DNA from: Planctomycetota bacterium
Lineage (GTDB): Bacteria > Planctomycetota > GCA-002687715 > DRQF01
Length of the DNA stretch: 37,394 bases
Direction: 5' to 3'
Assembly (NCBI GenBank): GCA_011369445.1
Contig: DRQF01000258.1
Span: 1-37,394 of the forward strand
In this document: positions 1 through 37,394 of the stretch, piece by piece
Numbering within the stretch: position 1 is the stretch's first letter
Layout of the letters: every line of letters begins with the position of its first letter
The notes under the pieces: model-generated
The model's input: the letters and a program-made list of their open reading frames with translations, nothing else
The model's database searches: none
Told to the model about the DNA's origin: nothing
Program-made: the position numbers and the translations under genes

Positions 1-860
1 ACGCCTATCTCGAGAGTTGGCGTCTTGGCCTGAAGGCCGTGGCGCTCTACCGCGACGGCTGCAAGGCGAGCCAGCCCCTGTCCTCGTCATCCGGCACGAG
101 CAAGGCGAAGGACGGGGATCTCGATGCGGAACTTGCGGCGGCCCAGGAGACGATCCAGAGGTTGGAACGGGAACTGGAGGCAGCCAAGAGGGGGGCTCCT
201 CTCAGGAAACGCCGCCGGCTGCCCAAGAAGCGTCGCGGGTGGACTCAGGAAGCCGGCATCAGTGGGCAAAAGGTGTATCTGCGTACCGGTGAGTACGACG
301 ACGGAACCTTGGGAGAGATCTTCATCGACATGCACAAGGAGGGCGCCGCGCTTCGGAGCATGATGAATTGCTTTGCCATCGCCGTCTCCTTGGGGCTCCA
401 ACACGGCGTGCCTCTCGAGGAGTTCGTCAACGTGTTCACGTTCACACGCTTCGAACCCCAAGGGCCGGTGAACCATCCCAACATCAAGTTCGCGACCAGC
501 GTCGTCGACTACATCTTCCGCGTTTTGGGCATGGAATACCTGGGGCGCACGGACTTCGTCCACGTGAAACCCGCCGACGGGTTCGAAGAGGGGCTGTTGG
601 AGGTCGATGAGGCGGAAAAGGACCGCAAGCGCCAGATGGACAAGAAGGCCCAGAGTCTCGGAGTGAACGAGAACGGGCCGGCCGCCACGGAGGGCGGCGC
701 CTCGGCGGCTCCCCATCGCCTTTCCGGGGCTCCCCTCGACGAGTTCCTGGGCAACATGATGGGGGATGCCCCCTTCTGTGATGTCTGTGGCCACATCACC
801 GTGCGGAACGGCTCGTGCTACAAGTGCATCTCCTGCGGCAATTCGATGGGTTGTTCCTGA
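1..860 (+). CDS. nrdJ: Vitamin B12-dependent ribonucleotide reductase, C-terminal part (5' truncated by window)
   Basis: This is the C-terminal end of an adenosylcobalamin-dependent class II ribonucleotide reductase, which makes deoxyribonucleotides without needing oxygen. The reading frame is open from base 3, so the start lies before the window. The first residues (AYLESWRLGLKAVALYRDG) match the end of the catalytic barrel of this family. Then comes a charged coiled-coil-like linker (ELAAAQETIQRLERELEAAK), a basic stretch, and the TSCPD-type domain (YDDGTLGEIFIDMHKEG, later NHPNIKFATSVVDYIFR). The tail is a zinc-binding CDVCGH...CYKCISCG segment ending GCS, as is usual for this family. The coiled-coil linker is more regular than I expect for the family. 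The dCTP deaminase gene starts 12 bases downstream on the same strand, so the two probably form a deoxynucleotide operon. Family identification is secure; the missing N-terminus cannot be judged. Confidence 0.93.
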   Translation, partial: AYLESWRLGLKAVALYRDGCKASQPLSSSSGTSKAKDGDLDAELAAAQETIQRLERELEAAKRGAPLRKRRRLPKKRRGWTQEAGISGQKVYLRTGEYDDGTLGEIFIDMHKEGAALRSMMNCFAIAVSLGLQHGVPLEEFVNVFTFTRFEPQGPVNHPNIKFATSVVDYIFRVLGMEYLGRTDFVHVKPADGFEEGLLEVDEAEKDRKRQMDKKAQSLGVNENGPAATEGGASAAPHRLSGAPLDEFLGNMMGDAPFCDVCGHITVRNGSCYKCISCGNSMGCS

Positions 861-872
861 GAGGGCGGGACG

Positions 873-2006
873 ATGGTGGGGGAGAGCGGATCGCTCGATT
901 ACGGCGTCTTGACGACGTCCCACCTCATGCAACTGGCGAACGAAGGGGCGCTCCGGGGGGAGCGCGCCCTTCGCGCCGAGCAGTTCCAACCGGCCAGCCT
1001 GGACCTCACACTGAGCCCGGAGGCGTACAAGCTACCGGGCTCGGTGCTTCCACTTCGAGGCGAGCCCGTGCGCTCCCTCATCCGATCGTTTCACGCGAGA
1101 CCCGTCGACCTCACTGAGCCGACCTACCTCGATCGGGGGCAGGTCTATCTCATCCGTCTGAACGAGTCCTTGCATCTGCCGGACGGGCTTGCCCTCTACA
1201 CCAACAACCGAAGCAGCATCGGCCGCATCGATGTGCAGACGAGAACGCTTGCCGACGGTCATCCGCGATACGACAAGGTCCCCGCCGGCTATGGGGGGGA
1301 GCTGTGGATCGAACTCATCTCCAAGTCGTTCGACCTTCGCGTGAGAGCCGGCATTTCCTTCAACCAAGCGATCCTCTACCGTCGTCGCGTGTGGTTGAGC
1401 GAGGAAGAACTAAGGGAGCGGTTCCAGGAGCAGCCTCTGCTTTGGGACGCGGAGGGCAATGCGATCGACTCCTCGGCGTGCGTCCAGGATCAGGGCTTGC
1501 TGATGAGTGTGGATCTCGACGATGAGGTCGTGGGATGGGCGGCCAGGCGCTCGCCCGAGCCCATCGTGCTGGATGAACCCCGGCTCCACGACCCCCTCGA
1601 ATACTTCGAGCCCCTGCGGACTTCCGGTCGGGGAGTCCTTCTGCTGGCGCGGGAGCGCTTTCATATCCTCTCGACGGCCGAGCGCATTCTCGTCCCCCGG
1701 GACCTGGCCGTGGAGATGTTGCCCTACGACGCCATGGCTGGCGAATTCCGGGCCCACTACGCGGGCTTCTTCGACCCCGGGTTCGGCGAATTTCCGGGAC
1801 AGGAGCGTCAGGGGACGGCTGCGGTCTTGGAACTTCGTTCCTACGATGACGATCTCATGCTCCGCCCGGGGCAGCCCATTTGCAAGATGGCATACGAACG
1901 TCTGGCCGGGCCGACCGAACGTCCGTATGGCGCAGAGGAGGCGTCGAGTCACTACGCGCGGCAAAAGGGCCCCCGTCTCGCGCGTTTTTTCCGTATCCCT
2001 GAGTGA
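873..2006 (+). CDS. dcd: dCTP deaminase, long two-domain (DCD_N) type
   Basis: The 377-residue product matches the long 2'-deoxycytidine 5'-triphosphate deaminase family, which converts dCTP to dUTP on the route to dTTP. It has two dUTPase-like beta domains in tandem. The first carries FQPASLDLTLSPEAY, the substrate-loop motif NNRSSIGRIDVQTR and GGELWIELISKSFDLRVRAG. The second carries EYFEPLRTSGRGVLLLARERF and FFDPGFGEFPGQ and ends with RPGQPICKMAYERL. Canonical Dcd is about half this length, so this is the duplicated form I know mainly from alphaproteobacteria. The ATG at 873 follows a modest purine-rich stretch (gagggcggga); a GTG lies one codon later. The gene sits directly after nrdJ and ends one base before the convergent ygfZ-like stop codon. 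Whether it releases dUTP or also hydrolyses it to dUMP cannot be read from the sequence. Confidence 0.85.
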   Translation: MVGESGSLDYGVLTTSHLMQLANEGALRGERALRAEQFQPASLDLTLSPEAYKLPGSVLPLRGEPVRSLIRSFHARPVDLTEPTYLDRGQVYLIRLNESLHLPDGLALYTNNRSSIGRIDVQTRTLADGHPRYDKVPAGYGGELWIELISKSFDLRVRAGISFNQAILYRRRVWLSEEELRERFQEQPLLWDAEGNAIDSSACVQDQGLLMSVDLDDEVVGWAARRSPEPIVLDEPRLHDPLEYFEPLRTSGRGVLLLARERFHILSTAERILVPRDLAVEMLPYDAMAGEFRAHYAGFFDPGFGEFPGQERQGTAAVLELRSYDDDLMLRPGQPICKMAYERLAGPTERPYGAEEASSHYARQKGPRLARFFRIPE

Positions 2007-2007
2007 G

Positions 2008-3078
2008 TCAGCGGCAAGTTCCACACCAGAACCGCCGCGGTACGAAGGGGAGAGTCGTCACCTCCGCTTCCCACGGCCCGCCGTCACCGACAGCCAGCAC
2101 TCGCGTCCCCGGTTCCAAGCAGGTCTTGCGAACAAACGCCATGGCGATCGGAGATTCCAAATGGGGAGAGAGGCACGACGAGGTCACCTCCCCGGCCTCG
2201 CCACCGTCCATCGTCTGCAGCAGGCTTCCCGCTGGAAGCAAGGATGTGGAGCGAAGTCCCATGAGACAGCGATTCACCTTCCCGTAGGTCCGAACGCGAG
2301 CGACGATTTCCTGTCCGACGTAGCACCCCTTCGTCGTACTGACGGCCCAGGGAAGATTGCATTCGGGGACGAGCCGAGTGTCATCGAGATCGAGACCCCA
2401 CTCGGGCCAGCCGGCCTCCCTGGTGAGGATACGCCAGGAATCCTGAGCGGCGAGCCGGTTGTCTGTTTCCTCGAGGAGTCTCGAGGCGACCGCGACGGCG
2501 CCGTCGGCTGGAACGAGGATGCGCCAACCTTTCTCGCCGGTCTCGGGCCCCGGGGAAATCATCACATTCACTCCGGCGCACCGACAGCTCAAATGGTGAT
2601 AGGCCGGAAGTTCCGGAACGAAGTCCCCCTCGACGCAGGCCGCCAGGACATCGTCCGAGGACGGGCCCGAGAGATGGAGGAGAAGCGTCGATGCCGTCAT
2701 GTCGACCAGTTCACAGTCGTCGAGCATCGCGAACGGGGCGAAGGAGTGAAAGGTTGGCTCCAGGCGCTCGACGGGGAGTTCCACCAGCATACGGTCCGAC
2801 GCCAGGCGGCGGATGACCATGGGAGCCTGGAGGCGCGCCTTCCTGTTGAGCTGAAGAGCGAAAGTTCCCGCTCCGTCGTCGAGAGCAAGAATGTCCTGGG
2901 TCGTTTGGCCGTGGAGGAGCTTGGGCGCGGCGCGACCGCGGATCTCCATGAGCCCTCGTTGGTCGAGAAGGTGCAGGACGGCGGCCCGCCGTCCTGCGAG
3001 CGCTTCCGCGGAGGGATCGGAGGGCTCCGTCGGAGAAAGGCTGCGAACGGCTCTGGAGGCCTCGTCTCGGGTATTCAT
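2008..3078 (-). CDS. ygfZ: Folate-binding YgfZ/GcvT-like Fe-S cluster protein
   Basis: The 356-residue product has the signature KGCYVGQE (residues 250-257) that defines the YgfZ family, relatives of the glycine-cleavage T protein that bind folate and help build or repair certain Fe-S enzymes. The N-terminal part (LMEIRGRAAPKLLHGQTTQDI) also fits the family. The reading frame stays open far upstream through the antisense of iscS, so the start must be chosen. The ATG at 3078 gives product MNTRDEASRAV and has GGAG 12 bases upstream. An ATG at 3129 would add 17 residues and lies only 9 bases from the divergent iscS start. The gene is divergent from the cysteine desulfurase and Fe-S carrier genes, which supports a shared Fe-S role. 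Its C-terminus is cysteine-containing (WCGTC). Confidence 0.88.
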   Translation of the reverse strand: MNTRDEASRAVRSLSPTEPSDPSAEALAGRRAAVLHLLDQRGLMEIRGRAAPKLLHGQTTQDILALDDGAGTFALQLNRKARLQAPMVIRRLASDRMLVELPVERLEPTFHSFAPFAMLDDCELVDMTASTLLLHLSGPSSDDVLAACVEGDFVPELPAYHHLSCRCAGVNVMISPGPETGEKGWRILVPADGAVAVASRLLEETDNRLAAQDSWRILTREAGWPEWGLDLDDTRLVPECNLPWAVSTTKGCYVGQEIVARVRTYGKVNRCLMGLRSTSLLPAGSLLQTMDGGEAGEVTSSCLSPHLESPIAMAFVRKTCLEPGTRVLAVGDGGPWEAEVTTLPFVPRRFWCGTCR

Positions 3079-3138
3079 CGGGTTGGCTGGCTCCTTCGTC
3101 TTTCCCGGGTGCACGGACGAGGATATCATGGTGGCATC

Positions 3139-4299
3139 ATGAGCGGTAACCCCACTCTCTATCTCGACAATTGCGCGACGACTCCCGTGGATCCCCGGGT
3201 ACTCGAAGCCATGCTGCCCTACCTGCGGGGCCAGTTCGGCAATCCTTCCAGCAAGCACGCCTATGGATTCGAGGCCGCGGAGGCCGTCGAGGAGGCCCGG
3301 GATGACGCCGCGCGGCTCATTCATGCGCGCGGGGACGAAATCGTGTGGACGAGCGGCGCCACGGAGTCCACGAATCTCGCTCTGAAGGGGCTCTTCGCCG
3401 CCGCCACCGGCAAGAGAAACGGCCTGGTGACTGTGGCCACCGAGCATAAGGCGACGCTGGACGTGGCGAAGTGGTTGGGCCGGCAAGGGGCCCAGGTGAC
3501 CGTCCTTCCCGTGGATGAAGCGGGGCTTGTGGATCTGAACCGTCTTGCCGAAGCGGTGACGGACAAGACCCTCGTCGTTTCGGTGATGGGGGTCAACAAT
3601 GAGACCGGGGTCATCCAGGACCTGGAAGCCATCGGGCGCATCGCGGCTGAAAGTGGGGCCTATTTCCACTGCGACGCCGCGCAGGCCTTCGGGAAGATGT
3701 CCCTGGACGTGGATGCATTCGGCATCGACCTCATGAGCGTCTCTGGGCACAAGATCTATGCCCCGAAGGGGGTCGGGTTCCTCTATGTCCGTGGCCGTGA
3801 AAAGAAGACGGCGGTCGCCGAGTTGATTCATGGGGGCGGGCATGAAGGCGGGCGGCGCTCGGGCACCCTCAACGTCCCGGGAATCGTGGCCCTGGGCAAG
3901 GCGGCCCAGCTGGCGCGGGAGGAATTGAAGGATGAGCAAGTCCGGCTGCGGCGGATGAGGGACGCGCTCCACGCGCGCCTCGAGAATGAGCTGGACGGTG
4001 TTCTTCTGAATGGCTCGCCGGCATGCAGGGTGTCGGGAACATTGAACATTTCCCTCAGCGGGACCGACGCCCAGTCCGTTATGATGGCGTGTCCTCGATT
4101 GGCCGTATCCGCGGGCAGCGCTTGCAACGCCCAGAGCGTCGAGCCAAGCTACGTTTTGAAGGCGATGGGGTACTCCACGTCGCGGGCGCTTTCGGCCCTG
4201 CGTTTCGGTCTTGGGCGGTTCAATACCGATGAGGAGGTGGAGCAAGCCGCAACTTGGGTGGTCGACGCCGTGCGGGCGATGCGTGCTCGACGAGGATGA
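3139..4299 (+). CDS. iscS: Cysteine desulfurase (IscS/NifS family)
   Basis: This pyridoxal-phosphate enzyme of 386 residues takes sulfur from cysteine to supply Fe-S cluster assembly in the cytoplasm. It opens with YLDNCATTPVDPRVLEAM, typical of class V aminotransferase-like desulfurases. Visible catalytic elements are TEHKA (His103), CDAAQ (Asp179), the PLP lysine in SGHKIYAPKG (Lys205) and the sulfur-accepting cysteine in GSACNAQSVEPS (Cys329). The usual text after that cysteine is TSG or SSG; here it is NAQ, a minor variant. I chose the ATG at 3139 (MSGNPTLYLDN) because the family begins there; the same frame is open much further upstream but that part is antisense to the ygfZ-like gene. 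An A-type carrier gene follows 33 bases downstream. Confidence 0.94.
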   Translation: MSGNPTLYLDNCATTPVDPRVLEAMLPYLRGQFGNPSSKHAYGFEAAEAVEEARDDAARLIHARGDEIVWTSGATESTNLALKGLFAAATGKRNGLVTVATEHKATLDVAKWLGRQGAQVTVLPVDEAGLVDLNRLAEAVTDKTLVVSVMGVNNETGVIQDLEAIGRIAAESGAYFHCDAAQAFGKMSLDVDAFGIDLMSVSGHKIYAPKGVGFLYVRGREKKTAVAELIHGGGHEGGRRSGTLNVPGIVALGKAAQLAREELKDEQVRLRRMRDALHARLENELDGVLLNGSPACRVSGTLNISLSGTDAQSVMMACPRLAVSAGSACNAQSVEPSYVLKAMGYSTSRALSALRFGLGRFNTDEEVEQAATWVVDAVRAMRARRG

Positions 4300-4332
4300 A
4301 ACCGAGGTCCCGGAGAACGGAGATAAGTTCCC

Positions 4333-4656
4333 ATGATGATCGTGACAGACAAGGCGGCGGAGAAGATCCAGGTGCTGCTGAAAGCGGAGGGCAAGGACAC
4401 TCACTGCGGACTCCGTATCGGAGTGAGCAGTGGTGGGTGCTCGGGGTTTCAGTACGAGATGGTCTTTGATGCCCCAAAGGAGGAGGACGAAGTCTTTTCC
4501 AACGGCGAGGCGAAAGTTTTGGTGGATAAGAAGAGTCTGTTGTTCGTCGACGGGTCTGTCCTCGACTACAACGAGGGACTCACCAACGCCGGTTTCGTGA
4601 TCCGAAACCCCCATGCCACCGACACATGCGGCTGTGGGCAGTCCTTCTCCGTCTGA
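4333..4656 (+). CDS. A-type Fe-S cluster carrier (HesB/IscA/ErpA family)
   Basis: The 107-residue product is a HesB-like A-type carrier that receives Fe-S clusters and hands them to target proteins. The three cluster-binding cysteines are present: Cys36 in SGGCSGFQY, and Cys99 and Cys101 in the C-terminal CGCGQSF motif. The length is normal for the family. Two consecutive ATG codons open the frame (4333 and 4336), with purine-rich cggagataag upstream. It follows the cysteine desulfurase by 33 bases on the same strand, so co-transcription is likely. The family has several paralogues (IscA, ErpA, SufA), and I cannot tell which one this is without a tree. No scaffold gene (iscU or sufBCD) is visible here. 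Confidence 0.93.
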   Translation: MMIVTDKAAEKIQVLLKAEGKDTHCGLRIGVSSGGCSGFQYEMVFDAPKEEDEVFSNGEAKVLVDKKSLLFVDGSVLDYNEGLTNAGFVIRNPHATDTCGCGQSFSV

Positions 4657-4721
4657 TGGGGAGGTTTCCAGGATTCACCCCTTGAAACCCGCCCGTCCGG
4701 TCATAATATCCACAACGACTT

Positions 4722-4793
4722 GCGGGTGTAGCTCAGTGGTAGAGCACTGCCTTGCCAAGGCAGTTGTCGTGAGTTCAAATCTCATCACCCGCT
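4722..4793 (+). tRNA. tRNA-Gly (anticodon GCC)
   Basis: A complete cloverleaf can be drawn. The acceptor stem GCGGGTG (4722-4728) pairs with CACCCGC (4786-4792), followed by discriminator T. The D arm contains GCTCAGTGGTAGAGC. The anticodon stem CTGCC/GGCAG encloses the loop TTGCCAA with anticodon GCC at 4754-4756. The T arm reads GTGAGTTCAAATCTCAT. The 3' CCA is not encoded. It closely matches the second tRNA-Gly at 22152 outside the anticodon arm. Confidence 0.97.
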
Positions 4794-4797
4794 CTTG

Positions 4798-4830
4798 AAC
4801 CCTCGGATCCCGGCGATTCGAGGGTTTTTT
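4798..4830 (+). terminator. Rho-independent terminator after tRNA-Gly(GCC)
   Basis: The inverted repeat AACCCTCG ... CGAGGGTT encloses a short loop and runs into a six-base T tract. It begins 5 bases after the tRNA gene, where an intrinsic terminator is expected. Confidence 0.85.
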
Positions 4831-4911
4831 CATGGGTGGATCTCGCCTTTGTGATCGGCCGTTTGTCCCCCGAGTCTTGCAAAGTGATGCGGTTGTCCGG
4901 AGATCCCACTC

Positions 4912-6102
4912 ATGCCTTTCTCGAGACAGCGCGCCCTTGCCGTCCTCTTCCTCTTCATCCTCTTTTCGGCATGCGCCGAGGTCACACGACGGGATGCGGC
5001 GAGGGAGGCGCTTCGCCTGGCCCGAGGGGAGATGAAGGCCGGCCGCTACCATCGCGCCGAGGCCGTTCTCGAGTCCTTGGGCCGGTCTCGGAGGGTGCCC
5101 CCGGAGGCGGAGCTTCTGCTCGGTCGATGCTTTCTCGAGACCAAAGACGAGGCGGCGGCCGTGGAGTGCTTCTACCGGGCCGAAGAGGGCGCCCAGCGAA
5201 CGGGCCAGACGTCCGTGGAGTTCGAGGCTGCTCGCGCGCTTGGCCGGATGGCCGAGGAAGCGGGACGCCGCCGTTTGGCCCTTGAGCACTTCGGGAGGGC
5301 TTTTCCCAGCGCCGGATCCGAAGGAGCCAGAGACGAGCTGTCCCTTCGAATGAGCCGCCTCGAGTGGGAGCTGGGCCGGCGCCGCGAAGCGCGGGCCTAT
5401 CTGTCCCGCGTGCGTGCGAAAACAGGCGAGGCGTACCGACAGTTGAGCGCCTTGATGGAGCGGAAACCGGCGCGCGAGATCGTCCCTCCCAAGCGGCGAC
5501 CGGAGCCAAGCCCGGTCCGATCGGCCCCGGGATCGTCCAGGATCGCACCCAGGATTCTTCCTCGGAGCCTGTGGAGGGCCGGTCCCGTTCTCGCGAGCGG
5601 CCACCCCACGGCCATGACTCCCATTCATCGCATCACCGTGCACCATGCCGCGGATGGAGACACGCCTCCGACGTCGAAGACCCGCGCGGCGGCCCGATTG
5701 AGGAGTTACCAAGCGGACCACCAGGGGCGACGAGGTTGGGCCGACATCGGGTATCATTTCGTCATCGATGGAGCAGGCCGCATCTGGGAGGGCCGCCCCC
5801 TCGTATGGCAGGGCGCCCATGCGGGGAACGCGGACCTGAACCGGGGCAACATCGGTATCTGCCTCATGGGCAACTACGACCGCATGGATGTGAGCCCCGC
5901 CCAGGCGAAGAGCTTGACCGGGCTTCTGGACTGGCTCACTGCGACCTACGCGATTGGCCCCAGTGACGTGCGCGGTCATGGAGAACTCCTGAAGACCGTC
6001 CCCGGGCGAGGGACGGCCTGCCCGGGCCACAATCTCCAACGTTTCCTACAACACTGGCGCAGCCGGAGGCAGGCCGTGGTCAGCGCTCGGAAAACGGGAT
6101 GA
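4912..6102 (+). CDS. Lipoprotein with helical repeats and a PGRP/Amidase_2 N-acetylmuramoyl-L-alanine amidase domain
   Basis: The 396-residue product starts with a lipoprotein signal (FILFSAC, lipidation Cys21), so it should be anchored to a membrane in the periplasm. Residues about 25-185 are Ala/Glu/Arg-rich helical repeats resembling TPRs, followed by a Pro/Arg linker. From about residue 236 there is a peptidoglycan amidase domain of the Amidase_2/PGRP type. It shows ITVHHAADG (zinc His near 244-245), WGDIGYHF-like ADIGYHFVID, GAHAGN...NIGICLMGNYD, a further His in VRGHGEL (His356) and the metal-binding Cys370 in GTACPGH. The zinc site looks complete, so it is probably active on the amide bond between MurNAc and the stem peptide. 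The ATG at 4912 has ccggag about 10 bases upstream. The last 23 bases overlap the convergent LysM gene. Confidence 0.88.
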   Translation: MPFSRQRALAVLFLFILFSACAEVTRRDAAREALRLARGEMKAGRYHRAEAVLESLGRSRRVPPEAELLLGRCFLETKDEAAAVECFYRAEEGAQRTGQTSVEFEAARALGRMAEEAGRRRLALEHFGRAFPSAGSEGARDELSLRMSRLEWELGRRREARAYLSRVRAKTGEAYRQLSALMERKPAREIVPPKRRPEPSPVRSAPGSSRIAPRILPRSLWRAGPVLASGHPTAMTPIHRITVHHAADGDTPPTSKTRAAARLRSYQADHQGRRGWADIGYHFVIDGAGRIWEGRPLVWQGAHAGNADLNRGNIGICLMGNYDRMDVSPAQAKSLTGLLDWLTATYAIGPSDVRGHGELLKTVPGRGTACPGHNLQRFLQHWRSRRQAVVSARKTG

Positions 6103-6499
6103 CCAGCTTCGTCCCAGAGGAGAGGAATCCCCCGGGGACGAGATCCGGATTGGCCCGGAAGAGCAGCGGCTTTTTGGAGGGATCACCGAGGAACTTCCGC
6201 GCGAGATCGTCCAGCGTATCTCCGGGCTTCACCTCATAGACGTAGTCGACGCCGTCGTTTTGCGCCTGGCGCTCTTCGGGCGTCAGCAGATCCTTGTCGT
6301 CCACGTCGATGTCCAGGAGCTTGGCTATATCCGGATCGACGGCGTTCTCGTCTTCCGGCAAAACGCGGCGGATGTTGTTCCGCTGCCTTTGCTCGATGTC
6401 GCCCTCCAGGCGGGAGCGGGACGACGTCATGAGATCGACGGCGAACCCGCCGATCACGAGAATGGCCGCGACGATGAAGCCAAGTCCCAGTTTCTGCAT
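6080..6499 (-). CDS. Membrane-anchored LysM-domain protein
   Basis: The 139-residue product has one N-terminal hydrophobic segment (LGFIVAAILVIGGFAVDLM) that should anchor it in the inner membrane. An acidic, charged linker follows. The C-terminal LysM domain (YEVKPGDTLDDLARKFLGD ... LLFRANPDLV ... LVIPF) would bind glycan chains of peptidoglycan. It lies 26 bases downstream of secDF and is probably the last gene of the trmD-rplS-secDF transcript. Its 3' end overlaps the convergent amidase lipoprotein gene, another peptidoglycan protein, by 23 bases. The precise role is unknown. Confidence 0.85.
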   Translation of the reverse strand: MQKLGLGFIVAAILVIGGFAVDLMTSSRSRLEGDIEQRQRNNIRRVLPEDENAVDPDIAKLLDIDVDDKDLLTPEERQAQNDGVDYVYEVKPGDTLDDLARKFLGDPSKKPLLFRANPDLVPGGFLSSGTKLVIPFSER

Positions 6500-6525
6500 G
6501 ACGGACGAGACGCCGCCCCTTCGGC

Positions 6526-9336
6526 TCAGCCGGCGGTAGGGGCGGTGTCGCCTTTCTTGGCGATGCTCTTCTGCGAACCGGTGCCGCCCTTGCGCTTCGC
6601 CTCGATTTGGGTGAGCCAGACCAGGATGGGGCTGGCCACGAAGATCGAGGAGTAAGTTCCGACGACGACGCCGATCATGAGGGTGAAGGCAAGGCCTTCC
6701 AGCGGGCTCTCGAGCCCCAGGCTCGCGAAGAAGATCACCGCCACCACGATGAACGTCGTCAGTGAGGTCAGCACTGTTCTCGACAAGGTCTGATTGATGC
6801 TTCGGTTGATGATATCCCGGAACGATCCCTTGACGTTCCCCAGATTCTCTCGAATACGGTCGAACACGACGATCGTGTCGTTCAACGAGTACCCGATGAT
6901 CGTCAAGAAACCGGCGATCACGTTCAGGGTGATGGGGACCGTCACCAGGTCGAACTCGTTGACGAAGATCACGACGCCGAGGGCGATCAAAACATCGTGC
7001 ACGAGGGCGATGGTGGCCGCGAAGCCGTACTTCAGTTCTTTGAAACGGAACCAGATGTAGGCCAGGATGAAGATCAGTGACATCAACATGGCCTGGATGG
7101 CGGATTTCTTGAGATCGGCCACCACGTTCGGCCCAAGGAAGCGAAGCTTAGGGAAGGGCGTACTGACCGCGATGTTCTTGTTCTCAGCCAGTTTGGCCAA
7201 CAGGGTGCTGCGCACCGCTTCCGCGCCGGCATCCACTCCGCCCTGAATCCGCCAAGCCAATCCCTTCTCGTCCACCGACTGGGCGTCCGGGGAACGGAAC
7301 CCTGCGTCCGCCATCACGTCGAGCAAGACTTGCTTGTCGGCAAGAGGCTTGGCGAGGTGGACCGTTGCGGACCAGGTGCGTTTCTGTGGGTCGTACTGGA
7401 CATCGGTGAGAGGGCTGGGAACCAACTTGTCGCCGAAGAGACGGGTGAGTTCTTCTTGGATGGGTTGGTAGGGGTCATAGCCCTCCTCGGAGTCCTCGGG
7501 AGGGGGCGCCGCTTCCCAGTCGAGCTTGAGATCCACGAGGAGCGCGTGGTCGCCTTCCGGGTCCACGAGCGAAGCCTGGATGTCTTTGAAGCGGGGCTTC
7601 CCGTTCTCGTCTTTTACGGCGAGAATGGGCTCTTCGATGTCGGCGACCTGAACAGGCTCGGTGAAGGCGAGTCGCACCGAGGTGCCGCCGTTGAAGTCCA
7701 GCCCGTATTTCTCGCGGCCCGTGGCGATGAACATCACGACGCCGAAGAGCATCAAGAGCACGGAAGCCGTGACGTAGACCTTCGACTTCTTGAAGAAGTC
7801 GAAGTTGGGCTTCTTGAACATGCGCATCATCCGCAGTTCCTTCACCCATCCCTTCGCGATGGCGGTGCCGAGCAGAGTTCGGGACACGTAGAGGCCTGCG
7901 AACATCGTGCAGATGATGCCGGTCATCATCGTGTAGCCGAAGCCCTTGACGGGGCCCGTGCCATAGCGGACGAGGAAGGCCGCGACGATGAACGTAGTCA
8001 GGTTGGCGTCGAAGATCGTCACGAACGCCCGGTCGAAGCCGTTCTTCGCGGCGTGGATGAGCTTTTTGCCCTTGTCCAACTCCTCTCGGATGCGCTCGAA
8101 GATGAGAATGTTGGCATCGACGGCCATGCCGACCGTCAAGACGAGACCCGCAATGCCGGGGAGGGTGAGCGACGCTTGGAGCAACATCAGGATCGCGAAG
8201 ATCATGATGAAGTTCACCACCATGGCCAAGATGGCGACAATGCCGGCCGCGCGGTAGTAGACGAGCATGAAGAGGATGACGAGCAAGGAGCCCACGATGA
8301 ACGCGGCTTCACCACGCCCAACCGCCTTGGCACCCAGCGTCGCTCCGACTTCATCCTGTGATTCCAACACCGGCCGCAGTTTCAGCGATCCGGCCTGGAG
8401 GCAATTCAAAAGCCAGTCCTGTTCGGTCTTGGTGTAGCCGCCGCCACCCCGCGAGATCTGGACGTTGTCGGAGAGTCGCTGACGAATCGTGGCGGAACTC
8501 CAAAGCTCACCGTTCAGAATGAGCGCCATCTGGCGGCCGACGTAGTTGCCGGTATAGATGGAAAACGGGGTCTGCCGGGCCGTTTTGATCTTGAAGCTGA
8601 CGGCCCGTCCGCCGTTCTCATCGACGCTGCGGGAGGCATCGTAGATGTCACGCCCGGTGAACCCCGGGTTTTCCGGGTCATAGCAGTATTCCGGATCCCA
8701 GTATTCGGGTGCGAAGTACATCCACTCGCCGGGAACCTCCCAGAGCTTCTCCTTCTTGAGTCGCTCGTATTCCTGAACCCGCTTCTGGTAGCTGGCGTCC
8801 GATTCCTTGTCGCGGCGCTCCGGACGTTTGGGGAACCAGCGGAACCCCTTCGGGGGGGTGTAGGGCTTGCCTTCCTTGAGGGCCTTGGTGCGCTCCTCGT
8901 CGAACTGAGTCTTGTTGAACACGACGGTCTTCTTGTCGCCGTTTTCGTCGACGTATTCGACCTTGTCGCCGGGCTCCGCCTGGATCGCCAAGAGGAGTTC
9001 GCCGACCTGCGTCATCCTGCGACGGATTTCATCCGCCTGCTCCTTGGTGAAGTTGGGAAGGGTGATGACGATGCGGTCTTCGCCCTCGCGTCGGACATTG
9101 ATGTCCTTGACGCCTTCCTTGTTGATGCGCTGGGAGATGACGGCGATGGTGTCGTCGACATCCTCCGACGTGAACGACTCTTTCGACGAGCCCTCGACCG
9201 GCTGCACCTTGTAGGTGAGGATGGTGCCGCCTCGAAGGTCGATTCCGAAGTTGATGTCGTTGGTGGAGATGATCACACCCGCCAAGGCGAGCACGACGAA
9301 GATCACCGCATAGCGCGAAACCAGGTTGGAGGTCAC
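6526..9336 (-). CDS. secDF: SecD-SecF fusion, protein-export membrane protein
   Basis: The 936-residue product joins SecD and SecF, which use the proton-motive force to pull secreted proteins across the inner membrane behind SecYEG. The SecD half starts with one transmembrane helix and the hallmark DLRGG (residues 33-37). It has a large periplasmic region and then the RND-type helices with TVGMAVDANILIFERIREE (about 402-420). The SecF half begins around residue 505 with its own helix and LDFNGGTSVRLAF (546-557), and ends with GYSLNDTIVVFDRIRENL and further helices. I chose GTG at 9336 because AAGGAG lies 7 bases upstream on the coding strand; the frame runs open 47 codons further without a good site. 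The periplasmic part contains a Lys/Glu/Tyr-rich insertion (about 145-225). No yajC is visible nearby. Confidence 0.95.
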   Translation of the reverse strand: MTSNLVSRYAVIFVVLALAGVIISTNDINFGIDLRGGTILTYKVQPVEGSSKESFTSEDVDDTIAVISQRINKEGVKDINVRREGEDRIVITLPNFTKEQADEIRRRMTQVGELLLAIQAEPGDKVEYVDENGDKKTVVFNKTQFDEERTKALKEGKPYTPPKGFRWFPKRPERRDKESDASYQKRVQEYERLKKEKLWEVPGEWMYFAPEYWDPEYCYDPENPGFTGRDIYDASRSVDENGGRAVSFKIKTARQTPFSIYTGNYVGRQMALILNGELWSSATIRQRLSDNVQISRGGGGYTKTEQDWLLNCLQAGSLKLRPVLESQDEVGATLGAKAVGRGEAAFIVGSLLVILFMLVYYRAAGIVAILAMVVNFIMIFAILMLLQASLTLPGIAGLVLTVGMAVDANILIFERIREELDKGKKLIHAAKNGFDRAFVTIFDANLTTFIVAAFLVRYGTGPVKGFGYTMMTGIICTMFAGLYVSRTLLGTAIAKGWVKELRMMRMFKKPNFDFFKKSKVYVTASVLLMLFGVVMFIATGREKYGLDFNGGTSVRLAFTEPVQVADIEEPILAVKDENGKPRFKDIQASLVDPEGDHALLVDLKLDWEAAPPPEDSEEGYDPYQPIQEELTRLFGDKLVPSPLTDVQYDPQKRTWSATVHLAKPLADKQVLLDVMADAGFRSPDAQSVDEKGLAWRIQGGVDAGAEAVRSTLLAKLAENKNIAVSTPFPKLRFLGPNVVADLKKSAIQAMLMSLIFILAYIWFRFKELKYGFAATIALVHDVLIALGVVIFVNEFDLVTVPITLNVIAGFLTIIGYSLNDTIVVFDRIRENLGNVKGSFRDIINRSINQTLSRTVLTSLTTFIVVAVIFFASLGLESPLEGLAFTLMIGVVVGTYSSIFVASPILVWLTQIEAKRKGGTGSQKSIAKKGDTAPTAG

Positions 9337-9424
9337 GATGGGGCTCCTTGAAGCCGAGGGTCCGGGACGATTGTGGGTGCGACGAAGCGCAAGACCGCGT
9401 CGCGAGTTCGAAGGCGGGTCGTTT

Positions 9425-9790
9425 TCAGGACTTGCGACCGCGCTTGGTATCCAGCTTTTCCTTGACGCGAGTGGCACGGCCCACCCGATCTCTCAGGTAG
9501 TAGAGCTTGGCGCGGCGAACGTCACCTCGCCTCACGACTGTGATGTCCTCGATGGTGGGGGCGTGCAGGGGGAAGACCCGCTCGACGCCTTCGCCTTGGA
9601 CGATCCGTCGCACGATGATGCTCTCGGCCGGACCACGACCACGGCGCGAGATCACGGTGCCCTGGAAGACCTGGATGCGCTCCTTGCCGCCCTCCCGGAT
9701 CTTCACTTTCACATCCACCGTATCCCCGATGGAAAAGTCGGGGATCTTCGGCTTGAGCCACTGCTGTTCCAGGTCGCTGAAGTTATCCAT
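9425..9790 (-). CDS. rplS: 50S ribosomal protein L19
   Basis: The 121-residue product is ribosomal protein L19, located at the 30S-50S interface. It shows the family's PDFSIGDTVDVKVKI, GKERIQVFQGTVISRRGRG, ERVFPLHAPTIEDITVVRRG and RAKLYYLRD segments in order. I chose the ATG at 9790 (MDNFSDLEQQWLK) because bacterial L19 starts close to this point; the open frame extends far upstream across trmD in the antisense of nothing conserved. An AGGA lies about 11 bases upstream. It follows trmD by 61 bases, the usual order, and precedes secDF. Confidence 0.97.
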   Translation of the reverse strand: MDNFSDLEQQWLKPKIPDFSIGDTVDVKVKIREGGKERIQVFQGTVISRRGRGPAESIIVRRIVQGEGVERVFPLHAPTIEDITVVRRGDVRRAKLYYLRDRVGRATRVKEKLDTKRGRKS

Positions 9791-9851
9791 GTCACTGTCA
9801 TTCCTAGACGCCTCGGGGCCGCCGATGCGGCATCGGCTGCCTCGAGGAGGT

Positions 9852-10568
9852 TCATCCCTTGTCATCCTCGCAATCCGGACGTCCGGATGCGTCGAGGTCC
9901 GGCCGGCGCTCGTCCGTTCTCTTCCGCGCCTCGCGCCTGCGCCAGGCGGCGATGGCCGCGTGGTCGCCGGAGCGAAGGACTTCGGGAACGGACATTCCTC
10001 TAAACTCCTCTGGCCGCGTATAATGCGGGTGATCGAGAAGCCCGTCGAGAAACGACTCCCGCAGTGCGGATTCCGCATCTCCGAGAACGCCGGGCAGGAG
10101 TCTAACGATGGAATCCACCAGGACCAACGCCGGAAGTTCGCCCCCCGTCAAGACATAGTCACCCAGGGAGATCTCCCGGATCGGGAGTCCCTGCCGCACT
10201 CTCTCATCGAAGCCCTCGTAGTGGCCCGCGAGCAAGACAATTTGATGACAGGTGCTCAATTCCTTGGCCATATCCTGGGAAAACCGCTCCCCCTGGGGCG
10301 AGAGCATGATCAGCGGAGGCCAGCTGGACACTGACTGACCGCCGAGGAGGCTCTCCAGGCAGCGGAAGATGGGCTCGGGCTTCAGGACCATGCCGGGGCC
10401 GCCCCCAAACGGCCGGTCATCCACCTTGCGGTGGAAGCCCTCCGCGTGGTCCCTCCAGTTATGCAGATGATAACTGGCCAGCCCCTTCGTCCGCGCAAGC
10501 CCCAACATGCTGCTTCCGAGCACGCCCTCGAACATCTCGGGGAAAAGGGTCAGGATGTCGATGCGCAT
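9852..10568 (-). CDS. trmD: tRNA (guanine-37-N1) methyltransferase
   Basis: The 238-residue product is TrmD, which methylates G37 next to the anticodon using S-adenosylmethionine and so prevents frameshifting. It begins [15 protein letters not shown], as in the family. It then shows [26 protein letters not shown] and the trefoil-knot SAM site [20 protein letters not shown]. The ATG at 10568 fits family length; the frame is open for 41 more codons upstream. The usual partners rpsP and rimM are not upstream: the next gene is the divergent ribE, so the standard rpsP-rimM-trmD-rplS operon is split here. The C-terminus has a charged tail ([16 protein letters not shown]). Confidence 0.96.
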
Positions 10569-10718
10569 GGGGTTCAAACCACGGAGGACAGGGGGGCGTC
10601 GAATCGGTCCCGGGACGTCCCCGGGGTTTCGGGCCTTGTTTCTGATAGAGATCCCCTGCCGATGGCGCAAGGAAAAAGCGGAGTTTCCCATCGTGCGCGG
10701 ACTCCTGGGAGAACGGAC

Positions 10719-11351
10719 ATGTTCACGGGTATCGTGGAGGGGCTATGCCCCGTCGTCGCCGCCGAGTTCGGGGGGCAAGGTCTCCGGTTGACGGTGGACC
10801 TGGCCTGTGCGGCGGAAGGGGTGCAAGTGGGGGACAGCATTGCGGTGGACGGTTGCTGCCTCACCGTGACGGAACTCGAGGGCACCTTTGCCTCCTTTCA
10901 TGCAGCCCGTGAAACCCTTGGTCTCACGACTTTGGCGACGATGGAGTCGGGCAGGCGGGTCAACATCGAACGGGCCCTCGCCTTCGGGGATCGCTTGGGG
11001 GGACACCTGGTCTCGGGGCATGTCGACGGACTGGGGGAGGTTGTGGAGGTCCGGGCGGAGTCGAGCCAGACGTGGATGACGTTCCGGCTGCCCGATCGCC
11101 TCTTCGCCCAGACCCTTCTCAAGGGGTCGATCGCCCTCGACGGGGTGAGTCTCACCATCACGGAAAAGTGTGATGGCCACATCTCGGTGGCTCTCATTCC
11201 TCATACTCTGGAAGTGACGACGCTCGGTTCGAAGAGGAAGGGGGATCGCGTGAATGTCGAGACGGACATGATGGGAAAATGGATCATGGAGCGACTTGGG
11301 CCTGTGCTCGAGGAGCTGGAGACGCGGATGGAGGGGCGCGGCGAATCATGA
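10719..11351 (+). CDS. ribE: Riboflavin synthase alpha chain
   Basis: The 210-residue product is riboflavin synthase, which dismutates two 6,7-dimethyl-8-ribityllumazine molecules into riboflavin and a pyrimidine. It begins with the family signature MFTGIVEG and has two homologous lumazine-binding barrels. The first includes [14 protein letters not shown] and the second starts at [16 protein letters not shown] and includes [14 protein letters not shown]. The ATG at 10719 is preceded by gggaga. The stop overlaps the trpS start by four bases (ATGA), so the two are probably translationally coupled. No other riboflavin genes are nearby, and I see no FMN riboswitch in the 150 bases upstream. Confidence 0.96.
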
Positions 11352-12334
11352 GTGGCTCCGAACGACGACTCGTCGCCTTGACAGGCATCAAACCCACGGG
11401 CGCGCCCCACATCGGGAATCTTTTGGGCGCGATCCTCCCGGCGCTCGCGCTGACACGGACCTATCAGGGCATCTATTTCATCGCCGACTACCACGCGTTG
11501 ACGACGGAGCACGACGGAGACGCATTGAGGGAGAGTACCCGCCAGGTGGCCGCGACCTGGCTCGCCATGGGATTGGACACGGAGAAGAACATCTTCTTTC
11601 GACAGTCCGACATCCCCGAGGTCTGCGAGCTCTCCTGGGTGCTGTCCTGCTTCGTGGGGGTGGGGCAGTTGCAGCGCGCCCACGCCTACAAGGATGCCGT
11701 GGCGAAGGGGAAAGAGGCCACGCAGGGGCTCTTCTCGTATCCGGTCCTCATGGCCGCGGACATTCTCCTCTACGAGTCGAACGTGGTGCCCGTCGGCAAG
11801 GATCAAAAGCAACACGTCGAGATGTGCCGGCAGATGGCTCACCGGGTCAACGAAACCTATGGGGAGGGGACCCTGGTCGTGCCGGAACCCCTCATCCGAG
11901 AGGAGGTGGCGACGGTGCCCGGATTGGACGGGCAGAAGATGAGCAAGAGCTACGGGAATACGGTGGAGATCTTTCTTCCCCCCAAAAAGCTCCGGAAGAA
12001 GCTCATGAAAATCGTCACCGGTTCGGAAGCTCTTGAGGACCCGAAAGACCCCGACCGCTGCAACGTGGTGAAACTGTTTCGCCTGTTTGCCGAGGAGGCT
12101 GATGTCGCGGAAATGGAACGGCGATATCGGGCGGGTGGCTTCGGCTACGGGGAAGCGAAACAGAAGCTCTTCGAGGTCTACGATGCCTTCATCGCCCCGC
12201 ATCGCGAGCGCTACGAGGAGCTTCTCGCCCACCCGGAGGTGATCGAGGAAGAATTGGCCAAGGGGAAGGAGAAGGCGCGGGTCGTAGCCGGGCGGGTGAT
12301 GGAGCGTCTGCGGAAAAGAGCCGGATTACGGTGA
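11348..12334 (+). CDS. trpS: Tryptophanyl-tRNA synthetase
   Basis: The 328-residue product is a class I aminoacyl-tRNA synthetase charging tRNA-Trp. The HIGH-type motif is PHIGN (residues 20-24) within GIKPTGAPHIGNLLGA, and the KMSKS motif is intact at 197-201. The tryptophan-pocket segments YFIADYHALT and GLFSYPVLMAADILLY match the family, and VPVGKDQKQHVEM is a further conserved block. The length is normal. The ATG at 11348 overlaps the ribE stop as ATGA, so translation is probably coupled. The next gene is 80 bases downstream. Confidence 0.97.
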   Translation: MSGSERRLVALTGIKPTGAPHIGNLLGAILPALALTRTYQGIYFIADYHALTTEHDGDALRESTRQVAATWLAMGLDTEKNIFFRQSDIPEVCELSWVLSCFVGVGQLQRAHAYKDAVAKGKEATQGLFSYPVLMAADILLYESNVVPVGKDQKQHVEMCRQMAHRVNETYGEGTLVVPEPLIREEVATVPGLDGQKMSKSYGNTVEIFLPPKKLRKKLMKIVTGSEALEDPKDPDRCNVVKLFRLFAEEADVAEMERRYRAGGFGYGEAKQKLFEVYDAFIAPHRERYEELLAHPEVIEEELAKGKEKARVVAGRVMERLRKRAGLR

Positions 12335-12414
12335 AAATAACTGAATGAATACCCAAGTTCGTTCCCATTGGATGCCGATAGGTCGGGTAGAAACCCTGAA
12401 GGGAGAACCTGACC

Positions 12415-12993
12415 ATGCGCATCATCATTTCCATCCTCGCCGCCGTTCTCGTGGCACTTCCCGCCTGTTCCAGCTCGCAAGGAGGCCGCACCAGCCACCA
12501 AGATCGGGAAATGGAGGAACTGGGCGATCTGAAACCCCGTTCCGAGGATGTTCCCCAGGAGGTCAAGAACATCGAGACTTTCGTGGAGTCTCCGTCCGTC
12601 ATTCTCGCGGAGGAAGGGGAGATCTACGTCTCCAAGAACTACCAGCTCGACGTGAGCCTCACCGGCGACACAGTGACGCCGGACATCGATCCGGGGGGAA
12701 TCAACGAGCGGATCGCGACGGGCAACGCGCAGGCGGTCTTCCGCAATCTCAAGATCAAGTGCGATCGGAAACTTCGCCTGAGGATAGGGGACTTTGGGAC
12801 GCAGCCGTTCATTCGCATGGCCTTCAAGGGTCACTGCTCTCACATCATCCTGGGACCGGGAGACGGCAAGCATGACGTGCGAAGAACGGACGGAATCATC
12901 GTCCAGAACGCTGCCCTTCAGTACGTCGACAATCCTAGCCTCTCGATGCCCGACATCGAGCCTGTGTCGATTCGCACGATTCGCAAGCCTTAG
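12415..12993 (+). CDS. Lipoprotein of unknown function, LptC/OstA-like features possible
   Basis: I do not recognise this 192-residue protein with certainty. It has a clear lipoprotein signal (LVALPACSS, lipidation Cys18), so it should be membrane-anchored outside the cytoplasm. The mature part is acidic at first, then beta-rich, with alternating segments such as ATGNAQAVFRNLKIK and KLRLRIGDFG. These faintly recall the beta-strand ladder of LptA/LptC lipopolysaccharide-transport proteins, but that is a weak impression. The ATG at 12415 has gaagggag about 9 bases upstream. The downstream TPR lipoprotein frame overlaps its 3' end, so the two are probably co-expressed. Confidence 0.75.
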   Translation: MRIIISILAAVLVALPACSSSQGGRTSHQDREMEELGDLKPRSEDVPQEVKNIETFVESPSVILAEEGEIYVSKNYQLDVSLTGDTVTPDIDPGGINERIATGNAQAVFRNLKIKCDRKLRLRIGDFGTQPFIRMAFKGHCSHIILGPGDGKHDVRRTDGIIVQNAALQYVDNPSLSMPDIEPVSIRTIRKP

Positions 12994-13963
12994 TCTGGTC
13001 ATCCTCCTCCACCTGGCCGGCGCCTGCGCGGATACGGGGCCGACTCTTCCGGAGCCGGACGGCGTCTGGTCGCGGATGACGGAGGATTCCGACTTCGGCC
13101 GTGCGCTGGAACTTCTGGCGCAGAAGCAAACGGACGAGGCGAAAGATGCCCTCCGTCGGCTGGTCGCCAGGGACCCGGAGCACTGGGCCGCTCAGTTGAA
13201 ACTCGCTCGACTGGCCGCGTCGCCCGAGGAGAAAGAATCGCTGCGGGGCTCACTCGCCCATCTGGCCGATTCCCCTCGCTCGGCGGACGTGCGAGCGAAC
13301 GCCCTGGCGATCCTTTCCGTCCTCGAGGAGAACGCGGAGGCGAAGGACGCTCTCCTCGCCAAAGCCCTCAGCATAGACGAAGGCTCCTCGCTGGCTCACA
13401 CCCTGAAAGGGGCCCTCGAGGAGGAGCGTGGACGTTCCGATCGCGCTCTTGACGACTACATGGCTGCCCTGGCGGCCGGAGGCGCGCCCCACGAGGCCTG
13501 GTTCGGTCTTGCGCGTGCAGCCATCGCAGAGCACCGATTGAAACTGGCTGAAAAGGCTCTCGCCGTCAGCGAGCGATTGGCGCCGGAAGACCCCCGGTGG
13601 TCCTATGACTTGGGAACCCTGCTCCTCAGCGAGGGGAAGCGCCCTGCCCGGGCCGTGACGGCGCTGGAACGAGCGCGAAAGCTGCAACCGCGGGATGTGG
13701 ATACCCTGCTGAATCTGGGGGCCGCATATCTCGCCTGCGGCAAGACGCGGCGCGCCCTGAAGGTTCTCGAGGAGGCCCGGAGGATCGACCCCGACGATCC
13801 GGATACCCTCTACAATCTCGCCGTCTTCTACGCCGACCACGGTGGCGACCGCAAGAAAGCGATTCGGCTTTTCAAGGAGTACCTCGAGAAGACGGATTCC
13901 AACCGTCTGCGCGTCGAAAATTGGATTCGAGAACTCGAGGAGGAAGTCCGAGACGGAGGCTGA
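12872..13963 (+). CDS. TPR-repeat lipoprotein (5' end uncertain)
   Basis: The product contains about six helical repeats, the last three clearly TPRs (for example PRDVDTLLNLGAAYLACGKTRRALK and PDDPDTLYNLAVFYADHGGD). A hydrophobic segment ending LHLAGACADTG looks like a lipoprotein signal, but it starts without an ATG, GTG or TTG directly in front of it. The nearest upstream in-frame ATG is at 12872, inside the previous gene, and would give an unusually long positively charged leader. A CTG at 12962 would give a normal-length signal peptide. I report 12872 as the longer reading; the true start may be 12962. TPR lipoproteins usually scaffold envelope complexes; no partner can be named. Confidence 0.75.
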   Translation: MTCEERTESSSRTLPFSTSTILASRCPTSSLCRFARFASLSLVILLHLAGACADTGPTLPEPDGVWSRMTEDSDFGRALELLAQKQTDEAKDALRRLVARDPEHWAAQLKLARLAASPEEKESLRGSLAHLADSPRSADVRANALAILSVLEENAEAKDALLAKALSIDEGSSLAHTLKGALEEERGRSDRALDDYMAALAAGGAPHEAWFGLARAAIAEHRLKLAEKALAVSERLAPEDPRWSYDLGTLLLSEGKRPARAVTALERARKLQPRDVDTLLNLGAAYLACGKTRRALKVLEEARRIDPDDPDTLYNLAVFYADHGGDRKKAIRLFKEYLEKTDSNRLRVENWIRELEEEVRDGG

Positions 13964-13965
13964 GC

Positions 13966-14373
13966 ATGGCAGATCCCACCCTGGATTACGCACGAGCCCG
14001 CTGCGTCACCTTGGCCGAGGGGGCGGGCTACGGGCTCGGTGAGGAGTCCCTCCATGCCGAGGATGGCTGGCGAGGCGAATTCGAACACGGCACAACGGAT
14101 CTGGCTTTTTCGCTCCACAAGCCGATGGGGGCGCCCTTCGTGTCCCTGTCCTTGCGTCTTCGCCTGGACGCGACGGGGGCGAAGGATGTCGACCGCTTGG
14201 TGGAGCTGATTTCGGATTTCGAGGTCGCATTCTGGTTCGATGGCGAATCGTCGCTGTGGCTCTCTGATCGCCTTTTCGTGGGAGCCCTCTTCCAGGAGGC
14301 CTTCGATTTCACGCTGGCGAATCTGCTGGCCGCGCGCGCGGCGGTCATCGAGGACGGAACCGCTGTTTCATGA
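13966..14373 (+). CDS. Hypothetical protein, 135 residues
   Basis: I do not recognise this gene. The start at 13966 has cggagg 6 bases upstream, 2 bases after the stop of the TPR lipoprotein, and its stop overlaps dtd as ATGA, so it is a real member of this transcript. The protein is acidic, has no signal peptide, and alternates predicted strands and helices ([13 protein letters not shown], then [17 protein letters not shown], then a C-terminal helix [16 protein letters not shown]). This layout resembles small one-domain folds such as YbjN or type III chaperone-like proteins, but I see no diagnostic motif. Confidence 0.8.
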
Positions 14374-14807
14374 GGGTGGTGCTCCAACGGGTCGCGAGAG
14401 CCTCCGTCAAGGTGGAGGGGCGCGTGACGGGGGCCATTGGGCCGGGGTTCCTTGCGCTCGTGGGCTTGACTCACACGGATGGAGAGGCCCAGATCCAGTG
14501 GATGGCGAAGAAGATCGTTTCCTTGCGCCTGTTCCGCGACGAGGACGGACGCATGAACCGATCTTTGGAGGACGTGGGGGGGAGGATACTGGCCGTCAGT
14601 CAGTTCACGCTCTATGGCGACGCAGTGAAGGGGCGCCGTCCGAGCTTCGTGAGTGCTGCGCCTCCGGAAAAGGCAGCGCCGCTCTTCGATCTTTTCGTGG
14701 AAGCCCTTCGTCGTGAGGGCGTCGCCGTGGCAACGGGCGTGTTTGGTGCGACGATGGACGTCGAACTCGTCAACGACGGCCCCGTGACGTTGATCCTCGA
14801 GCGTTGA
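14370..14807 (+). CDS. dtd: D-aminoacyl-tRNA deacylase
   Basis: The 145-residue product is Dtd, which removes D-amino acids (and glycine mischarged on tRNA-Ala) from tRNA. It starts [17 protein letters not shown], has the active-site motif SQFTLYGD, and the cross-subunit Gly-Pro motif DGPVT near the C-terminus. The length is normal for the homodimeric enzyme. The start overlaps the preceding gene's stop by four bases (ATGA). The last 38 bases overlap the convergent ruvC gene. Confidence 0.96.
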
Positions 14808-15309
14808 CCTGCAGAAAACCCCAATCCGTGGCGAGCGTGTAGGCCAGCGCCAAGGCATCCGAGGCGTCGAGGGGCTTCGGCGGTTCCGTGAGACCAAGCA
14901 GCCGCTGTAGCATGAAGTTCACTTGAGTCTTGTCGGCACGTCCCGACCCGACGACCGCTTTCTTGACGCTGGCGGTCGGGTACTCGTGAACCTCCAGGTT
15001 CATGCGACCGCAGACGGCGAGGATCGCCCCCCGTGCTTCGCCCAGCCGGAGGGCGGATTGGATGTTTCGCCCCACGAAGGCCTGTTCGAGGGCCAGGGCG
15101 CTCGGACGGTGTTCACGGATGCATTCGGCGAGTCGTTCAGTGAGCCATGCGAGTCGTGGGGCGATGCCGAGGCTTCGAGGTGGACGCCACGCGCCGGCGC
15201 CCTTCGAACCCAGGCGGTTGCCGTCCTTGCGAACGAGGCCCCAGCCGGTGACGGAGAGTCCCGGATCGATGCCGAGAATGAGGAGGCCGTGAGCCGGGGG
15301 CGGAGACAT
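14770..15309 (-). CDS. ruvC: Holliday junction endonuclease RuvC
   Basis: The 179-residue product resolves Holliday junctions during recombination as a dimer. All four acidic metal ligands are visible: Asp15 in [14 protein letters not shown], Glu75 in ALALEQAF, and Asp148 and Asp151 in [12 protein letters not shown]. The segments [10 protein letters not shown] and [17 protein letters not shown] also fit. I prefer the ATG at 15309, which has TAAGG at suitable spacing; two GTG codons just upstream (15318, 15315) are alternatives. ruvA and ruvB are not adjacent. The 3' end overlaps dtd by 38 bases tail to tail. Confidence 0.95.
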
Positions 15310-15366
15310 GGGCACCACCTTACCGACATGCAGGGACCGCGTTCGGCGGGTGGCGTCCTCCTCAGT

Positions 15367-17202
15367 TCAATCGATCTCGATGTTCAGGACATAGGGCCCC
15401 GATGAGAGGAACAGCCACCCCCGGAGCGTGACTCCATAGGTGTTCGTGGCGGGTGCCGTCCATGCCGGGTGGAGGGAGCCGCCGATCTCCGCGGCCGTGG
15501 CCGGCCCGGAGTGGGTGTCGGAGACGTAGAAACCCTGCCCGCCCTGTCCTCCAATGACGACCTCGGGATCGAGGACGCCCGCTTGGAAGATGTAGCCTTT
15601 GACCAAACGTTGTGTCTGGAGGTCGAACGGAAAGGCGCGCACTGAGAGCTTCTGCCCGACGTCCACGTCGACGTTGATGACGTGGGCCTGGAACGGAGGC
15701 AGAGAATCGACGATGGTCGTGGACTCCGAAATGTTCCCAATGGTGGCGGGGCCGGACGAGGCCGCCTGGATCAGGACATAGGAACCAAAGGAGTCGGCCA
15801 TGAAGGTCGAGGATCGTCCCTCGGAGTCGGTGACGCGAATATGGCCGCTGCGCGCTCCGAGGGGAACGTTCGCAACGATTCGTCCCCATGAATCGAAGTA
15901 GGGCGACGACGAAAGCCAACTGCCGTCTGCGCCAGGGAATTCCACGTTCGAGGCGGCAAGATTGGACGGATCGAGGCCGTTGCTGACGATGCGGACGGGA
16001 AGCCCCACCTGTGCGAAGTTGGGATCGACGGCGTAGACGATGGGGCCATCGGCGGGATTCGGGCCCTTGGTCCATACCCCGAGATAGTAGTCCCCGACGG
16101 CGAGGCTGGTGGTGCCCTGGATGCGGATCACGTAGTCGCCCAGGGAGGGTGCGATGAACCGTGGGCCCATGTGCCAACCCACCGCGGCCGAGAACCCGGG
16201 GCCGCTGTTGTTGTCTTCCAAGAGAGCTCCCACGTTCAGCAGGGGATCGACGATTTCGATCTTGGTGTCGAGGCCGCCTGTGTAGGGGGTGTAAGGGGCA
16301 ATATCGAGGGTCGCGTAGCTGAAGTTGAAGACTTCGACGCGCAGCTCTTCGCCGCGTACGAGATGGATGGTGTACTCGTCGACTTCCCCGGGCTGAGAGA
16401 TCGAGCCCAGAACGGTGACGGGCTCCGTGATCGTGGCGTTGGCGAGATTCGATTCCCCGAGAGGCAGACCGTAGATTGCGAGATAGTGGGCATGATCGTC
16501 GTAGAGAACGGGCCCGGAGCCGCCCGTGGTTGTGACCTCGACGTAGCCGGACGTCGCATCGGCCGGAACGACCACCTGGACGGCATTCTCGTCCGCATTG
16601 AGAACGGTCATCGGTTGACCCTCGATCGTCACGCTGGGGAGGACTCCACCCGTCCAGATTCCTCCCAGGTAGTTGCCGGAGATGGTGACGGTTTGCCCAG
16701 GGTTCGCGCTGCGCGGAGTGATGGCGCTCAGCATCGGCACCGGCGGAACGGCGAGACCGCCGACGAGCGGAGTGAGGGCTATTCCGAAGGGTGACGTGGC
16801 ATCGGCGACCAGGGCTTGGAAGTACACCGTGCTTCCCCCCGGCCATCCGAATGGAAAGGGGGTGAACCCGAGTTGGGTCTCGCCCGTGGCGTCGAGGAAA
16901 GCACTGGAGAAGTTCATGCTGTTCGGGTCGAAGCCATCGATCGCCACGAAAAACGTGGGATCGAAAACGTCGACCTCCACCACCCCCAGCGGAGTCACCC
17001 AGACGTCTCGCGCCTGAGCTCCGATCAGGGAGAAGTTGGCCCATGGAGATCCTTGCACAGTGAGCGTGGATGTGTCCCCCAAGACGATGGGTTGGGCATC
17101 GGCCACGACGCCGTCCAGCAGGAGCTGAGCGGTCTGAGCACGCGCGGAAGCGGCGAGAATGAGTCCAGCACTTGCGCTTCCGAGGATTCTCCAAAATTTC
17201 AT
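15367..17202 (-). CDS. Secreted protein with IPT/TIG and pre-peptidase-like beta domains
   Basis: The 611-residue product has a Sec signal peptide (MKFWRILGSASAGLILAAS, cleavage near ARAQ). After a beta-rich N-terminal domain of the planctomycete secreted type, an IPT/TIG immunoglobulin-like domain begins at PMLSAITPRSANPGQTVTIS. A pre-peptidase C-terminal-like domain follows (SQPGEVDEYTIHLVRGEELRVEV ... DYVIRIQG). A second, more diverged pair comes after it (PIVYAVDPNFAQVGLPVRIVS; then SLPPFQAHVINVDVDVGQKLSV). Such proteins are extracellular binding or surface proteins; no catalytic site is visible. The ATG at 17202 has AAGGGGG 6 bases upstream. It is 57 bases upstream of ruvC on the same strand and divergent from ispD. 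The 185 bases before ispD hold both promoters, but I see no clear motif. Confidence 0.82.
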   Translation of the reverse strand: MKFWRILGSASAGLILAASARAQTAQLLLDGVVADAQPIVLGDTSTLTVQGSPWANFSLIGAQARDVWVTPLGVVEVDVFDPTFFVAIDGFDPNSMNFSSAFLDATGETQLGFTPFPFGWPGGSTVYFQALVADATSPFGIALTPLVGGLAVPPVPMLSAITPRSANPGQTVTISGNYLGGIWTGGVLPSVTIEGQPMTVLNADENAVQVVVPADATSGYVEVTTTGGSGPVLYDDHAHYLAIYGLPLGESNLANATITEPVTVLGSISQPGEVDEYTIHLVRGEELRVEVFNFSYATLDIAPYTPYTGGLDTKIEIVDPLLNVGALLEDNNSGPGFSAAVGWHMGPRFIAPSLGDYVIRIQGTTSLAVGDYYLGVWTKGPNPADGPIVYAVDPNFAQVGLPVRIVSNGLDPSNLAASNVEFPGADGSWLSSSPYFDSWGRIVANVPLGARSGHIRVTDSEGRSSTFMADSFGSYVLIQAASSGPATIGNISESTTIVDSLPPFQAHVINVDVDVGQKLSVRAFPFDLQTQRLVKGYIFQAGVLDPEVVIGGQGGQGFYVSDTHSGPATAAEIGGSLHPAWTAPATNTYGVTLRGWLFLSSGPYVLNIEID

Positions 17203-17387
17203 AGTTTTCCCCCTTGTGAGACTGGGAGTCACCCGTTAGCTGATTCCCCTCATCGTTCCTTTCGGTCGCTCGGTGAAGGCGAGATAAGGAAAAGTCGGCT
17301 CCGACCTCTGAGGCCTGCCCGCGCGTCGACGGGGCTGTTACCCTGGGCGCCGAAGCGTCACCGACGGAATCGGAGGGATAATCTCCC

Positions 17388-18098
17388 GTGAAATACGGAC
17401 TTGTGCTCGTCGCCGCGGGGCGTGGGGAAAGGCTGGGCGCTCCCTGCAACAAGGCCCTCGTCCCCCTCGGAAAAAAGCCCCTGCTCCTGCACGCCATGGA
17501 TCGTCTGATCCACGTTCCGGGGCTCGAGGAAACGGTCGTCGTTCTCCATCCCGACGACTTGGAGGCGATCAAGGAGGGGGACTTGGGGGGCTATCTTTAT
17601 GCCCTGGGCGCCCGACGACTGATTGCCGGAGGCGCGCGGAGACAGGACTCGGTTCTGCTCGGATTGCAGGCTCTCTCGGCGGACGTGGGAGGCGTCTTGA
17701 TCCACGATGCCGCCCGCCCCTTCCCGGACGTCGCCGTGGCCACGCGCCTTCTGGCCGCTCTCGAGGAGCACGCGGGGGCGGTTCCGGTGGTGCCTGTCAC
17801 CAGCACGGTCAAGCGGATCGACGGCCGGGGCCGGGTGCTGGAGACCCCCGATCGTGCCGCCCTTCGCTTGGCCCAGACGCCTCAGGCGGCGCGGAGGCTC
17901 CTCCTCATACGGGCTCTTGAGCACGCGAATGCGGCCGACATCGACGTGACCGACGACGTCCAGGCCTTGGAGCGGCTGGGGGAGGGCGTCATCGCCGTTG
18001 AGGATAGCCGCTGGAATTTCAAGGTCACCACGCCGGAGGATCTCGCACTGGCGGAGTGTGTCCTCGAACAGGGCCTTGCCGCAGGGGAATCGCCATGA
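17388..18098 (+). CDS. ispD: 2-C-methyl-D-erythritol 4-phosphate cytidylyltransferase
   Basis: The 236-residue product is IspD, which joins CTP to methylerythritol phosphate in the non-mevalonate isoprenoid pathway. The nucleotide-binding loop VLVAAGRGERLG is followed by CNKALVPLGKKPLL, where the more common PKQ text is NKA; the lysine is kept. Further conserved blocks are GGARRQDSVLLGL, IHDAARPF, TSTVKRID and DIDVTDDVQALERLG. The start is GTG at 17388, with ggaggg 10-16 bases upstream. The stop overlaps the ispF start by four bases, so consecutive pathway genes are coupled. Confidence 0.94.
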   Translation: MKYGLVLVAAGRGERLGAPCNKALVPLGKKPLLLHAMDRLIHVPGLEETVVVLHPDDLEAIKEGDLGGYLYALGARRLIAGGARRQDSVLLGLQALSADVGGVLIHDAARPFPDVAVATRLLAALEEHAGAVPVVPVTSTVKRIDGRGRVLETPDRAALRLAQTPQAARRLLLIRALEHANAADIDVTDDVQALERLGEGVIAVEDSRWNFKVTTPEDLALAECVLEQGLAAGESP

Positions 18099-18583
18099 GT
18101 TTTCGAATCGGAATGGGGTATGACATTCACCGTTTGGTCGAAGGTCGGCCCCTGATTCTCGGGGGGATCGCGATCCCTTTCTCACGAGGACTTCTTGGGC
18201 ACTCGGACGGCGACGCGGTGCTTCACGCCGTGACGGATGCGATCTTGGGGGGAGCGGCCTTGCCGGACATCGGCGAGCTTTTCCCGGACGACGACCCGAG
18301 TTGGGAAGGAGCGGACAGTGGTCGACTCCTGGGCTTGGCGATGGAGAAAGTGGCGGAAGCCGGGTACCGCGTCCGCAACGTGGACATCAACGTCTTGGCG
18401 GAGCGTCCGAAACTTTCTCCGTTCAAGGAGGCCATTCGGGATCGTGTCGCCTCGCTTTTGCGCGTTCCTCCGGTGGACGTCAGCATCAAGGCGAAGACCC
18501 GTGAGCGACTGGATGCTGTCGGCCGTGGAGAGGCCATCGAGGTCCACTGCGTCGCTCTCCTGATGGAGGAGTCGAAGTCATGA
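18095..18583 (+). CDS. ispF: 2-C-methyl-D-erythritol 2,4-cyclodiphosphate synthase
   Basis: The 162-residue product is IspF, which cyclises the IspE product in the non-mevalonate isoprenoid pathway. Zinc ligands are visible as Asp10 and His12 in GMGYDIHRL and His44 in HSDGDAVLHAVTDAILG. Other family blocks are DIGELFPDDDPSW, NVDINVLAERPKLSPF and the C-terminal KAKTRERLDAVGRGEAIE. The length is normal. It overlaps both neighbours by ATGA, so ispD, ispF and the secreted repeat protein form one tight transcript. ispE is not in the window. Confidence 0.96.
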   Translation: MSFRIGMGYDIHRLVEGRPLILGGIAIPFSRGLLGHSDGDAVLHAVTDAILGGAALPDIGELFPDDDPSWEGADSGRLLGLAMEKVAEAGYRVRNVDINVLAERPKLSPFKEAIRDRVASLLRVPPVDVSIKAKTRERLDAVGRGEAIEVHCVALLMEESKS

Positions 18584-19839
18584 AGCACGCCGTCGTCGGG
18601 TTTCTTCTCGCGTTCTGGTCCTCCACATGGGTGCTCGGGCAGAGCGATGGGGTCGCGAAAGACGTGGAGCGGTTGGAGTCCTCTCTACTTGAGGTGCGAG
18701 AACTGGGTGAGATCGCTGGGCGTGCCCTCGGCAAAGCGCGACGCTCCGACCGAGACGGCGCATGGGTCTACGCGGCGGTGCGGAGGTCCCTCGAGACCGT
18801 GAAGCCTGTGACCGGGCTTGCCGGCGAGGACGTGGCCCCGCGCGTGCGACGTCTCACGAAGGCCCTCCGGGCGGTGATCGATGACGGCATGGAGGCTGCC
18901 TCGCGCTTGAGGATCCGAATCGGGGAGTTGGAGCGGGAAAGGGGCGCTCGAGGGGGCGAGACGAAGGGTTCCGCGGCGAGTTTTCTCATCGCGATGCTCG
19001 GGAGGACCGCGGACTCCGTGGTGGCCACCGCCGCTCGGAAGGCCATGAAGGCGAAGGGCGGGGGAGTCTACCTGGGCATGTGGGAAGCAGAACGCGCCTG
19101 GCGCGCCCACTATCTCGAGGGCTTCCGGCTGATCTTGCAGGATATCGCGGCTCCGGAGAATCAACGAATTCTCGCTGCCGACGCCATCGGGCAACTGACG
19201 CTCACCAAGAACGCATCGGAACGGACGCGGATGATCGGCGTGTGTCGCGCCGTGCTCGATTCCAAGTCGCCCGTCCCGCCGTCCGGTGTGAGGGACGCTG
19301 CGGCCTTCGCTCTTGCCAGGCTGGGAGATAGGGGCCCCCTGCTTTCTCGCGTGCGTCCGATCATGAAGCAGTTGCAGGATTTGGCCCATCAAGAGAGTCC
19401 GGATGCGAACAGGATTCTCGGCCTGCAACTCGAACTCGCCGCGCTGTACATGGGGGCCTACGAGTACGAGAACGCCACACGGGCCTACGCCTCGGCATTG
19501 GGTATTCTCTACCAGAACGTCACCTACGATCGCACGAGTGTCGAGGGGCGGGCCGAGATCGCGAATGCCCTCTACAACTTGGCGTGCACGTTGGCGCGCT
19601 CCGGTCGAACGCAGAAAGCTGTCACGATTCTCGACCAGGCCTTCGCGTGGGGCTTGCGGTCCTTCGCTTGGTGTCGGAAGGACGGCGACCTCGCAACCTT
19701 ACGCGCCTCGTCCCGCTTGGAACCTCTCATTACGGCCTGGGAGACGGGGGAGAAGAAGCCCGGCCAGGGCATTCTTCCCGCATCCAACTACCTGAAACTC
19801 ATGGCGGCGTTCCTGCCCGGTGCAAAGCCTTCGAAATAG
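18580..19839 (+). CDS. Secreted helical-repeat protein of unknown function
   Basis: I do not recognise a specific family for this 419-residue protein. It starts with a Sec signal peptide (VVGFLLAFWSSTWVLGQ). The body is almost entirely helical, with HEAT-like repeats in the middle (ENQRILAADAIGQLTLTK, then SGVRDAAAFALARLGD). A TPR-like stretch lies near the C-terminus (EIANALYNLACTLARSGRTQKAVTILDQAF). This last part, with a following KDGDLATLRASSRLEPLI, is like the TPR ends of planctomycete periplasmic proteins. It overlaps the ispF stop by four bases, but no link to isoprenoid synthesis is evident. Confidence 0.78.
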   Translation: MKHAVVGFLLAFWSSTWVLGQSDGVAKDVERLESSLLEVRELGEIAGRALGKARRSDRDGAWVYAAVRRSLETVKPVTGLAGEDVAPRVRRLTKALRAVIDDGMEAASRLRIRIGELERERGARGGETKGSAASFLIAMLGRTADSVVATAARKAMKAKGGGVYLGMWEAERAWRAHYLEGFRLILQDIAAPENQRILAADAIGQLTLTKNASERTRMIGVCRAVLDSKSPVPPSGVRDAAAFALARLGDRGPLLSRVRPIMKQLQDLAHQESPDANRILGLQLELAALYMGAYEYENATRAYASALGILYQNVTYDRTSVEGRAEIANALYNLACTLARSGRTQKAVTILDQAFAWGLRSFAWCRKDGDLATLRASSRLEPLITAWETGEKKPGQGILPASNYLKLMAAFLPGAKPSK

Positions 19840-19875
19840 CAGCGAATTCGAAAAGATCGAACGTCCCTTCAATCG

Positions 19876-19901
19876 TTGCGTCCATCATGTTCGGGACGCA
19901 A
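19876..19901 (+). other. Short hairpin in the leader of the Tat-signal protein gene
   Basis: TTGCGTCC (19876-19883) and GGACGCAA (19894-19901) form an 8-base-pair stem with a 10-base loop. It ends 22 bases before the next start codon. There is no T tract, so it is not a typical terminator. It may be an operator or chance. Confidence 0.3.
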
Positions 19902-19923
19902 TGGACTGAAAGGAACCCAAAGC

Positions 19924-20850
19924 ATGGATCGACGAGGATTCGTTCGCGGGCTCATCGCGGCGCCGATGGTCTTCGGACTGGGGAGGCTGCGGGCGGGGAG
20001 CGAGAAAAGGGTGCAGGCGGCGGAGGATCCCGTCCAGAACGGCCTCAAACGCATGAAGGAGCTGGGGCTTCCCGGCTTGGTGATCGTGGCGCCCAAGGAC
20101 GAGACGCGGCGCCGCGAGCTCGGTCGAGGTCTCTTTCGACTGGTCAGAGGCCTCCCGTCGCCCCATGACCGCGAGTTCGGCCCCGAATTCCAGGCCGCGG
20201 AACGGCGGGCGCAGGCGTTTTGTTGGACCTGCGTGATCATCTGTCTGGAGCAGGACGAGGCGCGGGGACACTTCGGTGAGAGCTCGCCGCGGATGGTCAT
20301 CGACGAGACGGGGAAGGTCCTCAGGCGAGTCGATGATCCCCCAGCGTCCGTCGAGCCCAATCTCGCGAAGAGGCTCATGGATCTCGTCCATGGCGCGAAG
20401 CTCGAGCATCTCAAAAGGCGGGTGGCCCAGCAGAGGAGGACGCTGCCTGGGGACATGGACCTCGAGTGCAAGAGCTTTCTCGATGACTTGGCCGAAAGGG
20501 AGGCCCCGAGCTCTTCGATTCCCAGAACCGCCGAGTACAAGGAGCTCTTGAAGCGGGCGCGGGGATATCTGGCGCGGGAGCCGAAACTCTCGGGCTGGTT
20601 CGGGCTGACTCTGCTGGAGATCTCAGCGGAGGAGCAGACCGTTCTCGACGCTCTGTTCTGGTCCCTTCACAAGGACCGTCTACCCCTGGGGACTTACATG
20701 CCCCGTTTCGTGGACCGGGGATGCATGGACTTCGCGGAGGTGAAGCCGGGCGAGCCGGAACCCCAGGGCAACTCCATGATCTATTGCGGCATGCCCAGTC
20801 TCTCCTCGACGGGAGGGAGGTTTCTGCGCTTCGTGGGCAAGGCGAGATAG
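19924..20850 (+). CDS. Tat-signal protein, possible thioredoxin-like domain, cysteine-containing
   Basis: The 308-residue product begins MDRRGFVRGLIAAPMVFG, a twin-arginine export signal, so it is probably folded before export. The next region has a layout like a thioredoxin-fold protein: GLPGLVIVAPKDETRRRELG, then CWTC (Cys100 and Cys103) with Cys107, then SPRMVIDETGKVLRRVDD. Further cysteines are at 182, 267 and 288. The C-terminal half is unfamiliar. The start at 19924 is supported by AAGG about 9 bases upstream. Only 3 bases separate it from the DUF692/MNIO gene, so the two are almost certainly co-expressed. The fold suggestion is inference; the function is unknown. It could be a substrate or partner of the MNIO enzyme, or merely a neighbour. 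Confidence 0.78.
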   Translation: MDRRGFVRGLIAAPMVFGLGRLRAGSEKRVQAAEDPVQNGLKRMKELGLPGLVIVAPKDETRRRELGRGLFRLVRGLPSPHDREFGPEFQAAERRAQAFCWTCVIICLEQDEARGHFGESSPRMVIDETGKVLRRVDDPPASVEPNLAKRLMDLVHGAKLEHLKRRVAQQRRTLPGDMDLECKSFLDDLAEREAPSSSIPRTAEYKELLKRARGYLAREPKLSGWFGLTLLEISAEEQTVLDALFWSLHKDRLPLGTYMPRFVDRGCMDFAEVKPGEPEPQGNSMIYCGMPSLSSTGGRFLRFVGKAR

Positions 20851-20853
20851 GCC

Positions 20854-22110
20854 ATGAGCCTCTTGGGAGTCGGCTTCTCGTTGCACGCCGACCGGGAGTT
20901 CTTGGAACTCACCGGACCGATCATCGAGGAAGATGCCGACTACTTCGAAGTCGCACCCGAAACCCTTTGGCGTTCGGGAGCGGATGATTTCGAACCCAAC
21001 GACTACTTCGACCTGTTCCTCGGCTTGAAACGTCGTTCAGGCCGGCCATTCACGGCGCACGGCTTGGCGTTTTCCTTGGGCTCGGATCCCTCGGAGTCCA
21101 CGGAGGCGACCCGTTTCGAGCGCTGGCTCAGCGGTCTCGCATCCTGTCACGCGGCCTTCGAATTCGAATGGTTCTCGGATCATCTGGGATGGGCCTTCGC
21201 CGACGGACTGAATTCTGTCTTCCCCCTCCCGCTCCCCATGACCGAGGAAGCCGTGAGAAGGGTGGCCGTGCGCCTCGATCACATCGCCCGCATCGTTCCA
21301 CGAGTGGCCTTCGAGAACGGCGCCGACGCGTTTCGCCTCGGGCCGCCGGGCCTGGAGGCTTCATTCTGGAACGGGATCATGAGGCATTCGGGGGCTCGCA
21401 TGCTTCTGGACCTGCACAACCTCTATACGGAATCCGTCAATCTCGGGTTCGACCCGGAAAATGTGCTTCGAGGACTCGACCTTTCTCGGGTCATCCAGAT
21501 TCACCTGAGCGGCGGAAGCGAGAGCGATCCGGACTGGATGCTTTCGGGGCGCCGATTCCGCCTGGACAGCCATGACAACGAGATCCCCGAAGAGGTGTGG
21601 TGCCTCTTTGAGTCGGTGCTCCCGCACTGCCACGGCCTGAGAGGCGTGGTCGTCGAGCGCCTCAATGGCACGGTGCATTCCGCCGAGGACGTGGACGGAC
21701 TCCGGCGGGAGATCCGGCGGGCTCGAGATCTCCTCGAAGCGCGCGACCTCGCGGCTCCCAGGCCGCCACGTCCGGCCTTGCCTCTCCCGACAGGCGGGGG
21801 CCTCTCGGCGCTCCAGCGGCACCTCATCCGGCACGTTCCGGACAGCGACTCCTTTCCGTTGCTCGACGTCGCAACGTTCCCCGAACTCCGCCACGTCGAC
21901 CCCGAGGGGTACCGCCTGACGACCCTCATCGTCCGCAAGCTTCGCTTCGAGAGGCTCTGCCTGGCCCATGGCGAAGTCGCGCGCGCTTTCGAGGCGGAAC
22001 CCGAGGCGCTTCTCGAACTCTACGGGCGTTTCGTGCGGCAGGTCCCGCCCACGGCGATCTTCCCCTCGGACGATGCCCAGGCCTGGCAGGCCTGGCGCTT
22101 CGCCCCTTGA
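20854..22110 (+). CDS. DUF692 family protein (MNIO, multinuclear non-heme iron oxidase type) with extra C-terminal domain
   Basis: Residues 1 to about 290 match the DUF692/UPF0276 TIM-barrel family that includes MbnB and related iron enzymes modifying cysteine residues in peptides. Family ligand positions are visible: His69 in TAHGLAFSLGS, His110 in WFSDHLGW, Glu154-Asn155 in AFENG, Asp186 in MLLDLHNLYTESVNLGFDP, His217 in IQIHLSGG, Asp238/His240/Asp241 in LDSHDNEIPEEVW, and Glu268. His188 replaces the Asn common in this motif. After a Pro-rich linker there is a C-terminal helical domain (about 315-418) that I cannot name; it faintly recalls the DUF2063 partner domain. It is encoded 3 bases after the Tat-signal cysteine protein. 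No short precursor peptide gene is evident. Confidence 0.8.
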   Translation: MSLLGVGFSLHADREFLELTGPIIEEDADYFEVAPETLWRSGADDFEPNDYFDLFLGLKRRSGRPFTAHGLAFSLGSDPSESTEATRFERWLSGLASCHAAFEFEWFSDHLGWAFADGLNSVFPLPLPMTEEAVRRVAVRLDHIARIVPRVAFENGADAFRLGPPGLEASFWNGIMRHSGARMLLDLHNLYTESVNLGFDPENVLRGLDLSRVIQIHLSGGSESDPDWMLSGRRFRLDSHDNEIPEEVWCLFESVLPHCHGLRGVVVERLNGTVHSAEDVDGLRREIRRARDLLEARDLAAPRPPRPALPLPTGGGLSALQRHLIRHVPDSDSFPLLDVATFPELRHVDPEGYRLTTLIVRKLRFERLCLAHGEVARAFEAEPEALLELYGRFVRQVPPTAIFPSDDAQAWQAWRFAP

Positions 22111-22151
22111 CTTCGGCCCTCGAAGCCGTCACCATTCCCCCACACAATCCA

Positions 22152-22223
<72 letters not shown>

Positions 22224-22234
22224 CTTAGAACCCG

Positions 22235-22264
22235 GCCGCGAACCTCCCGGTTCGCGGCTGTTTT
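22235..22264 (+). terminator. Rho-independent terminator after tRNA-Gly(CCC)
   Basis: A perfect 10-base-pair stem, GCCGCGAACC and GGTTCGCGGC with a TCCC loop, is followed by TGTTTT. It starts 11 bases after the tRNA. Confidence 0.88.
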
Positions 22265-22360
22265 CATGGTCCTGTTGAAGTGAGAGGGTTGGGGACCTAT
22301 GAATGCCGCGGTGCCGCAGTTCGCGGCCTGATCCATGGAACCTGGAAGAGGAGCCTCGAA

Positions 22361-22915
22361 ATGAGCGTTCGCAACGTACTGTCGCTGGTCCTGGTCATGG
22401 CACTCGGAGCTTGCGGCGGCAGCTCTGAGAAGGACGGAAGCGAACTTGCTGTCAAGGCCGTGGAGTTGCCGGGTGTGCAGAACCTCCATGAGGCGGAGGG
22501 GTTCTTGTTGGCCAGTCAGCCGGATAAGGCAGCCTTCGAGGCGGCCAAGGAGAAGTACGGGGTCAAGACCGTCATCAACCTGCGCATGCCCGACGAGACC
22601 CCGAAGATGAAGGAGCCTGAACTGGTCAAGGGTCTGGGACTCGACTACGTGGCCTTGCCCTTCAAGGGGCCGGACACACTCAAGGACGAGATTTTTGACA
22701 GCGCTCGCCGGGTTCTGAAGGACTCGAGCAAGCGTCCCATCCTGATGCACTGCAAGTCCGGCAACCGCGTGGGAGCCATCTGGTATGCCTATCGGGTGTT
22801 GGACGAGGGAGTGGACCCGGCCGTCGCCATGAAGGAAGCCAAGGCGGTGGGGCTTCGAAAGCCCGGCCACATCAAAAAGGCCGAGGAATACGTGAAGAAG
22901 CACATGGAGAAGTGA
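22361..22915 (+). CDS. Lipoprotein with cysteine-phosphatase-like domain (DUF442/BLH type)
   Basis: The 184-residue product has a lipoprotein signal (VLVMALGACGG, lipidation Cys18). The mature part matches the protein-tyrosine-phosphatase-like fold of the DUF442 (beta-lactamase hydrolase-like) family. It shows VKTVINLRMPDE, DYVALPFKGPD, and the phosphate loop HCKSGNRVGA with nucleophile Cys131 and Arg136 spaced as in CX5R. The P-loop is intact, so a phosphatase or related thiol activity is possible. The lipid anchor places it outside the cytoplasm, where a substrate is not obvious. The ATG at 22361 has AGAGGAG 8 bases upstream. It stands alone between a tRNA terminator and the carboxypeptidase gene. 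Confidence 0.85.
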   Translation: MSVRNVLSLVLVMALGACGGSSEKDGSELAVKAVELPGVQNLHEAEGFLLASQPDKAAFEAAKEKYGVKTVINLRMPDETPKMKEPELVKGLGLDYVALPFKGPDTLKDEIFDSARRVLKDSSKRPILMHCKSGNRVGAIWYAYRVLDEGVDPAVAMKEAKAVGLRKPGHIKKAEEYVKKHMEK

Positions 22916-23008
22916 GTCCGAGGTCGTGTCGCCATGTTGAGTGGGTGAGGGGCCGACGTCGACGGCATCTTCGTGGTAGGCTCGCGCCGATCACGGAGGA
23001 ACGCCGAA

Positions 23009-24751
23009 ATGGACTCGAAGCGCACTGCCCGTCCGGTACCCCTTGATACGTCCGTCCTGAAAGTCTCGCCGGTGCGAGGCGTTGTTTTCCGCCTGCTCAT
23101 TCTGCTTGCAGTGGTGGCCCTGCCCCTTGCGGGGCAGGTGCGGCGGGACGGCGACGTCGACTGGAACCGCTACTACTCCAGCCGAGAAACTCGGGCCATC
23201 ATGGCCGCCTGGTGCCGGAAGAAGCCCGATCTGGCCAGGCTCATGAGCATCGGGAAAAGCTATCTCGGCAACGATCTTTGGGTGATCGAGATCACGGACC
23301 GGCGTACGGGCCGTCCCGAGGAAAAGCCTGCTCTCTACGTCGACGGAAACATCCACTCAGGCGAACTGACCAGCGGCGCTCTGGCTCTCTACTTCGCCGG
23401 ATACCTCATCCGCTCCGCGGGCCGCGATCCCCGTGTCACGAAGCTTCTTCGAACCCACACGTTCTACGTGCGTCCGAAGTTCAATCCGGATGGAGCCGAC
23501 GCCACCCTCTTGCGGGACATCTCTTTGCGGAGCTCCGTCCGCCCGGTCGATGACGACGGGGACGGCGTCGCCGACGAGGACCCGGCGGAGGATATCGACG
23601 GCGACGGCTTCGTGAGTCTCATGCGGATCGAGGATCCCGACGGTGACCGAAAACCCAGTTCCGAGGATCCTCGTCTCCTCGTCCGTCGGAGGAAGGGAGA
23701 CAAGAAGGGGCCCTTCTACCGCGTCTTCCGCGAAGGCATTGACAACGACGGCGACGGGCAGCTGAATGAGGACGGTCTGGGTGGGCTCGATCTCAACCGG
23801 AACTTTCCAAGGAATTGGGCACTGCCGTTTCGCCAACACGGTGCGGGTCCCTTTCCACTCTCCGAGCCAGAGACCTATGCCACGGTGCGGTTCATCGTCG
23901 ACCATCCGAACATCACGGGCATCGTCCACAACCACACGTCGGGAGGATTCGTCTATCGACTTCCGTCCGCGAGCGACCCGGGAGCCTTCGACAAGGAGGA
24001 CTTGGGCACCATTGCCACGTTTGCCGAAAGATTCACCGAACTGACGGGACGCCCCGTGCGACCCAGTTCGACGCACCCCACCAGGCATCGCTACGGGACT
24101 CTCATCAGTTGGGCATACTGGGACAGGGGGATCATCGGATGGGTGCCGGAACTGTGGCCCGGCATCGGCAAGAGTCGGTTGGACGCCCTGCGGTACCAGG
24201 ACGAAAATCTTGCGGGCAGAGACTTCATCCCTTGGAAGCCCTTCGATCATCCGACGCTCGGAAGGGTCGAGATCGGAGGTCTCCGCACGCGATTTCTGTC
24301 CCAGAACCCACCGCCTGAACTCCTTGAGAAGGAGTGCGCGGTCCACGTCCCGTGGCTGCTTTATCTGGCGGAGCAATCACCGAAACTGGAACTCGTGGGA
24401 GTTCGAAGCGAGCGCCGCGCGGACGGTGCGATCATCGTCGTGGCGACGGTCCGCAACAGTGGGTTTCTGCCGACGCACCTGACGCGACGCGGATACCTGT
24501 CGAAGGTTCAACGCCCGGTGGCCGCGGAGATCGAGGTCGAGGGGGCGGAACTCCTCGAGGGCTCGAGGCGTATGGACCTGGGACATCTCGCCGGCCGAAG
24601 AAGGCTAGACGGCATGCCGAACGAGCGAACGAAAACCTTCCGCTGGATCGTCCGGCCAGGCGTCAAGGGGGGCAGGGCCACGGTCATCGTCTCCTCGGAC
24701 ACCGGAGGAACGGTGCGCTCGAAGCCCTTGCAATGGCCCCGAGATGACTGA
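23009..24751 (+). CDS. Secreted M14 zinc carboxypeptidase with calcium-loop insertion
   Basis: The 580-residue product has an N-terminal hydrophobic signal (FRLLILLAVVALPLAGQ). It then has an M14 metallocarboxypeptidase domain. The zinc motif is NIHSGEL (His116, Glu119), the third ligand is a His in VHNHTSGG (His307 or 309), and the catalytic glutamate is likely Glu381 in WVPELWPG. Between the zinc motifs lie Asp/Gly-rich loops (DDDGDGVADED, DIDGDGFVSL, DNDGDGQLNEDG) like calcium-binding dockerin or thrombospondin-3 repeats. Residues from about 460 form a beta domain (VRNSGFLPTHLTRRGYL). The enzyme should trim C-terminal residues from peptides outside the cytoplasm. The ATG at 23009 has cggagg 10 bases upstream. 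Confidence 0.92.
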   Translation: MDSKRTARPVPLDTSVLKVSPVRGVVFRLLILLAVVALPLAGQVRRDGDVDWNRYYSSRETRAIMAAWCRKKPDLARLMSIGKSYLGNDLWVIEITDRRTGRPEEKPALYVDGNIHSGELTSGALALYFAGYLIRSAGRDPRVTKLLRTHTFYVRPKFNPDGADATLLRDISLRSSVRPVDDDGDGVADEDPAEDIDGDGFVSLMRIEDPDGDRKPSSEDPRLLVRRRKGDKKGPFYRVFREGIDNDGDGQLNEDGLGGLDLNRNFPRNWALPFRQHGAGPFPLSEPETYATVRFIVDHPNITGIVHNHTSGGFVYRLPSASDPGAFDKEDLGTIATFAERFTELTGRPVRPSSTHPTRHRYGTLISWAYWDRGIIGWVPELWPGIGKSRLDALRYQDENLAGRDFIPWKPFDHPTLGRVEIGGLRTRFLSQNPPPELLEKECAVHVPWLLYLAEQSPKLELVGVRSERRADGAIIVVATVRNSGFLPTHLTRRGYLSKVQRPVAAEIEVEGAELLEGSRRMDLGHLAGRRRLDGMPNERTKTFRWIVRPGVKGGRATVIVSSDTGGTVRSKPLQWPRDD

Positions 24752-24861
24752 GGCCTTGGGGGCAGAAGCGTTTTCCGAAATTCCTCTTCCATTCCGCGGA
24801 CCCGGAGCCATGAGGTGGCAGTGACCCAACGAAACCTCTCAGGAAAGTGAGACCCCGTGAA

Positions 24862-25326
24862 ATGCGTCATCTGCCGTTTCTAATCCTCGTTGCTACGATG
24901 TTCCTCCTTCCCGCCCAGGCTCAGACCACAGGGATCCCGGGATTCAACGACTACACGATCGCAGGCGCCGGCTCAGGAAGCACCTCCTGCACCGCGCTGA
25001 CATTCACGTCGCCGGTCGTGTTGAATTTCCAGGTCTCGGCGTCCGGTCCTGGGCTCCCTGTCTTTGCGGTCGTGAGCAATCTCCCGTGCTCCCCTGGAGC
25101 TTTCTCCCCCTTCACATGCCAGGGGACCACGTTTGATCTCGTGTTTACGCCGGGGATCATCGTGACACCTCTGGGAGTCACGGGGCCTGGAGGCGTGGTC
25201 AGCGTCCCGGTCGCCGTGCCGCCCTTGATCACGCCGATCACGTTTGCGACTCAATGCGTCGTCGTGGACCCAGGTTGCGCAGGCCTCCCGCTCTTCACCC
25301 AGGCCTATGATGTCTTCATTCTCTGA
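24862..25326 (+). CDS. Small secreted beta-rich protein of unknown function
   Basis: The 154-residue product has a Sec signal peptide (LPFLILVATMFLLPAQAQ). The mature part is Gly/Pro/Val-rich and beta-like, with four or five cysteines (SCTAL, LPCSP, FTCQG, TQCVV, PGCAG). Its layout (leading phrase with a cysteine, then PLGV, GGVVSVPVAVPP, CAGLPLFTQAY) resembles the C-terminal domain of the two pentaheme cytochromes in this window. I infer that it is a stand-alone version of that secreted domain. Function is unknown. The start could also be the in-frame GTG at 24847, but the ATG at 24862 gives a normal signal peptide. Confidence 0.72.
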   Translation: MRHLPFLILVATMFLLPAQAQTTGIPGFNDYTIAGAGSGSTSCTALTFTSPVVLNFQVSASGPGLPVFAVVSNLPCSPGAFSPFTCQGTTFDLVFTPGIIVTPLGVTGPGGVVSVPVAVPPLITPITFATQCVVVDPGCAGLPLFTQAYDVFIL

Positions 25327-25348
25327 CTCATAGGGCGAGGCTCTTGGG

Positions 25349-25384
25349 AAGGCCCCATCCCACGATGGAGTGGGGTGGGGCCTT
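25349..25384 (+). terminator. GC-rich stem-loop, possible transcription terminator
   Basis: AAGGCCCCATCCCA (25349-25362) pairs with TGGGGTGGGGCCTT (25371-25384) over 14 positions with one G-T wobble, around an 8-base loop. It begins 22 bases after the small secreted protein gene. There is no T tract on the plus strand, so termination efficiency is uncertain. It ends 36 bases before the methyltransferase start. Confidence 0.5.
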
Positions 25385-25420
25385 GGTAGGCTCTCCTCGG
25401 TCCCAGGAGAGTTTGTCGCG

Positions 25421-26506
25421 ATGCTCAATGAATCGACCCGCCACCGAGTTCTCTGCGGACACGCCGCCGCCATGAACGACGTGGCGGACGCTTCCATCGA
25501 CCTCGTCGTCACTTCACCGCCCTATCCGATGGTGAGTATGTGGGACGAGGTATTTCGAAAAGAGCACTCCGGAATCGGGGCGGCCCTCGATCGCGGCGAT
25601 GGGCCGAGAGCCTTCGAGGCGATGCACCGCGTTCTGGACGATGTTTGGTTGGAATGCCACCGCGTTCTGAAGCCGGGTGGACTTTTCTGCCTCAACGTAG
25701 GGGATGCGACTCGTAAGGTGGGGGATGAGTTTCGTCTCTACTCGAACCACGCGCGCATCCTTCAGACAATGCGGGGCCTGGGGTTCTCGATCCTCCCGGA
25801 CATTCTGTGGCGCAAACCCAACAACAGCCCAACCAAGTTCATGGGGTCGGGAATGCTTCCGGGCGGGGCGTACGTCACCTACGAGCACGAGTACATCCTG
25901 ATTCTGCGAAAGGGAAACCTTCGGACATTTCGGTCCCCAGCAGACAAGGCCCGCCGTCGTCGGAGCGCTTTTTTCTGGGAGGAGCGCAACCTTTGGTTCT
26001 CGGATCTGTGGCAGGGCCTCACCGGCGTGGAACAGGAATTGAGTGACAAGGCCGCCCGCAGAAGAAGCGCTGCCTTTCCTTTTGAGCTCGCCTACCGATT
26101 GATTCTGATGCATTCCGTGCTGGGTGACGTGGTCCTGGATCCCTTCCTCGGAACGGGCACGACCATGGCAGCGGCGGTCGCCGCCGGAAGAGAGAGCGTC
26201 GGAGTCGAGCAGGAGCGGGGGCTCATGACGACCATCGATGCGACCTTGACGGCATCGGTCGCTCCTGGGCTGGCCCGGGGGCGACGCCGCCTTCTCGACC
26301 ACCTCGCTTTCGTCGCGAAATGCGAGGAGCAAGGCACGTCATTGAGTCATGTGAATGAGACCTACGGGTTTCCCGTCATGACGAGGCAGGAAGTTTTGCT
26401 GGAAGTCGTGGTGCCGTCGGAGATCGTCAGCGAAGCGCCGGGTGTCTACACGGCGAGCCATGAACGGGCGTCGTGCGAGGGGAGACAGGCCACCTTCGAG
26501 GTCTGA
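25421..26506 (+). CDS. Solitary DNA methyltransferase (N4-cytosine or N6-adenine type)
   Basis: The 361-residue product is a site-specific DNA amino-methyltransferase. The catalytic motif IV is TSPPY (residues 31-35) near the N-terminus. The SAM-binding FxGxG motif comes later as VLDPFLGTGTTMAAAVAAGR, which gives the circularly permuted beta-class order. Other blocks are LKPGGLFCLNVGD and a likely DNA-recognition region between about 120 and 210. SPPY at motif IV occurs in both N4-cytosine and some N6-adenine enzymes, so the base cannot be decided. No endonuclease gene is adjacent, so this looks like an orphan enzyme with a regulatory or protective role. The ATG at 25421 has AGGAGA about 10 bases upstream. 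The last 100 residues are outside the catalytic domain and unfamiliar. Confidence 0.86.
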   Translation: MLNESTRHRVLCGHAAAMNDVADASIDLVVTSPPYPMVSMWDEVFRKEHSGIGAALDRGDGPRAFEAMHRVLDDVWLECHRVLKPGGLFCLNVGDATRKVGDEFRLYSNHARILQTMRGLGFSILPDILWRKPNNSPTKFMGSGMLPGGAYVTYEHEYILILRKGNLRTFRSPADKARRRRSAFFWEERNLWFSDLWQGLTGVEQELSDKAARRRSAAFPFELAYRLILMHSVLGDVVLDPFLGTGTTMAAAVAAGRESVGVEQERGLMTTIDATLTASVAPGLARGRRRLLDHLAFVAKCEEQGTSLSHVNETYGFPVMTRQEVLLEVVVPSEIVSEAPGVYTASHERASCEGRQATFEV

Positions 26507-26521
26507 GCCGGGACGCATCCG

Positions 26522-28477
26522 TCAATGAAGGTTGCGCAGCAGAACGGTGAGATTGCGCGCCGGGCGCGGGTCGCCGGGGTTGAGGGCCAAGGCTTTGCGA
26601 AAGAGCAGCTCCGCCTCACCGAGCCGCCCTGAGTCCATGAGAAGAAGGCCCAGATTGTTCAACGCGTCCCCGTCGGCTGGGGTGAGGGCGAGGGTGCGAC
26701 GATAGGCTTGGATCGCAGCCGCCTTGTTTCCTTGAGCCGCAAGGAGGACGCCCCGGTTGTAGTGCGCTGACGCCAAATCGGGATGACGGCGGACGAGGAC
26801 GTCGAGGCGTCGAATGGCCTTGTCGAGATGCCCTTTCTCCGCGTCGATCTGGGAGATGGCAAGCTCCACGGACGGTCGCCCCGGCTCTTCCTCGGCGACG
26901 CGACGCAAATCCCTTTCCGCCCCATCCAGATGTCCTTGTCTCAAGTGGGCGTCGGCTCTCAGCTCGAGCGTCGTCCAGAGTTCTTCGCGGGCGTGAACGT
27001 CCCGCCCCTCGAGAACCTCGAGGATGCGATCGGCCCACGTCTCTGCGCGATCCGGACGTCCCGCGAGGAGCCACGCGCGGGCGCAGTCGAACGCGAGAGC
27101 GGTCGGCAGTGGGCTGCCATCGAGCCGTTCCTCCATGAGTTGGGCGGCCGCGGCATGGCGTCCGAGCCGCCTGAGCGCGTCCGTCAAAGACACGTCGATG
27201 TCGGGGGGATGGACCCAACCCCAGCGCCTTCGAGCCTTGAGATGGTTCACGAGAGCGATGAGGTCTGCCCGAGCGACGGGACCTTCCCGAGTCCGGATGC
27301 GCTCCACGAGCCGGTCGCCCATGGCCTCGTGCCAGCGCACCGGTGCGTGGTACGCCAGGAGCCCTACGGCCAGGACAGCGGCCACGACCCGTCCACGATT
27401 TCGTTGAAGTTCCTGGCTTCTCCAGCTTCTAAGAGCGAGAATCACCGCCGCCGCGGTGGAGGCGCCGAGAGCCAAAGTCAGAAAGAATGGAACGACGCGA
27501 TAGAGGCCTCGGTAGACGACAAGAGAGGAAAGCACGAGCAGAAGCGCCAAGGCCTCCTCCCCGAGGGTCAGATCCCACGGGATGCGACTGCGCCCCTTCC
27601 GCCAGCCTCGGAAGAACGCGGGTTTCGTGAATCGCCACGCGAGGACGCGCCCCGAGCAGACGTCCACGCAGTCCATATCCTTCAGGCACCGAGGATCGAC
27701 GACACGACCGAACCTGTTGACCTCGTCGCGGACCTGAATGCCGGAGCTGCATGTCCGCGTGCAGGCGTTGCAGCCCAGACAATCGCCCTTGATCGCGATC
27801 CGTCCAGGAGACAGACCGTCCGCCACCCGAAAAAGAACTCCGTAGGGACAGACGTTTCCGCAGAAAGAGCGTGAACCCAGCAACCAAACGATGACGAACC
27901 CGGCAACGAGAAACGTCATGATGGCGATGACGGGCCCGGGAAGATTCCGCGCGTAGTCGGTGGTAACGAAGGACGCCCAACCCTCGCCGTCGGCGAGGAC
28001 CCGCAGTTGGAAGTCGGGACGTGGTCCAAGGATGGCCTCGGTGGAGGGGTAGGCATGGACGATGAGTCTGGCGACGGTGGGCCAGACGAACATGTATAGA
28101 GCTGTGATGGGCGCTATGGCCAGGAGAAGCCGGGAACGGATGGGCTTCGGCTTCAGCCCGAATCTGCCAAGCAGGGCCGCGCAAAGGTCCTGCAGAGCCA
28201 GAATGTGACAACCCCAGCCGCAGAAGAAACGTCCGAAAACGAGCGTTGCGAGAAGAGCGGCCGACATGAACAGGAAGCCGGCCGTGACGACGCCCAGCTC
28301 GATGGTGTGCATGACCTCATTCAATTCGAGAGGAGCCAAGGTCTTCCCGGCCAACTTCCAGTGCACGTAGTGGGCGACCATGAGAAGCTGAACGACGATC
28401 AACACGCCCGCCCGCCAACGGGTGCGTCGCGTGTGCGCGGCGCTGTTCAGCTTCCCACGAGAACTCCCAGGTTCCAT
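26522..28477 (-). CDS. NapH/CcoG-like membrane polyferredoxin fused to a TPR domain
   Basis: The 651-residue product has N-terminal transmembrane helices carrying FCGWGCH (85-91) and FCGNVCPYG (205-213), the two cysteine motifs of NapH, NosR and CcoG-type membrane ferredoxins. A cytoplasmic ferredoxin segment follows. CLGCNACTRTC (233-243) gives one full [4Fe-4S] motif; the second (Cys264, Cys270, Cys274 in CLKDMDCVDVC) is variant in spacing. Further helices come next, then a soluble C-terminal region with TPR repeats (about 500-640; for example ASAHYNRGVLLAAQGNKAAAIQAYRR). Such proteins pass electrons between the quinone pool or cytoplasm and periplasmic redox partners. The ATG at 28477 has AAGGAGAT 8 bases upstream. 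It lies 16 bases after the cytochrome gene and is the third gene of the nod-like operon. The TPR fusion is unusual. Confidence 0.87.
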   Translation of the reverse strand: MEPGSSRGKLNSAAHTRRTRWRAGVLIVVQLLMVAHYVHWKLAGKTLAPLELNEVMHTIELGVVTAGFLFMSAALLATLVFGRFFCGWGCHILALQDLCAALLGRFGLKPKPIRSRLLLAIAPITALYMFVWPTVARLIVHAYPSTEAILGPRPDFQLRVLADGEGWASFVTTDYARNLPGPVIAIMTFLVAGFVIVWLLGSRSFCGNVCPYGVLFRVADGLSPGRIAIKGDCLGCNACTRTCSSGIQVRDEVNRFGRVVDPRCLKDMDCVDVCSGRVLAWRFTKPAFFRGWRKGRSRIPWDLTLGEEALALLLVLSSLVVYRGLYRVVPFFLTLALGASTAAAVILALRSWRSQELQRNRGRVVAAVLAVGLLAYHAPVRWHEAMGDRLVERIRTREGPVARADLIALVNHLKARRRWGWVHPPDIDVSLTDALRRLGRHAAAAQLMEERLDGSPLPTALAFDCARAWLLAGRPDRAETWADRILEVLEGRDVHAREELWTTLELRADAHLRQGHLDGAERDLRRVAEEEPGRPSVELAISQIDAEKGHLDKAIRRLDVLVRRHPDLASAHYNRGVLLAAQGNKAAAIQAYRRTLALTPADGDALNNLGLLLMDSGRLGEAELLFRKALALNPGDPRPARNLTVLLRNLH

Positions 28478-28493
28478 CGAACTCGATCTCCTT

Positions 28494-30539
28494 TCAGGGC
28501 TCAGACGTGATCGATAGGCCGTTTGAAAACGACCAGCCGATTCCACTCGTGCTGTCGGAGGCGAGCCACTGGGCGTAGAACGTCGTTCCGGCAAAGGCCG
28601 GAATGAACGGGACCGTGAAGTCCAAAGCCGCCTGTCCAGAGCCGTCCGCTCCCACGACGTAGGACATGTCCGGCGACACGAGCAATGCGCAGCCCGGGGC
28701 GCCGACGGCCGTGAGGTCCAGGGGCAGTCCTATGGCGCCCCACTGCGTGTTGCTGTTCCCCAGCAGAAGGATCGCCGTGGCCGTGGGCTGGGCGCCGCTC
28801 AGGGTCACCTGGAAGGTGGTGGAACCGATGGTGGGCTCGCCCGACCAAGAGGCCACAAGACCATTGCAGCCGGTTCCGAAGGAGGAGACCGCCTGCGCTC
28901 CTGGGCTCGCCCACGTCGCCTCCTCCATGAGATGCCCGAAATACGGCGGCTGGATGTCTTCCAGCGGATCGCCGTGGCCGTCGACAGTCCAATTCTTCGC
29001 ATCGGTGAGGAACCGGAATGAGCGGCGGTAGATCAATCGTGCCCTGACCTTGAACGTGCCTCCTCCGGGGGGCAGCTGGAAGCTGTAGTTGGTCGTGTCA
29101 GTCGCGAGGGCCGGGATGCGATTGTCGAAGAGGATGGATGTGGCATCCGTGAAGAAGGTGGGACCGTTGCCGTTTGCGTCGAGATTGTGCTTGGCGTAGA
29201 GCTTCCCGGGAAGCCCTGCGTAGTAGCCCTGGGCGGGGTCGCCCACGCCTCCGAGGGCATGGATGGTCTGCGACCCGGAGTCGACGAGTTTCTGCCCGTC
29301 TTCGACCCGCCAGGCCTCCACGAGGAGAATCATGTTGCGGATCGTGACACCCGTTGGGAGAGCATGACCCGCGTGGGAGTTGGTCACGTCGACGGTCACC
29401 TGAAGCTCCGTTGGGGTCGGTTGAACACTGACGGCGAGGTCGGCGGCGCTCTCGAGGAACGCCGGCGAGGTCCCCTCCACGTCGTGGGTACGCACCTGGG
29501 AAGGGGCTCGTTGAACCGGCTGCACGACGCATACGGTCGTCTGACCGTTCGGGGGCATATGGCAATCCACGCAGGTGGCGAAATGGGGATCGGAAGGGTT
29601 GGAGTAGGGGCTGGAGAGCCATTCGTCCCACGTCGGCTCCGAGACGACTCCGTTCGGTTCCGAGAAGTTGCCATTCCCATCCGGGTCGTTCTTGTCCTGG
29701 TGACACGCCGCACAGACCGCGGCCTCGAGCTGCGGCTGATACGAGGGGCGCATGAGGCCGGGCGCCTCGTAGTCGGCGTCGGGATAAGTTCCGTATTCCA
29801 CTTGGTGAGTCAGCAACGGTTGGGTCGGACGGGTCAAGGTGACGGAGCTCGGATGAATCCCAGGGAAGTCCGTCTTTGCAAGGTCGATGTCAGCGATCTT
29901 GTGGCAGATCTCGCAAGAGACTCCGTTGAGCGCCCCCTGGCTGAGCGCGCCGATGGGCTCGAGCGCGGTGAACGGTTGAGCGACCCATGGCTCGGGTTGG
30001 TGGCACGACTTGCATTCCGAGGCCGGGTTGGCCGCGGCGTGGATGGAGCCGGTGGTGTAGACGAATCCCCCCATGCCGCCGGCGGTGCCCGTCCCGTCGT
30101 AGATGTCATAGACCCAGAGATTCTGGCCCGCGTGTGCCATCTTCGAACCCGTCCATTCGGCGAGCGCCTGGGGATGGCAACCGCCGCAAACGTTGGGGTC
30201 GAGCAGGGTGTAGGAAGGATCGTTGCTCGCCGGGACAGGTTCCAGGGTGATGAGGACACCGAAGGCCGGAGCCGTCACGGTCAGTCCCTTGTTGAAATAG
30301 CCCTTCTTCCCGACGACGACGCGGAGATTCGGTCCGAGGAGGCCGGGGAGGGTGAAGGTGCCATTGGCGGCCGTCGTCGTTTGCGTGGTGGTGGCCTTGA
30401 GGGTGACGAGGGCGTCGGCAACGGGCGAGCCCGTGGTGTCCAGCACGATGCCCGAGACCTGAGCGGACATCGCGGCCGCAAGGAGGCTCAGCGCGAAAAT
30501 GCTGACGAGAAGCCTGTGGCGAAGTGAGAAGCCGTACAT
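28494..30539 (-). CDS. Secreted pentaheme cytochrome c with N-terminal carboxypeptidase-regulatory-like domain
   Basis: The 681-residue product has a Sec signal peptide (LLVSIFALSLLAAAMSAQ). A beta domain like the carboxypeptidase regulatory domain follows (VSGIVLDTTGSPVADALVTL ... GTFTLPGL). It then has five heme c attachment sites: CGGCH (118-122), CKSCH (176-180), CEICH (209-213), CAACH (276-280) and CVDCH (323-327). A long beta-rich part follows, ending in a C-terminal domain (FGTGCNGLVASWSGEPTIG ... VPFIPAFAGTTFYAQWLAS) shared with other secreted proteins here. The ATG at 30539 has AAGGAG about 9 bases upstream. It lies 30 bases after the nod-like gene. It is probably a periplasmic or surface electron carrier; a nitrite- or NO-reactive role is possible but not shown. 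A paralogue is at 33545. Confidence 0.9.
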   Translation of the reverse strand: MYGFSLRHRLLVSIFALSLLAAAMSAQVSGIVLDTTGSPVADALVTLKATTTQTTTAANGTFTLPGLLGPNLRVVVGKKGYFNKGLTVTAPAFGVLITLEPVPASNDPSYTLLDPNVCGGCHPQALAEWTGSKMAHAGQNLWVYDIYDGTGTAGGMGGFVYTTGSIHAAANPASECKSCHQPEPWVAQPFTALEPIGALSQGALNGVSCEICHKIADIDLAKTDFPGIHPSSVTLTRPTQPLLTHQVEYGTYPDADYEAPGLMRPSYQPQLEAAVCAACHQDKNDPDGNGNFSEPNGVVSEPTWDEWLSSPYSNPSDPHFATCVDCHMPPNGQTTVCVVQPVQRAPSQVRTHDVEGTSPAFLESAADLAVSVQPTPTELQVTVDVTNSHAGHALPTGVTIRNMILLVEAWRVEDGQKLVDSGSQTIHALGGVGDPAQGYYAGLPGKLYAKHNLDANGNGPTFFTDATSILFDNRIPALATDTTNYSFQLPPGGGTFKVRARLIYRRSFRFLTDAKNWTVDGHGDPLEDIQPPYFGHLMEEATWASPGAQAVSSFGTGCNGLVASWSGEPTIGSTTFQVTLSGAQPTATAILLLGNSNTQWGAIGLPLDLTAVGAPGCALLVSPDMSYVVGADGSGQAALDFTVPFIPAFAGTTFYAQWLASDSTSGIGWSFSNGLSITSEP

Positions 30540-30569
30540 GTCTGGGAACTCCTTTATCTGAAGACGATC

Positions 30570-32909
30570 TCAGCGAACCGGCACCTCGACCTTGGGAACG
30601 TCTCGGCTCGCATCGAGGGGTCGGGAAGGTTGGTCCTTTGGTGCCTCCGGGACGTCCTTTATGCGCTGGAGACCTCGGAGGATGAAGACCGTGAGGGGAA
30701 TCACTCCGCCGAGAAGGAAGATCGCTCCCCCGAGCATCCGCATCCATGTGAAGGTCTGAAAGGTCGATCCAGCGATGAAGTCGAGGGAGCGGGCCTGGGC
30801 CAGTCCCGAGGATAGGACGACGTTCAGCTGGACGAGTCCGATGGGGAATGTGTCCAGGAGCACCATGGCCATGAGACCGATGTTGATGGACCAGAAGGAC
30901 ACGCGGAGCAGTCGCGTGTTCCAGGCCGAGGGAGCCAGAAGATACCGGGCGCAGAACAGCACCGCGGCGATCGAAAGGTTCCCGTAGACCCCCATCAGGG
31001 CGGCGTGACCGTGGTTCACCGTCAGGTACGTGCCGTGTTCGTAATAGTTCACGATGGGAAGATTGATGATGAAGCCGAACACACCTGCGCCGAGGAAGTT
31101 CCAGAAGCTGACTGCCATGAGAAACATGAACGCTTCTTGGAGTCCGAAGCGGCCCTTGCCATCGTTTCTCCCGTTGCTTTCGCGGCGACGTTCGGCGGGC
31201 AGTCGTCGGAAACGCCAGGCGTCCAACATCAGCAGGATGAGAGGCACGACCTGGAGCGTTGAGAACACGCTGCCCACCGCCATGGTCGCGGTCGGTTTGG
31301 CGTTCCAGTAGAAGTTATGGGCGATGCCCAGGAACCCTGATCCCAGGAAGAGAAGCACCGCCAGATACACGGTGCGTTCCGCCGATGCACGGGTCACCAA
31401 TCCCATGGAAACGAGGAACCATGCGACGATCACGGTGGTGAAGACCTCGAAGAAGCATTCCGCCCACATGTGGATCACCATCCACCGCCAGAAATCCGCG
31501 ATGACGAAGTTCGTCCGCGGGGACGCGACGAAGCTCGAGAGGAAAAGCACCGAGATCCCGATCGTCGTGTAGAGGAGCCAGTGGGGAATGGTGAACCAGG
31601 ACTTGGCACTCAGTGCCGGCTTGACACCTCGGAAGACGATGACGCTCCACAGCACCAGAGACGCGAAGAGGACGATCTGGAAGGCCCGGCCGAGCTCGAC
31701 GAACTCCCATCCCTGATTGCCGAACCACCTCCAACCGGCGCCGAGGAGTCCTTTCGGTCCAAGGAGGACTCCGATCAAGGTGCCGGCCACGACGGTGGCG
31801 AGCATGCCGAAGAGGATGTTGACCAGGAGCAGCTGGCGACGGGGCTCCGAGCCTGCAATCCGAGGCAAGGCGAAGATCGATGCGGCAATCCAACAGGTGG
31901 CGATCCACAGGACGGAAACCTGGATGTGCCAGCTTCGCGTGATGGTCAAAGGAAGCAGAGCCTGGATGTCGAAACCGAAAAAGCGCGTCAACCCGACGAA
32001 GTCGTGAATCGTGAGGACTCCCGCCAACACTTGGAGTAGGAAAAGGCTGATCGCGACGGCGAAGAACTTGTAGGTGGCGCGCTGGGTGGGAGTGGGGATT
32101 CGGGCATCGACCTCCTCGGTCGTCGTGACAGGAGTGTCGGGGCCGGATTCCTTCGCCGTGAGGGTCTTGAACTTGCCCTGCAGGTACAGAACGAGTCCCA
32201 GGCCAAGAATGAGCCCCATGGAACCGACGACACTCCACAGAAGGATGGCGCGGCCGGGGCGATTCCCGGCTTGTGGGTCAAAGGGCCAGTTGTGTGTGAA
32301 GCTCGCTTCGTCCCCGGGCCGCTTTGCGGCGCACACCCAGGACCCCCAATAGAAGAACGAGGCGAGGTCGTCCAATTCACGGTCGTCGCGGATGTAGCGA
32401 AGGGGGCGGAAGGACCGGGGGCCATCTCCGCGGAAACTCTCGCGAACCCAGGCGCGTACCGATTCCAACCCGGCTTCTGCGGCAGCCGAGAGAGGCAGCG
32501 CTCCCGTCGCCTCGTCGTAGTGGTTCTCGTGGAGCTCTCGGCGCACACGATTCTCCACGACTTCGAGTTCGTCGCGGGTGGGGGCGCGACCCAACTGGGC
32601 ACGCAGGGCGTCTGACTCGTGAGCCACCATGCCGAGATAGGCCTCATGAAGCGCCGTGGCCGTGAAGTCCGGACCCCGGCCGCCACCGTCCCCGAACATG
32701 CTTCCGTACTGCATGAGCGCGTACTTTTGGAAGACCGCCTGACCGGCGAGGATGGCGCTCTCATCCACGAGCACCTCTCCGCTCGCCGAGGTGAAACGGG
32801 GGAGTGGGGGGGCGTCCTGGTAGGTGCGAACACCCATCCAGAGTACGCCGGACCCTCCGGCGAGCAGAACGATGAGGAGGGGTATCCAAAGCCTGGGTGT
32901 ATTGCTCAT
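30570..32909 (-). CDS. nod: qNOR-like heme-copper-superfamily enzyme, candidate nitric oxide dismutase
   Basis: The 779-residue product has the architecture of single-chain quinol nitric oxide reductase: an N-terminal helix, a periplasmic domain (AGQAVFQKYALMQYGSMFG, GPDFTATALHEAY) without a heme c motif, and about 13 further helices. Heme ligands are visible at His328 (SWHIQ) and at His633 and His635 (NHGHAALMG). FeB-side residues are His480 and His531, with Glu484. By eye against qNOR as I remember it, four key positions differ. The second His of the His-His pair is Asn532 (GIAHNFYW). The active-site Glu in ALEVVPL is Gln553 (TLQVVPL). Two quinol-site acids are Gly306 (IHDFVGLTRF) and Gly728 (MRMLGGAIF). 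I recall this set as the mark of putative Nod, which would turn NO into N2 and O2. A degenerate NO reductase is the alternative. The enzyme heads a three-gene operon. Confidence 0.8.
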   Translation of the reverse strand: MSNTPRLWIPLLIVLLAGGSGVLWMGVRTYQDAPPLPRFTSASGEVLVDESAILAGQAVFQKYALMQYGSMFGDGGGRGPDFTATALHEAYLGMVAHESDALRAQLGRAPTRDELEVVENRVRRELHENHYDEATGALPLSAAAEAGLESVRAWVRESFRGDGPRSFRPLRYIRDDRELDDLASFFYWGSWVCAAKRPGDEASFTHNWPFDPQAGNRPGRAILLWSVVGSMGLILGLGLVLYLQGKFKTLTAKESGPDTPVTTTEEVDARIPTPTQRATYKFFAVAISLFLLQVLAGVLTIHDFVGLTRFFGFDIQALLPLTITRSWHIQVSVLWIATCWIAASIFALPRIAGSEPRRQLLLVNILFGMLATVVAGTLIGVLLGPKGLLGAGWRWFGNQGWEFVELGRAFQIVLFASLVLWSVIVFRGVKPALSAKSWFTIPHWLLYTTIGISVLFLSSFVASPRTNFVIADFWRWMVIHMWAECFFEVFTTVIVAWFLVSMGLVTRASAERTVYLAVLLFLGSGFLGIAHNFYWNAKPTATMAVGSVFSTLQVVPLILLMLDAWRFRRLPAERRRESNGRNDGKGRFGLQEAFMFLMAVSFWNFLGAGVFGFIINLPIVNYYEHGTYLTVNHGHAALMGVYGNLSIAAVLFCARYLLAPSAWNTRLLRVSFWSINIGLMAMVLLDTFPIGLVQLNVVLSSGLAQARSLDFIAGSTFQTFTWMRMLGGAIFLLGGVIPLTVFILRGLQRIKDVPEAPKDQPSRPLDASRDVPKVEVPVR

Positions 32910-32951
32910 GGTTCGTCTCTCAAAACGGCGGAATCACTGCTTGCGGGAGGA

Positions 32952-33029
32952 TTGTCGCCAGCTGTGCGCTATGTGACAAAGAAAAACCGGATGATTTGTC
33001 CGATTATGCGTCAAATGGTAATACTTGTC
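32952..33029. promoter_or_regulatory. Divergent control region between nod-like gene and XRE regulator
   Basis: The 172-base gap holds repeated TTGTC words: forward at 32952-32956, 32996-33000 and 33025-33029, and reverse (GACAA) at 32975-32979. GACAAA (32975-32980) and TTTGTC (32995-33000) form a 6-base inverted repeat with a 14-base spacer. A sigma-70-like promoter for the regulator may be TTGTCC (32996-33001), 17 bases, TAATAC (33019-33024); it would overlap the inverted repeat and allow autoregulation. All of this is read by eye and could be partly chance. No FNR/DNR-type palindrome was found. Confidence 0.4.
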
Positions 33030-33081
33030 GGCGAATGAAAAGTGATTTCGCCGAAAACGATCCCCCAAGGAGGAGCCTGAC

Positions 33082-33516
33082 ATGAGCTTGGGAAACGCGA
33101 TTCTTCGAGCGAGGCAGCAGCGAAAACTGACCCAGGGGGAAGTAGGGCGCAAGGCCGGCCTGCAGACGTCCTATATCTCTCGCATCGAGAACGGCCGTGT
33201 CCAACCCACCATGGGAACCATCGGGCGTATCGCCGAGGCGCTGGACGTCTCGCTCTCGGATCTGTTCCGACTTGCTGAACGCGAGAAGGAGACGAAGCTG
33301 CGTCAGTGTCCGGTGAGCCAGACGGGCGACTGCATCGGTGAGTTGATTCGAAACGCCACCGGGCGCCCGCCAAACGGAGGCAAGGCCCACTACGGTCCGG
33401 AAGAGCTCCATATCCTGCGAATGGCGGACTACCTCGTCGTCCACGGCAGCACGGACGACCGCCGCGCCCTCGCCATCGTCCTCGAAGGATTCCTGGCCAG
33501 GAAGACGCGTTCCTGA
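33082..33516 (+). CDS. XRE-family transcriptional regulator with conserved-looking cysteine pair
   Basis: The 144-residue product has an N-terminal helix-turn-helix of the Cro/C1 (XRE) type (residues 5-65; LTQGEVGRKAGLQTSYISRIENGRVQPT). A linker follows, then CPVSQTGDCIGELIR with Cys76 and Cys84. The C-terminal region is helical (EELHILRMADYLVVHG). The cysteine pair next to a DNA-binding domain suggests redox, metal or NO sensing, which is inference. The ATG at 33082 has AAGGAGG about 9 bases upstream, a strong ribosome site. It is divergent from the nod-like operon and convergent with the second pentaheme cytochrome, 28 bases away, so it is the obvious candidate to control both. Confidence 0.88.
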   Translation: MSLGNAILRARQQRKLTQGEVGRKAGLQTSYISRIENGRVQPTMGTIGRIAEALDVSLSDLFRLAEREKETKLRQCPVSQTGDCIGELIRNATGRPPNGGKAHYGPEELHILRMADYLVVHGSTDDRRALAIVLEGFLARKTRS

Positions 33517-33544
33517 AGATATCCCGAAGGGCCGAGCGCCGAGC

Positions 33545-35578
33545 TCAGGGCTCCGCCGTGACCGAGAGCCCGTTCGAGAAGGCCCAACCCAATGGAATCG
33601 ACGGATCCGAGGCCAACCACTGGGCGTGCAGCGTGAAGCCGGCCAGCGCCGGGACAAAGGGGATCATCGACACGAGGCTCGCATTCCCGAAGCCGTCGGT
33701 GGCCGTAAAGAAAGAGAGGTCCGGGGAGACCAAAAGAGAGCATCCGGGCGCTCCCACCGACGTGAGATCCAAAGGCAGGGGAGTGAGTCCCCATTGGGTG
33801 GTGCTGTTCCCAACGATGAGGATCGCGGTGGCACCCGGCTGAGCTCCCCCGAGAGTCAAGGTGAAGTCGCTCGTTCCGATGCTGGGTTCCCCTGTCCAGG
33901 ACGCCACGAGACCGTTGCATCCTGTCCCGAAGGACGTTACCGCCTGGGCCCCGGGCGTCGACCAAGAGGCTTCCTCCATCAAGTGGCCGAAGTAGGGCGC
34001 TTGGAGATCCTCGAGAGGTTCGCCGTGACCGGTGGTCGTCCAACCCTTGGCGTCCACGAGGTCGCGGTAGGCACGCCGGTAGATCAGGCGCGCCCGCACC
34101 TTGTAACTGCCGCCGCCCGGAAGCAGCTGGAAGGAGTAGTTCGTCGTATCCGTTGCGAGCGCGGGGATCCGGGTGTCGGACTGCACAGAGGCGGCTTCGG
34201 TGAAGAAGGTCGGTCCGTTCCCGTTCGCGTCCAAGGTGACCTTTGCGAAGGTCTTGCCGGGAAGGCCCGCGAAATAGCCTTGGGCCGGGCTTCCCACGCC
34301 GCCTATGGCGTCGATCTGTTGGGAGCCCGTGTCCACGAGTTTCTGGCCGTCCTCGATCCGCCACGCCTCGACCAAAAGGATCATGTTCCGGATGGGGACG
34401 CCCGTGGGCACATGGTGCCCGGCATGATTGTTCGTGGCGTCAACGGTGACCTGCAACTCCGTGGAGGTCTGCTGCACCGTGAGATTCAGATCGACCGCAT
34501 TCTCGAGGTATTCCGGAGAGGTCCCGAGGATATTGTGGGTTCGCACTTCGGACGGATCCCTTTGGACCGGCGCCAGGGCACACAGATCGGTCTGCCCGTT
34601 CGGTGGCATGTGGCAGTCCGTGCAGGTCTGGTGGAGGGGATTCGTTGGATCCGAGTAAGGACTCGCTAGCCATTCATTCCACGTAGGTTCCGCCACGACC
34701 CCGTTGGGCTCGTCATAGATGCCGTTCTCGTCCGGGTCGTTCTTGTCCTGGTGGCAGGTCGCGCACATCTCCGCCTTGAGCTGGGGTTGGTACGATGGGC
34801 GCATGATGCCGGGAATGCTGAAGTCGGCATCCGGAAGGGTTCCATATTGGACCTGATGCACGGCAGTCGGTGAGGCCGGGCGATTCAAGGTGACCGCGGT
34901 GGCATGAACGCCCGGATAGTCCAACTTCGACGTGTCGACATCCGCGATCTTGTGACAGACCTCGCAGGAGACTCCATTAGCCGCCGACTGGGTGAGAGCG
35001 TTCAACGGATCCATGGCGCTGAAGGGTTGAGCGATCCAGATTTCGGGTTGGTGGCACGAAGCACACTCGCCCCCCGGGAGGGCCGTCGAGTGGACAGAGT
35101 CGGTCGTGTAGACGAATCCACCGTTTCCTCCGGGCGTGCCCGTGCCGTCGAAGACGTCGTAGACCCAGACGTTTTGCCCGGTATGCGCCATGCGCGAGCC
35201 CGTCCATTCCAGCTCTTGCTGGGGATGGCAGCCGCCGCAGACGGGCGGATCGAGGAACGTGTAGCCGGGGTTGTTGCCGACCACGACCATTTCCAAGTTG
35301 ATGATGACACCCATCGCGGGGGCGGTCACGATGACCGAAGCGTTGTAGTAGCCCTTCTTGCCGGCGACGATTTTCAGGTTGGAGCCCGAAAGTGAAGGCA
35401 GCGAGAACGAACCGTCCGCGGCCGTCGTCGTGCGATTGAGGTCGCCCTGCAAGGAGACGGTGGCATCGGCGAGGGGTGAACCCGCGGTGTCCATCACGAA
35501 ACCCGAGACCTGGCCGAGGAGATCGGCGGTCAAGAGGAAAGTGACCAGCACTGCGAGGGAGAGGATTTTCGTCTTCAT
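33545..35578 (-). CDS. Second secreted pentaheme cytochrome c (paralogue of the 28494 gene)
   Basis: The 677-residue product is collinear with the cytochrome at 28494 over its whole length. It has a signal peptide (LSLAVLVTFLLTADLLGQ) and a carboxypeptidase-regulatory-like domain (VSGFVMDTAGSPLADATVSL). Five heme sites follow: CGGCH (114-118), CASCH (172-176), CEVCH (205-209), CATCH (272-276) and CTDCH (319-323). The same C-terminal domain ends the protein (GCNGLVASWTGEPSIG ... ALAGFTLHAQWLAS). Large stretches are nearly identical in sequence to the paralogue (for example VPTGVPIRNMILLVEAWRIEDGQKL), while linkers differ, so it is an older duplication. The ATG at 35578 has AAGGA 10 bases upstream; the open frame continues 46 codons further. 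It faces the XRE regulator tail to tail. Confidence 0.9.
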   Translation of the reverse strand: MKTKILSLAVLVTFLLTADLLGQVSGFVMDTAGSPLADATVSLQGDLNRTTTAADGSFSLPSLSGSNLKIVAGKKGYYNASVIVTAPAMGVIINLEMVVVGNNPGYTFLDPPVCGGCHPQQELEWTGSRMAHTGQNVWVYDVFDGTGTPGGNGGFVYTTDSVHSTALPGGECASCHQPEIWIAQPFSAMDPLNALTQSAANGVSCEVCHKIADVDTSKLDYPGVHATAVTLNRPASPTAVHQVQYGTLPDADFSIPGIMRPSYQPQLKAEMCATCHQDKNDPDENGIYDEPNGVVAEPTWNEWLASPYSDPTNPLHQTCTDCHMPPNGQTDLCALAPVQRDPSEVRTHNILGTSPEYLENAVDLNLTVQQTSTELQVTVDATNNHAGHHVPTGVPIRNMILLVEAWRIEDGQKLVDTGSQQIDAIGGVGSPAQGYFAGLPGKTFAKVTLDANGNGPTFFTEAASVQSDTRIPALATDTTNYSFQLLPGGGSYKVRARLIYRRAYRDLVDAKGWTTTGHGEPLEDLQAPYFGHLMEEASWSTPGAQAVTSFGTGCNGLVASWTGEPSIGTSDFTLTLGGAQPGATAILIVGNSTTQWGLTPLPLDLTSVGAPGCSLLVSPDLSFFTATDGFGNASLVSMIPFVPALAGFTLHAQWLASDPSIPLGWAFSNGLSVTAEP

Positions 35579-35779
35579 TTCGATCTGGTCCTTGGAAATG
35601 GAACGGCGTGTCTGTGACGAGGGACGCGGCGAGTATTCTCCCGAAACCGGTCCATGGCCGCAAAACAAAAATCGGTTGGCCTCCATGATTTCGGCGAACA
35701 CTCGAAAGGACATCAAGGGAAAGCCCTCTCAACGGGTGACTTCTACCGGTCCTGAAGGATTCTTGTCATCGTGGGCAGG

Positions 35780-37394
35780 ATGAACTCGCCGCGCGAACAA
35801 AGCCTACGCAACGCTCCGGGGATCGCTCTGGTGGCCGGCCTGCTGGCCGGCTCGGCCCTGGCAGTCAGGGATGTCGCCCGCCTGGTGGGGGGCGGCGGAG
35901 AAGGCGCCGTCGCGGCCGCCGGGATTCTTCTGGCTCGCATGGTGATCATGGGCTTCGCCGTGGGATGCATTCTTCTGTTCCTGGTCCTCGTCCATCGCGG
36001 AGCCTTTCGCCTGCTTCGTCGCTGGAGATCCACGGCCCGCTGGGCGCCGGCTCTCCTCCTCACTGCGTTGTCGTGGAGCTTGTGGCGGGAGCTTTCGGCG
36101 CGAGTTCTTTCCGGACCCGCTGTCTCCCAGAGCGTTTGGGCAGGTCCTCTGAGCCACGCTCTTCCGTGGATCCTCATGGGGGGCATGGCCGTGACGCTGC
36201 GTTGGGTTGCGGCCCATGTGCAAGCTTCGCTTCGGGGCGGCCTGGCGAGAGGACTCGCCCTGGGCGTGGCCTACATCCTTGTGGGTTTCGTGTTGGATGC
36301 CGCCGACCGGAGGTTCTACCCGGGCCTGTATCTTTACCTCCACGACGGGCTCGCCGCCGGGGCTCTGTTCGCCGTGGCCGTGGGAGTTGGCATCATCTTC
36401 GCGCGTCTGCGAGAGATCCCGCGGGCGACATGGATTTGCCTGCTTCTCCTGCTATGCGCCTTCCTGGCCGATCGGAGTCTGACGCTCGGCCCGCGGGAGC
36501 GTTTTCTCCTCCACACTCGTACCCTCGAGGGGCGGCGTATCGTCGAGGTCTGGAAACTCATGGGACTCGACCGAGGGACTGCTCGCACGAAAACCCTCCC
36601 TGTGGAGGAGTTTCGCAGGGCCCGAAAGGAGAGCCTCCAGCGATCCGCGGGTGCAAGACGGCCTCCGGCGGCCTCCGTTCGCAACGTGGTTTGGCTGACT
36701 GTCGATACGCTTCGGAAAGATCATCTGGGCTGCTACGGATATCGGCGTCATCCCACGTCGCCGAACCTGGATCGATTCGCGAAGACGGCCGTCGTGTTCG
36801 ATGGAGCCCATGCGCAGTTTCCCATCACCAGCCTGTCCTTTCAGTCCATGTTCTACGGCCGTTTTCCTTCGGCGACGCCTTTGTTCCAGGCGATGCAGGG
36901 CCGGCCACTCGACCCGCCGTTGCTCACGCTGGCGGAGACGCTCCGGGCCGAGGGCATTCGCACGGCGGGCGTCCCCGCGATAGCGGGGGACGACCTGAAG
37001 CATCCGGCGTACCGGGTCTTGGGGAAGGGCTTCGAGTTGCTTCCGAGCTCCGTTGAGCGCAACGACATCAGCGAACCCGCGCAGGCGCGTCGGGCGATCT
37101 CCTATCTCACCGCTTTGGCCTCTGAGCGATTCTTCCTCTGGGTTCACCTCATGGGGCCCCACCATCCCTACGTCGTACGCGGTCACGACTTCGGCACGTC
37201 CGACGTGGATCGCTACGATTCGGAGATCGCGGAGACCGACCTTTGGATCGGCCGTATTCTCCAGGCTCTCGCTGAACGACGGCTAGAGGATGACACGGTC
37301 GTCATCATCAACGCGGACCACGGCGAGGCCTTCGGAGAACATGCGTCACGCTTCCACGGGACGACGCTCTACGAGGAGCAGATCGGGGTGCCCC
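35780..37394 (+). CDS. Membrane-anchored sulfatase-like (alkaline phosphatase superfamily) protein, 3' truncated by window
   Basis: The frame stays open from 35780 to the window end (538 codons). The N-terminal 230 residues or so hold several transmembrane helices (GIALVAGLLAGSALAV, ILLARMVIMGFAVGCILLF, WAPALLLTALSWSLW, GLALGVAYILVGFVLDAA). The extracytoplasmic part starts NVVWLTVDTLRKDHLGCYGY, the sulfatase N-terminal metal motif, with TSPNLDRFAKTAVVFDGAHAQ. INADHGEAFGEH is the later metal motif. At the nucleophile position the text is QFPITSLSFQSMFYGRFPS, with no CxPSR formylglycine motif, so a Thr or Ser may act. It could be a phosphoglycerol-transferase-like or phosphodiesterase enzyme. 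An in-frame GTG at 35771 has AAGGA at better spacing and may be the true start. The substrate is unknown. Confidence 0.88.
   Translation, partial: MNSPREQSLRNAPGIALVAGLLAGSALAVRDVARLVGGGGEGAVAAAGILLARMVIMGFAVGCILLFLVLVHRGAFRLLRRWRSTARWAPALLLTALSWSLWRELSARVLSGPAVSQSVWAGPLSHALPWILMGGMAVTLRWVAAHVQASLRGGLARGLALGVAYILVGFVLDAADRRFYPGLYLYLHDGLAAGALFAVAVGVGIIFARLREIPRATWICLLLLLCAFLADRSLTLGPRERFLLHTRTLEGRRIVEVWKLMGLDRGTARTKTLPVEEFRRARKESLQRSAGARRPPAASVRNVVWLTVDTLRKDHLGCYGYRRHPTSPNLDRFAKTAVVFDGAHAQFPITSLSFQSMFYGRFPSATPLFQAMQGRPLDPPLLTLAETLRAEGIRTAGVPAIAGDDLKHPAYRVLGKGFELLPSSVERNDISEPAQARRAISYLTALASERFFLWVHLMGPHHPYVVRGHDFGTSDVDRYDSEIAETDLWIGRILQALAERRLEDDTVVIINADHGEAFGEHASRFHGTTLYEEQIGVP

Follow-up and report, generated by a model that had tools for sequence, protein, structure and literature searches.

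The putative nitric oxide dismutase (Nod) is thought to split NO into N2 and O2 in the dark and, in the part of a 2026 paper drawn on here, is presented as an enzyme that has not been characterised biochemically and for which opposing results exist (PMC13386854). In Ettwig 2012, the putative Nod is described by an Asn in place of an FeB-ligating His, a Gln in place of Glu and the loss of the quinol site (PMC3413370). Deviations at His328, Glu332 and Phe336 have likewise been described, together with qNor-related clusters of unknown kind that lie between nod and qNor (PMC10286720). Genes assigned to nod have been reported in Sediminibacterium and Algoriphagus (PMC10264387) and in two metagenome-assembled genomes (MAGs) of Scalindua (PMC10359470), and Planctomycetia are cited, after another paper, among the nod carriers (PMC12285268). 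Nor sequences with nod characters have also been found in foraminifera that produced N2O, which counts against an O2-forming reading (PMC6636425); all of these statements are taken from passages of the papers cited.

The nod-like gene described here lies on contig DRQF01000258.1 of a 4.5 Mb planctomycete MAG (299 contigs, 89.9% complete), and this contig, 37,394 nucleotides in length, is referred to below as the window. An initial annotation had proposed that the gene encodes an O2-forming Nod in a planctomycete-like genome, and the planctomycete origin has been borne out.

The protein and its correspondence with qNOR

The gene (30570..32909, on the minus strand, which the initial annotation had left unstated) is an open reading frame of 779 amino acids with zero internal stops, and its product consists of an N-terminal helix, a cytochrome-c-like domain that lacks CxxCH and, as its core, a helical region of COX1 type. 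The likeness to quinol NO reductase (qNOR) that had been claimed along its length holds: phmmer aligns residues 12-751 with the qNOR of PDB entry 3ayf (E 6e-162), and the Pfam families NorB_cytochrome_c-like and COX1 both score above their cut-offs. An AlphaFold2 model, built with 32 aligned sequences and containing neither metals nor hemes, has a mean pLDDT of 82.9 and a pTM of 0.87; searched with Foldseek, it finds 3ayf at the top (TM 0.86/0.88), other qNORs next, and cNOR and cbb3 structures lower. The predicted structure has the qNOR fold with a cytochrome-c-like domain minus heme c. Against NCBIfam release 20.0 the protein gave zero matches at E 0.001, hence nod-like genes may go unnamed as Nod in automatic annotation.

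Residues were matched to those of the Geobacillus qNOR (3ayf) by MAFFT columns. The pair His531-Asn532 (codons at 31314..31319; these and all further codons are on the minus strand) corresponds to His559-His560, with Asn in place of an FeB ligand, and Gln553 (31251..31253) corresponds to the active-site Glu581, whereas His480 and Glu484 (31458..31472), which equal His508 and Glu512, are FeB-site residues that are kept. The heme ligands His633 and His635 correspond to His651 and His653, and the heme ligand at position 328 of the protein itself lies opposite a His in the phmmer alignment to 3ayf. In the half-lost quinol region (31980..32006), His302 (= His328) and Phe310 (= Phe336) are kept and Gly306 replaces Glu332, and a further Gly, Gly728 (30726..30728), takes the place of the quinol-site Asp746. 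Rather than the three FeB histidines and the active-site Glu of a qNOR, the protein has both replacements described for Nod, Asn for FeB His560 and Gln for Glu581. The four substitutions and the conserved residues had been assigned by eye in the initial annotation, and the alignments place every one of them at the column named; the loss of the quinol site stands for Glu332 and Asp746 and not for His328 and Phe336, which are kept as in most of the Bacteroidota Nods examined (from here on, quinol- and FeB-site positions follow 3ayf numbering unless the residue belongs to the protein itself).

Both general nod primers given in Table 2 of PMC6636425 have a site in the gene when up to 3 mismatches are permitted. 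The forward primer nod684Fv2 matches the FTHNWP motif with 1 mismatch (32284..32301, minus strand) and the reverse primer nod1706Rv2 the FYWNAKP motif with 2 (31294..31314, minus strand), the primers themselves spelling YTHNWP and FYWIAKP. In 100 shuffles used as a control, the reverse primer matched in 0 and the forward primer in 10, so that the forward match by itself is weak evidence.

Relatives and phylogenetic placement

Among planctomycetes, to which Scalindua belongs, 68 of 392 genomes have a match at E 1e-20. When 49 planctomycete relatives, a subset of all matches, were read alongside the protein and 3ayf, His-Asn with Gln was found in 31 of the 51 rows, His-His with Glu in 20 and a mixture in 0; because the Asn and Gln changes are always paired, the pattern of the protein is not a product of chance. 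Proteins with Asn and Gln occur in at least 28 of the 392 genomes, that of the window counted. Those of group A, to which the protein belongs (16 rows), have His328 in 16/16 and Phe336 in 14/16. Group B (10 rows; L016-L021, L023-L025 and L028) shares His-Asn and Gln at 49-53% identity to the protein, but lacks His328 (0/10), with Ser, Ala or Ile in its place, and has Val746 in 9/10 rows (those reaching 746) and an HNFYWNAKS or HNFYWNGKS motif. Group C (5 rows) is marked by Asn328-Arg332 and FYWIAKP, and occurs together with group A in genomes G120, G225 and G264. The distribution of Nod subtypes is patchy; for instance, G158 (L020, L040) and G186 (L028), which belong to the same family as the genome of the window, carry the group B type and no group A, and G158 has a His-His/Glu qNOR besides. 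As such genes are widespread and, in the passages cited, planctomycete nods have already been reported (PMC10359470, PMC12285268), the gene is less exceptional than the initial annotation had rated it.

Elsewhere, contigs were scanned with the peptide patterns THNWP[YF]D[PE] and GI[SA]HNFYW, a sample that therefore leans towards Nod. Relatives are encoded in 348 of 352 stretches, and the best 80 of the 348 were taken, each locus being represented by the row closest to the protein. In this set, recruited by Nod-leaning patterns, Asn and Gln are present in 80/80 loci, which include strain HdN1 (L104), a Methylomirabilis (L073), Algoriphagus, Cecembia, Indibacter and Flavihumibacter. The last four represent a Bacteroidota type of putative Nod (L109-L130, mostly Bacteroidota, with L115 from Myxococcota and L119 from Acidobacteriota), which resembles the protein in His-Asn and Gln (22/22), in the HNFYWNAKP motif and in the combination of His328 and Gly332 (17/22, 16 of these 17 also having Gly746), at 49-53% identity in 17 of 18 aligned loci; the other row, 40% identical, is the second, HdN1-like copy of L123. 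Algoriphagus, called nod-bearing in a passage of PMC10264387, is thus among loci most of which keep His328. In contrast to this type, planctomycete group A forms a separate branch, and NosZ, present in 4/4 Bacteroidota-type carriers tested, was not found in the genome of the window. The Methylomirabilis/HdN1 type (L073 and L104, each 44% identical to the protein) shares His-Asn, Gln and THNWP, and Gly746 in L073, but has FYWIAKP or FYWIGKP, Ile746 in HdN1 and His328 in 0/58 loci (L051-L108). The qNORs (Geobacillus 3ayf and planctomycete, proteobacterial, actinobacterial, desulfobacterial and haloarchaeal proteins) share the fold, the heme ligands, His508, Glu512 and His559, but form a distinct clade, and their His560, Glu581, Glu332 and Asp746 are altered in the protein. 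At 12 columns that separate the 80 Nods from 20 qNORs (19/20 of them planctomycete), a set defined without groups A and B and with columns 234, 557 and 560 falling inside the recruiting patterns, the protein agrees with the Nods at 10 and with the qNORs at 1, and at the remaining 1 it differs from both.

Several of these loci are unusual in themselves. L115, from a Myxococcales bacterium, has Asn and Gln yet keeps His328, Phe336 and Asp746, and its placement inside the Nod clade shifts between trees; it is possibly an intermediate between the quinol sites of qNOR and Nod. In L121, L124, L128 and L129 (Cyclobacteriaceae) and in L082, the locus that contains nod also encodes a heme-copper protein which is NorB-like, short (~450-484 aa) and of the His-His/Glu kind. 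In L102 (a Deltaproteobacteria MAG) an HdN1-type Nod-like frame is followed by a partial group-B-like one, and in L123 (a Flavobacteriales MAG) Bacteroidota-type and HdN1-like frames lie in one locus.

Before trees were built, nine columns were cut (3ayf 328, 332, 336, 559, 560, 581, 746 and, beside THNWP, 231-232) and column 234 was retained. In a first tree of 86 of 139 rows, with fragments, group C duplicates, extra frames and near-copies omitted, the Asn/Gln proteins form one clade (SH-aLRT 100). This clade is supported at 100/100 in a careful tree of 48 of those 86 rows, where the protein joins that of G228 (100/96), and still at 100/100 in a tree of 53 rows to which five plasmid qNORs, all with His-His and Glu, had been added (Sphingobium, Methylosinus, Streptomyces, Desulfosarcina and Haloarcula; a sixth plasmid match, L182, a two-piece match with no annotated gene, was not used). 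It holds the protein together with the HdN1, Methylomirabilis and Algoriphagus Nods, with qNORs outside, so that the placement expected in the initial annotation is recovered with the diagnostic columns removed. Grouping the protein with qNOR is rejected by the AU test (p 0.012 for the 48-row set and 0.0046 for the 53-row set), as is joining it to the Methylomirabilis/HdN1 group (p 1.6e-6); holding group A and the Bacteroidota-type rows as one clade is not rejected (p 0.088), and the 86-row and 48-row trees disagree on the deep branching among Nod subgroups. Judging from these comparisons, it is close to certain that the protein belongs to the putative Nod family, a family already known and of which it is a clear member. 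With a probability of about 0.6, we propose that the gene encodes a member of a Planctomycetota branch of putative Nod, one which resembles the Bacteroidota type, and that this protein forms O2 from NO.

Gene neighbourhood and respiratory genes

Downstream of nod, after 30 bases, begins a gene for a pentaheme c-type cytochrome with a carboxypeptidase-regulatory domain (28494..30539, minus strand; 5 CxxCH, PF13620), with AAAGGAG ahead of its ATG. It is followed by a gene for a NapH-like membrane 4Fe-4S protein with C-terminal TPR (26522..28477, minus strand; PF12801 and TPR, TIGR02163 below cut-off), whose likely ATG at 28477 lies 16 bases past the cytochrome stop and again has AAAGGAG upstream, although the open reading frame as listed starts further up, at 28594. 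By spacing alone, the three genes form an apparent operon. A gene for an HTH_3 protein (33082..33516, plus strand; Pfam) is divergent from nod and possibly encodes its regulator. Beyond it lies a second pentaheme cytochrome (33545..35716, minus strand; Pfam, CxxCH), which shares 67% identity with the first; nod and the HTH gene are thus enclosed by two such cytochromes, each having a carboxypeptidase-regulatory domain. Against the PDB, the pentaheme cytochrome gave two chance-like matches only.

These neighbours were compared with all frames of 20 other planctomycete nod loci and, for 100 other nod loci, with the frames called there. A conserved nod operon is rejected, as no relatives of the cytochromes were found in either set and the Fe-S family occurs in genomes with and without nod. 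In 7/15 group A loci (L133-L138 and L140), DUF1800 and DUF1501 genes lie near nod on the same strand, the L133 pair alone having been domain-scanned and the others assigned by clustering; six of these loci belong to one family (f24) and one (G171) to another order. The recurring neighbours of nod in the relatives are thus DUF1800 and DUF1501 genes, as scanned in that one pair, and not nirK. At L131, L138, L140, L143 and others, nod was positioned by genome search, the simple gene caller having missed it.

The apparent operon bears on an alternative that we regard as doubtful, namely that the protein is of the Nod clade by descent and uses supplied electrons to reduce or detoxify NO. These would reach it either from the quinol pool, by way of the Fe-S protein of NapH type and then the pentaheme cytochrome, or at a quinol site that has been remodelled. 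The presence of this electron-transfer pair and the retention of His328 and Phe336 argue for this alternative and against O2 formation, and a relative of the Fe-S protein adjoins nod in G112 and lies ~7 kb from a group B nod in G308. No second NOR was found in the ~90%-complete assembly by a COX1-family search at 1e-10, so that something else must handle NO, and NO detoxification is raised, from neighbouring regulators, in a passage of PMC13386854. However, the protein lacks Glu332, Asp746, Glu581 and one of the FeB histidines, and a search of the 20 planctomycete nod neighbourhoods found no homologue of the cytochrome. The NapH-like family, moreover, is found in 11/12 genomes of the order, in 5/5 with a nod-like match and in 6/7 without one, hence nod-specificity of this operon partner is not established.

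With regard to respiration, the genome has three COX1-family matches at 1e-10: the product of nod, a CtaD of aa3 type accompanied by CtaC, and a CcoN accompanied by CcoO (oxidase names read from translations), and NarG scores above cut-off beside frames read as NarH, NarJ, NarI and NarK. NirS was not found in this ~90%-complete assembly, with a profile that also had no match in 14 standard control genomes, and NrfA-type PF02335, with matches in 6/16 genomes searched, had none in it. Candidates for NirK in this genome were rejected, the weak matches at 1e-3 being to multicopper oxidase only, beside a frame read as TolC-like, and NirK was found in none of 15 group A genomes at 1e-20. This lack of a recognised NO-forming nitrite reductase counts against the O2-forming reading. 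Among the 15 group A carriers, a further COX1-family protein is present in 15, NarG in 9, NirS in 9 (counting a short fragment) and NosZ above cut-off, across TIGR04246 and TIGR04244, in 0. TIGR04246 had 0/15 matches in a run in which no control matched, and as a positive control it detected NosZ in the four Bacteroidota Nod carriers. TIGR04244 matched 4/18 genomes, 2 of them above cut-off, the controls HdN1 and Roseovarius amoyensis, and below cut-off Algoriphagus and the group A genome G120, the latter in a 57-position match at 2.5e-6. For many group A relatives this means that NO is formed while N2O is not reduced, as expected if Nod by-passes N2O; the argument is weakened by the NosZ of other Nod carriers and by a count confined, among planctomycetes, to carriers of nod.

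Proposed chemistry and significance

For metal content, reaction, reaction direction and purpose of the protein, we infer the following from its residues and the accompanying genes. Two NO would be bound at heme b3 and at a non-heme metal with His480, His531, Asn532 and Glu484 of the protein as its ligands, and the bound pair would be rearranged to N2 and O2, with outside electrons unneeded. The aa3 and cbb3 oxidases of the cell itself would consume the O2, in which case the cell could, as suggested in the initial annotation, make its own oxygen, or the reaction may merely remove NO.

Another NO chemistry or a sensor, in which the altered site would bind or isomerise NO with no net O2 or N2O, appears unlikely: the FeB ligand set is altered and a passage of PMC13386854 holds that no activity of a purified family enzyme has been measured, but the protein retains the heme ligands and, in its predicted structure, the overall fold, and the conservation of the clade across several phyla fits an enzyme. 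It is more speculative still, and in our judgement quite improbable, that nod, the pentaheme cytochrome and the NapH-like Fe-S/TPR protein constitute a self-contained 'nitrite to oxygen' module, in which a quinol-linked Fe-S protein and the cytochrome would reduce NarGHI-made nitrite to NO outside and Nod would convert that NO to N2 and O2 for the aa3 and cbb3 oxidases. Such a module, if true, would account for a genome in which Nar, Nod and oxidases were found and a recognised NirS, NirK, further NOR or NosZ was not. That the protein is an ordinary qNOR whose substitutions arose by chance, a view for which the 34-43% identity to full-length planctomycete qNORs and the same fold would speak, is ruled out by the residues, which change together in a 100/100 clade, and by the trees.

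The preferred reading is that of an O2-forming putative Nod of a planctomycete branch. As Nods of this branch keep half the quinol site, loss of His328 is unsuitable as a criterion for Nod. If the Nod chemistry is true, this planctomycete could respire O2 made from NO, by-passing N2O, and the 15 group A carriers provide a genomic setting in which this chemistry can be tested.
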